Shown piece by piece: positions 1 through 64,000 of a stretch of 64,000 bases of DNA (position 1 is its first letter; every line of letters begins with the position of its first letter). The notes under the pieces were generated by a model, which was not told the DNA's origin, did not search any database, and saw only the letters and a list, made by a program, of their open reading frames with translations. Source of the DNA: Thiorhodococcus sp. Lineage in GTDB: Bacteria > Pseudomonadota > Gammaproteobacteria > Chromatiales > Chromatiaceae. The position numbers and the translations under genes were made by a program. Location: NCBI GenBank assembly GCA_029257385.1, contig JARIBS010000052.1:1-64000 (forward strand), read 5' to 3'.

Positions 1-1134
1 GGCCCGATCGAGACGGGTCAGGAGATCGCGCTGGGTCAGCAGCCCACGGCGCTGCTTCTCCTGCTCGACACGCGTCTCGATCCACTGCACCGCGTGGGCG
101 AGCAGACCGGGATGAGGATCGGGCAGACCCTTGAGTTGCGCGTGGAGTTCGGCGAGCGCCAGACAGGCGCGATGATCGCTCGGCGCCGTCTGGGGATCGT
201 TCCAGATCTCGGCGATCCCGAGCGATGACATGCGCCGCCAAGACGCTCCGCCGAAGATGTCCGGTTCGATCTGATCGGGCGAGGTCATCCAGCCCCTAAG
301 CTCGGCGAGCACCGTGCCCCGATGATTGCGGTTGAGCTTCTGCTGCTTGAACGCCTTGCACTTGACGGCCTCCTCGAACAGCGTCTCCAGCGCATCAGGG
401 AACGCCTGCTCGCGCCACTGCGCCTTGAGCGCCCCGACGCGCCGGTCACGCTCGGCCAAACAGTGAGGGATGTGCTGTTGCGGTGGCGGCGCCGACGGTA
501 GCCGCACGGCGTGGACGAGCAGCCGCTCGATGGACTTGACCAGCGCGGCGGGCGTTTTCCAATAGCCATGCACCACGCGCAGGTCGTCTAGCTCCAGGGC
601 GACATAGAAGCAGCGCCAGTAGTCCTCGGCGGCTTGTTGTAGAAGCTCGGCGTCGCTGTTTTCCAACTGCTGCTCGAAAGCGTTGCCGCTGTCGAAGGCG
701 TACTCGCGCAGCATGCGATAGCACCAAGCATGGATGGTCGAGATCGCCGACTCATCCATCCACTCGGCGGCCAATTCCAGTTGCCGGGCGCAGAGCGCGG
801 GATCCTGACCGAGCATTTCATCGCGCAGACGCAGCAGCAAGGTGTCAACCTGCGTCTCATCGATTTGGCCGCGAAACAGCGCCGCAGCCTCCACAAGCCT
901 GCGGCGAATCCGCTCGCGCAGCTCATCGGTTGCGGCGTTGGTGAAGGTCACCACCAGAATCTCAGGCGGCAGCAGGGGGCGCGTGTAGGCCATGTCCCCG
1001 CCGTGACCGAGCGTCAGGCGCAGATAGAGCATCGCCAGGGTGTAGGTCTTGCCGGTGCCGGCGCTGGCCTCGATCAGACGCGAGCCATGCAGCGGGAAGG
1101 TGAGCGGATCCAACCGTTCGATCGACGCACTCAT
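1..1134 (-). CDS. recB: RecB subunit of exonuclease V (N-terminal part, gene continues outside window)
   Basis: This is the start of RecB, the 3'-5' helicase and nuclease subunit of RecBCD, which processes double-strand DNA ends for recombination and degrades phage DNA. The 378 codons visible on the minus strand are open to the window edge, so the C-terminal helicase motifs and the nuclease domain are not seen. Near residues 22-30 the protein has the Walker A motif EASAGTGKT, followed by a UvrD-like helicase segment with a conserved VVTFTNAATDELRERI block. The start codon at 1134 overlaps the recC stop (ATGA), so recC and recB are translationally coupled in the usual recC-recB order. The product is clear; only its length is unknown. 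Confidence 0.95.
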   Translation of the reverse strand, partial: MSASIERLDPLTFPLHGSRLIEASAGTGKTYTLAMLYLRLTLGHGGDMAYTRPLLPPEILVVTFTNAATDELRERIRRRLVEAAALFRGQIDETQVDTLLLRLRDEMLGQDPALCARQLELAAEWMDESAISTIHAWCYRMLREYAFDSGNAFEQQLENSDAELLQQAAEDYWRCFYVALELDDLRVVHGYWKTPAALVKSIERLLVHAVRLPSAPPPQQHIPHCLAERDRRVGALKAQWREQAFPDALETLFEEAVKCKAFKQQKLNRNHRGTVLAELRGWMTSPDQIEPDIFGGASWRRMSSLGIAEIWNDPQTAPSDHRACLALAELHAQLKGLPDPHPGLLAHAVQWIETRVEQEKQRRGLLTQRDLLTRLDRA

Positions 1135-4100
1135 GACTTATCCTCCGCTGTACGCTTGATCGCGGCATAGAGTTGCGCGTAGAGGGCATGCGTCCACTCG
1201 GCGAACGCGCCCCCCGACCAAATAGTCTCTGGGCTGTCATAGCACCGCGCCAGATAGGTGTTGTATTTGAGATCCTGCTCCAAGCCTTTGGAGGCATGTT
1301 TCCAGGCCGAAAGGTCTTTCAGCGCGTCTTCCGGAGGCGTTTCGCGCGGCCCATCGTGGTTTAGCCAGCCCATGGCCGCGTTGAGCGAGACCGGCAAGGG
1401 CGACTGCATCCCCTGCCACCAGTAACCGAGCAGCCGTTCGAGCGTTGCACGCGCCACATCGGTCGGGAGCGGTGTGAAGGTCGCCTCACCCGAAGGGGTC
1501 AGCAGACGCGTAGTCACCGGCTCGCCGTCGAGTTGGGCCGCCAGATGCGCGAGCCAGGGACGGATGGTGTTGCGCCATTGGTAGTGTCGCTCTTTGGTCA
1601 GACCGCTGGTCTGGAGAATGATTTGACCGCGTCCCTCGTCGCCCTCGCGCAGACCGGCCAGACTGTCGATCAGCACCAGCGAGCCGCCCCCTTCCAGCGG
1701 TACTTCGAGCTGGATTGTGCGTGGACGCGCCAATGGACGCGGCCAGGTGTCCAGATCGCGACTCCAGGATGCGTGCAGGTCCGGCAGAAATTCACTGATC
1801 TGCGCGCCCATCAGCGCGCCGAGGTTGCCGTCCAGCAGACGCCCCTGCGCCTGGAAGCGATCAATCCCGGATTGCAGCCGAGCGGCCAGCTCCGCCTCGT
1901 CCAGCCCCGGCGCGAAGGACTGCTCCATCAGCGCGTCTTTGAGTTGCCAGGCGGCGAGCGCGTTGATCTCGAAAGTCTCCACATCGCGCGGAATCTGGAC
2001 CTCATTCGGGCGGGGAATCCGCAAACGCTGATGAAACAGTGCATCGACCGGGGCGCGCAGAAAACGCTCGAGTGCGCGCAAATCGATAGGGCCTTCGGGC
2101 ATCCAGCGCCCGAGTGCATCCGGGGCCGACTCAGAGGCATCGGCAATGTCGTGGACCTGGCGCCATTCGGCCGCATAGGTAAAGCGCCGCGCTGGACGCC
2201 CAGCGCTGAAATACGCGCGGCTGAAAGGCTGGAGCGGATGCTCTGTCGTCAGGGCGTTGGGCAATGTCTCGGCGTTCGGCGCGACCCCCGGTGCCAGACT
2301 CCATCCGGCTGCGAGATGATCGCGCAACTGTCCGACCAGCACCGAGGGCGGTCGCGGGCTGTTGTCGCGGATACCACGGCCAATCCAACCGATGACCAGT
2401 TTCTCGCGCGCCGAGAGCAGCGCCTCCAGAAAGAGATACCGGTCGTCCTCGCGGCGCGAGCGGTCGCCGGGGCGGTAGTCGCGCGCCATGAGATCAAAGT
2501 CCGGCGGACGCCGCCCGCGCGGGTAGTCGCCATCGTTCATGCCGAGCAGCCAGATCTGGCGGAAAGGAATGGCGCGCATCGGCAGCAGAGTCGCGAAGTT
2601 GACCGCCCCGGCCAGAAAACGCTGCGTCAGGGTCGGCTGATCGAGCAGCACGAGCAGCGAGTCCTGAAAAATCTCCAGCGGCAGCGTCTGTGTCTCCAGC
2701 CCGCCCCGGCGGCAATCGCCCTCCCACTGCTCCAGCGCCTGCTCGACCTGGGTGAGCGCCAGATTGTCCGTCTCGCTGACCTCGCTGAAGGCATCGACCA
2801 GCAACCGTGAGACCAGCGCCGTCCACGCGCTCGGGGTGCGCGGCTCGCGCAGCACCTGCCAATAGTGCTCCAGCAGCTCCAGCAGTTGCACCAGCGGCCC
2901 GATCAGCGCGGCCTCCAGTCCGCCAATCTCGTCATACGGCTCGACGCCCTGCCAGGCTCCAGCCGTGCCGCTGGCGAACCCGAGCAGCATGCGGCGCAGA
3001 CCAAAGTGCCAGGTGTTTTGCTCTAGCCCCTGCGGGAGATCCAGACTGGCGCGCTGGGCCGCGTCCAATCCCCAGCGGATGTTGGCGCCCGCGATCCACT
3101 GGCGCAGTTGCGGCAGGTCCACTTCGTCGATGCCGAAGCGCTCACGCAGGGCCGGGATGTCGAGCAGATCCAGCAGTTCGCTGACCGCAAACCGCGAGCC
3201 GGGCAGCCCGAGCAGGGTTTCCAGCCCGATCAGCAGCGGATTTCGCCGCCGCTGGCCCTGGTCTGCGATATTAAAGGGAATATAGCGGAGATCCTCCTGA
3301 GCGAGCCGCCCGAAGACGGCCTGGATGTGCGGCGCATAGACGTCGATGTCCGGCACCATGACCAGAATATCCCTGGGCTGGAGCGGCGACCCGCTGTCGC
3401 TCGCCCGCGCGAGGGCATCGAGTAATTGATCGTGCAGGATCTCGATCTCGCGCCGTGGACCGTGGGCGATCAGGAACTCGATGCTGCGGTCTTGGGCGGG
3501 GTCGATCAGGGTGCGCAGTGCCTGGCGTTCGTGCAGCGGGCGCAGTTCCAGGATGTCGTCTTGTAATTGTTGCAGCAGGGTGGCGTTGCCGGGCGAGTCG
3601 AACAGGTCGATCGCCAGACTTTGGGCGTGGAAATGCGCCTCGTAGCGCGCGCGCTCGTCGTGCTCGTCGAGCAGCCGGATATAGTCCCGACCCTGTTTGC
3701 CCCAGGCAGCGAGCAGCGGATGGCCATGCAGATGCCATTGGGTCTCGTCGATCGTCTCCGGAACCTTGCGCGCGCGGGTGCGTCGATAGGCTTGGCGAAA
3801 CAGCGCCCGGCCCTCAATGATGTCGCCCCAATAATGATGACTGGGGTTGAGCACAAAGAGCATCACCTGCGAGCGGCTAGAAACAGCCTCCAGCACCTCA
3901 AGCATCTGGCGTGGCAGTGCCGAGATGCCAAAGACGATGACCCGGCGGGGCAACGCGTGATCGGCAAGCGTCACGCTGTCGGCGTCGAGCGCGCGCAAAA
4001 ACACCTGATGTACCTCGGCGCGGCTGGCGCGGCACAACGGCTCCTCGCCCGGATCGGCCTCGGCTGCGATGTCCTCGGCCAGCGCGCGCCAGAGGATCGG

Positions 4101-4697
4101 CTGCCAGCGCTGCGCCTCGGGCAGTGGGTCGCGACGGCCATCGGGCCGGATCAGCACATCCTCCCCGCGCGACCACGCCTCCAGCCAGTCGGCCCGATAG
4201 ACTTGATACTGATCGAAGAGATCGGCCAGACGTTCGGCCAATTGATAGCGCAGACGGGGTTCGTCGTCGCCCGCGAGAAAGCCCTGCAGCGGAGCCAGAT
4301 TGTCGTGATACGAGGAGCCGTCAGCGCAGAGACCGGCCAGCAGCCGATACAACCGCCAGCCCAGCGGCGACTTGTCGAACGGCGAGTTCTCCGGCAGATC
4401 GCCGAGCACGCCGCGATAGGCCTGCCAGATGAAGCGCGCGGGAAGCATCACCCGCATCGCCGCAGCGATCCCGCAGCCGCCGCCTAGCTCGTCCTGCGGG
4501 TCGGCGGCCAGGGCGAACTTGAGCCACTGGGCGATGCCGTTGCTCTGAACCAGGATCACCTCGTCTTCGAGCGGCGCCAGTGGATAGCGGCGCATCCAGG
4601 TGACCATCAGGCCGCGCAGATCCTCCAGCCGGTTGCCCTGGATGAGCATGAGTCCGCTCGGCCAGTCCTGCCTTTCATCAATCTCGCCAGCCCGCAC
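1131..4697 (-). CDS. recC: RecC subunit of exonuclease V
   Basis: RecC is the Chi-recognition subunit of the RecBCD helicase-nuclease. The 1188-residue product has the usual family length (about 1100-1200). It opens with the typical N-terminal pattern of a GNRLEDL segment followed by VILVQSNGIAQWLK. The fold is that of an inactive helicase/nuclease, and no intact Walker A is expected or seen. The start at 4697 is an ATG, but the family N-terminus could also begin at the internal methionine near residue 17 (MLIQGNRL). The stop overlaps recB. The gene lies divergently from the AT-rich accessory block to its right. A recD gene would be expected beyond recB, outside this window. Confidence 0.95.
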   Translation of the reverse strand: MRAGEIDERQDWPSGLMLIQGNRLEDLRGLMVTWMRRYPLAPLEDEVILVQSNGIAQWLKFALAADPQDELGGGCGIAAAMRVMLPARFIWQAYRGVLGDLPENSPFDKSPLGWRLYRLLAGLCADGSSYHDNLAPLQGFLAGDDEPRLRYQLAERLADLFDQYQVYRADWLEAWSRGEDVLIRPDGRRDPLPEAQRWQPILWRALAEDIAAEADPGEEPLCRASRAEVHQVFLRALDADSVTLADHALPRRVIVFGISALPRQMLEVLEAVSSRSQVMLFVLNPSHHYWGDIIEGRALFRQAYRRTRARKVPETIDETQWHLHGHPLLAAWGKQGRDYIRLLDEHDERARYEAHFHAQSLAIDLFDSPGNATLLQQLQDDILELRPLHERQALRTLIDPAQDRSIEFLIAHGPRREIEILHDQLLDALARASDSGSPLQPRDILVMVPDIDVYAPHIQAVFGRLAQEDLRYIPFNIADQGQRRRNPLLIGLETLLGLPGSRFAVSELLDLLDIPALRERFGIDEVDLPQLRQWIAGANIRWGLDAAQRASLDLPQGLEQNTWHFGLRRMLLGFASGTAGAWQGVEPYDEIGGLEAALIGPLVQLLELLEHYWQVLREPRTPSAWTALVSRLLVDAFSEVSETDNLALTQVEQALEQWEGDCRRGGLETQTLPLEIFQDSLLVLLDQPTLTQRFLAGAVNFATLLPMRAIPFRQIWLLGMNDGDYPRGRRPPDFDLMARDYRPGDRSRREDDRYLFLEALLSAREKLVIGWIGRGIRDNSPRPPSVLVGQLRDHLAAGWSLAPGVAPNAETLPNALTTEHPLQPFSRAYFSAGRPARRFTYAAEWRQVHDIADASESAPDALGRWMPEGPIDLRALERFLRAPVDALFHQRLRIPRPNEVQIPRDVETFEINALAAWQLKDALMEQSFAPGLDEAELAARLQSGIDRFQAQGRLLDGNLGALMGAQISEFLPDLHASWSRDLDTWPRPLARPRTIQLEVPLEGGGSLVLIDSLAGLREGDEGRGQIILQTSGLTKERHYQWRNTIRPWLAHLAAQLDGEPVTTRLLTPSGEATFTPLPTDVARATLERLLGYWWQGMQSPLPVSLNAAMGWLNHDGPRETPPEDALKDLSAWKHASKGLEQDLKYNTYLARCYDSPETIWSGGAFAEWTHALYAQLYAAIKRTAEDKS

Positions 4698-5428
4698 GGC
4701 AACCTCCCTCTCAGCTATCCGACAACACCTGTTCGCGCCGGACTCTAACCCGTTGGTGTCTCTCAGGACAGGGCACGCGTATCAACCGGACTGGCGGGCC
4801 GTTTTGCCGATGAATCTAACGTAGAGCACACCATACCGGATGCGAATGGCCACCAAACCGACGGACCTGTGAGCCACTTCTCAAATCGCATCTATTTACA
4901 CTGGAGCAACGGGTTTTCTTACATGGCCTGGTCTTGTTCGGAGTTATATTGCACATGATGCGGTGTTTTGAGAGGGCGCCGACTGCTTCTGGCAGTCGCA
5001 TGCCGTGCTAGACACGGTTCTCTCTATTACGACAGACTTGGAATCTGTTTAGCACCATAATAACGCTCGCGAAAATTGTCAGTTCTCTGTTTTTGTATCA
5101 TATTCGGAGAATCGATTTCACGAAGAAAACCGAGAAGCAGTCATTCAGCAATGGGGAGATGTTTTTAGAGCCTCTCGTATTGATTCTGATTAGTTTCAAC
5201 AGAAATACTAGGCGTGTTTTTGACATGATGGAAACATATCATGTGCAGAATGGTCGAGTACGCAAGGTTAGAAAGCAACAAGCCTTACCTTGGAAGCTTG
5301 TCGGCAAGCGTTGGGAAGATCAGCGCTAACATGTGCCTAAAGCCATCTCGTTACACACATCTCCGCTTTAATGTAAAATAAAATCGCCCCCTTCCACTAG
5401 TAGCTTCAGATGTTATACTTAATCAATA
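4698..5428. other. AT-rich intergenic stretch between recC and the accessory block
   Basis: This 731-base stretch has one doubtful small ORF (5093-5329). Composition shifts from GC-rich at about 4,800 to clearly AT-rich by 5,040 and stays so through the next gene. Two small hairpins sit side by side. CGACTGC/GCAGTCG occupies 4980-4998 with loop TTCTG. CCGTG/CACGG occupies 5003-5017 with loop CTAGA. A TATACT hexamer at 5414-5419 could be the -10 box for the acetyltransferase gene, but no good -35 box is paired with it. The change in composition suggests acquired DNA or a relic. Nothing else can be supported. Confidence 0.5.
5093..5329 (+). CDS. small hypothetical ORF, doubtful
   Basis: This ORF has 78 codons starting with TTG; the first in-frame ATG is at 5159. 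The product is basic and contains a short hydrophobic segment (LEPLVLILISF) near residues 25-35, followed by an arginine/lysine-rich tail. I do not recognise it. No convincing ribosome binding site is present: a GGGGAG sits directly against the internal ATG, which is too close. It has the same AT-rich composition as the acetyltransferase gene that follows. It may be a remnant of a longer gene or non-coding. Confidence 0.2.
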   Translation: MYHIRRIDFTKKTEKQSFSNGEMFLEPLVLILISFNRNTRRVFDMMETYHVQNGRVRKVRKQQALPWKLVGKRWEDQR

Positions 5429-5452
5429 GTGAGAAATAAATTTGAGAGAGTG

Positions 5453-6283
5453 ATGGGGCAGTTTGAAATGGTGAAGAATTATCTACAAACTCTTAATCTG
5501 CATGATCGCGAATTAGATTTTGAGTTTCTGAGTGATATTGTTGCACGGCATGTTTCGACTTTTGCTTTTAGCAGCGTAGGATGCCAACTTGGTGATGACT
5601 TGCCACTGGATTTTAAATCGCTATACCAGCGAATTGTTATTCAACGACGTGGTGGATATTGCTTTGAACAGAATGGCTTACTATACGGAGTCTTAGAAGA
5701 GCTTGGGTTTTCACCGAAGATTCTTCTAGCGCGTGTCATTCATAGCCATGATACTCACTCCGGGCTAACACATCGAATGTCGATGGTCGAATATGAAGGT
5801 CAGCAATATGTGTTGGATGTAGGTTTTGGTTTTCTTGGACCTACGTTTCCAGTCCCCATGTCAGAAGTCGAGCCTAATGATGGCAAAAATAATTTCCGCA
5901 TTGCAGAGCGTCACCCCGGTGAGTATTACATGCAGGTTTTTCAGGATGGTGATTTCTGCTCTTTATATCGATTCGATTTAGCACGTTATGGTCAAGCGGA
6001 TTGCGAAGTAGGGCATTTCTTTTCACACCGCCACCCTGATGCTAAATTCGTTAACCATTTGGTAGTGTCACTTATTCAAGAGAACGAAACTCGCGCCTTA
6101 GTTAATTTAAAATATTGGATCACTACAAAAGCGAGTACCCGAAGTCTGGAGATCAGCGATCCCGATCAACTAAAGCGAATCATTGTCGGCGAACTTGGCG
6201 TCCAGATAACTGCAGACGAGAGCCGACGACTGTATGAAAAACTGAAGGCTTCACGCATAGAAAAAGGGGACGAATTTATTTAA
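5453..6283 (+). CDS. arylamine N-acetyltransferase family protein
   Basis: This NAT-family enzyme transfers acetyl from acetyl-CoA to arylamines, hydrazines or a biosynthetic amine through a Cys-His-Asp triad. The cysteine is in RGGYCFEQN, the histidine in LTHRMSMV and the aspartate in YVLDVGFG, in the correct order and spacing. The 276 residues from the ATG at 5453 match the usual NAT length. An upstream GTG at 5429 is also in frame, but GAGAG stands just before the ATG at 5453 and homologues start near here. The gene is strikingly AT-rich compared with its neighbours, which points to horizontal acquisition. Its stop overlaps an ATG (TAATG at 6281) that opens the frame of the next gene. The physiological substrate cannot be told from sequence; some NATs act as amide synthases in secondary metabolism. 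Confidence 0.85.
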   Translation: MGQFEMVKNYLQTLNLHDRELDFEFLSDIVARHVSTFAFSSVGCQLGDDLPLDFKSLYQRIVIQRRGGYCFEQNGLLYGVLEELGFSPKILLARVIHSHDTHSGLTHRMSMVEYEGQQYVLDVGFGFLGPTFPVPMSEVEPNDGKNNFRIAERHPGEYYMQVFQDGDFCSLYRFDLARYGQADCEVGHFFSHRHPDAKFVNHLVVSLIQENETRALVNLKYWITTKASTRSLEISDPDQLKRIIVGELGVQITADESRRLYEKLKASRIEKGDEFI

Positions 6284-6411
6284 TGCCAGGTTGGTTGGTA
6301 TCGGCATTCGATTTCAGAGGAAAACGGCGCATGCCAAGAGTCGGGCGCGTCGCTCTACCTGTCGCATCCCGGACGATCATAAGGACGTCACACCATCATC
6401 AAAGAGCGAAC

Positions 6412-8370
6412 ATGCACACCACGGCATATTTCGAGAATATCCCCCAGACAATCGCCAAGCGGCTAACCGCAGCAACAGTTCGCATCGTCGCCGCCATCGC
6501 ATGTTTCACTGATCGCGACCTGTTCGATCTGCTGTGCAAACAGGCTGGCCGTGGTCTGCAGGTGCAACTGGCCGTGCCCAACGATGCGCGCAACGTCGGC
6601 CCTGGATGCCTCAACCTCCAGCGCCTGCGCGACAGCGGCGGTCAGGTCTTTCTGCTCCCCGCAGACAGCGACCGCGCCCCGATGCTCCATCACAACTTCT
6701 GCGTCATCGATCAAGCCATCGTCATTACTGGCTCCTGTCCCTGGACCCAGTCGGCACAAGACAATCTGGACGGACTCATCCTCGTCATCACGGGCGACAC
6801 CTCCAATGGTTCCGATAGCGAAACCGATCTCAGCCACACCATCGCCGCCGACTACCTGGACGCCTTCCAGACGCTGCTGCACGACCACGGCCTCGGCTTT
6901 CAGGACATCGACCACGCCGAGATCCGTCGACGCCTGGAAATCGTCCGTCACCTTCTGCTGCTGGAAGACTGGGATACCTTGAGCACCCAGTTCGACAAAC
7001 TCCAACCCATCCGTCACGCGCTGGGACTCGATGCGCTGCTCGACGCCTTGAAAGACCAGCGCGGCGACGACGCACTGGCGTGGATCGACGACGCTCTCAC
7101 CGTCAGCGACGAACGCGCGCCCGTCAAACATCAACAAACCGCCCTGCTGCGCCTCGCCCTGCGCGCCCTGGATCTGCAAATCAACGCCCTGCGCGACGAG
7201 CAGGCCGAGATCGAGCGCCAGATCCACGCCTTCTCGCTTCGCGCCAGCCACACGCTTGGCGATCTGACCAGCCGTTATCTGCAACTGCAAGCAGAGAAAC
7301 AGCGCCGACAGGCCACAGCCGATCCGGCCTTCCAAGCCGAGGCCGACCGCGCCCAGGCCGACTACGAGCAATATCGCGACGCCAACGCCCGCGCCCATGA
7401 GACACCGCCGCTCCCGCCGCTCAAAAGCGAAGACCTACGCGAGCTGAAACGTCTCTATCGTGAGGCCAGCCAGCGCTGCCACCCGGACAAGGTGCGCACG
7501 GACGATCAAACGCACGCCAGCGCCCTGTTTATTCAGCTCCAGGCCGCGTATCGCAACAACGATCTCACCACCGTGCAGGCCATCCATGCCAGTACGCACG
7601 AGGGGCAACGGTTCGTTGCGCGCAGCGTCCCCCTGACCGATGCCGAGGCACTGCAACGTGCCATCGTGGTGCTGCGCTACAATCTTGATAAGCTCATGGC
7701 CGAGCTTCAGGCGCTGCGCGGCAGCGAGACTTATCAAACGCTCGAGTCGTTGACCAACTGGGACGCCTATTTCGACGAACAGCGTCTCAGCCTCGAAGAG
7801 TCCGTTTTCCAGCTCGAAGTGGAGCTGGCCCGGATGGGGTGGCGGGACACGGATGTGGATGGCCCGGACATGGCCGAGCGCGCCCGGTTCAAAGCCTTTC
7901 TGCAAGCGCACCCGCAACTTCTGGCGCCGGGTCTGTCCGGTCATGCCGCCCTCGATTTCGCGCTGCTCAAACGCTATCCCCAGCGCTGGGACTGGCAGGC
8001 GCTCTCGGCCAACCAGACGCTGCCATGGAGCCCGGCGCTGCTTGCGCGCCTGACCGAGCATTGGGACTGGTCGGCCCTGTCCGCCAACCCATCACTGCCC
8101 TGGACCCCCGAGCTGATCGAGCGCTTTGCCGATCGCTGGGACTGGGCGGCGCTTTCCGACAACGTCGCACTCCCCTGGAGTCTGGAGCTGATCGAACGCC
8201 ATGCCGAGCGCTGGCACCCGACGGTCGCACGGCATCTGGCGACACTCTGGCAACACCTGCACCGGCAGGACATCGTGGAGTTGATGGACGGCGCGTCTGA
8301 TCCGCAGGGAAAAGATGCGCACGAGGCGAATAAGGTGTTGGTCGATGACAACGAGTTGAACCTCGTGTAA
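6412..8370 (+). CDS. PLD-like / J-domain / tryptophan-repeat protein
   Basis: This is a 652-residue mosaic protein of unknown function. Residues 1-160 are a phospholipase-D-like (nuclease-type) domain with FTDRDLFDLL and an HKD-like motif at 93-100. The motif reads HHNFCVID, so the catalytic lysine is replaced by Asn95. The downstream GSYNW-type motif reads GSCPW. Residues 170-330 are mostly helical and charged, probably partly coiled coil. Residues 340-392 form a J domain with the HPD motif at 357-359. Residues 415-475 are helical again. Residues 489-625 hold three to four copies of a WDW..LS.N..LPW repeat, capped by a RQDIVELM segment. The frame is open from 6283, but the PLD homology starts at the ATG at 6412, so the 43 extra residues are probably not translated. 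The next gene repeats the C-terminal module. Domain calls are firm; the role is unknown. Confidence 0.8.
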   Translation: MHTTAYFENIPQTIAKRLTAATVRIVAAIACFTDRDLFDLLCKQAGRGLQVQLAVPNDARNVGPGCLNLQRLRDSGGQVFLLPADSDRAPMLHHNFCVIDQAIVITGSCPWTQSAQDNLDGLILVITGDTSNGSDSETDLSHTIAADYLDAFQTLLHDHGLGFQDIDHAEIRRRLEIVRHLLLLEDWDTLSTQFDKLQPIRHALGLDALLDALKDQRGDDALAWIDDALTVSDERAPVKHQQTALLRLALRALDLQINALRDEQAEIERQIHAFSLRASHTLGDLTSRYLQLQAEKQRRQATADPAFQAEADRAQADYEQYRDANARAHETPPLPPLKSEDLRELKRLYREASQRCHPDKVRTDDQTHASALFIQLQAAYRNNDLTTVQAIHASTHEGQRFVARSVPLTDAEALQRAIVVLRYNLDKLMAELQALRGSETYQTLESLTNWDAYFDEQRLSLEESVFQLEVELARMGWRDTDVDGPDMAERARFKAFLQAHPQLLAPGLSGHAALDFALLKRYPQRWDWQALSANQTLPWSPALLARLTEHWDWSALSANPSLPWTPELIERFADRWDWAALSDNVALPWSLELIERHAERWHPTVARHLATLWQHLHRQDIVELMDGASDPQGKDAHEANKVLVDDNELNLV

Positions 8371-8512
8371 AGCACTTGGCTGATCACTGAGGGATCGACT
8401 GGACGCGTCCATGCATCAGGGCACATTGGTCTCGATCAGTGCGTGACTGCTGTTTTATCTACGCCGCCCGCGTCCACTGACTGACAGCGGGATTGATCGG
8501 GAGAATCCATGC

Positions 8513-9862
8513 ATGAGTGACGACTTACCCCATACACCACACGCCCTAGTGCCTGCCGCAAGCCGGGTTTTGGCGCAGGTCACGGATCGGATACTCGCGG
8601 TCGCGACCGTTGCCAGGGACGATACCGAGCGTGAGCGTCTCAAGGCGTTGCTGCGCAGACATCCTGAATTTTCGATTGAACGATTGTCCAGTCATTACCC
8701 GCTCGATGCCGCGCTGATTGAGCGGTTTGCGGATCGGTGGGTTTGGGGCTGGTGGGAGTCTGGGCTGTCCTATAACCCAGCGCTGCCCTGGAGCCTGGAA
8801 TTCATCGAGCACTTTGCCGATCGGTGGGACTGGGGAGAATGGGGGCTGTCGATTAACTCAGCCCTGCCCTGGAGCCTGGAATTCATCGAACATTTTGCCG
8901 ATCGGTGGGACTGGGGGGAATGGGGGCTGTCGGGTAACTCAGCCTTGCCCTGGAGCCTGGAGCTCATCAAACGCTATGCCGATCGGTGGGACTGGGAATA
9001 CCTGTCCGGTAACATTGCTCTACCCTGGAGCCTGGAACTCATCGAGCACTTTGCGGATCGGTGGGATTGGTCGAAGCTGTCCTATAACTCAGCCCTGCCT
9101 TGGAGCCTGGAGCTGATCGAGCGTTATGCGGATCGGTGGGAATGGGGGGAGTGGGGAGGGTGGGGGGGATGGAAGGGGCTGTCCGACAACCAAGCACTGC
9201 CCTGGAGCCTGGAGCTCATCGAGCACTATGCAGATCGGTGGGACTGGGGGAGGCTGTCGGGTAACTCAGCCCTGCCTTGGAGCCTGGAGCTCATCGAACG
9301 CTATCCGGATCGGTGGGACTGGGGGAGGCTGTCGGGTAACTCAGCCTTGCCTTGGAGCCTGGATCTCATCGAACGCTATGCCGATCGGTGGGAGTGGAAA
9401 GAATGGGGAAAATGGAGGGGGTGGAAGGGATGGAAGGGGCTGTCCGACAACCAAGCCCTGCCTTGGAGCCTGGGACTCATTGAGCACTATGCGGATCGGT
9501 GGGACTGGTCGGGTCTATCCGCTAACTCAGCCCTGCCCTGGAGCCTGGAGCTCATCGAGAGCTATCCGGATCGGTGGGACTGGGGGCGGCTGTCGGGTAA
9601 CTCAGCTCTGCCCTGGAGTCTGGATCTCATCAAGCGCTATGCCGATCGGTGGGACTGGTCGAGTCTATCCGCTAACTCAGCCTTGCCCTGGAGCCTGGAG
9701 CTTATCGAACGCTTCGAAGAGCGTAGTGACTGGGTTTTTGAAGCCGACGCCTGGAGTTGGCTAAACGATTGGCTAAGCCCACAGATGCGCCGCCTTCTGC
9801 GCCGTCAAGACATCATCGAGCTGATGGAGTCGCCCGCACAGCCAGCCCTGCCGAATCGATAA
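8513..9862 (+). CDS. tryptophan-rich tandem-repeat protein
   Basis: The 449-residue protein consists of a short N-terminal cap (residues 1-71), twelve tandem repeats (72-400) and a C-terminal cap (401-449). The core repeat is 25 residues with consensus YADRWDWxxLSxNxALPWSLELIER, shown here in two parts: YADRWDWxxLSxN and ALPWSLELIER. Repeats 1-3, 6 and 9 carry inserts, the longest being Trp/Gly/Lys-rich (for example EWGGWGGWKG). By my count about 51 of 449 residues are tryptophan. The predicted form is two short helices per repeat, hence a solenoid. No signal peptide, membrane segment or catalytic motif is visible. The N-cap (RLKALLRRHP) and C-cap (RRQDIIELM) match the end of the upstream protein, so this gene is an expanded copy of that module. 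GGGAGAA lies just before the ATG. Function unknown; a binding scaffold is the natural guess. Confidence 0.8.
   Translation: MSDDLPHTPHALVPAASRVLAQVTDRILAVATVARDDTERERLKALLRRHPEFSIERLSSHYPLDAALIERFADRWVWGWWESGLSYNPALPWSLEFIEHFADRWDWGEWGLSINSALPWSLEFIEHFADRWDWGEWGLSGNSALPWSLELIKRYADRWDWEYLSGNIALPWSLELIEHFADRWDWSKLSYNSALPWSLELIERYADRWEWGEWGGWGGWKGLSDNQALPWSLELIEHYADRWDWGRLSGNSALPWSLELIERYPDRWDWGRLSGNSALPWSLDLIERYADRWEWKEWGKWRGWKGWKGLSDNQALPWSLGLIEHYADRWDWSGLSANSALPWSLELIESYPDRWDWGRLSGNSALPWSLDLIKRYADRWDWSSLSANSALPWSLELIERFEERSDWVFEADAWSWLNDWLSPQMRRLLRRQDIIELMESPAQPALPNR
8726..9712 (+). repeat. in-frame tandem repeat array, about 75-bp unit, 12 copies
   Basis: Twelve coding repeats run head to tail. 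Seven are exactly 75 bp; the others are 81, 81, 87, 102 and 111 bp because of in-frame insertions. DNA identity is high, with blocks such as TGGAGCCTGGAGCTCATCGA and GATCGGTGGGACTGG recurring almost unchanged. This implies recent amplification or gene conversion rather than old divergence. All length differences are multiples of three, which keeps the reading frame and fits selection on a translated product. The array is liable to copy-number change by recombination. Confidence 0.95.
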
Positions 9863-10055
9863 AACAGCCACTACATTTTTGGCCCCTTGCTAGAACCGTC
9901 TGGAATGCATGCAGAGCCTTCACTTAGACCTGTCGGGTCGACTCGAAACGTGCGATCCTTTCCAATCAAATCTTGCCGGCCCGCGCCGGTCTGAGCTTCT
10001 GGGGTGCACAGGGCTTGCGCGCCAGTGTCAATGAATCAGTGTCGGAAGAAAATCT
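9863..10055. other. intergenic region before ctpA
   Basis: This gap of 193 bases separates the repeat gene from ctpA. It contains GTCGGGTCGAC and CCGGCCCGCGCCGG stretches that could form small hairpins, but no clear terminator with a T-run. GGAAGAAAATCT immediately precedes the ctpA ATG and is its likely ribosome binding site. The ctpA promoter probably lies here, though I cannot place it. Confidence 0.4.
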
Positions 10056-11393
10056 ATGTCGATGCGTTTGCAACTCGCTTTTCTGCTCGGTGCCGGATCC
10101 CTCATCGGTCTGTCGAGTGCTTACATTGGCGTTGCGGTTGGCGAGGAAGTGACACCGGCGCCCGCCGAGCAGTCAACCGAACCGACGAGCGAGGCACTGC
10201 CACTCGACGAGCTGCGAACTTTCGCTGACGTCTTCGGTCGCATCAAGGAGGATTATGTCGAGACGGTCGATGACAAGGCGCTAATCGAAAGCGCCATCCG
10301 CGGCATGCTGGCGGGGCTTGATCCGCACTCCTCCTATCTCGCCGGTGAGGAGTATCGCGATCTCCAGGTTGGCACCAGCGGCGAGTTTGGCGGGCTGGGC
10401 ATTGAGGTCGGTCTGGAAGACGGGTTCATCAGGATCATCGCGCCTATCGACGACACCCCGGCGCAACGTGCCGGACTGCAATCGGGCGACATGATCATCC
10501 GCATCGACGATAAACCCGTGAAAGGTCTGGGTCTCGGCGAGGCGGTCAAGCTCATGCGTGGCAAGCCGGGCACCGAGATCGCGCTCACCATCATGCGCGG
10601 GACCGAGCAAAAACCGTTCGAAGTCACCATTGAGCGCGCCATTATCCAGGTCGCTAGCGTCAAAAGCCGCATTCTGGAGCCGGGTTACGGCTATCTGCGC
10701 CTGACCCACTTCCAGGCCCATACCACGGACGACATGATGCAGGCGCTGGAGGCGCTGAAAAAAACCAATGAAGGCCCTCTGAAGGGGATGGTACTGGATC
10801 TGCGCAACAACCCCGGCGGGGTTCTCAACGGCGCGGTCGGCGTCAGCGACGCCTTTCTCACCGATGGCCTGATCGTCTATACCGAAGGCCGGGTCAAGAA
10901 CAGCGAGATGCGCTTCAGCGCCGGTCCGGATGACGTCCTCGACGGGGCGCCGATTGTCGTGTTGGTCAATGGCGGCAGCGCGTCGGCCTCGGAGATCGTG
11001 GCGGGGGCGTTGCAGGATCAAAAGCGCGCCATCGTCATGGGGACCGAGACCTTCGGTAAAGGCTCGGTACAGACCATCGTGCCGATCGATGAGACCACCG
11101 CGCTCAAGCTGACTACGGCGCGTTACTACACGCCGTCCGGGCGCTCGATTCAGGCCCAGGGCATCACGCCCGACATCAAGCTCGAGCGCGGTGAGTTCAA
11201 ACCGCTCACCGACCAGGAGCTGGAATCTTTGAGGGAGGTCGATCTGATGCGCCATCTCGACGAACAGGGCGAAGGCGTGGAGACGCAGTCCACCGGCGAG
11301 AACAAGCCGCTGGCGGTCGAGGACTTCCAGTTATCAGAGGCGCTCAATGTCCTGAAAGGGCTGACGATTCTGGGTCGCGGCAAGCAACAATGA
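10056..11393 (+). CDS. ctpA: carboxy-terminal processing protease (S41 family)
   Basis: This periplasmic serine protease trims or degrades proteins with nonpolar C-termini; relatives control peptidoglycan hydrolases. The 445 residues begin with a hydrophobic export signal (LAFLLGAGSLIGLSSAYIGVAV). A PDZ domain spans about 105-185 (GLGIEVGLEDG, GLQSGDMIIRIDDKPV). The catalytic core has LDLRNNPGG, the nucleophile serine in GGSASASEIVAGAL and the general-base lysine in TFGKGSVQT. All key residues are present and the length is normal. In many gammaproteobacteria this gene follows an envC-type murein hydrolase activator; here that neighbour is replaced by the repeat genes. A DJ-1 family gene follows after 42 bases and may be co-transcribed. 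Confidence 0.93.
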   Translation: MSMRLQLAFLLGAGSLIGLSSAYIGVAVGEEVTPAPAEQSTEPTSEALPLDELRTFADVFGRIKEDYVETVDDKALIESAIRGMLAGLDPHSSYLAGEEYRDLQVGTSGEFGGLGIEVGLEDGFIRIIAPIDDTPAQRAGLQSGDMIIRIDDKPVKGLGLGEAVKLMRGKPGTEIALTIMRGTEQKPFEVTIERAIIQVASVKSRILEPGYGYLRLTHFQAHTTDDMMQALEALKKTNEGPLKGMVLDLRNNPGGVLNGAVGVSDAFLTDGLIVYTEGRVKNSEMRFSAGPDDVLDGAPIVVLVNGGSASASEIVAGALQDQKRAIVMGTETFGKGSVQTIVPIDETTALKLTTARYYTPSGRSIQAQGITPDIKLERGEFKPLTDQELESLREVDLMRHLDEQGEGVETQSTGENKPLAVEDFQLSEALNVLKGLTILGRGKQQ

Positions 11394-11435
11394 GCACCCG
11401 CCGCGCACTCATTAATTATATGAGGAGACATTTTC

Positions 11436-11990
11436 ATGCCTGAGGTATTGGTCCCACTCGCCCAGGGCTGCGAGGAACTCGAAGCCGTCACCGTCATCAA
11501 CCTGTTGCGCCGTGCCGAGATCGACGTCGTGACTGCGGGTCTGACCGAGGGTCCGGTGACGGCCAGCCGGGGCACCGTTGTGCTGCCGGATACCACGCTG
11601 GATGCGGTCGAGGAACGCGACTTCGCCATGATCGTACTGCCCGGCGGGTTGCCCGGCGCCGACCATCTTGAGCAAGATACGCGCCTGCGCGACATGCTGC
11701 TGAGACAGGCTCGGGAGGGACGCTGGATCGCTGCAATCTGCGCGGCACCCAAAGTCCTGGCCAGCGCTGGACTGCTCGATGGCAAGCGGGCCACGAGCTA
11801 TCCGGGCGTTCTGAAAGCAGAGGATTTTCCACAGATCGAGCTGGTCGATACACCGGTCGTCGTCGACGGGCACATCGTCACCAGCCGTGGCCCTGGGACG
11901 GCGATGGATTTCGCTTTGCAGCTCATTGAGCTGCTGACAGACCGCGCACTGCGCGATCAGGTCGAGCACGCATTGGTGCGGCCATCCTGA
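11436..11990 (+). CDS. yajL: DJ-1/PfpI family protein (YajL-like)
   Basis: This 184-residue protein belongs to the DJ-1/ThiJ/PfpI superfamily, small proteins tied to oxidative-stress and carbonyl-stress protection. The nucleophile cysteine is Cys102 in AAICAAPKVL, and the partner glutamate is in the GCEELEAV segment near residue 14. Both are as in YajL and DJ-1. Length and N-terminus match the family, and TGAGGAGA a few bases before the ATG is a good ribosome binding site. The claimed glyoxalase and protein deglycase activities of this family are debated, so only the family assignment is firm. Confidence 0.88.
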   Translation: MPEVLVPLAQGCEELEAVTVINLLRRAEIDVVTAGLTEGPVTASRGTVVLPDTTLDAVEERDFAMIVLPGGLPGADHLEQDTRLRDMLLRQAREGRWIAAICAAPKVLASAGLLDGKRATSYPGVLKAEDFPQIELVDTPVVVDGHIVTSRGPGTAMDFALQLIELLTDRALRDQVEHALVRPS

Positions 11991-12075
11991 GCGGCAGGTT
12001 CGCTGGGACGGCGCGCGCTGCAACACATCCGCCCCCGAGCGCGTGCCCGGCCTGGCACCGAGCGGAATTCGCCTG

Positions 12076-13110
12076 ATGAACTCGCCAACGCTACTCTTCA
12101 CCGCTCTGCCTATCGCCGCACTGACGGTGAGCCTTATCGCGACGCGCTGGCTTGCATCCCATCCGGGGACTCGGCTGGGACGCCTCGATCATCCCAACGC
12201 ACGCTCGCTGCACAGCGCTCCGGTACCGCGCACTGGCGGACTCGGCGTTCTGGGCGGCATCCTGATCGCACTGCTGGTCGCCGGCGCAATGGGGGCAGTT
12301 CCGATCGAGCTGGGCTGGATCATCGCGGCCCTGGCCCTGGTTGCCGGCATCTCCTTTGTCGACGATCTTGGTCATCTGTCGCCCCTGGTGCGCATGGTGG
12401 CGCATGTTCTCGCGGCCATCGTCCTGATCCTCGGCGGTCTGTCCTCGGAGATCATCGATCTGCCAGGGATGATCATCGGTCTGCCGTTTGTGGTCGGGGC
12501 AGGGCTGACGCTGTTATTCATCGTCTGGATGATCAATCTCTATAATTTCATGGATGGTTTAGATGGGCTGGCCGGTGGAATGGCGATCATCGGATTCTCG
12601 GCCCTGGCGATCCTCGGCTGGCTCGGCGGCGCGCCGATCTATGCCAGTGCCGCGCTGTGCGTCGCTGCCGCAGCGGCGGGGTTTCTCGCGGTCAACTTCC
12701 CGCCGGCGCGGATCTTCTTGGGCGATAGCGGCGCTTCCGGCCTGGGGCTGCTGGCGGCGGCATTTTCGCTGTGGGGCGCGCAATCGGGCCTTTTTCCGCT
12801 GTGGACGGCCGGCCTGATCTTCTCGCCGTTCATCGTCGATGCGACCTGGACCTTGCTCACCCGTCTGGCGCGGCGTGAGCGCTTTTGGGAGGCGCATCGC
12901 TCGCATCATTACCAGCGCCTCGTGCTGGTCGGCTGGAGCCATCGCAAGACGCTGCTGTACGGGTCTTTGGTCATGGTCGCAGTGGCGGCCTGCGCGGTCG
13001 CCTCGGTGCGGTTGGCGGTACGCGAGCAATGGATGCTGCTCGGTGCTTGGACGATCATCTACGCCCTGATCCATTTCAAGGTGGCCCTGATCGAGCGCGC
13101 GCCAGGGTAG
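12076..13110 (+). CDS. undecaprenyl-phosphate sugar-1-phosphate transferase (WecA/WbpL type)
   Basis: This membrane enzyme transfers an N-acetylhexosamine 1-phosphate to undecaprenyl phosphate and so starts an O-antigen or other surface glycan. The 344 residues hold about ten hydrophobic segments. Family motifs are RTGGLGVLGG, VDDLGHLS, NFMDGLDGLAGG (the catalytic aspartates), FLGDSGASG and HRSHHYQRL. The last motif is typical of WbpL-like members rather than MraY. The frame opens with GTG at 12043, but the ATG at 12076 starts directly before the first membrane segment and is preferred. The exact sugar cannot be told. No other glycan genes are adjacent, so it looks like an orphan initiating transferase. 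Confidence 0.85.
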   Translation: MNSPTLLFTALPIAALTVSLIATRWLASHPGTRLGRLDHPNARSLHSAPVPRTGGLGVLGGILIALLVAGAMGAVPIELGWIIAALALVAGISFVDDLGHLSPLVRMVAHVLAAIVLILGGLSSEIIDLPGMIIGLPFVVGAGLTLLFIVWMINLYNFMDGLDGLAGGMAIIGFSALAILGWLGGAPIYASAALCVAAAAAGFLAVNFPPARIFLGDSGASGLGLLAAAFSLWGAQSGLFPLWTAGLIFSPFIVDATWTLLTRLARRERFWEAHRSHHYQRLVLVGWSHRKTLLYGSLVMVAVAACAVASVRLAVREQWMLLGAWTIIYALIHFKVALIERAPG

Positions 13111-13297
13111 CGGTCTTTCGCGCCAGGCGCTACAACTGGGACTGGAGACATTGTGCGAGTGCACCGAGTCATTCGACCAGACCAGGATGCTCGCGACACT
13201 TCAAGAGATGCTGCCCGGGTGGCGCCGGGCGGCTGAGACGGTCCGCTCCGATGTCCAGTCCGCCGAACTGAACGCTTGACGCGAGGCAACAGGTCCA

Positions 13298-15124
13298 ATG
13301 TCAGAAGAAGCTATTCTCGAGGAAGCACCACGTATCCGCGCACTGCGCGACGACCCGGATGAGACCCTGTTCGACGAGCCGGGCGCTGGGACTCGCGCGG
13401 ATACCGCTGCGCGCTCAGAAGACACGCCCAACCGCCGGCTCCGGGCGCCTTCGGATGAGTCCAAGGTCGTCGCTCATCTGCAAGCCCAGGACAAGCTGAC
13501 CGCCGCAGATCTGGCGCGCGCGCGTCGCCTGGCGGAAGATGCGGGCGACTTACTGCTGCCCATGCTGGTGCGGCTTGGGCTCATCTCCGAGCGCGACATG
13601 GCGGTGGGCATGTCCGAGGTGTTGGGATTGCCGCTGATCAACGCGGCGGCTTTTCCTGATGAGCCGGTTCGGGAGGATATCTTCAGCCTGCGGTTTCTCA
13701 AAGACGCCCGTGTGCTTCCGATCGCCGAGGACGATGAGCGCCTCCAGGTCGCTTTCGCCAACGCGGTCGACACCTTCGTTCTGGCGGCGGTCGGCATGGC
13801 GGCGGGCAAGCCCGTCGAGGCGTCAGTGGCCTTGCCCACAGAGATCGATGCGGCCATCGAGCGGCTCTACGAGAAGGTCGAAGAGTCCTCAGAAGAGGCC
13901 GAGGCCGACTTCGGTGATTTCGATGAGGAAGACATCGAGCATCTCAAGGATCTGGCCAGCGAGGCCCCGGTCATTCGGATGGTCAACCAGTTGATCCAGC
14001 GCGCGGTCGAGTCGCGTGCCTCGGATATCCATATCGAGCCATTCGCCGACGAGCTGAAGGTGCGCTACCGCGTCGACGGCATTCTCAAGGAGGTCGACGC
14101 CCCGCCGGTGCGCTCGACGGCGGCGGTGATCTCGCGCGTCAAGATCATGGCCAAGCTCAACATCGCCGAACGGCGTCTGCCGCAGGACGGGCGCATCCCC
14201 ATCCGCATTCAGGGCAAGGAGCTGGATCTGCGCGTCTCCACCGTCCCCACCATGTTCGGCGAGAGCGTGGTCATGCGTCTGCTCGACAAAGAGAGCGTGC
14301 GCTTTGACCTGGACGCGCTGGGCTTCGACGGCTCGCCGAGGAAACGCTTGCATGCCATCCTCGAACAGCCCTACGGCATTCTGCTGGTCACCGGTCCGAC
14401 CGGCTCCGGCAAGAGCACGACGCTCTATACCGCGCTCAGCCGACTCAACACCGAGGCATGCAAGATCATCACGGTCGAGGATCCGGTCGAGTACCAGTTG
14501 CCCGGCATCAACCAGATCCAGGTCAAATCCGCTATCGGCATGACCTTCGCCGGGGCGCTGCGCGCCATCGTGCGACAAGACCCGGACATCATCATGGTCG
14601 GTGAGATGCGCGACGTGGAGACGGCGCGCATTGCGGTGCAGTCGGCGCTCACCGGCCACGTCGTGCTCTCCACCCTGCATACCAACGACGCGGCAAGCGG
14701 CGTGACCCGGCTGCTGGATATGGGGGTCGAGGACTATCTGCTGACCTCCACGATCAACGGCATCCTCGCGCAGCGTCTGGTGCGCAGGCTTTGTCCGCAC
14801 TGTTGCGAATCCTATCGCGCAGTCCCCGAGCAGGCGGGGCGCTTCGCCCATCTGAGCGGAATTGAGGATCAGGTCGATCTGCATCGCGCCGTCGGCTGCG
14901 AGGCCTGCAACTCTACCGGCTATCGGGGCCGACTCGTCATCACCGAGGTGCTGGTCATGTCGGAGGCGATCCGCAAAGCCATCCTCGCGCATGCCACGGC
15001 CACCGAGATCCGCAGGATTGCGGTGGCCGAGGGCATGGAGACCATGTATCAGGACGGACTACGCAAGGCGCTTGATGGTCGCACCACCATCGAGGAAGTG
15101 CTGCGGGTCGCTGAGGCGGACTGA
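13298..15124 (+). CDS. gspE: type II secretion ATPase GspE
   Basis: This cytoplasmic hexameric ATPase powers the type II secretion pseudopilus. The 608 residues contain an N-terminal MshEN/GspE-N domain, then the ATPase core with Walker A GPTGSGKST (about 366-374), Asp-box and Walker B (DPDIIMVGEMRD) and His-box (TGHVVLSTLHTNDA). The zinc-binding tetracysteine domain between about 499 and 538 (CPHC and CEAC) is characteristic of GspE and separates it from most PilT-type ATPases. It is the first gene of the cluster, and its stop overlaps gspF (ATGA-type junction at 15122-15126). The cluster order E-F-G-H-I-J-K-L-M-N-D matches the xps cluster of Xanthomonas. Confidence 0.95.
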   Translation: MSEEAILEEAPRIRALRDDPDETLFDEPGAGTRADTAARSEDTPNRRLRAPSDESKVVAHLQAQDKLTAADLARARRLAEDAGDLLLPMLVRLGLISERDMAVGMSEVLGLPLINAAAFPDEPVREDIFSLRFLKDARVLPIAEDDERLQVAFANAVDTFVLAAVGMAAGKPVEASVALPTEIDAAIERLYEKVEESSEEAEADFGDFDEEDIEHLKDLASEAPVIRMVNQLIQRAVESRASDIHIEPFADELKVRYRVDGILKEVDAPPVRSTAAVISRVKIMAKLNIAERRLPQDGRIPIRIQGKELDLRVSTVPTMFGESVVMRLLDKESVRFDLDALGFDGSPRKRLHAILEQPYGILLVTGPTGSGKSTTLYTALSRLNTEACKIITVEDPVEYQLPGINQIQVKSAIGMTFAGALRAIVRQDPDIIMVGEMRDVETARIAVQSALTGHVVLSTLHTNDAASGVTRLLDMGVEDYLLTSTINGILAQRLVRRLCPHCCESYRAVPEQAGRFAHLSGIEDQVDLHRAVGCEACNSTGYRGRLVITEVLVMSEAIRKAILAHATATEIRRIAVAEGMETMYQDGLRKALDGRTTIEEVLRVAEAD

Positions 15125-16332
15125 TGACGACGTTCTTCTACAAAGCGGTCAAGCAGGACGGCGAGTTCGTCGAGGGCGAGCTTGAGGCGGCGGACGAGGC
15201 CGCCGTGGTGCGCCACCTGCAAGGCGAGGGGCTAATCCCCATCGAGACCCGCACGACCAAGAGCCTGATGGCCAAATTTGGCCGGGCGCGCAAGCGCCGA
15301 CTCAATCAGAAAGAGATCGGCATCTTGACCCGGGAACTCGCCACGCTGCTGGAGGCGGGCATGACCCTGGACCGCTCGCTGCAGATCTTAGTCGATCTGA
15401 CAGACGCCGAGCACGTCGTGCGCGTGGTCGCCGATCTGCAAGAGCGGGTGCGCGGCGGCGCGACCTTCTCCAGCGCACTCGATGCCCAAGACGGCCAGTT
15501 TCAACGCCTCTATGTCAACATGGTGCGCGCCGGTGAAGCGAGCGGCGCGCTCGATCAGGTTCTGAATCGGCTCGGCGATTATCTCGAACGCGTCGCCGAG
15601 CTGCGCCAGACGGTGACCTCGGCGCTCGTCTATCCCTCGATTCTGCTGATCGTTGCCGGGCTGTCAGTGATCATGCTGCTGGTGTTCGTGGTGCCGCAAT
15701 TTACGGTGCTGTTCGATGACATGGGCGAGGCCCTGCCGCTGCCGACCCAAATCGTCGTGGCGACCGGGGATCTGTTCCGCAACTACTGGTGGGCCATGCT
15801 CAGCGCCATCGCGCTGTTTGCGGTGGTGATCGAGCGCCAGATGCAAAAGCCGCAGGTGCGCGCGCGTGTCGACGACACCGTGCTCGAGATCCCCCTGTTC
15901 GGCGATCTAATCTGGAAAATGGAGACCGCGCGGCTCTGTCATACGCTCTCGACGCTGCTGAAAAATGGCCTGCCCCTGATGAGCGCCCTGACGCTGGCCA
16001 AGGAGGTGGTCTCCAACCAACGGCTGTCCGGTCTCTTGAATGAGGCGAGCGACGATCTCAAACATGGCCGGGGGCTTGCTGGTCCACTGGCGCGGCTCCA
16101 GGCGCTGCCCGATCTGGCGCTCCAGATGATCCGCGTCGGGGAGGAGTCGGGCAGCCTGGACGCCATGCTCGCCAAGGTCGCCAATATTTACGACCGGGAG
16201 ACGCGCGTGAGCGTTCAGCGCATGCTGACCTTGCTTGAGCCGATTCTCATCGTTGGCCTGGGCATCATTGTCGCCGGGATCATCATGTCCATCCTCATGG
16301 CGATCCTCGGGGCCAACGAACTGGTCTTCTGA
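15124..16332 (+). CDS. gspF: type II secretion inner-membrane platform protein GspF
   Basis: GspF is the polytopic core of the inner-membrane platform and contacts GspE and GspL. The 402 residues show two homologous cytoplasmic T2SSF domains, each preceding a membrane segment. The hydrophobic helices are around 165-200 (ILLIVAGLSVIMLLVFVV), 220-240 and 370-395 (VGLGIIVAGIIMSILMAIL). Conserved family segments include LTRELATLLEAGMTLDRSL and the later counterpart ARLCHTLSTLLKNGLPL. It overlaps gspE and is followed by 86 bases without a gene before the pseudopilin genes. Confidence 0.95.
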   Translation: MTTFFYKAVKQDGEFVEGELEAADEAAVVRHLQGEGLIPIETRTTKSLMAKFGRARKRRLNQKEIGILTRELATLLEAGMTLDRSLQILVDLTDAEHVVRVVADLQERVRGGATFSSALDAQDGQFQRLYVNMVRAGEASGALDQVLNRLGDYLERVAELRQTVTSALVYPSILLIVAGLSVIMLLVFVVPQFTVLFDDMGEALPLPTQIVVATGDLFRNYWWAMLSAIALFAVVIERQMQKPQVRARVDDTVLEIPLFGDLIWKMETARLCHTLSTLLKNGLPLMSALTLAKEVVSNQRLSGLLNEASDDLKHGRGLAGPLARLQALPDLALQMIRVGEESGSLDAMLAKVANIYDRETRVSVQRMLTLLEPILIVGLGIIVAGIIMSILMAILGANELVF

Positions 16333-16418
16333 CCACAACCGCAATGGTCATTGGCGACTGGCCGAGGGCGGCCATACAATGCCCGCGCGCATTTATCGCA
16401 ATTTTTTGAGGTACTTCA

Positions 16419-16850
16419 ATGCAAACACATCCATTCAGAGGCCGCCGTGGCGGTTTTACCCTGGTCGAGCTGTTGGTCGTGCTCGCCATCCTCGGGCTGC
16501 TGGCCGGTCTGGTCGGGCCACAGGTCATGAAGTTTCTGGGCTCATCCAAGACCAAGACCGCCGCGCTCCAGATGGACGATCTGTCGTCCACGCTTGATCT
16601 CTACCGCCTCGAACTCGGGCGCTATCCCAGCGAAAGCGAAGGGCTGAAAGCCCTGGTCGCCAACCCCGGCGACATGGCCAACTGGAACGGACCCTATCTC
16701 AAGAAGGGCGCTGTACCAAAGGATCCCTGGGGCAACGAATACCATTATCGTTTTCCCGGCGAGAATGGCAGCTTCGATATCTGGTCGCTCGGTGCTGACA
16801 ATCGCGAGGGCGGCGAGGGCGAGAACGCCGATATCAAGAGCTGGGAATAG
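16419..16850 (+). CDS. gspG: major pseudopilin GspG
   Basis: GspG is the main subunit of the secretion pseudopilus. The 143-residue precursor has a short basic leader ending RRGG, then the prepilin signature FTLVELLVVLAILGLLAGL with the essential Glu at position +5. The C-terminal half carries the calcium-binding GspG pattern (YLKKGAVPKDPWGNEYHY and the DNREGGEGENADIKSWE tail). Length is typical. GAGGTACTTCA lies directly before the ATG. The leader must be cut and N-methylated by a prepilin peptidase that is not encoded in this window. Confidence 0.95.
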   Translation: MQTHPFRGRRGGFTLVELLVVLAILGLLAGLVGPQVMKFLGSSKTKTAALQMDDLSSTLDLYRLELGRYPSESEGLKALVANPGDMANWNGPYLKKGAVPKDPWGNEYHYRFPGENGSFDIWSLGADNREGGEGENADIKSWE

Positions 16851-16859
16851 CCCGCGCCG

Positions 16860-17306
16860 ATGAGCGCGCGCGGATTCACGCTGGTCGAGCTGCTGGTGGT
16901 CATGGCGATCGCCGCGCTCATGATGAGCGCGGTCCCGGGGCTTTACTCGGCCGCCTTTCCGGGGCTTGAGATGAAGTCCGCCGCGCGTCGCACCGCCTCG
17001 ACCCTGCGTCTGGCCAGAGAGACGGCCATCCGCCAGGGCGAGGACAAGCTGTTGATCGTCGACTTAGACGCGCATCGTCTGATCCTGGAGGGCTATCGCA
17101 ACCTGAGTCTGCCCAAGCGGCTCTCGATCAAACTGGAAGCGGCCAACAGCGAGATGATCGATGATCGACGCGGGGTCATTCGCTTCTTCCCCGACGGCAG
17201 CTCGACGGGCGGGCGCATCGTGCTCTCACGTGACGGGCACGGCTATCAGATCGGCGTGACCTGGCTGACCGGGCGCATCGAACTGGATACTTGGAGCGCG
17301 CAATGA
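16860..17306 (+). CDS. gspH: minor pseudopilin GspH
   Basis: This is a minor pseudopilin, probably at the pseudopilus tip. The 148 residues begin MSARG then FTLVELLVVMAIAALMMSA, the prepilin cleavage site and hydrophobic helix, with Glu at +5. The rest is variable, as usual for GspH; a DRRGVIRFFPDGSSTGGRIVL beta-rich segment is typical. It starts 9 bases after gspG and overlaps gspI by four bases (ATGA at 17303). Confidence 0.9.
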   Translation: MSARGFTLVELLVVMAIAALMMSAVPGLYSAAFPGLEMKSAARRTASTLRLARETAIRQGEDKLLIVDLDAHRLILEGYRNLSLPKRLSIKLEAANSEMIDDRRGVIRFFPDGSSTGGRIVLSRDGHGYQIGVTWLTGRIELDTWSAQ

Positions 17307-17695
17307 CACGCGGCCGCCAGCAAGGCTTTTCGCTGCTCGAAGTTCTGGTGGCCTTCGCGATTTTGGCCCTGTCGCTCGGTGTGATGATGGAGATCTTCTC
17401 GCGCGCGACCATGACGACCATCGCTTCGGCTCAGTACACCCAGGCGGCGAGTCTTGCTGAGTCGGTGCTCGATCAGGTCGGAGGCGATATCGCCCTGGAA
17501 TCGAGCACGCTCTCGGGCGAGTCGGCGGGCGGCTTTGAGTGGGAGCTGACCATCCAGGCGATCGATGTCTCCGAGATGTTCTTCACCGAGCCGCCGGCCA
17601 CGCCCTATCGGGTGAACGTGAGCGTACTCTGGCGCGACGCTGGAAAAGCGCGCCGGACGTCCCTGGCGACCCTGCGGCTGGGCGAGAAACTCTAG
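17303..17695 (+). CDS. gspI: minor pseudopilin GspI
   Basis: GspI initiates the pseudopilus tip complex with GspJ and GspK. The 130-residue product starts at the ATG overlapping the gspH stop; an upstream TTG at 17291 is in frame but unnecessary. The prepilin signature QQGFSLLEVLVAFAILALSLG is cut after the glycine and has Glu at +5. The C-terminal part (PYRVNVSVLWRDAGKARRTSLATL) follows the T2SSI domain pattern. Confidence 0.92.
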   Translation: MTRGRQQGFSLLEVLVAFAILALSLGVMMEIFSRATMTTIASAQYTQAASLAESVLDQVGGDIALESSTLSGESAGGFEWELTIQAIDVSEMFFTEPPATPYRVNVSVLWRDAGKARRTSLATLRLGEKL

Positions 17696-17769
17696 CGTTG
17701 GCAGCGTGTTACGGTCGAGCCGGGCAGGGTGGCGAATCGTCCATCGGGCATTTTTGGAAAACGAGACCA

Positions 17770-18474
17770 GTGAAGCACAGATCCAGAGTCGGGCATGGCG
17801 CGCGGGGCTTCACGCTCATCGAGATGGTGATCGCCCTAGCCATCATCGGGCTGATCTCGCTGCTGCTGTTTTCGGGTCTGCGGCTCGGCTCGCGCTCTTG
17901 GGAGACCGTCGAGCGCGTCAGTAGCCAGATCTCCGATCTGCGCCTCGTCGACGGTTTTCTCAGACGCACGCTCGGCCAAGTCCGCACGGCAAACGCGACC
18001 TTCGAGGGTACATCCATCCCGGTCTTCGGCGGGGATGCCACACGCTTGGAGTTCGTCGCGCCCTTGTCGGCAAACGTGGGCATCTCCGGTCTCTATATCC
18101 TGCGCTTCGCCCTGGAGGAGCAGGCTTCAGGGCCAGTGCTGGTCATGACCCGCTGGTACCTGCACCCCGAGGTAGTCGAGGGCGGCGATGAATTTCCGCC
18201 CTGGGAGCCGATCGCGCAAGAGGGCCTCGGCGCGCTCGGCGACTCCCCGCCCAACATGGACGCGCTCGGCGGCGCTTTTGGCCGAACCCAGTTGCTTGAA
18301 CGGGTGAGCGTGTTCGAGATTTCCTACTATGGTCAGAGCGATGGCAACACTCAGCCGCAGTGGCATGAGGAGTGGGTCGAACAGTCGCTCACACCCCTGC
18401 TGGTCGAGATTCGCCTGGCGACCGAGACACAGTCATGGCCAAACCTTTTGTTCGCCCTTCCAGCCCAACCATGA
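17770..18474 (+). CDS. gspJ: minor pseudopilin GspJ
   Basis: This is a minor pseudopilin of the tip complex. The reading frame is open from 17539, but that part overlaps gspI in another frame. The GTG at 17770 places a short basic leader (KHRSRVGHGARG) before the prepilin signature FTLIEMVIALAIIGLISLLL, giving about 234 residues. Glu is at +5. The middle and end (LLERVSVFEISYYG, WVEQSLTPLLVEIRL) match GspJ. An alternative, slightly different start cannot be excluded. The stop overlaps the preferred gspK start (ATGA at 18471). Confidence 0.88.
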   Translation: MKHRSRVGHGARGFTLIEMVIALAIIGLISLLLFSGLRLGSRSWETVERVSSQISDLRLVDGFLRRTLGQVRTANATFEGTSIPVFGGDATRLEFVAPLSANVGISGLYILRFALEEQASGPVLVMTRWYLHPEVVEGGDEFPPWEPIAQEGLGALGDSPPNMDALGGAFGRTQLLERVSVFEISYYGQSDGNTQPQWHEEWVEQSLTPLLVEIRLATETQSWPNLLFALPAQP

Positions 18475-19403
18475 GTCTATCGGCGGCGCGGCGCGAGAAG
18501 GGCATGGCCCTGATGCTGGTGATGTGGGTGCTAACCCTGTTGACGGTGATGGCAGTCAGCCTCACCGCCACGCAGCGCACCGAAACAGCACTGGCAGAGA
18601 ACCACATCGCGAGCGCACGCTTTCGCGCGCACGCCGATGCGGCAATCGCCTATGCGGCGTTGGATTTCATGACCCAGCCAGCGGCTCAGCAAACAGACAG
18701 CGACACCAATTGGCTCCCCAATGGCCTGCCTAGAACCTGGCGCTTCTCTGGTGCTGAGTTGGACATCGCCGTCTTTAATGAATCCTCGCGGGTCAATCTC
18801 AATAGCGTGCAGCCCGAAGTCATGGTCGAATTACTGATCGTGCTGGGTGTCGCGGCGGAGGAAGCCGGCCCACTGGCCGCAGCCATCGTCGACTGGCGCG
18901 ACGAGGACGATCTGGCATTGCTCAGTGGCGCCGAGGACGACGACTACGCACAGGCCGGATACCCGCTCGGTGCCAAGGATGGTCCCTATGATACAGAGGA
19001 AGAATTGAGACAGGTGCTGGGGATGACCGACGCTATCTATCGACGACTCGTCGCGGAGGTCACGGTCGCAGAAGAGGCCACCGGGGAGCCGGTAGAGCGT
19101 TTCGCCTCCCCGGCAGTCCTGGCCGCGACGCGCGGGATGTCGCTGGAAGAGGCGCTCGAGCAAGTGGCAGAGCGTGATCTGCCGACTGTTCCCGGCGCAA
19201 CGGCCGCGTCCACGCCGGAGCGAGGCGGACCCTTATATCGCGTCCAGGTGACTGAGCGTCAGGGTAAGCGCGCGAGCCGACGGATGGAGGCGCTGATTCG
19301 GCTGAGCGCGGGACAGCAGCCGCCGTATCAAGTATTCTGGCGTCGCTATGGCCTATCGCCACGCGATCCCGTTTACACCACTTTGGATTCTGATGAGCAG
19401 TGA
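18471..19403 (+). CDS. gspK: minor pseudopilin GspK
   Basis: GspK is the large minor pseudopilin that caps the pseudopilus. Starting at the ATG overlapping gspJ gives 310 residues; an upstream ATG at 18435 would add twelve. The N-terminus is REKGMALMLVMWVLTLLTVM, the atypical GspK signature that lacks the +5 glutamate, which is normal for this subunit. The body includes the SAM-like helical domain (ESSRVNLNSVQPEVMVELL, IVDWRDEDD, YDTEEELRQVLGM). Length and motifs are typical. Confidence 0.9.
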   Translation: MSLSAARREKGMALMLVMWVLTLLTVMAVSLTATQRTETALAENHIASARFRAHADAAIAYAALDFMTQPAAQQTDSDTNWLPNGLPRTWRFSGAELDIAVFNESSRVNLNSVQPEVMVELLIVLGVAAEEAGPLAAAIVDWRDEDDLALLSGAEDDDYAQAGYPLGAKDGPYDTEEELRQVLGMTDAIYRRLVAEVTVAEEATGEPVERFASPAVLAATRGMSLEEALEQVAERDLPTVPGATAASTPERGGPLYRVQVTERQGKRASRRMEALIRLSAGQQPPYQVFWRRYGLSPRDPVYTTLDSDEQ

Positions 19404-19439
19404 GCGCCTCCGAGGCGCGGAACCGACGGATACCCGGCG

Positions 19440-20540
19440 ATGATGTTTACCGACCGTTTGAACCTCTTCATCAAAGGCCTGCCACTGTCAGGTTCGCCAA
19501 CGCCTTGGCTCCACCAAGAGGTTCGCGAGCGTTTTCTCGCCTGTCTGCCAGAGGCGCTGCAGCGCCTTATCGCACGTCGTCATCGTGCGCTGCTCCTGCG
19601 CGCCGACGGTGAGCGTGCGAGCGCAGAATTGGTCACCGGACTCGAGCGCGAAAAGCTCGGCGAGATCGACGTCAATCACACCACGTCTCTGCCTTTCGCA
19701 CTGAACAATGAAAATCGCGAGCAGCGCCATATCACCGAGCTTGAACTCCCCCGAGACGCAGTCTTGACACGCAGCGTCTCCTTTCCGGCGCAGGTGCGCG
19801 CCAACCTGCCCCAAGTGATCCGCTATGAGCTGGATCGTCTCACTCCATTCCAGGCCGAGGATGTCTTCTTCGACTACGCGCCGCAGGCTGGACCCAAAAA
19901 CGCCAGCCGGGTGAATCTCGATCTCGTCGTTTGTCGGCGCGATCTCATCGACGGATGGATCAAGCAGATGAGCGCACTGGGTTCACCGCTCGATCGCGTC
20001 ACCTGGGAGGGCGCCTGGCCGGGTGCCAACCTCCTTCCGCCCGAGCAACGCCCGCGCTCACGCCGAGTCCGTCTGGGTGTCGGCGCCCTGCTGCTGCTGG
20101 TTGCAGCGCTGCTAGGCGTGGCCGTGCTGCTCACCCCACTGTGGCAGAAGCAGCAGTTGGCGGCGATGCTCGATACAGAGCTGGGCGAAGTCCGCGCACA
20201 GGCCGTTGCCGTGGATGATTTACGCCAGGAACTCGAAAGCGCACGACAGGGTAGCACCGTCGTGCTGCGCCAGAAATTAGAGCGGGCATCGACCCTCGAT
20301 CTGTTACGCGACTTGACCGACCGGCTCCCCGAAGACACCTGGATACAGAATCTTGAAATCAGTGATGGACAGGTGGATTTGCGCGGCGAATCTGGTCAGG
20401 CTACGGCCTTGATCGCGCTTTTGGAGCAGGCGCCAAACATTGAGGGTGTGTCGTTTAAGTCCCCGGTCACTCAGGTCGCACGAACCGGCAAAGAGCGCTT
20501 CTATCTCTCTTTGCGCTATATCCGCCAGGATACACAATGA
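19440..20540 (+). CDS. gspL: type II secretion platform protein GspL
   Basis: GspL links the GspE ATPase to the inner-membrane platform. The 366 residues comprise a cytoplasmic actin-like domain (about 1-200), a membrane helix near 212-230 (LGVGALLLLVAALLGVAVLL) and a periplasmic PilN/fasciclin-like domain with coiled coil (about 240-366). It shows the same three-part plan as PilM plus PilN fused, and the real pilM and pilN genes are also in this window. Sequence identity to standard GspL looks low in the cytoplasmic part; position and topology support the call. It overlaps gspM by four bases. Confidence 0.85.
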   Translation: MMFTDRLNLFIKGLPLSGSPTPWLHQEVRERFLACLPEALQRLIARRHRALLLRADGERASAELVTGLEREKLGEIDVNHTTSLPFALNNENREQRHITELELPRDAVLTRSVSFPAQVRANLPQVIRYELDRLTPFQAEDVFFDYAPQAGPKNASRVNLDLVVCRRDLIDGWIKQMSALGSPLDRVTWEGAWPGANLLPPEQRPRSRRVRLGVGALLLLVAALLGVAVLLTPLWQKQQLAAMLDTELGEVRAQAVAVDDLRQELESARQGSTVVLRQKLERASTLDLLRDLTDRLPEDTWIQNLEISDGQVDLRGESGQATALIALLEQAPNIEGVSFKSPVTQVARTGKERFYLSLRYIRQDTQ

Positions 20541-21142
20541 CCCTGTCCCCCAAGCTCTATTGCGGCATGGTTATGGCGGCATTGATCGCCTTGCCGGTGT
20601 TGTTGATCGGGAGCATCGCACTCCCGTGGGCGAGTCGCATCTCTGGTCTCAATCAGACCATTACCGAGCGCGAGGATCAGTTAGCGCGCTATCGGCGACT
20701 GGTGCAATCCCTGCCGGGACTCCAGGCCGAGCTACAACAGGTGCGCACGGATGACGCCTACAAGAGCTTCTATTTCAAGGCTCCGACGCAAGCGCTCGCC
20801 GGCGCACAGCTTCAGACCCAAGTCCAGACGATCGTCAATACGGCCTCCGGACGACTGCTCAGTACCCAAATTTTGCCCGAAAACAAGAAAGACGATCCAC
20901 CTCGGATCGTGGTACGCACACAGGTACAGGGATCGACCGAAACACTCCTCGAAGTGCTCTACCAGATCGAGCAGGCGCGCCCGTTCCTGTTCGTGGAGAG
21001 GCTCTCGGTGCGCTCTTCTGCCCGCCCAATGCCGGCGAACGACGCACGGGGCCGGTCCATGCGCCAGCGCGCGGATAGTCGGGGTGGAGAGCTGACCATT
21101 CGAATCGACATCTTCGGCTTCGTGCTCGGGGGCGAGTCGTGA
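20537..21142 (+). CDS. gspM: type II secretion platform protein GspM
   Basis: This is a bitopic inner-membrane protein that partners GspL. The 201 residues have one N-terminal membrane helix (GMVMAALIALPVLLIGSIAL, about residues 9-30), a coiled-coil stretch (NQTITEREDQLARYRRLV), then a periplasmic ferredoxin-like domain. It overlaps gspL at the start and gspN at the end (ATGA-like junctions), so translation is probably coupled. The assignment rests on size, topology and position between gspL and gspN. Confidence 0.85.
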   Translation: MTLSPKLYCGMVMAALIALPVLLIGSIALPWASRISGLNQTITEREDQLARYRRLVQSLPGLQAELQQVRTDDAYKSFYFKAPTQALAGAQLQTQVQTIVNTASGRLLSTQILPENKKDDPPRIVVRTQVQGSTETLLEVLYQIEQARPFLFVERLSVRSSARPMPANDARGRSMRQRADSRGGELTIRIDIFGFVLGGES

Positions 21143-21717
21143 TCAAGACCCTTTCCGGGTTCGTCGCGCTGGCACTGCTTAGCGTCCTGATTCTCCAGTG
21201 GCTAGGCTGGCCACCGACGCTGCCGGCGCCGGACTCCAGCGATCAGCCGATGCAGCCGGCACCGGCGGTCCTGGAACCGCAGTTGATGGCGAAACTCGAT
21301 GCATCGGATCCGCGTGAAAGCTATACCAACATCACCGAGCATCCGCTCTTCAGGCCGGACCGCAAGCCAGAGCCGCCACTCGAAGAGGAGCCAAGCGTCC
21401 CGGAAACCTCTCAGGAGAAACTGGAGCTGAGTACCATCGATCTCAGTGCGGTGCTGATCAGCCCCACGGTCGTCTCCGCCTGGGTCAGGGATCCGTCCAA
21501 GCCCAAGCTCCAGCGGCTGCGAATCGGTGATGAATTTAATGGCTGGGCCGTGCGAGATATTTTGGAGGATCGCGTCCTGCTTGAGCGACAAGGCGAGCGG
21601 GATGCGCTAATATTGCGCGATTATAGCAAGACTCCACCATCTGCGGCATCCAGACCGCCCGCGCAACGACGGCCGGCGCAGCGCCCACCGAGGCCCGCGA
21701 CCCCCCCAAGACAATGA
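21139..21717 (+). CDS. gspN: GspN/GspC-like type II secretion protein without a PDZ domain
   Basis: This is a bitopic protein of 192 residues with one N-terminal membrane helix (about 5-25), a proline-rich linker and a homology-region domain (LSAVLISPTVVSAWVRDP, LRIGDEFNGWAVRDILED) that would contact the secretin. It ends in a proline/arginine-rich tail (about the last 25 residues, RPPAQRRPAQRPPRP). No PDZ or coiled-coil region follows. In Xanthomonas the corresponding gene, xpsN, takes the place of gspC, and this cluster has no other gspC, so this protein probably bridges platform and secretin. It overlaps gspM and gspD. Confidence 0.8.
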   Translation: MIKTLSGFVALALLSVLILQWLGWPPTLPAPDSSDQPMQPAPAVLEPQLMAKLDASDPRESYTNITEHPLFRPDRKPEPPLEEEPSVPETSQEKLELSTIDLSAVLISPTVVSAWVRDPSKPKLQRLRIGDEFNGWAVRDILEDRVLLERQGERDALILRDYSKTPPSAASRPPAQRRPAQRPPRPATPPRQ

Positions 21718-23966
21718 TCACTCGGTCGAGAAGAAGCGACCATCGCTACCGAGGCACAATGTACGCCGATCAACTCTTCAATGGCTGTTTTCAGCTTGAA
21801 CGCTGGCTGCGAGTTCTCTTGTCCGCCAGCCTGGTCGTGGGACTCATTGGGTGCGAACGCAGTTACTGGGATCCGACGGTCAAAGTCGGCGATCTCGATG
21901 GCCATATCGTCGATCCCAGGCAGGCACAGAAACGCGACGCCTTCAAGGATCGTGGCGGCAGTGGAGCCGAGGCCATCCCCATCGGCTCAGAGGAGCCGAT
22001 ACCGAAGTCAATCGATTCGCTACAACGGGGCACGGGGAGTTTCGTGCGCAAAGTCGAACCGCCCAGTGTGGATACTGCCCCCGGCGATGTCACTCTGAAC
22101 TTCGACGGCACGGATATCCGCGAAGTCGTCAAGGTCGTGCTCGGTGATCTGCTCAAGGTGAACTATGTGCTTCACCCCGGCGTACAGGGCGTGACCTCAC
22201 TGCAGACCGGAAGACCCTTACGGCGCGAAGACCTGATCCCGACGCTCGAGACCCTGCTGCGCATGAACAATGCGGCGGTCGTCTATCGCGACGGCACCTA
22301 TGAAGTGGTCCCTCTGAGCAACGCGGTTCAGGGCAAAGTGGCCCCACAGCTCGGCGACTCGACCCGCGCGCTGCCGGAAGGCTACAGCGTCCAAGTCGTC
22401 CCGCTGCGTTATGTCGGCGCCACGGAGATGAACAGCATCCTCCAGCCGCTGGCACCCGAGGGGAGCATCATTCGCGTCGACAATCTCCGCAATCTGCTCG
22501 TGATCGCGGGCACCAGTCCTGAAATGGGCAACCTGCTCGATACCATCCGTGTCTTCGACGTAGACTGGATGTCGGGGCTTTCGGTCGGGTTCTTCGTCCT
22601 GGAGTACGCCAAGAGCAAGGATGTCATGACCCAGCTCCAGAGCCTGCTGGGTGATGAGGAAAGCGACCCATTGAAGGGACTGTTCAGATTCGTCCCGATC
22701 GAAAGTGCCAATGCGCTCTTGGTTGTCTCACCGCAGGAAAGCTATATCCAACAGGCCCGCAATTGGATCGAGCGCCTGGATATGGCCGAAGCGAGCGGCA
22801 ACGCCTCCGAGCGTCTGTTCGTCTATCGTGTCAGGCACAGCGATGCCGAAGAGCTTGCCGATATCCTCTCGCAACTCTTCGGCGGCTCTAGCTCAAGTAG
22901 CAGCAGCAGACGCTCGGTCGGCGCGGTCGCGCCCGGTCTGGGCCGCTCCAGCATCGGGTCCAACGATCAGTCGAGAGGCGACGATGCGAGCGCACGCAGC
23001 GATCAGCAGTCCAACACCTCTCAAGGGGCGTCTTCGCGTGAGATCGAAATGTCATCGAGCGTGAATATCGTCGCCGATTCATTGAACAACTCATTGCTGG
23101 TGCGAGCCAGCCCGCGTGACTACAAAAAGATCCTCGACGCACTCAAGCAACTCGACATCGTCCCGCTCCAGGTGCTCGTCGAGGCGACGATCGTCGAGAT
23201 CACCCTGTCCGGCAATCTGGAGTACGGTGTTCAGTGGGAGTTGTTCGGCTCGGGCGCGAAGGGACAAAGCAGCGCGCTACTGGGTGGGTCATTCGATGTC
23301 TCGCCTGAGCCCGGCATCGCTGCGGCATTTCCAGGATTCAACTGGTCAGTCATTTCAAGTCCCAATACCGTCAAGGCTACGCTGAGAGCCTTGGCGAGTG
23401 AAAAGCTGGTAAACGTTCTATCCTCACCATCGGTGATGGTCATGGACAATCAGACGGCGAAGATCCAGGTCGGCCAACAGGTGCCGATCAAGACCTCCGA
23501 GCAGACGAGCCTGTCAACGAACGTTCCCACCAGTTCCAACACCATCGAGTACAAGGACACGGGTGTCATGCTCACGGTCAAGCCGCGCGTGACCCCCGGT
23601 GGGCTGGTTCAGTTGGAGATCGAACAAGAAGTCAGCACGGTTGCGGACATCAGCAGCAGCAGCGCGAACGTCGACTCCCCGACGTTCCAGACACGCAACA
23701 TCACCAGCTCAGTGGCAGTGCGTTCCAATCAGGCGGTCGTCCTGGGCGGCTTGATCCAGGATCAGCGCTCCAGCGGCAAACAGGGCATCCCGGGGCTGTA
23801 TAGCCTGCCATTTGCGGGCGCGCTGTTCGGTGAACGCGCCAAGTCCTCGAACCGCACGGAACTCGTCGTCATCCTGACGCCCAAGGTGATCTCGAGCGAC
23901 CAGGATATCGAATCCGTCACGCAAGACTTCCGCGACAAGGTGCGCGGCTTGAACTTCAACCTCTAA
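21714..23966 (+). CDS. gspD: type II secretion outer-membrane secretin GspD
   Basis: GspD forms the outer-membrane channel of the secretion system. The 750-residue product starts at an ATG overlapping the gspN stop; Met16 (21759) is another possible start. A lipobox LVVGLIGC places a lipidated cysteine at residue 47, so the secretin appears to be a lipoprotein. N0 (NFDGTDIREVVKVVLGDLL), N1, N2 and N3 domains follow. Between or beside N2 and N3 is a serine/arginine-rich insert (SSSSSSRRSVG and following, about 390-435). The C-domain has VPIKTSEQTS, KDTGVMLTVKPRV and RNITSSVAVRSNQAVVLGGL. This is the last gene of the cluster and is followed by a strong hairpin. Confidence 0.95.
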   Translation: MITRSRRSDHRYRGTMYADQLFNGCFQLERWLRVLLSASLVVGLIGCERSYWDPTVKVGDLDGHIVDPRQAQKRDAFKDRGGSGAEAIPIGSEEPIPKSIDSLQRGTGSFVRKVEPPSVDTAPGDVTLNFDGTDIREVVKVVLGDLLKVNYVLHPGVQGVTSLQTGRPLRREDLIPTLETLLRMNNAAVVYRDGTYEVVPLSNAVQGKVAPQLGDSTRALPEGYSVQVVPLRYVGATEMNSILQPLAPEGSIIRVDNLRNLLVIAGTSPEMGNLLDTIRVFDVDWMSGLSVGFFVLEYAKSKDVMTQLQSLLGDEESDPLKGLFRFVPIESANALLVVSPQESYIQQARNWIERLDMAEASGNASERLFVYRVRHSDAEELADILSQLFGGSSSSSSSRRSVGAVAPGLGRSSIGSNDQSRGDDASARSDQQSNTSQGASSREIEMSSSVNIVADSLNNSLLVRASPRDYKKILDALKQLDIVPLQVLVEATIVEITLSGNLEYGVQWELFGSGAKGQSSALLGGSFDVSPEPGIAAAFPGFNWSVISSPNTVKATLRALASEKLVNVLSSPSVMVMDNQTAKIQVGQQVPIKTSEQTSLSTNVPTSSNTIEYKDTGVMLTVKPRVTPGGLVQLEIEQEVSTVADISSSSANVDSPTFQTRNITSSVAVRSNQAVVLGGLIQDQRSSGKQGIPGLYSLPFAGALFGERAKSSNRTELVVILTPKVISSDQDIESVTQDFRDKVRGLNFNL

Positions 23967-23989
23967 GAGCAAGAGCCAAGGACACAAAA

Positions 23990-24010
23990 AAGCGGCCAAT
24001 CAGGCCGCTT
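23990..24010 (-). terminator. intrinsic terminator between gspD and gltD
   Basis: AAGCGGCC/GGCCGCTT forms a perfect 8-bp stem with loop AATCA. Reading leftward, the stem is followed by a T-run (complement of ACACAAAAA at 23982-23990), so it is an ideal rho-independent terminator for the gltBD operon. Rightward transcripts from gspD would meet the same hairpin but without a T-run, so termination there would be weaker. Confidence 0.85.
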
Positions 24011-24043
24011 GCGCATTCTGGAGCATTGCGCCAGCCGGATACA

Positions 24044-25510
24044 CTAGCTGGGCAGATCGCTGCAACCCATCAACCACAGATCGACGGCCCTGGCGCACTG
24101 GCGCCCTTCGCGAATCGCCCAGACCACCAGAGACTGGCCACGACGCATGTCGCCGGCGCAGAAGACGCCCTCGACAGAGGTATGGTAGGCGTCGGCACCT
24201 TGCGTACTTCCTTTCACATTGCCGCGCGCGTCCAGCTCCAGCCCGGCGGATGCGCGCAGCTCCTCAATCATGCCTTCGTGAACGGGATGCACGAAGCCCA
24301 TGGCCAGCAGCACCAGGTCGGCCTGGAGTACGCCGTCACTGTCTGGCACCTCGTGCATCGCCCAGCGCCCATCAGCGCCTTTCTCCCAGCGCACCAGAGC
24401 ATACTCGAGCGCGCTAACCCGTCCATTCGCGTCGCCGGAAAACGATTTGGTCGTGACATTCCAGAGCCGTTCGCAGCCTTCCTCCTGAGAGCTGGAGGTG
24501 CGCAGACGGTTGGGCCAATCGGGCCAAGTCAGACCCTTGTCTTCGTGGATGGGGGGTTTATCCAGAATCTCGATCTGGGTGACCGACTTGGCGCCGTGCC
24601 GATTGGATGTGCCGATGCAGTCCGATCCGGTGTCGCCCCCGCCGATGACGATGACATGCTTGCCCTCGGCGCTGATGAATTCATCGTCTGGAACGAATCC
24701 GCCCTGGACGCGCTTGCTGTTGCGGGTCAGGAAATCCATGGCGAAATGGATGCCCGCATGTTCGCGCCCAGGGGCCTGGAGATCGCGAGGCTTTTCAGAC
24801 CCCCCGGCCAGCACGACCGCGTCATACTCTCCCCGCAGCCGTGCGACCGGGATGTCTACGCCGACATGGGCGTTGGTGTGGAACTCCACGCCCTCGGTGC
24901 GCATCTGCGCCATGCGACGATCGATGAGGGTCTTGCCGAGCTTGAAATCGGGAATGCCGTATCTGAGCAGTCCACCGATCCGATCGGCCTTCTCGAACAG
25001 TGAGACCCGATGTCCACCACGGGCCAATTGCTGCGCGGCTGCCATGCCGGCGGGTCCGGAGCCGACGACCGCGATGTGCTTTCCGGTTCTGCGCGCCGGC
25101 ACCTGCGGTTTGATCCAGCCTTCCTGCCAGGCACGATCGACGATGGCGCACTCGATGGTTTTGATCGCGACCGGCACGTCATCGAGATTGAGCGTGCAGG
25201 ACGTCTCGCAGGGTGCGGGACAAATCCGGCCAGTGAACTCGGGGAAGTTGTTGGTCGAATGCAGAATCTCGATCGCGCCTCGCCAGTCGTCCTGATAGAC
25301 CAGATCGTTCCAGTCCGGGATAATGTTGTTGACCGGACAGCCTTGATGACAATAGGGAATGCCACAATCCATACAACGCGCGCCCTGCTCGCGCAGTTCC
25401 ACGTCGGTCAGCGGGAGCACGAATTCTTTGTAGTGCGCGACCCGATCGCTGGCCGGCTCATAGCGTCGGTCACGGCGGGCATATTCCATAAATCCTGTTG
25501 GCTTACCCAT
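24044..25510 (-). CDS. gltD: glutamate synthase small (beta) subunit
   Basis: This flavoprotein passes electrons from NADPH to the large subunit, which makes two glutamates from glutamine and 2-oxoglutarate. The 488 residues begin with a cysteine-rich iron-sulfur domain ([17 protein letters not shown], then [11 protein letters not shown]), followed by an FAD-binding motif [16 protein letters not shown] and an NADPH-binding motif [13 protein letters not shown]. All are present and the length is standard. The gene overlaps the end of gltB by a few bases and is last in the operon before the terminator. Confidence 0.95.
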
Positions 25511-28500
25511 ATTCGACGACCCCCTTTAACGGCATGGTTGGCTGCGGCGGCCGAGGTTGACTGGCTTGCATCGCTTCCAGTGCGCGACGGTAATCGACCG
25601 GCATGACCTTGACGAATTTCGGCAGATAGTTCACCCAATCATCAAGGATGCGACGCGCAACCTCAGAATGAGTGTGGCGCAGGTGTCTTGCGATGAGCTG
25701 TTTGAGACGGGCGGCATCGTGACCAAGATCACCGCCCTGGCGATCGAAACGCCCCAAGCCATCGTCCTCGTCAAGCACGCGCTCCAGTTCCACCATGGAC
25801 AGATTACACCGCTCTGCGAAGTCGCCTTCGGCATCGAGCACATAGGCCAGACCGCCAGACATGCCAGCGGCGAAGTTGCGCCCGGTCGCGCCCAGCACCA
25901 CCGTGACACCGCCGGTCATGTACTCGCAACCGTGGTCGCCCACGCCTTCGACAACCGCAGTTGCGCCGGAGTTGCGGACACAAAAGCGCTCGCCCGCGAC
26001 GCCTCGGAAATAGCATTCACCCGAGATCGCGCCATAGAGCACGGTGTTGCCGACGATGATGTTGTCCTCGGCGCGACCAATGGCGGACTCGGCCGGCGGA
26101 TAGATGATGATACGCCCCCCGGAGAGTCCCTTGCCGACATAGTCGTTGCCTTCGCCTTCCAGTTCGATCGTCACGCCACGCGCCAACCAGGCGCCCAGCG
26201 ACTGCCCGGCGGTGCCCTTCGCTTTGATATGGATGCAGTCGTCAGGCAATCCGGCATGGCCATAGCGCTCCGCGACACGCCCGGAGAGCAGGGTTGCGAA
26301 GGTCCGGTTGAAGTTCTTGATCGAGGTCTCGATCCTGACTGGCTCGCCGCGCTCCAGGGCCGGCCGGGCCTGTCGGATCAACGTATGATCGAGCGCCTTG
26401 TCGATGCCGTGATCCTGAGTCTCACAATTGAATAAGGCGACGTCCGAACCGGCCCGAGGCTGACTCAGGAGACGGGTGAAATCCAGCCCGGATGCCTTCC
26501 AGTGGTCGATGGCCCGGCGCATCTCCAATCGATCGGATTGTCCGATCATCGCGTTGACCGTGCGAAATCCCAGTCGTGCCATCAGCTGGCGGACCTCTTC
26601 GGCGACGAAGAAGAAATAGTTGATCACATGTTCGGGTTTTCCGGTGAAGCGCTTGCGCAACTCCGGATCCTGTGTCGCGACGCCGACCGGGCAGGTGTTG
26701 AGGTGGCATTTGCGCATCATGATGCAGCCCTCGACGATCAGCGGTGCGGTCGCGAAGCCGAACTCATCGGCACCGAGCAGCGCGCCGATGACCACATCGC
26801 GCCCGGTGCGCAGACCGCCGTCGACCTGAACGGCGATGCGGCCACGCAGCCGGTTGAGGACCAGCGTTTGATGCGTCTCAGCCAGCCCGATCTCCCAGGG
26901 CGAGCCAGCGTGTTTGATCGAGGTCAGGGGGCTTGCGCCCGTGCCGCCGTCATAGCCGGAGATGGTGACATGATCGGCATGCGCCTTGGAGACGCCCGCA
27001 GCGACGGTCCCAACCCCCACCTCGGAGACCAGCTTGACCGAGATGCGCGCATTGGGATTGACGTTCTTGAGATCGTGGATGAGTTGCGCCAAGTCCTCGA
27101 TCGAATAGATGTCGTGATGTGGCGGGGGCGAGATGAGACCCACGCCGGGCGTGGAGTGGCGCACCTGCGCAATTTGGACGCTGACTTTGTGTCCGGGAAG
27201 CTGTCCGCCTTCGCCCGGCTTGGCACCCTGAGCGATCTTGATCTGGATGTCGTCGGCATTGACGAGATATTCAGTGGTGACACCAAATCGCCCCGAAGCG
27301 ACCTGCTTGATCGCAGAGCGCTCGGGGTTGCGCGAGCCGTCGGCGAGCGGCAGATAGCGCCCGGACTCCTCGCCGCCCTCGCCGGTGTTGGATTTTCCAC
27401 CAAGGGCGTTCATGGCTCTTGCCAGCGTCGAATGCGCCTCAGGGCTGATGGAGCCGAATGACATGGCGCCGGTCGCGAAACGCTTGACGATCTCACTGAC
27501 CGGTTCGACCTCATCGAGCGGAACCGACTGGTCGGCGAACTTGAAGTCCATGAGTCCGCGCAAGGTCAGCAGACGCTCGCCCTGCTCATCAATCAGGCGC
27601 GAGAATTGTGCAAAGGTCTGCGCATCGTTGGCGCGCGTGGCATGCTGGAGCTTGGCGATGGTCTCCGGGGTCCAGGCATGCGCTTCGCCGCGCAGGCGGA
27701 AGGCGTAGTCGCCTCCGGCATCAAGATGCTTGCGCAAAACGTGATCGTCGCCATAGCCCTGCGCATGCCAGCGTACCGCCTCCTGAGCAATACAGGCGAG
27801 TCCGACACCTTCGATTTGACTGTAGGTACCGGTGAAATACCGTCGGATAAACTCCGTGTCGAGTCCGATCGCATCGAAGATCTGCGCCCCGCAATAGGAC
27901 TGGAAAGTCGAGATACCCATCTTCGACATGACCTTTTTCAAACCCTTGCCGACGGCCTGGATGTAGCGATTCTGTGCCTCGTCAAAACTCAGAGCCTCGG
28001 ACAGACGCGGCAGAATGGACTCGATGGTATCGAACGCCAGATAGGGATTGATCGCCTCGGCGCCATAACCGGCCAGCGTCGCGAAATGATGGACCTCCAG
28101 CGCGGCCCCGGTCTCGACGACCAGTCCAGAGCTGGTACGCAGGCCGCAGCGGATCAGATGATGGTGCACCGCCGATGTCGCCAGCAGGGCGGGGATGGGG
28201 ATATGGTCGCGGTTGGTGTTGCGATCCGACAAAATGAGGATGTTGTAGCCTACCAACACCGCATCCTCAGCCTCTTTGCAAAGCCGCTCAAGCGCCTCCG
28301 ACATCCCCCCCGCGCCCTCGCTGGAGGGGTAGACCATGTGCAGATTCCTGGTTCTGAATGCATCTCCGGCGCTGTCCTGGATATGGCGCACACGCTCCAG
28401 ATCCTGATTGGTCAGCACGGGCTGTTTGACCTCAAGGCGCCAATGTTTACCTGCCTCGTTCAGCGCGAGGAGATTGGGCCGCGGGCCGATCAGCGATACC

Positions 28501-30119
28501 AGAGACATCACCAACTCTTCGCGGATCGGGTCGATCGGTGGATTGGTGACTTGGGCGAAGTTCTGCTTGAAGTAGGTCGAGAGGTGTTTTGCGCGACTCG
28601 ACAGTACCGATACCGGGCTGTCGGTCCCCATTGAACCAATGGCTTCCTGTCCCGTCAGGGCCATGGGGATCAACAGGAACTTGAGATCCTCCTGTGAGTA
28701 ACCGAACGCCTGCTGGGTGTTGAGCAGCGTCTCTGCATCCGGAGCCATCGGAGCGACATCGGTCGGGAGTTCATCGAGCGGGATCTGGGTCTTCGCCAGC
28801 CACTCCCGATACGGCTGAGCTGAGGCGAGTTCGCTCTTGATCTCGGCATCGTCGATGATGCGCCCTTGTTCCAGATCGATGAGAAACATCTTGCCTGGCT
28901 GGAGCCGCCACTTCTTGACGATGCGCTCTTCGGCGATATCCAGCACGCCCATTTCAGACGCCATGATGACCATGTCGTCATTGGTGATCAGATAGCGCGC
29001 CGGGCGCAATCCATTGCGGTCGAGTGTCGCACCGATCTGTCGGCCATCGGTGAACGCCACCGCCGCGGGGCCGTCCCAGGGCTCCATGAGCGCGGCGTGA
29101 TACTCGTAGAAGGCCCGACGCTCGGAATCCATCAGCGTGTTGCCGAACCACGCCTCTGGGATGAGCAGCATCATGGCATGCGCGAGCGAGTAGCCGCCCA
29201 TCACCAACAGCTCCAAAGCGTTGTCGAAACAGGCCGAGTCAGACTGACCCTCCGGGATCAGCGGCCAGATGCTATCGAGATCCTCGCCCAAAATCTCCGA
29301 GCGCATCGTCTGGCGGCGCGCGGCCATCCAGTTGACGTTACCGCGCAGTGTGTTGATCTCACCGTTGTGGCAGATCATCCTGAATGGCTGAGCGAGATCC
29401 CAGGTCGGGAAGGTGTTGGTGGAGAATCGTTGGTGCACGAGCGCGAGTGCGGAGACGAATCGCGCATCGCGAAGATCCAGGTAATACTTGCCAACCTGAT
29501 CGGCGAGCAGCATGCCTTTGTAGTTGATCGTCCGCGACGACATGGAGGAGACATAGTAGGCCGTCGTGTCGTATGCAGCGGCGCGGATTTCGTTGTCGAT
29601 CTGCTTGCGCAGCACGAACAGCCGCCGCTCGAAGCTGTCCTGATCGGGACAGTCGTCTCCCCGGCCGATGAACACCTGACGCACAATCGGCTCGGTCGGC
29701 AGCACGCTCGACCCCAGATCGCTGTTGTCGACTGGGACATCACGCCATCCCAGAAGCGTCTGACCGCCAGCCCGGAGCCGACGGTTGAGGATATCCTGCA
29801 TCGCCGTGCGTGCCTGCTCCTCGCGCGGCAGAAAGACCATCCCAACACCATAGGCGTCGCTTGGCGGGAGCTGGAAAGCGATGATCTCGCGAAAAAAGGC
29901 GTCCGGGATTTGTATCAGAATACCCGCGCCATCCCCAGCCTTGGGATCGGCGCCGACTGCACCGCGATGCGCCAAACGCTCAAGGAGCTCAAGCCCCTGT
30001 TGCACGATGGCGTGGCTTTTGTCGTTCTTGATGTGACAGACGAACCCAACGCCACAGGCATCGTGTTCGCGCTCTGGGTCATAAAGACCCTGTGCAGGAG
30101 GAAGGGCGCGCAGGCTCAT
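25503..30119 (-). CDS. gltB: glutamate synthase large (alpha) subunit
   Basis: This is the catalytic subunit of NADPH-dependent glutamate synthase. The frame is open to 30326, but the product should start at the ATG at 30119 ([10 protein letters not shown]), giving 1538 residues. The nucleophile of the glutaminase domain is Cys22 in EHDACGVGF, exposed after removal of a 21-residue propeptide. The central and FMN-binding domains (about 470-1230) contain [19 protein letters not shown] and the 3Fe-4S cysteines in [16 protein letters not shown]. The C-terminal beta-helix domain is GXGXG-rich ([30 protein letters not shown]). Length is normal for the bacterial enzyme. It is transcribed with gltD. 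Confidence 0.95.
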
Positions 30120-30182
30120 GGCTGTTCTCGTTGTTGCCGTGGATGGTATTGAGACAGTCGGACACTCAATAATTTCAAGAGG

Positions 30183-30197
30183 GCATTTGCCATGCCA
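30183..30197 (-). promoter_or_regulatory. possible sigma-54 promoter of gltBD
   Basis: On the minus strand TGGCATGGCAAATGC fits the GG-N10-GC spacing of sigma-54 promoters (consensus TGGCAC-N5-TTGC) with one mismatch in each box. It lies about 64 bases before the gltB start, a sensible leader length. Nitrogen-controlled gltBD promoters of this class are plausible. The rest of the 302-base gap (30120-30421) holds a TCGCTT/AAGCGA hairpin at 30250-30264 and a GTGCG-TTG-CGCAC palindrome at 30384-30396 that might bind a regulator. The call rests on pattern match alone. Confidence 0.3.
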
Positions 30198-30421
30198 TAA
30201 AGTTATGGTCTGCTTTCGAGTTCTCTGAGTGCTGCTTTCAAAAGCACAGTCGCTTAAAAAGCGAAGCGATGCAAAAGCCATGGCGGCTGTATGCAGCAGC
30301 GACGACTGGCTAAGACGATAGATCAATCAGCGGTTTTTGGGATCGAGACGAGTCAATAGAACATGAGCGTTTGCGCCATAAAGGTGCGTTGCGCACTATA
30401 AGAAGGCGGCAAAAAATTCGT

Positions 30422-31507
30422 TCAAGAAGCGTGCGTGGACAGGGTCGCGAGGAGGTCATCTCGCTGGACATCGCTGTTGATTGCTGCCTCACCGAGCATC
30501 TTGAGCAAGACGAGCCGCATCTGACCGCCGATCACCTTTTTATCGACCGCCATCAGCTCCAGCAAGCGTTCGGGCGAGAGTTGCGATGGTGGCTGTGTCG
30601 GCAGGCCCGCGCACACCATCAGGTGATGAATACGCCGGACATCCGCTTCTGATAGCCAGCCGATGCGGCGAGACAGGTCGGCCGCCATGCAGGTTCCCAC
30701 GGCAACTGCCTCGCCATGGAGCCAAGTCCCGTAACCTGCCCCGGCCTCAATGGCATGTCCAAAAGTGTGACCAAGATTCAGCAGCGCCCGATGACCTGAC
30801 TCGAACTCGTCTTCCGCGACGATGTGCGCCTTGATCTCACATGAACGCTCAATAGCATGGGCGAGCGCATCGGGATCTCTGGCCAAGAGTTCTGCCATAT
30901 GCGACTCCAGCCAGTCGAGAAAGGCGCTGTCACGGATGAAGCCGTATTTCAGAACCTCGGCAAGACCGGCGGAGAGTTCGCGCTGTGGGAGCGTTTCTAA
31001 CGTGTCGGTGTCGGCGATCACCGCGCGTGGCTGATGGAAGGCGCCGATCATGTTCTTTCCGGCAGGATGGTTGAGTCCCGTTTTGCCGCCCACCGATGAG
31101 TCGACCTGCGCCAGGAGCGTCGTCGGAACCTGGATGAAGGCCACACCGCGCTGGTAACAGGCCGCCGCGAAGCCGGCCATATCACCGACCACGCCACCCC
31201 CGAGTGCGACCAGGGTGCAGTCTCTCGCGAAGCGTGCGTTCAGCAAGGCATCGAAGATGCGATTCCAGACTTCGAGCGTCTTGTAGCGCTCGCCATCAGG
31301 CAGAACGACCTCACGTACATCGAATGTGCTCAGGGTCTGGCGCAGGCGCTTGAGATAGAGCGGCGCGATCGTCTCGTTGGTGACGATCATCACCTGTGCG
31401 CCAGCGATGTGCGGACGGTACAGCTCGGCATCCGTAAAGATGCCTGGGCCAATATGAATGGGATAGTCGCGAGTACCGAGCTCAACCTTCAGTGTCTTGG
31501 CCATCAT
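30422..31507 (-). CDS. aroB: 3-dehydroquinate synthase
   Basis: This is the second enzyme of the shikimate pathway, converting DAHP to 3-dehydroquinate with NAD and a divalent metal. The product, 361 residues from the ATG at 31507, has the NAD-binding [11 protein letters not shown] and the conserved [19 protein letters not shown] (one part: [15 protein letters not shown]) with active-site lysine. Metal ligands lie in the GLAEVLKYG glutamate and the [11 protein letters not shown] histidines. The frame extends upstream to 31549, but that would run into aroK; the double ATG at 31507/31504 lies 11 bases after the aroK stop. This is the common aroK-aroB operon at the end of the pil cluster. Confidence 0.95.
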
Positions 31508-31518
31508 GTAAGCCGCTG

Positions 31519-32043
31519 TCAGATCTCTTCGGATTCGAGTCGGCGGCAAATCTCCTTAACGACTGAGCTGGTCCCGCGTTTTTCGGTCGAGACCACCATA
31601 TCCGACACCTGCCGATAGAGCGGTTCGCGCTCGGCCATGAGCGCGCGCAGTCTCTCGAGTGGATCCTCAGTATCGAGCAGTGGGCGATTGCGATCTCTGG
31701 CGGTGCGCGCGTACTGCTGCTCGGCACTACAGTGTAGATAGATGACGACCCCGCGTGCCGAAAGATCCTGGCGGTTCTCTGGATTCAAGACGGCGCCGCC
31801 GCCGGTTGCCAGCACGATCCGTTCTTCTTTCACCAGTTCTTCGATGACGTTGCGCTCACGGACTCGAAAGCCCGATTCGCCCTCGTACTCGAAGATCGTC
31901 GGGATATCGACACCGGTGCGGCGCTGGATCTCCTGATCGCTATCTTTAAACGTATAAGAGAGCGTCTCGGACAACTGACGCCCCACCGTGCTTTTTCCGG
32001 CACCCATGGGTCCGACGATAAAAATGTTCTGTGCGCGCATCAT
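31519..32043 (-). CDS. aroK: shikimate kinase
   Basis: AroK phosphorylates shikimate to shikimate 3-phosphate with ATP. The 174 residues have Walker [12 protein letters not shown] near 11-21, the DSDQEI shikimate-binding aspartate, the [12 protein letters not shown] arginine region, the LATGGGAV motif and the RNRPLL lid. The length is typical. Two adjacent ATG codons (32043 and 32040) can serve as the start. It is placed directly before aroB, so both probably share a transcript. Confidence 0.95.
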
Positions 32044-32190
32044 GGCGAGAGGTATGCCAGATTTTTAACCCGCAGACAAGGGCGAAAGCCTTCATTGGCC
32101 GCGTAGTCGGTGGAATGAATCGGCGTCTGATGTGCTCGGATCGAGATCGTCGGACATCAAGACGGAACGGAACGGCCAACATGATTTGGG

Positions 32191-32235
32191 GGCGCGGAGT
32201 CACAACGCAACCGATCTGCATTGTGACTCCGCGCC
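32191..32235 (-). ncRNA. long RNA hairpin between pilQ and aroK
   Basis: A perfect 15-bp inverted repeat (GGCGCGGAGTCACAA and its complement) encloses a 15-base centre. In the minus-strand transcript the stem extends by four more pairs, one of them U-G, giving 19 bp with loop GAUCGGU. In a plus-strand transcript that same position would be a C-A mismatch. The structure therefore appears designed for the leftward pil-to-aro transcript. It could be an attenuator, an RNA processing or stability element, a small RNA, or a REP-like repeat. No T-run follows. It starts about 150 bases before aroK. Confidence 0.55.
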
Positions 32236-32274
32236 ATCGATAAAGGCCCGCATGAGCGAGCCTCTATCATACCC

Positions 32275-32296
32275 GGCAGCGCTGTCGAGCGCTGCC
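32275..32296 (-). terminator. hairpin downstream of pilQ
   Basis: GGCAGCGCT/AGCGCTGCC forms a perfect 9-bp stem with a 4-base loop, 29 bases after the pilQ stop. It has no T-run, so it may be a weak or factor-dependent terminator or a 3' stabiliser of the pil transcript. Confidence 0.5.
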
Positions 32297-32324
32297 CTAT
32301 TGAACCACCCTGGACGGAAGTACC

Positions 32325-34691
32325 TCAGCGTGCGCTGACTTCGCGGTTGAGGATCTTTGGCGTGACGAAGATCAGGAGCTCGGAGTTGTTGTCCTGACGG
32401 GCCTGCTGTTTGAACAGACGCCCCAGCACCGGCACATCGCCAAGCCAAGGTACCTGCTCCTTGCTGAAGGTCTTCTCGCGCTCGAAGACACCGCCCAGAA
32501 CCACAGTCTCGCCATTGTCGACCAGGACGTTGGTCTTGACCGAGCGGGTGTCTACCGGCGGCACGCCGAGAAGCACATTGGTGTAATCGGGTGCGTCCTT
32601 GTTCACCTCGAGATCCATGATGATGCGATCATCCGGGGTAATCTGTGGCGTGACATCGAGCTGCAACACTGCTTCCTTGAAGGACACGGAGGTGTTCCCC
32701 TCGCCCGTCTTCTCCTGATAGGGGATCTCCTTACCGACCTTGATGGTCGCCTGGTGTTTGTCCGAGGTGATCACCCGCGGGCTGGAGACAATCTCGCCAC
32801 GGCCTTCACGCTGCATGGCCGAAAGCTCCAACTGGAGGAGATAGGAGCCGACCTTACCCATCAGGAAATTGATCGACCCGGAAGGAGTGAAGAGGGTATT
32901 CGCAGGCAGGTTGGTGATGAGCGAAGAGTTGCCATTATCGCTCGCCAGGGTCGAGTTGTAGCGTGTGCCCGTGGCCGTGTTGAGTCCGAAGGGGCCCGAG
33001 TCATAGCCGGACAGGGCGAGGTTGCCGTCCTGGCCACCACCGATCAGCAGCTCGTTACCTTTGAAGGAACCCATCGAACCAGAAGCGCCAAAGCGTACGC
33101 CCAGATCTCGAGCGAAGTCGTTGTTGGCGATGACCACGCGTGATTCGATCATGACCTGACGGACGGCGACATCGAGCAGATTGATGACCCGGCGGATCTC
33201 CTCAAGCTGAGTGAGGGTGTCCTGCACGATGAGCGTATTGGTGCGCGCATCGAAGGTGACGGATCCGCGTGGAGAAAGAATGCCATTGCCGGCAATTCCA
33301 GCAGCGGCGCTGAGCGCGGCGGACGGACCCACTGCGTCCCGCCGCGAGGCGCTCCCAGTGGATCTGGATGCGGGACTGACGGCGCCGGAGGAACGACCCT
33401 CTCCCTTCAGCACCGCAGCGATATCCGCGGCCTTCGCATATCTGATCTCTATGAACTCCGTACGCAACGCGGCGAGTTCCTCGATTTTCTGGGTGGACTC
33501 CATCTCGAGCTGCTCTTGCGCAGCCAGCTCTTGTGTTGGAGCTACCATGACGACGTTGCCGTTCTGGCGCATCGACAGACCCTTGGTCTTGAGGATAATG
33601 TCCAGAGCCTGATCCCAGGGCACATTCTTCAGACGCAGCGTGATATTACCCTGGACGCTGTCGCTGGCGACGAGGTTCAGGTCGGTGAAATCGGCAAGCA
33701 CCTGCAAGACCGCACGGACCTCGATATCCTGGAAGTTCAGCGACAGACGATCACCGTCGTAGACGACCTTCTGGCGCGCCATGTCTTCTTTCTCGGCGGG
33801 CGTCAAAGGTCTGAAGTCGAGCGTGAAGATTTCATCGGTCTGATAGGCCATGTAATCGAAATCGCCTTCGGTCTGGACTTCGATTTCAACATTAGCGCCG
33901 TTGGGCCGTGATTCGACGGCGGTGACCGGGGTGGCGAAATCGGTGACATCCAGACGGCGGAACAACCGCTGCGGGAGCGAGGTCTCGTACAAATCGACGT
34001 AGACACGGCTGGCCTGCTCGCGCACCGCGACCCGGGTGCCGGCTCTAGGCAGACGGATCATGATCCGGCCCTCGCCGCTCGTACCGCGGCGGAAGTCAAT
34101 ATCGCGCACGGCCGGACCCGTCGCGGCGGCGCGTCTCTCGCGTGCCGGAGCACGCCAGCTCGCCGATTCAGCTTGCTGAGTCTGCGTGCTCTCCTGTTGG
34201 GCCTGAGCCGGAGCGCTGGGCACCGCTGCAGGTCGTGCGTCGCTCGCTTTAGCCTGTGCGTTGACCTTGATGGTGATACGGTTACCCGCAGAGGTGACCT
34301 CATAGGGAACAGGATCGGTTAGATTGAGCACGACTCGTGTTCTATCGCTTGCCTCGACGGCGACCAAACTATGCACCGCACCGACACCAATTGGGACGGC
34401 TTTGTTATCGAGCTTGCTCGTCACGCCGGGGAAATCCATAGCGATACGTGCGGGAGACTCGGTCGCGAAGGTCTCGGGTGTCGCGATCGGCCCACTCAAA
34501 TCAAGATAGATCTCGACCCTACTCCCAGGCAGTGTGGCGAACTGAACGTCTTGCAGTTCGGCGGCTAAGACCGGGAGAGACAGCGACAGGAGAATAGCGG
34601 GTAAAGCGGTGTATCGAGTCATCGTCCGAATGGCGTCCTTGAGTCGTCTATGCGGCCTGACTAGCCGGGCGCTTTGAAATGCGCTGTTCAT
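32325..34691 (-). CDS. pilQ: type IV pilus secretin PilQ
   Basis: PilQ is the outer-membrane channel through which the type IV pilus passes. The 788 residues contain a signal peptide ending LSLPVLAAE (about residues 25-44), two AMIN peptidoglycan-binding domains (about 45-290) separated by an Ala/Gln-rich linker, a secretin N-domain (LNFQDIEVRAVLQVLADF, VPWDQALDIILKTKGL), and the C-terminal secretin domain (VMIESRVVIANNDFARDLGV, KVGKEIPYQEKTG, VLVDNGETVVLGGVFE). Either the ATG at 34691 or Met24 could start it. It is last of the pilMNOPQ operon. A serine-rich linker (about 425-460) interrupts the N3 region. Confidence 0.95.
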   Translation of the reverse strand: MNSAFQSARLVRPHRRLKDAIRTMTRYTALPAILLSLSLPVLAAELQDVQFATLPGSRVEIYLDLSGPIATPETFATESPARIAMDFPGVTSKLDNKAVPIGVGAVHSLVAVEASDRTRVVLNLTDPVPYEVTSAGNRITIKVNAQAKASDARPAAVPSAPAQAQQESTQTQQAESASWRAPARERRAAATGPAVRDIDFRRGTSGEGRIMIRLPRAGTRVAVREQASRVYVDLYETSLPQRLFRRLDVTDFATPVTAVESRPNGANVEIEVQTEGDFDYMAYQTDEIFTLDFRPLTPAEKEDMARQKVVYDGDRLSLNFQDIEVRAVLQVLADFTDLNLVASDSVQGNITLRLKNVPWDQALDIILKTKGLSMRQNGNVVMVAPTQELAAQEQLEMESTQKIEELAALRTEFIEIRYAKAADIAAVLKGEGRSSGAVSPASRSTGSASRRDAVGPSAALSAAAGIAGNGILSPRGSVTFDARTNTLIVQDTLTQLEEIRRVINLLDVAVRQVMIESRVVIANNDFARDLGVRFGASGSMGSFKGNELLIGGGQDGNLALSGYDSGPFGLNTATGTRYNSTLASDNGNSSLITNLPANTLFTPSGSINFLMGKVGSYLLQLELSAMQREGRGEIVSSPRVITSDKHQATIKVGKEIPYQEKTGEGNTSVSFKEAVLQLDVTPQITPDDRIIMDLEVNKDAPDYTNVLLGVPPVDTRSVKTNVLVDNGETVVLGGVFEREKTFSKEQVPWLGDVPVLGRLFKQQARQDNNSELLIFVTPKILNREVSAR

Positions 34692-34710
34692 GCAGTCTTC
34701 CCTCCAAAAA

Positions 34711-35244
34711 TCATTTGGTCAGCGCGATCGTGGCCGCGCGTTCACGCCATTGGCCAGGCGCATCTGAGATAATTTCAGTCACCTGGATCGCATCATCCTC
34801 GATACTGATGATCTGGCCGCTGTTCTGGCCCAGATAATTTCCGACTCTGACACGATGCAGAATGCCGTCTTTGGCGCGGATCAAACCCCAGCGCCCATCG
34901 ACCAGTTCCAGGGTGCCGACCATGCGCAGCGAATCCAGCGCATAACCCTCTAACTCTTCCTTGCGCCGGTTCGGGTCTGGCGCCAGTCCGTTGTCGAGAG
35001 CCATCTCCTGATCTGGCTCTGATTGAGCATCCGGCGTGAAAGGGTTCCGGCGGTCTTGCGACTCGTAAACAAAAGTGTCCACCGGTTTGATCTCGGGAAG
35101 CTGCTCAATCGGGCTAGGAGGGCGCGCTAGCACGGATTGTGTATATGCTTCAAGTTCACTCATCGCGTCGCCCCCGCCACAGCCGCTGATCAACAGCGGT
35201 GTCGCAAGGCACCAAAATCGTGTCATAGCCTGACGGCGGTTCAT
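34711..35244 (-). CDS. pilP: type IV pilus assembly lipoprotein PilP
   Basis: PilP is an inner-membrane lipoprotein that joins the PilMNO platform to PilQ. The 177 residues have a lipobox LLISGC with Cys22, a flexible segment and the beta-sandwich domain (LDSLRMVGTLELVDGRWGLI, HRVRVGNYLGQNSGQI). The start overlaps the pilO stop (ATGA), and pilQ follows 19 bases on. This domain is the counterpart of the homology region of GspC/GspN. Confidence 0.93.
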   Translation of the reverse strand: MNRRQAMTRFWCLATPLLISGCGGGDAMSELEAYTQSVLARPPSPIEQLPEIKPVDTFVYESQDRRNPFTPDAQSEPDQEMALDNGLAPDPNRRKEELEGYALDSLRMVGTLELVDGRWGLIRAKDGILHRVRVGNYLGQNSGQIISIEDDAIQVTEIISDAPGQWRERAATIALTK

Positions 35245-35858
35245 GGGGCCGTCTCCTCATCATCGAGATAACGATAGGTCTTCACTGTCGCTTGTAGCGC
35301 CAACTCATTCCCAGTATTTAATTGATTTTCGCTCTTGTCATCGGTAGTCGTGATCTGAACGTTGTGGATGGTCACGATGCGCGACAATGCGGCGAGTCCG
35401 CTGATAAAGCGACCAAAGTCATGATAGCTTCCGTTAACGCGAACTCGAATTGGCAACTCAGAATAGAACTCTTTTCCAACCTCGCTCTCGGGCTGAAAGA
35501 GTTCAAATTCCAGACCATTAGCCAAACCGGTCTGCGACACATCGACCAGGAGCGAAGCGACTTCGGTCCTATTGGGCAGTTGCCGCAGCATGGCGCCGAA
35601 CGACTCTTTCATCTCAGCGAGCTGGTTGCGGTAGGCATCGAGATTCGCTGCTTTCTTCTGCTTAAACTCGAAGGTGCTGCGCAAATCACGCTCAGTCGAC
35701 TCCTCTTGGGTGAGCCGCACAAGCTGATCCTTGGTGTCGAAATAATACGCTGCGCCGCCAAGCACGAGACAGGCGAGCAGGATGGCGACGACTTTGACTA
35801 CAAGTGGCCATTCGCCGAAATTATCTAGTTCAAGTTGGTTGAGATCATTTAAATCCAT
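35241..35858 (-). CDS. pilO: type IV pilus assembly protein PilO
   Basis: PilO is a bitopic inner-membrane protein that pairs with PilN. The 205 residues have a single membrane helix near 20-42 (LVVKVVAILLACLVLGGAAY), a coiled coil (STERDLRSTFEFKQKKAANL) and a periplasmic ferredoxin-like domain (PIRVRVNGSYHDFGRFISGL). The Asp/Asn-rich N-terminus (DLNDLNQLELDNFGEWP) is typical of PilO. It overlaps pilP. Confidence 0.93.
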   Translation of the reverse strand: MDLNDLNQLELDNFGEWPLVVKVVAILLACLVLGGAAYYFDTKDQLVRLTQEESTERDLRSTFEFKQKKAANLDAYRNQLAEMKESFGAMLRQLPNRTEVASLLVDVSQTGLANGLEFELFQPESEVGKEFYSELPIRVRVNGSYHDFGRFISGLAALSRIVTIHNVQITTTDDKSENQLNTGNELALQATVKTYRYLDDEETAP

Positions 35859-35908
35859 TACCGCATCCTATTCGGATTGCTGATTACCTTGCAGGCACCG
35901 GGGCAGCT

Positions 35909-36481
35909 CTAGCCTTGCGTCTCCGAGGCGTCATCCTGATTCTGGCTAACCTGGTCGAAGGAGAGGCGAAAGTGGCTCAGGCCGGTTCCTGTTTTGTCCT
36001 TATTCTCGATCAACATAAGCCGTGGTTTGCCGATCGCTTGCGCGGCCTCCACTTTGCTCATAAAGGCCGAAACCCGCGCATTAGACTGCGCCCGGCCCTC
36101 GACCACGACGGAGCGCCCAGTCTGCTCGACCTTGGTGAGGTACACGCCTGCAGGTATGGCGGTGACCAGCTCGTCGAACAGGCGCACGGCCTCCGGGCGG
36201 CTCGTCTGAAGCCGTTGGATAATGTCCATGCGTGCAAGCAGATCCGCTTTGGTCTTCTCAAGATCGCGGATCTCCTCAATCTTGAGATCAAGCGCCGCGA
36301 TCTCGGTCTGCAGATAGCTATTAAGCGCCTGCTGGTCGCTGATGCTGTCCTCGTAGTAGAGGTGAGTCAGCACGGCGCCCGCGAAGACAGCGCCAAGGGC
36401 AATGGCTCCTACGGTCAGAAAATCCTTGCGCCGTTGTTGACGTGCCTCTTCGCGCCATGGCAGTAGATTAATGCGCGCCAT
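35909..36481 (-). CDS. pilN: type IV pilus assembly protein PilN
   Basis: PilN anchors PilM through its conserved cytoplasmic N-terminus, here ARINLLPWREEARQQRRKD, which carries the INLLPWR motif. A membrane helix (LTVGAIALGAVFAGAVL, about 20-40), a coiled coil and a periplasmic domain follow, 190 residues in all. The ATG abuts the pilM stop. Everything is as expected for the family. Confidence 0.95.
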   Translation of the reverse strand: MARINLLPWREEARQQRRKDFLTVGAIALGAVFAGAVLTHLYYEDSISDQQALNSYLQTEIAALDLKIEEIRDLEKTKADLLARMDIIQRLQTSRPEAVRLFDELVTAIPAGVYLTKVEQTGRSVVVEGRAQSNARVSAFMSKVEAAQAIGKPRLMLIENKDKTGTGLSHFRLSFDQVSQNQDDASETQG

Positions 36482-37555
36482 CTAATCGAACCCTCGCAGC
36501 GCAAGACCGACCGCAACCATCATTGCGGGCGCTTCTCGCATAAGTTGTTGAGGCTTGATGCCAGATGAGAGTGACATCCGCCTGAAGGGGTTGGCGACCA
36601 TGGTCGGAACCTTGAGCCGATCCTCCACCAAGGTATCGATTCTGGGAATGCTGGCCGGCCCTCCGGCGAGCAGAATCTGGTCGACCTTGTTGAAGGTGGT
36701 GCCCGAGTAGAAGAACTGGAGCGCACGGCCGATCTGCTGGGTCAGTGCTTCCTTGAAAGGCCCAAGAATGTCGACTTCGTAGGTTTCGGCGACATTACCG
36801 TCGAGAATCTTCTGCGTTGCCTGCTCGCGTGTGAGTCCGTAGCGGCGCTGCACTTCATCGCGCAATTGATAACCGCCGAAATTCTGCTCGCGAGTATAAA
36901 TAATCCGGCCTCTGCTTAAGACATGTAACGTCGTAGTAGCGGCGCCCACGTCAATCACCGCCAGGGTTCCCACATCCTTTTCCTTGCCGCGAACCAGATC
37001 CATGAGTGAGCAGGCATTTTCCATCGCGTATGCTTCCACGTCGACGATTACGGGAATCAGATCGGCGAATTCGAGAGTGCTGACACGGTCATCGACATTT
37101 TCCTGCCGCGATGCGGCTAAGAGCACATCAACGAGTTCGGGGCTGCTTTTTGATGGACCGATGACTTCGAAGTCAAGATTGACCTCTTCGAGCGGGTAGG
37201 GGATGTATTGATCGGCTTCGAGCTGGATCTGAATTTCCATCTCCGCATCATTCAAAGCCGCAGACATCGTAATAATCTTGGTGATAACTGCTGAGCCGGC
37301 GACCGCGATCGCCGCTTTGCGGGTCTTGGTTCCGGATTTACTCACTGCCTTGCGAATGCACTGCCCGACCGCTTCGGGTTCGACGATTTTTTTCTCGGCA
37401 ACCGCATTAGCCGGCAACGGCTCAATGGCATAATGCTCGACACGATAATGTGGCTCTTGCGAGCTAGATGACTGCGATAGCTCGACCAACTTAATAGCCG
37501 TCGAGCTGATGTCTATCCCCAGCAGGGGGCTGTTCTTGCGACTGAGGCCAAACAT
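36482..37555 (-). CDS. pilM: type IV pilus assembly ATPase-like protein PilM
   Basis: PilM is a cytoplasmic actin-like (FtsA-like) protein that binds the PilN tail. The start at 37555 gives 357 residues beginning MFGLSRKNSPLLGIDISSTA, the typical N-terminus; the frame is open further upstream but without homology. Phosphate and adenosine motifs include GIDISSTAIKLVEL, VIDVGAATTTLHVL and ILLAGGPASIPRID. It is first in the pilMNOPQ operon, and the promoter should lie in 37556-37840, shared with the divergent gene to the right. Confidence 0.95.
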   Translation of the reverse strand: MFGLSRKNSPLLGIDISSTAIKLVELSQSSSSQEPHYRVEHYAIEPLPANAVAEKKIVEPEAVGQCIRKAVSKSGTKTRKAAIAVAGSAVITKIITMSAALNDAEMEIQIQLEADQYIPYPLEEVNLDFEVIGPSKSSPELVDVLLAASRQENVDDRVSTLEFADLIPVIVDVEAYAMENACSLMDLVRGKEKDVGTLAVIDVGAATTTLHVLSRGRIIYTREQNFGGYQLRDEVQRRYGLTREQATQKILDGNVAETYEVDILGPFKEALTQQIGRALQFFYSGTTFNKVDQILLAGGPASIPRIDTLVEDRLKVPTMVANPFRRMSLSSGIKPQQLMREAPAMMVAVGLALRGFD

Positions 37556-37848
37556 AACGATCTCGCTGGTTCGTATCTCTCCGTGCCGCCTTAATGTGGC
37601 CTTGGCACCCACTGATGCAGCACTCTTGATAAAGCTGCGCGCAATTATAACCATGGCAAGATGAGTGATAACTAGACCCACCGCACACTTTGACCCCACG
37701 CCTTGAAGCCACTGAGCGCGGTGGCTATGTTAGGGTTGCGTATAACGGGCTTACCTAAGCGGGCGATACTCGCGCTAAGGCACTGTATAAAAAGCGTTTA
37801 AGCAGCGCGCGGTGTCAAGAGGCGTGCAAGAGTGAGGAGGTGATCAAT

Positions 37849-38478
37849 ATGTCTGGGCGCCAGCGTTCCAGCATCCTGAAAGAGCGCGTGGCGTACGAAG
37901 CCGCGCGGATCATAATCGAGCAGGGACTCCCTAACTTCGATCGAGCACGACGCAAGGCAGCCGAACGAACTGGTGTTCATGACCGGCGCAACTGGCCGTC
38001 AAACGAGACCATACAGGAGGCCGTGCTGGTCCAGCGTCGGCTATTTCGCGACGACCTGGGCGAGCACCAAGAGTTGCTCGATCAAGCGTTATCGGCGCTG
38101 CGGGCCTTTGCTGATTTTTCACCGCGTCTGATCGGTGCAGTGTTGAGGGGGACGGGCGACAGACAGACCGGGATTGAGCTATTTTTGTTCTCAGATCTGC
38201 CCGAGGACGTAATATTCGCTTTGATTGAGCAGCGCATACCTTGGCGCGAGGGCGAACGTGAGTGGCGCTATCCGGGTGGACAGCGCCACACGCACCCAGT
38301 GTTTCGTTTTATGGCAGGCGACATCCCGTTAGCGCTGATCGTGCTGCCGATGCACGCGCGCCAAAATCCGCCTCTCGATCCGGTCACCGAGCGGCCCCAG
38401 CGCGGTGCAGACCTGGCACAAGTAGAGCGGATGCTCGCTGAAGATGGCGCGGATTATCGCTTCGAGATAGGGAGATAG
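37849..38478 (+). CDS. conserved hypothetical protein (nucleotidyltransferase-like fold suggested)
   Basis: This 209-residue protein has no catalytic motif that I recognise with certainty. The N-terminal part is helical and basic ([39 protein letters not shown]), and the middle holds [22 protein letters not shown] followed by [17 protein letters not shown]. This pattern resembles small conserved proteobacterial proteins annotated as putative nucleotidyltransferases. The GTG at 37840 is in frame, but GAGGAGGTGAT makes an excellent binding site for the ATG at 37849. It is divergent from pilM, and its 3' end overlaps that of gltA by 25 bases. Confidence 0.75.
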
Positions 38479-39752
38479 TCGCGCTGAGCCGGCCCGCAAT
38501 AGATTTGTCGCGGTCGGCCAATCCGGTTGTTGGGATCGGACATCATTTCCAGCCAGTGAGCAACCCATCCGACCGTGCGCGCCACCGCAAACATAACGGT
38601 GAACATGTTGCGCGGAAAGCCGAGCGCTTGATAGATGATGCCGGAGTAAAAATCCACGTTGGGATAGAGCTTGCGCTCGACGAAGTACGCGTCGTTGAGC
38701 GCGATCTCTTCGAGTTTCATCGCCAGCTCGAACAGTGGATTATTGGCTGCTTCTGGCAGTTCATCGAGTAACTGGTGACAGACCTCGCGGATGATTTTGG
38801 CGCGCGGGTCGTAATTTTTGTAGACGCGGTGTCCAAAACCCATGAGACGGAATGGGTCGTCCTTGTCCTTGGCTTTTTCGATATAGCGCTGGACGTTCTC
38901 GACGCTGCCGATCTCCAGCAGCATGTCCAACACCGCCTCGTTGGCCCCGCCATGCGCCGGTCCCCAGAGCGAGGCGATTCCGGCCGCGATACAGGCGAAG
39001 GGATTGGCGCCCGAGCTGCCCGCCAGGCGCACCGTCGAGGTGCTGGCGTTCTGCTCATGATCGGCGTGGAGGATGAACAGCAGGTTCATCGCCTTCTCTC
39101 CGATCAGGGTTGGCTTGTAGTCCTCACAGGGCGTGGCAAACATCATGTGCAGGAAGTTCGCGCAATAACGCAGGTCGTTGCGCGGGTACATGATGGGTTC
39201 GCCGACACTGTGTTTGTAGGCCGCAGCGGCAATCGTAGGCAACTTCGCGATCAGGCGGTGCGCGGAAATCTCGCGGTGACGCGGATCGTTGACGCTCAGC
39301 GAGTCATGATAGAACGCCGAGAGCGACCCCACCACACCAACCAGCATCGACATAGGGTGAGCGTCATAATGGAAACCATCGAGAAAATCTTTCAGATTCT
39401 CGTTGAGCATGGTGTGGCGCATGATCATTTTTTCAAAACCGACCAGGGCCTTGTCGCCGGGCAGATCGCCATAGATCAGCAGATAGGAAACCTCGAGAAA
39501 ACTCGACTTGGTGGCCAGTTGCTCGATCGGATAGCCGCGGTAGAGCAGCACGCCTTCTTCGCCATCGATGTAGGTGATGGCGCTGTTGCAACTGGCGGTG
39601 GACATGAAGCCCGGGTCGTAGGTGAAGATCCCTGCCTCTTTATAGAGCGAGGAGATGTCCACCGCTTTTGGTCCAAGCGTCCCTTCCCTCAACGGGAGTT
39701 CATGCCGTTCTCCCGTGGCATTGTTGATCACGGTGATGGTTTCGTTCGCCAT
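38454..39752 (-). CDS. gltA: citrate synthase
   Basis: This enzyme condenses acetyl-CoA and oxaloacetate to citrate, entering the TCA cycle. The 432 residues are of the large, hexameric gram-negative type. Catalytic histidines lie in [15 protein letters not shown] and [13 protein letters not shown] with [15 protein letters not shown], and the catalytic aspartate is in the [16 protein letters not shown] segment. AGGAG lies 8 bases before the ATG. A hairpin precedes the ribosome binding site. It converges on, and overlaps, the 209-residue hypothetical gene. Confidence 0.95.
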
Positions 39753-39771
39753 TAGCTTAACTCCTGGCCAA

Positions 39772-39808
39772 CGCCGTTTCAGATGCTCGGTTATCTGCGG
39801 AAACGGCG
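39772..39808 (-). promoter_or_regulatory. hairpin in the gltA leader
   Basis: CGCCGTTTC pairs with GAAACGGCG (9 bp), and CAGAT with ATCTG can extend the stem across a 3-base bulge. It sits six bases from the gltA ribosome binding site and 39 bases after the mdh stop. No T-run is present, so it could be a processing or translation-control element as well as a terminator for mdh. Confidence 0.45.
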
Positions 39809-39847
39809 CACGTTGATTTTCACGCCTGCAATATTCGCACAGTCGCT

Positions 39848-40780
39848 TCAGGGAATATCGCGCAGGCGTTCGATCTCGGTGCGCACTGCTGCGGCGGATC
39901 GTTTGAACTCTTCGCGCGCGCGCGCACTGAGATCCAGTTCCACAATCGACTCGATGCCCTTTTCACCAAGAATACAGGGCACGCCCATGGCCAGATCGCT
40001 CTCGCCATACTCGCCCTCCAGCATCGCTACGCAAGGGAGCAGGCGTCTACGATTGTTGACGATCGCGTCGACCATCGTGGCAACTGCCGCTCCGGGTGCA
40101 TCATAGGCGCTCGAGTTCTTGCGCAAGGCGAGTATTTCAGCTCCCCCCTTACGGGTGCGTTCGTTGATCGCCTCGATACGCTCTTCAGAGAGAAAATGGG
40201 CGATAGGTATGCCATTGATCGTGCAGAACTGCGGAACTGGCACCATCGTGTCGCCATGACCGCCAAGCACCATGGTCGTGATATCCCGAGCCGAGAACCC
40301 CGTCTCTTGCGCGATGAAACTGGCCATGCGCGCGGCATCGAGCACTCCGGCCTGACCAAAAATTCTGGAGCGATCCCAGCCGGTCTTTTGCGCGACCCGA
40401 TAGGTCAGGGTATCGACCGGATTCGACACGATAAGCACCATCGCCTCGGGGGCCTGGGCGATGATGTGGTCGGTCACTTCATCGATGATGCCTACATTGC
40501 TCTCGAGGACATCTACGCGCGACATGCCGGGCTTGCGCGGAAAACCGGCCGTCACGATGACCAGGTCCGAATCTTTTAGGATTCGCGGATCATTGCCGCC
40601 CTGCACGAGGCAGTCGAATGCGAAAAAGGGCGCGGTTTGGAGGATATCCAGCGCGATACCCTCTGCAATATCATCGCGCACATCAAACAGTGCAATCTCG
40701 CGACAATACTCTTCTTCAGCCAGAATTTGGGCGGCTGTTTCACCGACCCTGCCAGCGCCTACGATGCTGATTTTATTCAC
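39848..40780 (-). CDS. mdh: malate dehydrogenase
   Basis: This is NAD-dependent malate dehydrogenase of the LDH-like class, 310 residues. It shows the nucleotide-binding [25 protein letters not shown] with substrate-binding arginine, the [10 protein letters not shown] segment and the catalytic histidine in [10 protein letters not shown]. An acidic residue ends beta-2 (ALFDVRDD), which fits NAD preference. Length and motifs are normal. It lies between the malic enzyme and gltA on the same strand, forming a small malate/citrate cluster. Confidence 0.93.
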
Positions 40781-40896
40781 GTCTGCGTTCCTCCAGTCAA
40801 TGTGGACGTCTTCCGTCGGATACTTGGGGTCGCCAAAAATCGTCTATGCGGTCAGCCACCTCTGCGCGTGTGCGCGGGCATCAGACTGGTACTGGA

Positions 40897-42177
40897 TTAT
40901 GAGCGAGGTTGCACAATCCGCGCGACACCGCTCTGGATGGCGGCATGCGAGACGGCGTTGGATACGCGCTCGCGCAGCCGTGGATCGAAGGGCTTGGGAA
41001 TGATATAGGCAGGGCCAAAGCTCAGCTCGGTCAGGCCATAGGCCTCAAGCACCTCGACAGGTACGGGCTCGTGGGCCAGCATGCGCAGCGCCTCGACCGC
41101 CGCGATCTGCATATCTTCGTTGATGCGCGAGGCGCGTACATCCAAGGCGCCACGAAAGATAAAAGGAAAACCGAGTACGTTGTTGATCTGATTCGGATAG
41201 TCTGAGCGCCCCGTCGCCATAATCAAGTCATCGCGCACCTGCAAAGCTAGTGACGGACGAATCTCAGGCACTGGATTGGAGAGCGCAAACACCACCGGTC
41301 GCGGCGCCATCGACTCGAGCATCCGCGCCGAGACCAAGTCTGGACCCGAGACACCGATGAGGACATCCGCTCCATCCAGCGCGTCGGCAAGCGTGCGCTT
41401 TTCGGTATCGGCGGCGACGCCGAACTTGTACGGATTGAGATCCTTGCGTCCCAGATGAATGATGCCTTGACGATCGATGCAGAAGATATTACCGCGACGT
41501 GCGCCCAAGGCCAGCAGTAGGCGAACCCCGGCAATGCCGGCGGCGCCCGCGCCCAGGACGACGATGCGCGCCTCTTGCAAGGTCTTGCCCTGTAGCTCCA
41601 GCGCGTTGAGCAGACCGGCCGCGATGATGATGGCCGTACCATGCTGATCGTCGTGAAAGACCGGGATGTCGAGCTGCTCGATCAGTGCCTGCTCGATCTC
41701 GAAGCAATGCGGGGCGGCGATGTCTTCTAAATTGATTCCGCCGAAGGTGGGAGCAATCCGCATGACGGTCTCGATAAAGTCCTGCGGACGCTTGGACTGG
41801 ACCTCGATATCGAAACAGTCGATATCGGCAAACTGCTTGAAGAGCACCGCTTTGCCTTCCATGACCGGCTTACTCGCCAGCCCTCCGACATTGCCGAGTC
41901 CAAGCACGGCGCTCCCATCGGTGATGACCGCGACCAGATTGCCCTTGTTGGTGTAGTTGTAGGCGAGCTGCGGGTCGGCATGAATCTGACGCACGGGTTC
42001 GGCGACGCCTGGTGTATAGGCGAGCGAAAGATCCTGCTGAGTCGCGGCCGGCTTGGTCAGTGCGATACCGATCTTCCCTGGCTTAGGCAATGCATGGTAA
42101 TCGAGCGCCAGACGGTTCAGCTCAGCGTCGGGATGAGCAAAGCTTTCGGGGTCTGTCACTGGTAGCCTCCAGAACAT
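40897..42177 (-). CDS. malic enzyme (decarboxylating malate dehydrogenase)
   Basis: The enzyme oxidatively decarboxylates malate to pyruvate and CO2 with NAD or NADP. The 426 residues are the short bacterial form, without the C-terminal phosphotransacetylase-like domain of MaeB. Motifs are the catalytic tyrosine in [10 protein letters not shown], the lysine in [15 protein letters not shown], the metal site in [10 protein letters not shown] and the nucleotide-binding GAGAAGIAG. The cofactor cannot be decided from sequence here. The upstream gap (42178-42385) carries a perfect 13-base palindrome (GGACATCATGTCC, 42242-42254) that might be an operator and a TAGAAGG/CCTTCTA hairpin (42295-42316). 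Confidence 0.9.
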
Positions 42178-42385
42178 GATTCGGTCAGTTGCCGGAAGAA
42201 CGACAGTCGCTGTAGACGCACGCGCCAGCGCGTACTCGTTCGGACATCATGTCCCCCGCGCTGTTGGCGAGTCAAATGACAGCCGAGCGAATGATAGAAG
42301 GGGACAATTCCTTCTAGACGCCCGGCGTGAGCGCTGATGCGCGAGTTGCCCGCTGGCCGGGTCTCCCGCGCTCTGCGGGAACGTG

Positions 42386-42586
42386 TCAGCGCGAATACCT
42401 GCGGCGGAACTTATCGACCCGCCCGGCCGTGTCTAGCATCTTCTGTTTACCGGTGTAGAAAGGATGGCAAGCCGAGCAGACTTCCACATGCATTCCTTCT
42501 CCCTTGGTGGAGCGGGTCGTGAATGCGTTTCCGCAGCTGCAAACCACTTTCACTTCGTTGTAATCCGGATGGATTTCTGCCTTCAT
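42386..42586 (-). CDS. rpmE: 50S ribosomal protein L31 (zinc-binding form)
   Basis: This is a large-subunit ribosomal protein of 66 residues starting MKAEIHPDY at 42586; six extra upstream codons are in frame but not needed. Four zinc-ligand cysteines are present (C16, C18, C37, C40 in VVCSCG and VEVCSACH), so this is the C+ form that also stores zinc. A TCCCGC/GCGGGA hairpin at 42364-42380 lies five bases after the stop and may end its transcript. Confidence 0.95.
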
Positions 42587-42677
42587 GATGACCCTTTTGC
42601 CCACTTGGGCTGTAAAATTCTTGGAAAACTCGCAAGGTTACCAGATTCATCTCTTTGCTTCAATGAAAGATCAGCCG

Positions 42678-43916
42678 TCACAACAAGCGAGTAGCATCGC
42701 CGGCATCTGGCTCGGACGCTATAAAGCGCGCGACCAGATCATCGAGAAAATTTCGCCCGAGCAGGGTCGGCTGAATGCGTTCGGCACTCAAGCTCAGCAA
42801 GCCATCGTGCACCGCGACTTCCACATAGGGCGCGAATATCGGCCAAGGCAGCCCAGTCGTCGCGGTGAACAGCCCTGGCTCGAATCCGGCGGTAAGCCGC
42901 AGCGCGTTCAAGGCCAGCTCGAAGACCGCGTCAGCCCTATTCAGTTCACGCTGACTGCTCACCAGCGCACCTGGATTGCAATTGAGGTACGTTGTCGGAT
43001 GAGGGTGCTTGAAGGTGCGTCGAATGCGCCACCCCGAGGATCGCTCGCGCGTATCGGTCAGTTTGCTATGCGCCCCGGCTCCAATACCCAGATAGTCGCC
43101 AAAACGCCAGTAATTGAGGTTGTGACGACACGCGCGTCCCTGGCGGGCATAGGCCGAGACCTCGTAGCTGGCATATCCTGCAGCGTTCAGCCGCTCGGCG
43201 CCGCGCGCGCCCATTTCGGCGGTGAGATCTGCGTCCGGCAGCGCGGGCGGTTGCGCGTGGAATAGGGTGTTGGGTTCGAGCGTCAACTGGTAGTAAGAAA
43301 TATGCTCCGGCTCGAGCGCGATCAATGCTTCCAAATCGGCCGCTGCTTCAGCAATGGTCTGGCGGGGCAGGGCGAACATCATATCCAGATTGATGTTCGA
43401 GAAACCCGCCGAGCGCGCCATTGCGAAGGCCGCGCGGGCCGCGTCAGGATCGTGAATGCGCCCGAGCCGCTTGAGATGCGTCGCCGAGAGGCTCTGAACA
43501 CCGATCGACAGGCGATTGATCCCAGCATCCAGAAACGCCTCGAAACGCTCTGCATCGGCCGCGCCCGGATTGGCTTCCAGTGTAATCTCGACTGCCGCAT
43601 CCAGGTCGGTACGCGCCCGGATTCCCGCAAGCAACCGGTGAATCGCCGCGCCCGGAAAAAGGCTCGGCGTCCCGCCGCCGATAAAGATGGACTGAAGCGG
43701 ACGGCGCGCCGCGCGCGTGCGCAAATCAGCATCGAGATCGGCCAGTAACCGTGTCACATAAGACTCGAACAGCGGCGACGGATCGGCTGCGTGTGAATTG
43801 AAGTCGCAATAAGGGCACTTGCGCACGCACCAGGGAGTGTGGACATAGAGTGACAGCGGTGGCCCTGATTCCTGCCGAGAGGATGCGGCAGCTAGGGATA
43901 ACGATTTTCGCCGCAC
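42678..43916 (-). CDS. hemW: radical SAM heme chaperone HemW
   Basis: HemW-type radical SAM proteins bind heme and deliver it to respiratory enzymes; they were formerly annotated as oxygen-independent coproporphyrinogen oxidases. The 412-residue product has the 4Fe-4S motif CVRKCPYC near 30-37 with SAM-binding FIGGGTPSLF and the HemN C-terminal domain (LNYWRFGDYLGIGAGAHS). It lacks the long N-terminal segment and extra cysteine of true HemN. The start is a GTG with AGGGGATA upstream. It follows the S1-domain gene at a distance of 26 bases. Confidence 0.9.
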   Translation of the reverse strand: MRRKSLSLAAASSRQESGPPLSLYVHTPWCVRKCPYCDFNSHAADPSPLFESYVTRLLADLDADLRTRAARRPLQSIFIGGGTPSLFPGAAIHRLLAGIRARTDLDAAVEITLEANPGAADAERFEAFLDAGINRLSIGVQSLSATHLKRLGRIHDPDAARAAFAMARSAGFSNINLDMMFALPRQTIAEAAADLEALIALEPEHISYYQLTLEPNTLFHAQPPALPDADLTAEMGARGAERLNAAGYASYEVSAYARQGRACRHNLNYWRFGDYLGIGAGAHSKLTDTRERSSGWRIRRTFKHPHPTTYLNCNPGALVSSQRELNRADAVFELALNALRLTAGFEPGLFTATTGLPWPIFAPYVEVAVHDGLLSLSAERIQPTLLGRNFLDDLVARFIASEPDAGDATRLL

Positions 43917-43942
43917 TCTATCCCCTGACCAATGACGATTGC

Positions 43943-45139
43943 TCAGCGGCCCTTGCTCAGGCTTTCTTTCAGCAACTCGCCGAAACTCCCCAGGGTTTTT
44001 TCAGACTCCGCCGCATGGGCCGCGCTCAGCGACTCGGGCGTCACGGCTGAGTCGATCTGTCGGTGTTCATCCAGCGACAGGCTGATGCGGCGTCGCTCCA
44101 GATCAATACCCAGCACAGTCGCCTCAACCAGATCGCCTTCTGTGAGGATCTCGCTGGGGTGATTGATGCGTCGTTCGGCACCCAGCTCACTGATGTGGAC
44201 CAGGCCATCAATCCCCGGTGCCAGCTCGATGAAAGCACCAAAGGGTTGCAATCGCACGACCTTGCCCGCGACCCGCACCCCGGTCGGAAAAGCCTCAACC
44301 GCATCCAGCCAGGGATCGCGGCTGAGTGCACGAATCGATAGCGCGATTTTCTCGCGTTTTCCGGCATCGCTCGGCGGCTCGATACGCAACACGCCGACCT
44401 CCACCGTCTGCCCGACGTGCAGAACGTCTTTTGGGTGTTTGACATGACCGAAGGCCAGCTCGCTGATGTGGACCATGCCCTCCAGCCCGCCGATATCGAC
44501 GAAAGCGCCGTAGTCTTTCAGCGATGTGACGACGCCAGTCAGCACAGCACCCTGCGTGAGCTGCGCGCGGGTTTCCTCGGCCTTGATGCGCTGCGCCTCT
44601 TCCAGCAAGGCGCGACGTGAGACCACCAGATTCGGCCGGCGCCCTCCCTCAAATTTAGTGATCTGGAAATCGAAACGCTGACCGATGAACTCAGACAGAT
44701 CGTCGATGAAGCGAATGTCGAACTGGGAGGCCGGACAAAAAGCACGCACACCGGCGATCTGGACTTCCACACCGCCCTTGACGGCGGCGCTCACCTGGCC
44801 CTGGACCGGCAGTCCCTGGCGATAGGCGCGCTCGACCTCGTCGATCCCATGCGCCTTGTGTCCATGCTGGCTGCCGAGCAGCAGCATGCCGCTCTCCTCG
44901 TCCCTGCCTGTCACGTGACTTTCGATGACATCGCCAAGCACGTATTTAAATTGTCCCTCGGCGTCCTTGAGCGATGCCAGATCGAGTCGGCCTTCGGACT
45001 TGACTCCCAAATCCACGAAGGCATGCTCCTCACCGATGGCGATCAGGGTGCCTGTGACCTTGTCGCCTATCGCGGGCTCGCCCTGACGGGTCTGGTCGAA
45101 TTGTTTGAGAAGATCCTCGAAGCTTTCTGTATCGGACAT
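43943..45139 (-). CDS. S1 RNA-binding domain protein (ribosomal protein S1-like)
   Basis: The 398-residue protein contains four S1 oligonucleotide-binding domains, at about 23-90, 105-180, 195-275 and 290-360. The third (GVVTSLKDYGAFVDIGGLEG) and fourth (GKVVRLQPFGAFIELAPGID) are the most typical. The C-terminal tail is polar (KTLGSFGELLKESLSKGR). It is shorter than the six-domain S1 of E. coli (about 557 residues), so it is probably an additional RNA-binding protein rather than the main ribosomal S1, which should exist elsewhere. It lies 91 bases after uvrD. Confidence 0.85.
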   Translation of the reverse strand: MSDTESFEDLLKQFDQTRQGEPAIGDKVTGTLIAIGEEHAFVDLGVKSEGRLDLASLKDAEGQFKYVLGDVIESHVTGRDEESGMLLLGSQHGHKAHGIDEVERAYRQGLPVQGQVSAAVKGGVEVQIAGVRAFCPASQFDIRFIDDLSEFIGQRFDFQITKFEGGRRPNLVVSRRALLEEAQRIKAEETRAQLTQGAVLTGVVTSLKDYGAFVDIGGLEGMVHISELAFGHVKHPKDVLHVGQTVEVGVLRIEPPSDAGKREKIALSIRALSRDPWLDAVEAFPTGVRVAGKVVRLQPFGAFIELAPGIDGLVHISELGAERRINHPSEILTEGDLVEATVLGIDLERRRISLSLDEHRQIDSAVTPESLSAAHAAESEKTLGSFGELLKESLSKGR

Positions 45140-45230
45140 GATTTAAGCAAACGTAGGGCAATGGATGATCTTGGTGATTGTAAGGCGAATCCGTTCTCGA
45201 CCCCAGTCTATCAGAGCACTTTCGCCGCAC

Positions 45231-47405
45231 TCAGCCCGCAGGCTCCAGCCGTGCATAGGCCAGCACCAGCCATTTGGCACCGACGTCCTGGAAGTTGACC
45301 TGGATGCGCGCCTGCGCGCCGCGCCCCTCGCTGTTGAGCACCACGCCTTCGCCAAACTTGGCGTGACGCACCCGTTGGCCGAGCTGGAAACCCTCTGGTG
45401 GCGTAGCGCCCGACAGCCCGCCCTGGGCCGGCACAGCCGCGCGGACCTGATGCCTCACCCCGCTGGCGCGGACTTCTTCGAGCAATTCGGGCGGAATTTC
45501 GCGCAGAAATCGCGACGGTGAAGGATAGCTCTCCCGCCCGTAGAGTCGGCGGTTCTCGGCATGAGTGACATAGAGCTGGCGCATAGCGCGGGTCATGCCC
45601 ACATAGCACAGGCGCCGCTCCTCTTCGAGCCGCTGCGGGTCTTCGGCGGAGAGGCTGTGCGGAAACAGCCCTTCCTCAAGTCCGACCAGAAAGACGATTG
45701 GAAACTCCAACCCCTTGGCGCTGTGTAGCGTCATGAGCTGCACGCCATCCTCATTCTGATCGACCTGAGCTTCGCCGGCCTCGAGTGCTGCATGGGCCAA
45801 GAACGCGCCCAACGGGTCGCCTTCGGCCTCATCGAGCTCATGCTGGAAACGCGCGACCGTATCGACTAGCTGTTCCAGGTTCTCGATGCGATCCTGACCC
45901 TTGCCGTCTTTGTTTTTCCTGTAGTGCTCGGCAAGCCCGGCCACCGCGATCAGTCGATTGGTGATATCGGCTATTTCCAGCTCGGCGTTGGCGCGCCGTT
46001 GCTCCATGATCAGATCGAGGAACAGACGTACCGCATTGTTAGCGCGCCCTCCCAAGGCTGCGGTCGCGGTCAGCTCCTGAGCTGCGCGCCAGAGCGAAAC
46101 ACGTGAGGTACGCGCCTGTTGGCGCAGCAGCTCCAGGGTGCGTTCGCCAATCCCGCGCATGGGCGTATTGACCACGCGCTCGAAGGCCGTATCGTCGTCT
46201 GGATTGGCGAACAGTCTCAGGTACGCTAAGGCATCACGGATCTCGGCACGCTCGAAGAAGCGCAGTCCACCGTAAACGCGATACGGGATGCGGGCCTGGA
46301 TCAGGGCCTCCTCGAACAGACGCGACTGGGCCGTGGTGCGATAGAGGATCGCGCACTCATCACGCCGGTAGCCGTTGTCCTGCACGAAGCGGCGGATGCG
46401 CTCGATGACGAAGCGCGCCTCATCGATCTCGTTGAAGGCGCTGTAGCGGCGGATGGGATCGCCCTTGGCGTCCTCGGTCCAGAGGTTCTTTCCCAGCCGG
46501 GTCGGATTGTTGGCGATGACCGCATTGGCCGCCGCTAGGATGTTTGCCGTCGAGCGATAGTTTTGCTCTAGCCGGATGGTGCGGGCTTGCGGATAGTCGC
46601 GCTGGAACAACTGGATGTTTTCGACCCGTGCGCCGCGCCAACCGTAAATGGACTGATCGTCATCGCCCACGGCGAAGAGATTGTCGTTGTTTCCCGCCAG
46701 CAACCGCAGCCAGGCGTATTGAATCGCGTTGGTGTCTTGAAGTTCGTCGACCAGGATGTGGCGAAAACGTTGCTGGTAGTGGTGGAGGATATCCGCCCGC
46801 TCGCGCAGCAGCTCGAGTGTGCACAGCAGTAGGTCAGCAAAGTCGAGCAATCCGCCGCGGATGCGTGTTGCTTCGTATTCTTGATAAATGGCGAGCATTT
46901 TCTCCATGAAGAAATCGCCACTGCTGTCGAGGTGTTGAGGCCGCAGCCCTGCGTCTTTTTGTTTGTTGATGAAACTCTGAGCCTGGCGGGGTGACCAGCG
47001 CGCCTCGTCGAGTTCCATCGCTTTGATAATGCGCTTGATCGAGCGGAACTGATCATCTGAGTCCAGGATCTGGAAATTCTGGGGCAGCTTGGCATCCTGC
47101 CAGTGTGCACGCAGAAAACGATGTGCTAGACCGTGGAACGTACCGACCCACATTCCACCGACCGGGACATCGAGCATCTGCTCAATACGCCCACGCATTT
47201 CCCTGGCTGCTTTGTTGGTGAAGGTCACCGCCAGTATGGTCCATGGAGGCGCCTGCTCGACCTCGAGCAACCAGGCGATACGGTGCACCAGTACGCGCGT
47301 CTTACCGGAGCCAGCCCCGGCAATAATCAACAGTGTGCCGGCCTCTGCCGAAACCGCCTCACGCTGAGCGTCGTTGAGTGTGTCGAGAAGATGAGAAACG
47401 TCCAT
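45231..47405 (-). CDS. uvrD: DNA helicase II UvrD
   Basis: This superfamily 1 3'-5' DNA helicase acts in nucleotide excision and mismatch repair. The 724 residues show Walker A IAGAGSGKTRVLVHR, motif Ia TFTNKAAREMRGR, Walker B ILVDELQDTN, motif III GDDDQSIYGWRGA, motif IV LEQNYRST, motif V LMTLHSAKGLEFPIV and motif VI LCYVGMTRAMRQLY. The C-terminal Tudor-like RNA-polymerase-contact segment (GQRVRHAKFGEGVVLNSEG) supports UvrD/PcrA over Rep. It reads away from the DnaA-box region to its right. Confidence 0.95.
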   Translation of the reverse strand: MDVSHLLDTLNDAQREAVSAEAGTLLIIAGAGSGKTRVLVHRIAWLLEVEQAPPWTILAVTFTNKAAREMRGRIEQMLDVPVGGMWVGTFHGLAHRFLRAHWQDAKLPQNFQILDSDDQFRSIKRIIKAMELDEARWSPRQAQSFINKQKDAGLRPQHLDSSGDFFMEKMLAIYQEYEATRIRGGLLDFADLLLCTLELLRERADILHHYQQRFRHILVDELQDTNAIQYAWLRLLAGNNDNLFAVGDDDQSIYGWRGARVENIQLFQRDYPQARTIRLEQNYRSTANILAAANAVIANNPTRLGKNLWTEDAKGDPIRRYSAFNEIDEARFVIERIRRFVQDNGYRRDECAILYRTTAQSRLFEEALIQARIPYRVYGGLRFFERAEIRDALAYLRLFANPDDDTAFERVVNTPMRGIGERTLELLRQQARTSRVSLWRAAQELTATAALGGRANNAVRLFLDLIMEQRRANAELEIADITNRLIAVAGLAEHYRKNKDGKGQDRIENLEQLVDTVARFQHELDEAEGDPLGAFLAHAALEAGEAQVDQNEDGVQLMTLHSAKGLEFPIVFLVGLEEGLFPHSLSAEDPQRLEEERRLCYVGMTRAMRQLYVTHAENRRLYGRESYPSPSRFLREIPPELLEEVRASGVRHQVRAAVPAQGGLSGATPPEGFQLGQRVRHAKFGEGVVLNSEGRGAQARIQVNFQDVGAKWLVLAYARLEPAG

Positions 47406-47500
47406 CAGCTGAATTCTAGCAACCTCAAGCCCCAGTCCCTAATCAGGCTTTGGCGAAGCGACTGACCGAGTAGCGCAAACCCGACAAGCAGCGCTCACTA

Positions 47501-47690
47501 TCATAATCTTAAATATCTTAAAGATAGTAATAGGCCCTGTGGATAAGTGGATAAACTATATTTATCAATTTAAATCAAAAACTTGGATTGTGTTTTTTTC
47601 TGAATAAGCTGTGGATAAGTTGTGTTTAAAATGAGCTAAAAAATTTATCCACATTCTATCCACAGCCTTATACATGACTTATCCACAGCT
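47501..47690. other. DnaA-box cluster, candidate replication origin
   Basis: The 434-base gap between uvrD and hemE has an AT-rich core with six DnaA boxes. Four match TTATCCACA exactly: 47538-47546 and 47610-47618 on the minus strand, 47645-47653 and 47679-47687 on the plus strand. Two have one mismatch: 47546-47554 (minus) and 47656-47664 (plus). An AT-rich stretch with palindrome TATCTTAAAGATA (47514-47526) and a 47555-47600 AT-rich block could be the unwinding element. Flanking genes run outward on both sides. This is the architecture of oriC, though dnaA, dnaN and gyrB are not in the window. Confidence 0.65.
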
Positions 47691-47875
47691 TGTTATCTAT
47701 CTCAACCTGTTGATTTTTAGAATCTCGACTGGGCGTGTTCTCAACATGTTTTAGGTTCGCGCGTCACTCGTGCGTCTTCCCGCATTTCTCCAGAGCGACC
47801 TAAAGTTTCTGGACGTTGTAGAATGCGCCGTTAAACCATTTGGAACTTTCACACGTACAGATCGGGAACCGCTCC

Positions 47876-48940
47876 ATGACTCAGTTGACCAATGACACCT
47901 TTTTACGTGCGCTGATGCGTGAACCTGTTGATTACACACCAGTTTGGATGATGCGCCAGGCTGGCAGATATCTTCCGGAGTACCGCGCAACGCGTGCGAA
48001 GGCCGGCGGTTTCATGGACTTGTGCAAAAATGCCGAACTCGCCTCTGAGGTTACCTTGCAGCCGCTGGAGCGCTTTCCGCTCGACGCGGCCATCCTGTTC
48101 TCGGATATCCTCACAATACCCGACGCCATGGGGTTGGGGCTGTATTTCACAGAGGGGGAAGGACCGCGTTTCGAGCGCCCGTTGCGCACGGCGGCTGATG
48201 TAGCGAGGATCGCCGTTCCAGATCCGGAAGGCGAACTCAAGTACGTCATGGACGCGGTCTCGACGATTCGGCGCGACCTCAATGGCCGCGTGCCGCTGAT
48301 CGGCTTCTCCGGCAGCCCCTGGACACTGGCCACTTACATGATCGAGGGGAGTAGTGCGAAAAACTTCTCGCATACCAAGGGCATGATGTTCGACCGCCCG
48401 GATCTGCTGCATAGCCTGTTGGGCAAGCTCGCCGATTCAGTCACGAGCTATCTCAACGCCCAGATCGCGCGCGGCGCACAGGCCGTGATGATCTTCGACA
48501 CCTGGGGTGGGGCGCTCGCACCGGCCAACTACCGTGAGTTCTCACTGGCCTACATGCAGCGGGTGCTGGAGGGATTGACGCGGGAGTCCGAGGGGCGCCG
48601 GGTGCCGGTGACCCTGTTCACCAAGAACGGCGGACAGTGGTTGAGCGATATGGCCAAGACGGGCTGCGATGCGCTCGGTGTGGATTGGACGACCGACTTG
48701 GCGGATGCCCGGCGCATGGTCGGAGAGCATGTTGCGTTGCAAGGTAATCTCGATCCCTGCGCACTCTATGCTTCACCCGAGCGCATCCGCGAGGAGGTCG
48801 CACGCGTGCTTGACAGCTACGGCAAAGGGACTGGACACGTCTTCAATCTCGGCCACGGCATCACCCCGGATGTTCCACCGGAGCACGCCGGGGCCATGAT
48901 CGCGGCCGTGCACGAGTTGAGCCGGGCCTATCACGTCTAA
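47876..48940 (+). CDS. hemE: uroporphyrinogen decarboxylase
   Basis: HemE removes four acetate carboxyls from uroporphyrinogen III to give coproporphyrinogen III for heme and chlorophyll synthesis. The ATG at 47876 gives 354 residues, starting [13 protein letters not shown]; an in-frame TTG at 47840 is rejected. Signature segments are [11 protein letters not shown] near 28-38, [12 protein letters not shown] with the catalytic aspartate, [16 protein letters not shown] and [16 protein letters not shown]. Length is normal. It is the only nearby haem-synthesis gene apart from hemW. Confidence 0.95.
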
Positions 48941-48966
48941 GCGTTAACGACTGACACGCCATGACA

Positions 48967-48995
48967 GCGCGCGGGGCTGTTTCAGCCCTGCGCGC
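48967..48995 (+). terminator. hairpin between convergent hemE and mqo
   Basis: A 13-bp GC-rich stem with loop TTT lies 27 bases after the hemE stop. One pair (73/89 in the last two digits) is G-T in the plus-strand RNA but would be a C-A mismatch in the minus-strand RNA, so the hairpin favours hemE transcripts. No T-run follows directly; an AATTAAATTCT stretch comes 10 bases later. Confidence 0.6.
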
Positions 48996-49025
48996 ACCTG
49001 GCTGAATTAAATTCTCCGCCCCTGA

Positions 49026-50432
49026 TCAGATGGCCTCGGCAAGTCCGTGCTGTTCATCCGAGACCCGCGTGCCCTGATGCCCCATCAGGAGTGTACGTTC
49101 AAATGCCCGCTCATCAATGCTCGCACCCAGGTAGCGTGCGATCGCTCGCATATCGTCCTCGCCGCTGCCCAGGCAACTGGTGCCGCCAGGGGAGGGCGTC
49201 ATATTGAAGATGATGCCCGTTCCGTCGGAGATCTTGGCCTCGCCCATGCGCAGCTTGCGCGCCGCTTTGTCGATGAGCTGAGGACGGATGCCGCCGAAGC
49301 CCTCCGCGTAGCTGATGTCTTTGACGCTCATTGAGGGCACGATCTTGCGAATCTCCTTGACGAACAGGTGACGATTGAGCTTAGGCACTTCGTAGAGGAA
49401 ATTGCGCAGGATGTAGTTGCGGATATCAGGCACTTTGAGCTGATCCCAGAGGACACCGGCCACCTGACGGTCGAATCTCAGCACTTTAAAGAATTCCTTG
49501 ATCGAGGATCGATCATAGCGTTCGAGCATCGGCAACATCAGCGCGGTGGGCCCAAAGCGCGTCTTGCCGCGCTCTTTGACATCGTGGTCACCATGTACGG
49601 CGGCGAAGGGCAGGTTGGGGTTCTGAACGGTATAGACTTTACCGTTGAGCGCCTCGGGCGCGAAGTAGAATGAACCCGCGACCGGCAGACAGGAATACTC
49701 CAGACCGAGCCCCATCTCCTGCGCCATCAGTAGCGAATGCCCTCCGGCGCAGACCACCACGGCGCGCGCCTGTAGCAGGCCACGATTGGTCGAGAGCACA
49801 TAGCCGCCGTCCGTGTCTCTGCGAATGGTATCGACCTTGGTCGAGAAGAGCTGGGTTATCTGCTTTCTGGAGGCGCGGTCCATGCGCACGCATTCGCGTG
49901 AGAAAGACTGGGCCAGCGCCTGGAAGTCGACCGCGCAATAGTCGTCTGGGGTTCCGGTCGCGACGATCTCCTCTCGACGCCAAGCGCCGTCGACCAGTGC
50001 GACATTGGGTTCGATGTCGGCGATATCGCCGCGTTCGAGCAGTTGCATGCGTGGAAAAAGATCCTTGAACGTCTCGTAGCGCTGGCGGATATAGCTGCAT
50101 TCCTGCCTGCCGACGCCGAGCACCATTTTTGGCATGCGAAAGATAATCTGATCGCGCTCGCGCGCCGGGAGCTTCGTGGCGTAGTTGATCACCATGTGGG
50201 CGGTGCGCTTGACGCCGCTGGCCTTTGCGAGCGTGTAGTTGGTCTCGATGTCGCCGCAGTGAATGGTCTGGCTGTTGCTATGGGCGTGCGAGTTGACGCT
50301 GGCGATACTGTCGTATTTCTCGACCAGACAGAGCCGGTTGAGATCGGTAAATTTGGCCAGTTCATAGAGTAAAGCGGTGCCGGTGACGCCAGCGCCAATG
50401 ATCAGGACATCGTAACGGGTAGAGGCGGACAT
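49026..50432 (-). CDS. mqo: malate:quinone oxidoreductase-type FAD enzyme
   Basis: This membrane-associated flavoprotein is predicted to oxidise malate to oxaloacetate and pass electrons to quinone. The 468 residues have FAD-binding VLIIGAGVTGTALLYEL near 9-25 and the family segment SNSQTIHCGDIETNYT, typical of the Helicobacter/Campylobacter-like Mqo branch. The C-terminal FAD region is NMTPSPGGTSCLGSGEDD. Other Mqo-like oxidases exist, so the substrate is inferred. With mdh and the malic enzyme in the same window, malate has three possible fates. A 14-base palindrome lies 130 bases upstream. Confidence 0.85.
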   Translation of the reverse strand: MSASTRYDVLIIGAGVTGTALLYELAKFTDLNRLCLVEKYDSIASVNSHAHSNSQTIHCGDIETNYTLAKASGVKRTAHMVINYATKLPARERDQIIFRMPKMVLGVGRQECSYIRQRYETFKDLFPRMQLLERGDIADIEPNVALVDGAWRREEIVATGTPDDYCAVDFQALAQSFSRECVRMDRASRKQITQLFSTKVDTIRRDTDGGYVLSTNRGLLQARAVVVCAGGHSLLMAQEMGLGLEYSCLPVAGSFYFAPEALNGKVYTVQNPNLPFAAVHGDHDVKERGKTRFGPTALMLPMLERYDRSSIKEFFKVLRFDRQVAGVLWDQLKVPDIRNYILRNFLYEVPKLNRHLFVKEIRKIVPSMSVKDISYAEGFGGIRPQLIDKAARKLRMGEAKISDGTGIIFNMTPSPGGTSCLGSGEDDMRAIARYLGASIDERAFERTLLMGHQGTRVSDEQHGLAEAI

Positions 50433-50561
50433 AATCTCGGGCTCCTACTGCCACTGCGGTGATGCGGAGCGCCGTGAGCGGATTAGATCAACCCGTTGTG
50501 CAGCGCAACATTCCGTGCACAGTAGCGGAAGCAAGGCACGAATGGAACGCAATGGCTCATA

Positions 50562-50575
50562 TTTAATGCATTAAA
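50562..50575. promoter_or_regulatory. perfect 14-base palindrome upstream of mqo
   Basis: TTTAATGCATTAAA is identical on both strands and lies in an AT-rich patch of the 202-base gap between mqo and fetB. It is a plausible dimeric regulator site for mqo, which reads away to the left. No known regulator can be assigned from the sequence. Confidence 0.35.
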
Positions 50576-50634
50576 AAAGTCAATTATTGCTGTCGTGGTC
50601 GAGCCTCATCGGACAGAATGAACCGGCTGCGCAC

Positions 50635-51441
50635 TCATGCCCTGGGTGTATTGGTAAGACGGTCGAGACGCAACCGTTGACGTTCGTCGAACAGCCGCCG
50701 CGCACCCAGCCAGACGGCCGCCACAGATCCCAAACCGGTCCCAGCCGAGATCAAAAACATGATCATAAGCTGGTATTTGGCCGCCTCGATGGGCGCACTC
50801 CCGGCCAGAATCTGGCCCGTCATCATTCCCGGCAGACTGACCAGCCCAGCTGTGCCCATGGCATTGACGATCGGGATGAGACCCGAACGCAGCGCCTCGC
50901 GACGGATGTCCTCGATGGCCGCATCCCAGTCTTGGCCTGCCAAGAGCCGGGCCTCGACCTTGCCGCGCGACTCCCAGGCATTACGGGTCAGATTGTCCAG
51001 CGCGATGGCCACACCGCTCATGGTGTTGCCGAGCAGCATGCCGAGTAGCGGAATCAGATACTGGGGCTGATACCAGGGTTCCACCCCGATGATGAGCGTG
51101 ACGGCCAGCAGGGTGACGCTAAACGACGACAGGAACATCGAGAAGGCGCCGATCCCATAGCCCCAGAGACCGTGATAGCGGCGTTTCTGACGCTGCATGA
51201 CCTCAAATCCCGCCACTGACAGCATGACCAGTGCCATCAGCCCAATCAGCGCCAGGCTCGTCTGCGCGAAGAGCACATGGAGCACCATCCCGACCAGAGT
51301 GAGCTGAACGGCGCTACGGACGGCGGCGATCAGCACCCGGCGCTCGACACCGAGCCGCAGTCGCCAGGACATCGCAGCAAGCAGCAGAATCAGGATCGAG
51401 GAGAGTCCCAGGTCCCAGGGTGTGAGCTGAATCATGGTCAT
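50635..51441 (-). CDS. fetB: FetB-type metal export ABC permease (UPF0014)
   Basis: This inner-membrane permease belongs to the FetAB family (formerly YbbM), linked to iron export and oxidative-stress resistance in E. coli. The start at 51441 gives 268 residues with about seven membrane helices, for example LGLSSILILLLAAMSW and IGAFSMFLSSFSVTLLAV. Family motifs include LGMLLGNTMSGVAIAL and LPGMMTGQILAGSAP. The open frame upstream of 51441 overlaps fetA in another frame and is spurious. The ATG overlaps the fetA stop, so the two subunits are translated together. Confidence 0.9.
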   Translation of the reverse strand: MTMIQLTPWDLGLSSILILLLAAMSWRLRLGVERRVLIAAVRSAVQLTLVGMVLHVLFAQTSLALIGLMALVMLSVAGFEVMQRQKRRYHGLWGYGIGAFSMFLSSFSVTLLAVTLIIGVEPWYQPQYLIPLLGMLLGNTMSGVAIALDNLTRNAWESRGKVEARLLAGQDWDAAIEDIRREALRSGLIPIVNAMGTAGLVSLPGMMTGQILAGSAPIEAAKYQLMIMFLISAGTGLGSVAAVWLGARRLFDERQRLRLDRLTNTPRA

Positions 51442-52049
51442 GGCTCGGCCACCAAAAGGCCGTCGCGAATGACATAGGCGCGCGCCCCGAGCCGCTGTCG
51501 CTGCGCTGGATCGTGGCTGACCCAGAGCACAGACGTCTGGTTCAAACGCCGATAGGTTTCGATCAGACGCTCGACCTGATCGCGATTGGCCGGGTCCAGA
51601 TTCGCGGTCGCCTCGTCGAGCAACAGCGCCTCGGGTTGCTGTGCCAGCAGACGGACCAGGGCGAGGCGCTGGCGTTCGCCGGTCGAGAGCCGCATCACCG
51701 ACCAGGTCAGGACATCGGGGGCGAAGCCGAGCGCTTGCAGCCAATCGGTGATCTGCGCAGCGCTCCCGCCGCGCGGCAGATGCTCGCCGACCGTCTCGCC
51801 CCACCAGAACGACTCCGCTGGTAGCAGTCCGACCCGTCGTCGCCACAGCGGCGGCGCCATGCCCGAGCGCGCCTCAGCCCCCAGCCAGACCTCACCCTCA
51901 TGTGGGTCGAGGTCTGCGATGGCGCGCAGCAGCAGGCTTTTGCCAGAGCCGGAAGGACCGGAGAGGAACACCAACTCGCCAGCGTCAATGTCGAGATCAA
52001 CGCCTCTCAGCAGGTGTTGACGGATGGCCGCGAGCCGCAGAGCGGCCAT
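51438..52049 (-). CDS. fetA: FetA-type ABC transporter ATP-binding protein
   Basis: This is the ATPase partner of FetB, 203 residues. Walker A is GPSGSGKSLLLRAI near 31-44, the signature motif LSTGERQRLALVRLL, Walker B EALLLDEATANLD and the H-loop WVSHDP. It is a short ABC protein, as usual for this family. The ATG overlaps the trmB stop (TGA within CATCA at 52047-52051), so trmB, fetA and fetB form one operon. Confidence 0.9.
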   Translation of the reverse strand: MAALRLAAIRQHLLRGVDLDIDAGELVFLSGPSGSGKSLLLRAIADLDPHEGEVWLGAEARSGMAPPLWRRRVGLLPAESFWWGETVGEHLPRGGSAAQITDWLQALGFAPDVLTWSVMRLSTGERQRLALVRLLAQQPEALLLDEATANLDPANRDQVERLIETYRRLNQTSVLWVSHDPAQRQRLGARAYVIRDGLLVAEP

Positions 52050-52747
52050 CAGCGCCGACGATAGATCAGATCGCGCACCGGATGACCGAGATGTTCGCCG
52101 CGCAACTCAAACCGGGTCGGCGGACGAGTTGACGAACGGGCCACATAGCGTCCGGTCGTCGAGGTGTTCTCGAACAGCTCGGATGCCGCATCTAGGATTT
52201 CCAGCATCTGCTCGGCATAGGGCGTCCAGTCTGTCGCTGCGTGAAAAACACCGCCAGGACGAATGACCTGGGCGAGCAGGCGCACCAGCGCGCTGTTGAA
52301 GATGCGTCGTTTGTGGTGGCGGCGCTTGTGCCAGGGATCGGGAAAGAAAAGTTGCACGGCATCGAGACTGCCGGGCGCCAGACCATCGCTTAGGGCTTCG
52401 ACCGCATCTTGGCGGATTAGCCGCAGGTTATCGAGTCCGCGACGCTCAATCTCCAGCAGCAAGCGTCCGACGCCGGGGCTATGGACTTCGATGCCGAGCC
52501 AATTGCGCTTAGGATCGTGCTCGGCCATCTCGGCGAGCGAAGCACCGTTGCCGAAGCCGATTTCGAGCACCACTGGGCGCTGGTTGCCGAACACACCAGC
52601 GAGGTCGATCCGTTCGCCAGGCGTCCAGTCGAGACCAAAGCGCGGCCAGAGTGTCTCGAAGGCGCGCTCTTGCGCGGGCGTCAGGTGCCCTTGGCGCAGA
52701 ACAAAGCTGCGAATCGGGCGATGCAGTTCAGGTTGATACAACAACAA
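52049..52747 (-). CDS. trmB: tRNA (guanine-N7)-methyltransferase
   Basis: TrmB forms m7G46 in tRNA with SAM. The 232 residues have SAM-binding VLEIGFGNGASLAEM, the LGIEVHSPGVGRLL acidic loop and the catalytic/tRNA-binding VQLFFPDPWHKRRHHKRR. The start is unusual: three consecutive TTG codons with no ATG or GTG nearby, and an in-frame TAG followed by nine C (minus strand) just upstream. Homologues begin at this level, so TTG is likely used. The thiS-thiG-trmB order is common in gammaproteobacteria. Confidence 0.92.
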   Translation of the reverse strand: MLLYQPELHRPIRSFVLRQGHLTPAQERAFETLWPRFGLDWTPGERIDLAGVFGNQRPVVLEIGFGNGASLAEMAEHDPKRNWLGIEVHSPGVGRLLLEIERRGLDNLRLIRQDAVEALSDGLAPGSLDAVQLFFPDPWHKRRHHKRRIFNSALVRLLAQVIRPGGVFHAATDWTPYAEQMLEILDAASELFENTSTTGRYVARSSTRPPTRFELRGEHLGHPVRDLIYRRR

Positions 52748-52759
52748 GGCTTCTGTCTC

Positions 52760-52768
52760 GGGGGGGGG
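52760..52768. repeat. nine-base G/C homopolymer before trmB
   Basis: A run of nine G (plus strand) lies 13 bases upstream of the trmB start, in the 56-base gap after thiG. Such tracts vary by slippage; this one would alter the leader length, not the reading frame, because no start lies beyond it. Confidence 0.8.
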
Positions 52769-52803
52769 CTAGACGAGCGAACGTCTATTACGTTGTAGCC
52801 GAA

Positions 52804-53601
52804 TCAGAAAAACAGTCCTTCGATCGGCGAGGAGGCGGAGGCGAAGCGCTTGGCCGGCATGCGTCCCGCGCGGAAGGCCTCGCGCCCTGCCTCAATGGCT
52901 TTGCGCATGGCGCTGGCCATAAGCACTGGATCTCTGGCCGCGGCAATGGCGGTGTTCATGAGCACGCCGTCGCAGCCCAGCTCCATGGCCTTGGCGGCAT
53001 CGGAGGCCGTGCCGACACCAGCATCGACCAGGACCGGCACCTTGGCGTTCTCGACGATGGTGAGGATGTTGAGCGGATTGCGGATGCCCAGCCCCGAGCC
53101 GATCGGTGCGGCCAGCGGCATGACGGCGATACAGCCGATGGCCTCCAGCTCACGGGCAATAATGGGGTCGTCATTAGTGTAGACCATGACGTCGAAGCCG
53201 TCCTTGACCAACTCCTCGGCGGCTTTCAGCGTCGCCATGACGTCTGGGAAAAGGGTTTTTTCATCCCCCAGCACTTCCAGCTTGACGAGGTTGCGGCCGT
53301 CAAGCAGCTCGCGCGCTAGACGGCAGGTCCGCACGGCGGTCTCGGCATCGTAGCAGCCGGCGGTATTGGGCAGGATGGTGTAGCGTTCGGGTGGCAGCAC
53401 ATCAAGGATATTCGGCTCGTCCGAATGCTGGCCGATATTGGTGCGGCGAACGGCCACGGTGAAAATCTCGGCCCCGCTGGCCACGATGGCGCGGACCGTC
53501 TCATCCATGTCTTTGTATTTGCCGGTCCCGACGAGCAGGCGTGAGCTGTACTCCTTGCCCGCGATGATGAGGCGATCTGAAGACTGGGTTTTTGTAGACA
53601 T
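52804..53601 (-). CDS. thiG: thiazole synthase ThiG
   Basis: ThiG builds the thiazole phosphate of thiamine from deoxyxylulose phosphate, dehydroglycine and ThiS thiocarboxylate. The ATG at 53601 gives 265 residues; the open frame upstream overlaps thiS in another frame. The Schiff-base lysine is Lys107 in [14 protein letters not shown]. Phosphate-binding loops are PIGSGLGI and [13 protein letters not shown]. Length and motifs are standard. thiS lies 68 bases upstream, and trmB follows. Confidence 0.95.
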
Positions 53602-53669
53602 GGAATTCTCGCGGTGGATGCTCGCTAAGTTGTTGGTAAAAAAATTCGAGCGCTCTCCGATCGTGCGGT

Positions 53670-53870
53670 CTAACCTCCGCCGACCGCCTGAATGATCTCG
53701 ATCTTGTCTCCAGGTTTCAGGTGGTGCTCGCTGAAGCGACTGCGCGGAATCAGCTCCGCGTTGACTTCGACGGCAAAACGTTGGCCGTTGAGCGCCAGCT
53801 CCTCGACCAGATCCGCCATCCAAGCGCCATCGGCGATTTCTCTTGATTCCCCATTCACGAAAACGTTCAT
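53670..53870 (-). CDS. thiS: sulfur carrier protein ThiS
   Basis: ThiS is a ubiquitin-like sulfur carrier of 66 residues that ends in VGGG, the diglycine tail that receives the thiocarboxylate. The beta-grasp pattern ([35 protein letters not shown]) is complete. The ATG at 53870 is preferred over upstream in-frame codons. The 60 bases between it and glgC are too short for a TPP riboswitch, and none is visible. Confidence 0.93.
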
Positions 53871-53930
53871 CTCGGCTCCAAAAACTTTACGCCAGGATCG
53901 GATCACAGACCCAATCACTGACAATTGACT

Positions 53931-55202
53931 TCACCGAACGTGATTGGCGTCCTGTCCCAGCATCTCGGGTGTCACGAGCGTGACACCACCCTCGCTCACG
54001 CAGAATCCGGCACGCAGGTCGGCCTCTCGGTCCACGCCAATTTCGGTGCCTTCCTCAATCTGGCAGAAACGATCAATCACGGCGTTGCGGATGGTGCAGT
54101 TCCGGCCAATGTGGACATCTGGCAGTATGACCGAGTCCGATACAGTGGCGTACGAGTTTACCCGTACATTGGAGAACAGCAGCGAGTGGCGCACCACCGC
54201 CCCGGAAATGACGCAGCCGCCCGAGACCATCGAGTCCACCGCCATGCCGCGGCGATCCTCATCGTCGAAGACGAACTTGGCGGGCGGCAGTTGCTCCTGG
54301 TAGGTCCAGATCGGCCAATTTTTGTCGTACAGATCCAAGGGTGGTGTGACGCCGATCAGCTCCAGATTGGCTTCCCAGAAGGCGTCCAGCGTACCCACGT
54401 CGCGCCAATAGGCTTGCTCACCACTGCGCAAATCACGGAAGGTATGGGCCATGACTCGGTAGCGCTGGATCACATTAGGGATGATATCCTTGCCAAAATC
54501 GTGGCTCGAACCCGGTGTGTCGGCATCTTTGGTAAGCTGCTCGAACAGGAAGTCACGATTGAAGACGTAGATGCCCATGGAGGCCAGACAACGGTCGGTG
54601 CTGCCGGGAATGGTCTCGGGATCGCGCGGCTTCTCGGCGAAATCCGTCACCTTCTGGTCGGCGTCGACCGCCATGACGCCAAACTCTCTGGCCCGTTCGA
54701 TATCGACCTCGAGACAGCCAACGGTCATGTCTGCGCCGCTCTCGACGTGATAGGCGATCATGGTTCCGTAGTCCATCTTGTAGATGTGATCTCCTGCCAG
54801 TACCAGGACGTACTCTGGATTGTGGTCGCGGATGATGTCCAGATTCTGAAACACTGCGTCGGCCGTCCCGGCATACCAAGAGGTCTCGGCGATGCGCTGC
54901 TGGGCGGGCCAAAGCTCGATGAACTCGCCAAACTCACCGCGCAGAAAGCCCCAGCCTTTCTGGATGTGTAGGATCAGCGAGTGGGCTTTGTACTGTGTCA
55001 GCACACCAATGCGCCGAATGTCCGAGTTGATGCAGTTCGACAGCGGGAAGTCGATGATGCGGAACTTCCCGCCGAATTGAACAGCGGGTTTGGCGCGCCA
55101 CGCGGTCAGATGCTTGAGGCGCGAGCCTCGCCCACCGGCCAGGATCAGCGCCAGGGTATTGCGTGTCAGGCGGCTGATGAACCTGGGGTTGGTGTGGGGC
55201 AT
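53931..55202 (-). CDS. glgC: glucose-1-phosphate adenylyltransferase
   Basis: GlgC makes ADP-glucose from glucose 1-phosphate and ATP, the controlled step of bacterial glycogen synthesis. The 423 residues have the N-terminal nucleotide-binding signature [17 protein letters not shown] with [19 protein letters not shown], the catalytic DHIYKMDYG aspartate, and the left-handed beta-helix C-domain ([18 protein letters not shown]). AGGAGGATAT precedes the ATG. It is divergent from glgB; the 233-base gap between the coding starts should contain both promoters. Confidence 0.95.
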
Positions 55203-55435
55203 ATATCCTCCTATCGTGAACGAGGTTACGAGGCTGGTCAGTTCTGCCTTATAGTAACATCAAGCGGCTTTGTGGCCCCATGGCATTGGGGCGGCACGCG
55301 GGCCTCCCGGATCGAATTTCGCGCCCCCAACATCACTGTAGACGGTGCGCGCCGAGCGCCGCACCCCGATCCGATTACGCCCCAACAGGCATCCGGAGCA
55401 CCGGATTTGCCGATATCATGAGGACGACATTCCAG

Positions 55436-57682
55436 ATGGCAATCGCACACGGCCAGGCATCCAAACTTCCCGACCCACTGCTGCGCATCGTCGAGGCGCG
55501 CCACCACGACCCCTTCGAAGTTCTGGGCCGTCATGAGCGTAATGGGAAGGTGGTCGCTCGGGCCTTTCTGCCGCGTGCTGAAAGCGCCCGCCTGGTCGAT
55601 GCCGATGCGCCCATGGAGCGTATCGCGGGCACGGATCTGTTCATCTGGGAAGGCGATGCCGAGGAGGTCTCCGAGCGCTTTCAGATCGAATGGAGCGACG
55701 CCGCAGGTATCCGGCATCAAGCCCATGACGCCTACTGCTTTCCACCTCAGCTCCCCGATTTCGACCTGCATCTGTTCAGCGAAGGGCGTCACTGGCATGC
55801 CTACAAGCTCTTAGGCTCCCATGTCCGTGAGGTCGAGGGTGTCGCGGGCATCCAGTTCGCGGTCTGGGCGCCCAACGCCGAGCGTGTCAGTGTTGTGGGC
55901 GACTTCAACGCCTGGGACGGGCGTGTCCACCCGATGCGCTCGCGCGGCGGTACCGGTGTTTGGGAGCTGTTCATCCCCGCGCTGCAGAGCGGCGGTTACT
56001 ATAAATACGAGATCCGCGATCGCGACACGCACATCCACATCAAGACCGACCCCTATGCCCAGGCGTTTCAGGAGCGTCCCCAGACGGCCAGCATCCTCGC
56101 GCCCATGAGTGATTTCCGCTGGTCGGACGCGACCTGGCTAGAAGCGCGCAAGCGCGCCGACTGGAAGCATCGGCCGATGTCCGTTTATGAGGTCCATCTC
56201 GGATCATGGCGACGTGGCACCGATGACGGCTTTCTCAACTATCGCCTCCTGGCCAGGGAGATCGCCGACTATGTCGTTGAGATGGGTTTTACCCACATCG
56301 AGCTGCTGCCGATTACCGAACACCCGCTGGATGACTCCTGGGGTTATCAGTGCACGGGCTATTTCGCGCCGACCTCGCGGTTCGGCTCGCCCGATGACTT
56401 TCGGTTTTTCGTCGATCATTGTCACCAGCGAGGCATCGGCGTGTTGCTCGACTGGGTGCCCGCGCACTTTCCCAAAGACGCCTACGCGCTGGCCCGTTTC
56501 GACGGCTCGGCGCTTTACGAGCACGCCGATCCGCGCATGGGCGAGCATCGCGACTGGGGCACCCTGATCTTTAACTTTGGCCGTAACGAGGTCAAAAACT
56601 TCTTGCTCTCGAGTGCGCTCTACTGGTTGGAGGAATATCATATCGACGGTCTGCGCGTCGATGCCGTTGCCTCAATGCTCTATCTCGACTACTCGCGCGA
56701 TGCAGATGAGTGGATTCCCAACAAGTATGGCGGCAACGAGAACCTGGAAGCCGTGGAATTTCTGCGTGAACTCAACATGGTGAGCCACGAGCAGCACCCC
56801 GGCACCCTCATGATCGCCGAGGAGTCGACCTCCTGGCCCGCGGTCTCGCGTCCAACCTATTTGGGCGGACTCGGTTTTAGCATGAAGTGGAACATGGGCT
56901 GGATGCACGACACCCTGTCCTATATGCAGAAAGATTCCATCTACCGCCACTTCCATCATGATCTGCTGACCTTCGGTCTGCTCTACGCCTTCACCGAGAA
57001 CTTCGTCCTGCCGTTCTCACACGATGAGGTCGTCCACGGCAAGCACTCGATGCTCGACAAGATGCCCGGTGACGGCTGGCAGAAATTCGCCAATCTGCGC
57101 CTGCTTTATACGTTCATGTTCAGTTATCCCGGCAAGAAGCTGCTGTTCCAGGGCTGCGAGTTCGCCCAGGGCAAGGAGTGGAACTTCGCCGCCTCGCTCG
57201 ATTGGGAGCTGCTTGAGCGGCCTCAGCATCAAGGGATGCGACGGCTTGTCGCCGACCTCAACCAGCTTTATCAGGCGCTCGCGGCCCTGCACGAGGTGGA
57301 CTTCGATGCCGCTGGATTCGAGTGGATCGACTGTAACGACAGCTCTCAGTCGGTGCTGAGCTATGTCCGCAAGTCCCAGAGCGGGGAAGACATCGTCGTG
57401 GCAGTATTTAATTTTACGCCAGTGCCGCGCGTGAACTATCGTATCGGCGTTCCCAAGCCAGGCTTTTATCGCGAGGCCATCAATTCCGATGCCGAGATTT
57501 ACGGCGGCAGCAATGTCGGCAATCAGGGGGGCGTTCAATCCGAGGCGGTAAGCTGGATGGGGCGAGCGGATTCGCTACTGATCTCGTTACCCCCGCTGGC
57601 TGGTCTCATTATGGTGTGCGAACCCGACGAAATAGTCAGCATGAACTACAACGAGACGGATGCGGCCAATGACGCTGCCTGA
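55436..57682 (+). CDS. glgB: 1,4-alpha-glucan branching enzyme
   Basis: GlgB introduces alpha-1,6 branches into glycogen. The frame is open from 55280, but homology begins near the ATGs at 55418 and 55436. The latter has AGGA eleven bases upstream and gives 748 residues. Two N-terminal carbohydrate-binding modules (about 15-220, e.g. [20 protein letters not shown]) precede the GH13 barrel. Catalytic residues are the aspartate in [12 protein letters not shown] and the glutamate in [11 protein letters not shown], with [10 protein letters not shown] as conserved region IV. All are present. Its last codons overlap the small DUF2288 gene. Confidence 0.94.
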
Positions 57683-57965
57683 AGACGCCGACTGGCTCAG
57701 GCTACACCAGGAAACGGCGAAAATCCCCTGGACCGAGCTACAGCGCTTCTTCGCTCAGGGCGCGGTGATCTGGACGCAGCCGGGAGTCGATCTGGTTGAA
57801 ACGGCGCTGGCGATGTCCCGGGACGAGACCGCAATGATTGAGGCCGAGATGGCTCGCGGCGCGATCGCGCCGGTCACCGACACGCAGGCACGCCATTGGC
57901 TGGCGAGCGATTCCAGCCTCTGGGCGGTCGTCGTCAAGCCCTGGATTCTGGTTCAGGAGCTATAA
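57660..57965 (+). CDS. DUF2288 family protein
   Basis: This is a small conserved proteobacterial protein of unknown function, 101 residues from the ATG at 57660 or 98 from the ATG at 57669. The family segments [16 protein letters not shown] and [16 protein letters not shown] are clear. It starts inside the last codons of glgB in another frame and ends directly before the next gene, so it is part of a glgB operon. No membrane helix or catalytic motif is visible. Confidence 0.8.
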
Positions 57966-58418
57966 ATGCATATCTGGGTCGACGCGGACGCCTGCCCAAA
58001 GGTCGTCAAGGACATCCTCTTCCGCGCCGCCGAACGGGTCGGCGTGTCTATGACCCTGGTGGCCAACCAGCCCATGAGTCTGCCGCCCTCGCGTCATATC
58101 CGCGCCATTCAGGTCGCCTCCGGCTTCGATGTTGCCGACAACGAGATCGTCAAGCGTCTGCATCCTGGCGACCTGGTGATCACGGCCGATATTCCGCTGG
58201 CCGCCGAGGTCATCGCCAAGCAGGCGCACGCCTTAAATCCACGCGGTGAACTCTATACTCAGGACAACGTCCGCGAGCGCCTGAACATGCGCGACTTCAT
58301 GGAGACCCTACGGGCGAGCGGCGTCCAGACCGGCGGTCCGGCGACCCTGAACGCGCGCGATCGACAGGCGTTCGGCAATGCGCTGGATGCCTTCCTCGCC
58401 AAGCACGGACCCCACTGA
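57966..58418 (+). CDS. yaiI: YaiI/YqxD family protein (UPF0178)
   Basis: This is a conserved 150-residue protein of the DUF188 family, with a PIN-like fold suggested by its acidic residues ([31 protein letters not shown]). It begins directly after the DUF2288 stop. Function is not established. The motif order and the start [11 protein letters not shown] are typical of the family. Confidence 0.88.
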
Positions 58419-58493
58419 CCAGGCGCTTGACGTGCCACCTGTTCGATTCCCCCTGCAGCCGTCTTTCAGAAACCAGCCACAGGAGATAGCGTG

Positions 58494-59066
58494 ATGGCAA
58501 TACTCATTCTCGGACTTGTCCTCTTTCTCGGAATGCACTCGGTCTTTATCGTTAAACCGGGGCTTCGACCGACGATCATCGCGCGTTTCGGCGCTATCCC
58601 CTGGCAAATCGTCTACACGCTCGTCTCGCTGGTTGGATTGGTGTTGATCGTCAACGGCTATGCGTCTGCGCGCGTTGCCCCAATCGTCCTCTACGATCCG
58701 CCCACCTGGACGCGCCACGTCGCGCTCCTGCTGATGCTGCCGGTGTTTCCTTTGCTGTTTGCCACGTATCTTCCGGGGCGCATCCAAGCGGCGGCCAAGC
58801 ACCCCATGCTACTGGCCGTGAAGATCTGGGCGCTCGCCCATCTACTGGCCAACGGCACCCTGGCCGATCTGCTGCTGTTTGGCGGCTTCCTGGCCTGGGC
58901 GGTCGCGGATCGGATCTCGCTCAAGTATCGGGCCGGACCGCCGGTCCCGGGCGCCCCGGCGAATCGGGTCAACGACGTCATCGCGGTGGTTGGCGGGCTG
59001 CTGGTCTATCTGCTGTTCATGTTTTGGGCGCATCGCGCCCTGTTTGGCGTCGCGCCCATCGGTTGA
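58494..59066 (+). CDS. NnrU family membrane protein
   Basis: This is an integral membrane protein of 190 residues with about five hydrophobic segments (LGLVLFLGMHSVFIV, IVYTLVSLVGLVLIVNG, LLLMLPVFPLLFATYL, LLFGGFLAWAVADR, GGLLVYLLFMFW). The pattern matches the NnrU family, in some bacteria linked to nitric oxide reduction; plant relatives act in carotenoid isomerisation. The role here is not clear. AGGAGA seven bases upstream favours the ATG at 58494 over the GTG at 58491. Confidence 0.82.
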   Translation: MAILILGLVLFLGMHSVFIVKPGLRPTIIARFGAIPWQIVYTLVSLVGLVLIVNGYASARVAPIVLYDPPTWTRHVALLLMLPVFPLLFATYLPGRIQAAAKHPMLLAVKIWALAHLLANGTLADLLLFGGFLAWAVADRISLKYRAGPPVPGAPANRVNDVIAVVGGLLVYLLFMFWAHRALFGVAPIG

Positions 59067-59110
59067 GTGCGCGCGGCCCGATCCGACAGGGATGTCGGGT
59101 ATTGGCGCGC

Positions 59111-59869
59111 TCAGGCGTTTTTCTCTCGCTTATCCAGCAGCGGCGTGATGAGGTCCATCGGCAAGGGGAAGACGATGGTCGACGTCCGGTCGCCGGCAAT
59201 GGCAGTCAGGGTCTCTAAAAAGCGCAACTGGATCGCCTGAGGCTGTTGGGAGAGCGTCTTTGCGGCCTCCATCAGCTTTTCAGCGGCCTGCTGCTCGCCC
59301 TCGGCATGGATGACCTTCGCACGCCGCGAGCGCTCGGCCTCGGCTTGGCGGGCGATGGCGCGGATCATCGACTCATCCAGGTCGACGTGTTTGATCTCGA
59401 CATTGGCCACCTTGATGCCCCAGGCATCGGTCTGAGAATCAAGGATAGCGCGCACGTCGTCGTTGAGCTTGTCGCGCTCGGCGAGCATTTCATCAAGCTC
59501 ATGCTGACCCAGCACCGAGCGCAGCGTGGTCTGTGCGAGCTGGCTGGTGGCCACACGGTATTCCTCGACCTGGATCACGGCCTTTTCCGGGTCGATCACG
59601 CGAAAGTAGACTACCGCATTGACCTTGACCGAGACGTTGTCGCGCGAGATCACGTCCTGACTCGGCACGTCCATGACCTGAAGCCGTAGATCGACCTTGA
59701 CGATGTTCTGAATGCCGGGGACGACGAAGATCAGCCCTGGACCTTTAACGCCGGTGAAGCGACCGAGGGTGAAGATGACGCCGCGCACGTACTCGCGCAG
59801 GATGCGGATGGACCCGACAAAGAGCGCGATCAGGACGATCAACGGTAGCAAATAGATCTCGATGAACAT
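59111..59869 (-). CDS. slipin (SPFH/stomatin family protein)
   Basis: This is a membrane-anchored SPFH-domain scaffold of 252 residues. An N-terminal hydrophobic hairpin (about 3-22, [17 protein letters not shown]) precedes the SPFH/band-7 domain ([20 protein letters not shown]) and a coiled-coil tail ([20 protein letters not shown]) that forms oligomers. Its gene partner upstream is the NfeD-type protease, the standard stomatin operon pairing. The role is thought to be membrane-quality control, but it is not proven. Confidence 0.9.
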
Positions 59870-59881
59870 GGTATTTCTCCC

Positions 59882-61282
59882 TCAGGATTTAGAGTGGGGT
59901 TGCACCAGCAGTGTCAGCCCTTCACGGCCGGTGACGCGGACCTTAGTACCAGGCGGGATTGACTCCTCGGCGCGGGCGCTCCAGATCTCGCCGTGTACGC
60001 GTACGCGACCCGTGCCAGGGAAACCGGAGAGCGCCTCGCCTACCGCATCAATGAGTTCCTCCCGACCGGAAACCACCGGTCGCCGATGGGCCTTGAGCGC
60101 CATCCCGACGACGAACAACAGTACCAGCGCACTCGTGCCCGCGAAGCCGAGAATGAGTGGAAGCGAGATCCCGAAGCCGGCGGCCTCGGTGTCAATGAGA
60201 ATCAACGAGCCGAAGACGAAGGCCAGGATGCCGCCGATCCCCAGCCCACCGAAGCTGGGCGAAAAGGCCTCCATCACCATGAGCACCAGACCGAGCGCGA
60301 TCAGCGCCAGGCCCGCGTAGTTGATAGGTAGGAGCTGGAAGGCATAGAGCGCCAGCAGCAGACTGAGCGCCCCGGCGGTTCCGGGCAGCACGGCGCCGGG
60401 ATTAGAGAACTCGTAGATCAGCCCGTAGATACCGAGCAGCATCAGGATGTAGGCCACGTTGGGGTCGCTGATGACCGCGAGCAGTCGCGTTTTCCAGTCT
60501 GGTTGAAGCTCGATGATCGTCGCTCCGGCGGTGCTTAGCGACCGGTCCGTTTCGCCGATCCGCACCAAGCGACCGTCGAGTTCGGCGATCAGCGCCTCCA
60601 GGCTTGGCGCCATTAGGTCGATGACATCGCGCTCGAGCGCCTCCTCGGCGGACAGACTCGCGCCCTCGCGCACGGCCTGTTCGGCCCATTCGCCATTGCG
60701 CCCGTGCAGCGCCGCCAGGCCACGGATGTAGGCCGCGGCATCGTTGATCACCTTGCGGGTCTTGGCCTCCCCTGGGGGTGGTTCTTGCTGCGACGACTCG
60801 GAATCCCCGTTGCCCGCCGAATCGGCGGGTTCGGGTTCAGACGTCGGCAGAGCGCCCAACTGAACCGGTGTTGCCGCCCCCAGGTTCGTACCCGGCGCCA
60901 TCGCCGCGACCGGGCAGGCATAGAGGATATAGGTCCCGGCGCTTGCCGCACGCGCCCCGGTTGGCGCGACATAGCCCGCCACGGGAACCTCGGACGCCGT
61001 AATTGCCTTGATGATGAGACGCATAGAGGTATCGAGTCCGCCGGGGGTGTCGATGCGCATCACCAGCAACTCGGCGTTGCGTGCCTCGGCCTCGGCGATG
61101 GATTTCTCGATATAGGCGGCGTTGGCTGGCCCGATGGCGCCGGTCACATCTATGACCAGCACCTCTCGCATATCGGGTGAGGCACCGTCACTGTCCGTGA
61201 GAGCCATGGTTGGCGCAAGGAGGCATGCCACGGCCAGGATGGCTATCCTGGTCGCAAGCCGAGCTGTGGATTGATCGCTCAT
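59882..61282 (-). CDS. NfeD-type membrane-bound ClpP-class serine protease
   Basis: This is the long (NfeD1b) form of the stomatin operon partner protease, 466 residues from the ATG at 61282, which has GGAGGA upstream. A signal peptide (AILAVACLLAPTMAL) leads to a ClpP-like domain with the nucleophile Ser114 in GARAASAGTYIL and a lysine in AKTRKVINDAAAYI. Four membrane segments follow (about 280-400) and a C-terminal OB-fold NfeD domain (VRVHGEIWSARAEESIPPGT). It cleaves the C-terminus of stomatin in archaea. The slipin lies 12 bases downstream. Confidence 0.9.
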   Translation of the reverse strand: MSDQSTARLATRIAILAVACLLAPTMALTDSDGASPDMREVLVIDVTGAIGPANAAYIEKSIAEAEARNAELLVMRIDTPGGLDTSMRLIIKAITASEVPVAGYVAPTGARAASAGTYILYACPVAAMAPGTNLGAATPVQLGALPTSEPEPADSAGNGDSESSQQEPPPGEAKTRKVINDAAAYIRGLAALHGRNGEWAEQAVREGASLSAEEALERDVIDLMAPSLEALIAELDGRLVRIGETDRSLSTAGATIIELQPDWKTRLLAVISDPNVAYILMLLGIYGLIYEFSNPGAVLPGTAGALSLLLALYAFQLLPINYAGLALIALGLVLMVMEAFSPSFGGLGIGGILAFVFGSLILIDTEAAGFGISLPLILGFAGTSALVLLFVVGMALKAHRRPVVSGREELIDAVGEALSGFPGTGRVRVHGEIWSARAEESIPPGTKVRVTGREGLTLLVQPHSKS

Positions 61283-61413
61283 CCGTGTCCTCCGGGGCGG
61301 TGTATGTCTTGGCCTCATAGTCCAAGCTTAGACTGTGTCAAGATGGATGACCGTCTCAGAGGCAGGGAAGTCGGCCAATTTTTATCGCCACTGATCCACT
61401 GGAGCATATTGAC

Positions 61414-61878
61414 ATGCAGCGCATCCTGGTCCAGACCGCGCCATTTGAAATTGCCGCCGAGCAGGATGCCTTACGGCGCAGTAATCCGCACGTCGGCGCA
61501 CTGGTGAGCTTCATCGGTCTGATGCGCGATCTCAACGAGGGTGTTGCAGTCACGCGGATGACGCTCGAACACTATCCGGGCATGACCGAGAAGGCGCTCG
61601 CGACCATCGCCGACGAAGCGCGCGCGCGCTGGCATCTCGAGGGCGTGACCATCATCCACCGTGTCGGAGCTTTAGAACCAGAAGACCCCATTGTCTTCGT
61701 CGGCGTCACCAGCCAGCACCGGGGTGATGCCTTCCGCGCCTGCGAGTTCCTCATCGATTATCTAAAGACCCGCGCGCCCTTCTGGAAGAAAGAGCAGACA
61801 CCAGCGGGCGAGCGCTGGGTCGAGGCACGCTCGACGGACGATGCCGCAGCCGGGCGTTGGGAAGACGCCTCGGACTGA
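61414..61878 (+). CDS. moaE: molybdopterin synthase catalytic subunit
   Basis: MoaE inserts dithiolene sulfur into precursor Z using MoaD thiocarboxylate. The 154 residues carry GALVSFIGLMRDLNEG, LEHYPGMTEKAL, the RVGALEPEDPIVFVGV core and the active-site lysine in KTRAPFWKKEQ. Length is typical. No moaD is adjacent. It converges on the mrp genes; the gap to mrpG is 25 bases. Confidence 0.93.
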   Translation: MQRILVQTAPFEIAAEQDALRRSNPHVGALVSFIGLMRDLNEGVAVTRMTLEHYPGMTEKALATIADEARARWHLEGVTIIHRVGALEPEDPIVFVGVTSQHRGDAFRACEFLIDYLKTRAPFWKKEQTPAGERWVEARSTDDAAAGRWEDASD

Positions 61879-61903
61879 TTCAGATGGGCTCTCCGCCAGC
61901 GTG

Positions 61904-62251
61904 CTATTGCACCAGATCGGGATCGGAATCTGTCCGCCCGACCAGCTCAGGCGGTGGCGCCAGGGACTTCACCCGCAGATGCAGTGCGGCCTTGGAGAGC
62001 AGGTGGGCGCTCACCGGCGCGGTGATGAACAGAAACAGCGTCACGATCAGCTCATGAAAGCTCACACCGTTGCCCTGCGTGCTGAAGTGGATCATGGAGG
62101 CGATCAACAGACTGCCGACGCCGAGCGTCGTGGCCTTGGTTGGGCCATGCAGACGGGTATGAAAATCCGCCATGCGTACGAGACCGAGCGAGCCGATGAA
62201 GATAAAGAGCGCGCCCATGACGATGAGAGCGGAGAGTGTGGCTTCAAGCAT
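61904..62251 (-). CDS. mrpG: Na+/H+ antiporter subunit G
   Basis: This is the small membrane subunit MrpG (MnhG/PhaG) of a multisubunit CPA3 antiporter, 115 residues with three hydrophobic helices. The segment GSLGLVRMADFHTRLHGPTKATTLG is family-typical (conserved part MADFHTRLHGPTKATT). The last gene of the leftward mrpD-E-F-G series, 8 bases after mrpF. Confidence 0.9.
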   Translation of the reverse strand: MLEATLSALIVMGALFIFIGSLGLVRMADFHTRLHGPTKATTLGVGSLLIASMIHFSTQGNGVSFHELIVTLFLFITAPVSAHLLSKAALHLRVKSLAPPPELVGRTDSDPDLVQ

Positions 62252-62259
62252 GGGAGCAC

Positions 62260-62529
62260 CTATTCAATGATGTCGCCGCGCAGCAGATATTTGCACAGTG
62301 CGACGGTACTAAGGAAACCCATCATGGCGATCAGAATCGCGGCCTCGAAATAGAGCGCGGTGTTTAGATAGATGCCATACAGAACAAGCAGCGCGATCGA
62401 ATTCACATAGAGCGTATCAAGCGCCAGGATGCGGTCTGGTTTGTCCGGTCCCCATAGCAGGCGCCACAACGTCAGCGCCAGCGAGGCCGCAACTAGTGCG
62501 AAGGCGAGCGTAACGGCGGTACTCAACAT
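62260..62529 (-). CDS. mrpF: Na+/H+ antiporter subunit F
   Basis: MrpF is an 89-residue membrane subunit with three helices and the conserved WGPDKPDRILALDTLYVN segment. The ATG lies within the end of mrpE, giving a 7-base overlap. It is needed for assembly and activity of the antiporter complex. Confidence 0.9.
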   Translation of the reverse strand: MLSTAVTLAFALVAASLALTLWRLLWGPDKPDRILALDTLYVNSIALLVLYGIYLNTALYFEAAILIAMMGFLSTVALCKYLLRGDIIE

Positions 62530-63017
62530 GGTTCTAAGATCTCCAACAGTGGCGCCTCGTAGCGGCGCTTGATCGTTTCAACCAGTGCGGCTGGATCTGT
62601 GACGTTGAGTCCATGCACCACCAGCGTGCGACGATCTGGACTCAGCCATGAAGAGACCGTCCCCGGCGTCATCGAGATGGTGCTCGCCAGCATGCTGATC
62701 CCCAGATCCGAGCGCAACTCCAGCGGCACTAAGACGAATGCCGGTTCGCTGTGCCTGGGGCCGCTTAGGATCAGCCAGGCTACGGCAAGATTGGACACGA
62801 GAATGTCGTACAGCAGTACGAGCATAAAGCGCGCGAGCAACAGCGGCTTGTGGACATAAATTCGATCCGGCCAGAAACGCATTGTAGCCAGCGGAATGAT
62901 CCAGCCGAGCAACACGCCAAGCAAGATCGTGCCCGGTGACACGCTGTTGGCCAAGAGCACCCAAATCAGGACCAGCAACGGTGTCAGAATTGGATGCGGG
63001 AGTAACCAGCGCATCAT
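62523..63017 (-). CDS. mrpE: Na+/H+ antiporter subunit E
   Basis: MrpE is 164 residues long with N-terminal membrane helices (LLVLIWVLLANSVSPGTIL) and a cytoplasmic domain containing SMTPGTVSSWLSPDRRTLVVHGL. The start overlaps the mrpD stop (ATGA at 63014-63017). It matches the family in length and motif order. Confidence 0.9.
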   Translation of the reverse strand: MMRWLLPHPILTPLLVLIWVLLANSVSPGTILLGVLLGWIIPLATMRFWPDRIYVHKPLLLARFMLVLLYDILVSNLAVAWLILSGPRHSEPAFVLVPLELRSDLGISMLASTISMTPGTVSSWLSPDRRTLVVHGLNVTDPAALVETIKRRYEAPLLEILEPC

Positions 63018-64000
63018 CGGCTCGCTCCATCGGATACGGGTTGGAGCACGGCCTGGATATAGCCATGCGGATGCAATAATTGGTCGGCCGTCGCGGTGCA
63101 GAACTCCAACACCGGGCCGGAGCCACCAAGCAGGGCTAGACAGAGCACGATCAGCCCAATCGCAGGCAGCGTACTGCGCTCATGAGGCTTGATCTGCGTT
63201 GTGTCATTGCCCTGTACTTTGAAGAACAAGAGACTTCCAGAGCGCCCCAGCGCGATGATTCCAAACAAACCTGAAGCCAGCACCACTGCCAGCACCCAGG
63301 GCCAGCTCGGATCGCCCAGCGCGGCCCTCAGTACCAGCAGTTTTCCAACAAAACCGGACAATGGTGGCAGCCCTACCACCAGTAGCGCCGAGATGAAGAA
63401 CAGCCCGCCAAGCAATCCCGCCCGGCGCATCTGTGGTCCTGGATTCAAGCGATCGGTCAGCGTGCCGCGCTCGCGTGCGATCAGATCCGCCAGCAGAAAG
63501 AAGGCCGCCGTCGCGAATGTGGTGTTGACCAGATAGTAGAGTCCGGCGGCGATGCCGTCTTGACTCGCCAGCGCGAAGGCGCTCAGCAGCAGGCCGACTG
63601 AGACCACCATCAGGTAGGCTACTTGGCGGCGTAGCTCATAGGCCGACAGTGCGCCAAGAGAGCCGATCAGCAGGGTCAGCAGCCCCAGCGGCATCAGCCA
63701 GGTCGCATAGAGATCGGCGAGTGCACCGGCCTCCGCACCGAAGATCAGCGTGCCGACTCGCAGCAGGCAATAGGCCCCGACTTTGGTCATGATGGCAAAC
63801 ATCGCCGCGACCGGAGCGGAAGTCGCCGAATAAGCCGCCGGTAGCCAGAGGTGCAGCGGGATGAGCGCGGCCTTGAGCGCGAAGACACCAAACAGCAGCA
63901 GCCCGGCCGTGCGCACCAGCCCGAGGTTTTCAGGTGGAGTCTGTGCGACCTTGACCGCCAGATCGGCCATGTTCAGCGTGCCGAGCACACCATAGAGCGT
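63014..64000 (-). CDS. mrpD: Na+/H+ antiporter subunit D (C-terminal part, gene continues outside window)
   Basis: The visible 328 codons are open to the right edge. The product belongs to the NuoL/M/N-like proton-channel family: it has many membrane helices, LLFGVFALKAALIPLHLWLP with the conserved lysine, and YSATSAPVAAMFAIMTKVGAY, typical of MrpD. The start and the first membrane helices lie beyond the window. Position before mrpE supports MrpD rather than a respiratory complex I subunit. Confidence 0.9.
   Translation of the reverse strand, partial: TLYGVLGTLNMADLAVKVAQTPPENLGLVRTAGLLLFGVFALKAALIPLHLWLPAAYSATSAPVAAMFAIMTKVGAYCLLRVGTLIFGAEAGALADLYATWLMPLGLLTLLIGSLGALSAYELRRQVAYLMVVSVGLLLSAFALASQDGIAAGLYYLVNTTFATAAFFLLADLIARERGTLTDRLNPGPQMRRAGLLGGLFFISALLVVGLPPLSGFVGKLLVLRAALGDPSWPWVLAVVLASGLFGIIALGRSGSLLFFKVQGNDTTQIKPHERSTLPAIGLIVLCLALLGGSGPVLEFCTATADQLLHPHGYIQAVLQPVSDGASR

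What the first reader, a model, noticed from the sequence alone, without database searches (positions are those of the whole stretch)
6412..8370. PLD-like nuclease domain fused to a J domain and tryptophan repeats
One protein joins a PLD-type domain, a J domain with intact HPD, helical charged regions and a WDW/LPW repeat module. A J domain implies recruitment of Hsp70 (DnaK), which with a nuclease-like sensor and a repeat array would make a conditionally assembled complex. I do not know of a characterised system with this layout. It lies in an accessory block beside recCB, a usual place for defence or stress genes. Function is inference; the domains are visible.
Basis: partly seen in the sequence, partly recalled or inferred. 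Interest (0 to 1): 0.82.

Follow-up and report, generated by a model that had tools for sequence, protein, structure and literature searches.

The report
Pseudo-nuclease, chaperone-docking, tryptophan-repeat gene pair
A purple sulfur bacterium carries a mobile pair of genes, one joining a nuclease-shaped domain that has lost a key active-site residue, a chaperone-recruiting domain and a tryptophan-rich repeat, the other made only of that repeat; close relatives keep the active site and repeats of this kind also occur in bacterial defence genes, so it is probably an undescribed chaperone-linked recognition system, perhaps against phages.

Summary
Window 6412-8370 encodes 652 aa: PLD-like domain (Pfam E=4e-12), helical/coiled-coil region, J-like domain with intact HPD (E=3e-5, just under Pfam's cut-off), a second helical stretch and four 25-aa tryptophan repeats. 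The next gene (8513-9862) is almost only that repeat (about 13 strong units).

New here:
(1) The catalytic Lys of the PLD HxK motif is Asn, so "nuclease" is unlikely for this copy; PLD dN/dS of 0.17-0.21 shows the domain is kept.
(2) The family has two clades. "HK" proteins have intact HHK, no fused repeats, and the repeat gene directly downstream, in some genomes overlapping the stop codon. "HN" proteins (window) have lost the Lys and, when full-length, carry four fused repeats.
(3) The repeat is the "tryptophan repeat gene family" of entomopoxviruses, giant viruses and jumbo phages; relatives in bacteria lie in a type III restriction operon and in PARG and DarT fusions.
(4) The fusion was found only in Chromatiaceae (11 of 210 genomes of the order), in shifting contexts near TIR, HEC-01, HEPN-RES and PemK genes.

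Best reading: chaperone-linked recognition system, probably defensive. Function is untested and statistical neighbourhood enrichment was not shown.

The parts
6412..8370 (+). gene A: PLD-like / helical / J-like / helical / tryptophan-repeat protein, 652 aa
   Evidence: 81-82% identical homologues of the same length in two other genomes
6436..6801 (+). PLD-like domain, residues 9-130
   Evidence: Pfam PLDc_2 E=4.3e-12; fold match to NucT, Zucchini, FAM83
6688..6735 (+). degenerate HKD motif HHNFCVID...GS, residues 93-108: catalytic Lys replaced by Asn95
   Evidence: phage relatives and the HK clade have HHK
6913..7416 (+). helical/coiled-coil region, residues 168-335, shared with a stand-alone enterobacterial DnaJ-family protein
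   Evidence: BLASTP residues 170-319 E=5e-5; helices in model, low confidence
7423..7599 (+). J-like domain, residues 338-396
   Evidence: Pfam DnaJ E=3.2e-5; stand-alone homologue 34% identical over 304-472, E=4e-20
7480..7488 (+). HPD tripeptide, residues 357-359
   Evidence: sequence; invariant in homologues that span it
7633..7845 (+). second helical/coiled-coil stretch, residues 408-478; proteins of the HK clade end at its end
7867..8289 (+). fused tryptophan-repeat module with N- and C-terminal caps, residues 486-626 (four units at 517-601)
   Evidence: same cap sequences as gene B
8513..9862 (+). gene B: stand-alone tryptophan-repeat protein, 449 aa, 13 strong units, alpha-solenoid
   Evidence: AlphaFold2 pLDDT about 90 or more over most of the repeats; BFVD matches to entomopoxvirus tryptophan-repeat proteins
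4700..6283 (+). low-G+C flank (42-50% against about 63-65%): 730 bp without a gene plus an arylamine N-acetyltransferase gene (5429-6283); probably imported, relation to A/B unknown

Best explanation
An accessory, horizontally moving two-gene recognition system that uses the host Hsp70. Shown by sequence: gene A joins a PLD fold, a J-like domain with HPD and a four-unit tryptophan-repeat solenoid; gene B is a longer solenoid of the same repeat, variable in unit number; in sister genomes A and B are adjacent or overlapping genes. Inferred: the solenoids of A and B bind a partner, most likely a protein made by an invading phage or other mobile element, or a host protein altered by it. The J-like domain brings DnaK to that complex and ties its assembly or remodelling to ATP hydrolysis. 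In the HK clade the coupled output is a PLD nuclease (active as a dimer, like Nuc or NucT) that cuts nucleic acid. In the HN clade, to which the window belongs, the PLD fold has lost its catalytic Lys and is kept as a nucleic-acid-binding or scaffolding pseudo-enzyme (as in FAM83 and TrmBL2), while the repeat has been fused in. The selective benefit is most likely defence against phages or mobile elements.
For: Domains. Two clades supported 100/100, HN sequences with [HDE]HN and HK sequences with HHK. All five full-length HN proteins carry the fused repeat module, while the HK proteins whose end was read (460-480 aa) do not. One genome (G930) has both types. Gene B overlaps the stop of gene A (atggatga) in G107 and G930, and starts 2 bases after it in G932. 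PLD dN/dS 0.17-0.21 after loss of the Lys, J 0.05-0.32, fused repeats 0.21-0.31. Fused module constant at 4 units, gene B 4-14 strong units. Horizontal transfer: gene A is 89% identical between two genera whose RecC is 76% identical; the block lies where recC and S41 are not neighbours in relatives. Defence-type company: HEC-01A (E=2e-142), HEC-01B, TIR, HEPN-RES, PemK, SocA; the same repeat directly after res of a type III restriction operon, fused to PARG beside an ARPP-1/PARG protein and to DarT on a Hymenobacter plasmid. Precedent: DnaJ/DnaK is required for phage sensing by bNACHT25 (PMC12169576).
Against: No experiment. The control windows also held PADLOC hits (Cas1, RtcR), so enrichment near defence genes is not demonstrated. 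The window's own neighbours (RecC, N-acetyltransferase, S41 peptidase) are not known defence genes. The J-like domain scores below Pfam's cut-off and lacks a recognisable helix I, so DnaK binding is not assured. No ligand of the repeat is known.
Confidence: 0.42

Rival explanations
1. A specialised stress co-chaperone without a defence role: the repeat solenoids hold client proteins, the J-like domain hands them to DnaK, and the PLD fold gives dimerisation or nucleoid binding.
For: The middle of gene A is homologous to a stand-alone J protein of enterobacteria that sits beside rcl (reactive chlorine) genes or ordinary metabolic genes, not in an evident defence system.
Against: Very patchy distribution and horizontal transfer; the HK clade keeps a complete nuclease motif; the same repeat occurs in restriction, DarT and PARG contexts.
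Confidence: 0.27
2. A DNA-repair or recombination accessory working with RecBCD.
For: It lies next to recC in the window.
Against: Homologues lie elsewhere; recC in the congeners and the relative examined has no such neighbour; the flank is low in G+C and foreign-looking.
Confidence: 0.05
3. A decaying or selfish accessory gene with no present function in this genome.
For: Frameshifted or truncated copies are common in relatives (G107 two of three copies, G126, G057).
Against: The window copies are intact, gene A is under purifying selection, and the gene A/B pair is conserved.
Confidence: 0.13
4. A domesticated virus-type decoy: the tryptophan-repeat proteins are phage or giant-virus interaction proteins and the bacterial pair is an anti-counter-defence or superinfection-exclusion device.
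For: Closest structural matches of gene B are viral, with clusters of such genes in Bacillus and Listeria jumbo phages.
Against: Phage repeats are divergent (period 23, weak unit scores) and no phage gene was seen beside the bacterial pair.
Confidence: 0.1

Closest known systems
Entomopoxvirus 'tryptophan repeat gene family' / PHROG 3532 (jumbo phages)
   Same: Same repeat: P0002 matches phrog_3532 at E=1.6e-17 and entomopoxvirus and giant-virus models at E down to 6.5e-20
   Different: Viral proteins were matched only as repeat proteins; here the repeat is fused to PLD and J-like domains in a bacterium, period 25 rather than 23 as in the phages
Single-motif PLD nucleases (Nuc, NucT, Zucchini)
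   Same: Fold and most of the motif surroundings
   Different: Catalytic Lys replaced by Asn and GSxN altered in the window copy; intact in the HK sister clade
FAM83 / SACK1 pseudo-PLD scaffolds
   Same: PLD fold used without catalysis (general knowledge); SACK1 scores above its cut-off in two homologues
   Different: Eukaryotic, anchors CK1 kinases; the similarity is that of the PLD superfamily
Stand-alone 'DnaJ family molecular chaperone' of Enterobacteriaceae (WP_001033457.1, WP_023307022.1)
   Same: Homologous to residues 170-478, HPD kept
   Different: No PLD domain and no repeats
DISARM DrmC (PLD protein)
   Same: Weak PADLOC match of the PLD part, E=0.0014
   Different: No other DISARM gene beside it
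bNACHT25 (DnaJ-dependent phage sensing, PMC12169576)
   Same: Defence that depends on the host DnaJ/DnaK pair
   Different: Uses host DnaJ in trans; no J domain, PLD or tryptophan repeats of its own reported in the text read

Membership tests
PLD superfamily nuclease | PLD fold | tested here: met
   Pfam PLDc_2 46.5 bits, cut-off 27; fold match to NucT, Zucchini
PLD superfamily nuclease | HxKx4D(x)nGSxN catalytic motif | tested here: not met
   HHNFCVID...GSCP in the window; HHKFCVID...GSYN in the HK clade
J domain (DnaJ/Hsp40) | HPD in the loop between helices II and III | tested here: met
   HPD 357-359; Pfam match over profile 12-51; conserved in homologues
J domain (DnaJ/Hsp40) | complete four-helix J domain above the Pfam cut-off | tested here: not met
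   24.4 bits against 27.8, helix I not matched; the homologues score 22.8-25.6. Hence called J-like
J domain (DnaJ/Hsp40) | stimulates DnaK ATPase | not testable with these tools
   needs a biochemical assay
Tryptophan repeat gene family | tandem tryptophan-rich helical repeats of 23-25 aa | tested here: met
DISARM | DrmA and DrmB with a methyltransferase beside the PLD gene | tested here: not met
   neighbours are recC, N-acetyltransferase, S41 peptidase
CoCoNuT type IV restriction | CnuB/CnuC McrBC-type genes | tested here: not met
   no such gene seen beside the pair; features from PMC11090510
Anti-phage defence system | genomic association with defence genes | tested here: inconclusive
   many defence-type neighbours but control windows also had PADLOC hits
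Anti-phage defence system | protection in a phage challenge | not testable with these tools
   needs an experiment

The most novel reading that the evidence does not exclude
A new class of bacterial immune system in which tryptophan-repeat solenoids recognise an invader-derived protein, a built-in J-like domain recruits Hsp70 to switch the complex, and a PLD nuclease (HK clade) or a pseudo-PLD scaffold (HN clade, as in the window) is the output; the tryptophan repeat would be a general recognition module shared by bacterial defence (type III restriction, DarT, PARG) and by large viruses.
Probability: 0.28. Interest if true: 0.82.

Novelty: new variant of a known kind. Interest (0 to 1): 0.56.

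Why it matters
If right, it would be a defence or quality-control device with its own Hsp70-recruiting domain, and it would give a bacterial context and a possible role (ligand recognition) to the tryptophan repeats of entomopoxviruses, giant viruses and jumbo phages. The natural pair of clades, one with the nuclease motif and one without, gives ready-made active and inactive versions to compare.

Tried and rejected
CoCoNuTs as a relative (they carry Hsp70-like domains and PLD, but no J domain was found in the text and the other genes differ). DISARM DrmC (weak match only). A RecBCD link (relatives lie elsewhere). Search of viral contigs with the J region and with gene B gave nothing; the repeat alignment was too variable for the collection scan. 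The genome-collection scan with gene A gave one relative only. AlphaFold2 of gene A was poor (mean pLDDT 55.7, five sequences), so the domain arrangement cannot be read from it. No solved structure clearly resembles gene B: Foldseek found nothing below E=0.001, and the second look by VIA-align reached at most Z 4.5, which does not show a new fold. Pfam matches to Sigma_1s, Microcin and CaM-KIIN in repeat proteins are low-complexity noise. An E. coli search with the Salmonella stand-alone J gene found no match. A neighbour-versus-control PADLOC comparison did not separate cleanly because control windows contained Cas1 and RtcR.

Full report
What is there. The frame 6412-8370 encodes 652 aa. Pfam finds a PLD-like domain at 16-128 (E=4.3e-12, above cut-off) and a DnaJ domain at 340-381 (E=3.2e-5, 3.4 bits below cut-off, helix II - HPD - helix III only). 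The PLD part of the AlphaFold2 model resembles NucT, Zucchini and the FAM83 domain, although the model as a whole is poor. Residues 486-626 are a complete small copy of the product of the next gene: the same N-terminal cap (ERxRxKAxLxxHP), four tryptophan repeats of 25 aa and the same C-terminal cap (LxRQDIxELMD). The next gene, 8513-9862, is 449 aa with 13 strong units and is predicted as a two-short-helices-per-unit solenoid with pLDDT of about 90 or more over most of the repeats.

The active site is lost in this copy. The PLD motif reads HHNFCVID...GSCPW where the HK part of the family has HHKFCVID...GSYNW and phage relatives have HHKFC[VI]ID. Thirteen family sequences form two clades with 100/100 support. 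The HK clade has HHK, its proteins that could be read to the end are 460-480 aa without repeats, and the repeat gene follows directly; in G107 and G930 its ATG overlaps the stop codon of gene A (atggatga). The HN clade has [HDE]HN; its five full-length members are about 650 aa with the repeat module fused (window, G022, G031, G932 and one copy in G930), while one member is a broken gene without repeats and one is truncated. G930 holds both types. Gene B follows gene A in the window, G022, G031 and G932, but was not seen in the 957 bases after the HN copy of G930. Loss of the Lys and gain of the fused module therefore go together, though they may trace to one event. The PLD region of the HN clade still evolves under constraint (dN/dS 0.17-0.21 in three pairs), so it is kept, probably for something other than phosphodiester cleavage; this is inference from the motif, not an assay.

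The middle of the protein. Residues 170-478 are homologous to a stand-alone 390-aa protein of Enterobacteriaceae annotated as a DnaJ-family chaperone (34% identity over 304-472, E=4e-20). Gene A is thus a PLD domain joined to an existing J-like family, plus, in the HN clade, the repeat.

The repeat. No Pfam or NCBIfam model covers it, but it is the repeat that annotators of viruses call the tryptophan repeat gene family: gene B matches PHROG 3532 (E=1.6e-17) and, by fold, entomopoxvirus, Marseillevirus, Pithovirus and Bacillus phage G proteins (E=6.5e-20 and weaker). Jumbo phages of Bacillus and Listeria carry clusters of such genes. In Chromatiaceae 9 of 146 genomes have it, in 5 genera; in an even sample of 398 genomes of the phylum only the window's own had it, so it is rare. 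Its partners there are telling: a repeat gene starting directly after res in a type III restriction operon, followed by a second repeat gene and, on the other strand, a NERD-UvrD helicase gene; a PARG-repeat-Sel1 fusion beside an ARPP-1/VWA/PARG protein. On plasmids of other bacteria it occurs with ankyrin repeats beside a UvrD helicase (Salinibacter) and, in divergent form, in a 1691-aa protein with a C-terminal DarT domain (Hymenobacter). Unit number in gene B varies (4 to 14 strong units) while the fused module stays at four in the three proteins counted.

Distribution and context. The PLD-J fusion was found in 11 of 210 genomes of the order, all in one family and five genera; two of the 11 hold only a truncated copy or fragment. 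Outside the family the class sample gave only partial matches to the PLD or J part. Gene A is 89% identical between two genera whose RecC is 76% identical, which points to horizontal transfer. In the window it sits between recC and an S41 peptidase gene, beside a low-G+C N-acetyltransferase gene (42% against about 65%); in the congeners examined those two flanking genes are far apart and have no such insert. Around the homologues are TIR, HEC-01A and HEC-01B, HEPN-RES, PemK, SocA and IrrE-type genes. A rough control set also contained Cas1, RtcR and other PADLOC hits, so I do not claim enrichment.

How it probably works. Shown: domain make-up, motif states, pairing of the genes, selection on gene A, signs of mobility. 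Inferred: solenoids bind a partner; the J-like domain recruits DnaK; the PLD part cuts nucleic acid in the HK clade and only binds or scaffolds in the HN clade; the benefit is defence. The window genome has a single gene A, so here the HN protein cannot merely regulate an HK partner. DnaJ/DnaK-dependent phage sensing has a precedent in bNACHT25 (PMC12169576), but the mechanism there is in trans.

Verdict. The families are known, the combination and the two-clade pattern are new as far as these tools show, and function is open. G022 has a contig of the same length as the Thiorhodococcus mannitoliphagus DSM 18266 record that carries the same gene, so the window comes from a congener of that species in the classification used by the tool.

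Noticed in passing
L044:13290-14363 (G107, next to a PLD-J copy): TIR domain (22-143) fused to GspD-N0, STN and Secretin_N domains (198-355), an unusual combination.
   Followed up: no
L092:102-9713 and L093:6531-15937 (G028, G105): Type III restriction operon (mod, res) extended by two tryptophan-repeat genes; the first has about 490 residues upstream of the repeats with no Pfam match, and the second also has Sel1 repeats.
   Followed up: partly
L091:5673-12863 (G028): PARG-tryptophan-repeat-Sel1 protein beside an ARPP-1-VWA-PARG protein.
   Followed up: partly
L062:1118-6193 (Hymenobacter plasmid): 1691-aa protein with divergent tryptophan-type repeats and a C-terminal DarT domain, after an AAA-domain gene.
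   Followed up: partly
window 4700-6283: Low-G+C stretch (42-50%) with an arylamine N-acetyltransferase gene and about 730 bp of apparently non-coding DNA next to recC, probably imported.
   Followed up: no
L044/L045 (G107:C1 6395209-6412777): Three PLD-J / repeat copies within 20 kb, two of them with frameshifts or internal loss, separated by defence-type genes.
   Followed up: partly
L065:2486-5749 and L064 (Bacillus phage vB_BpuM-BpSp, Listeria phage LPJP1): Clusters of small tryptophan-repeat genes in jumbo phages.
   Followed up: no
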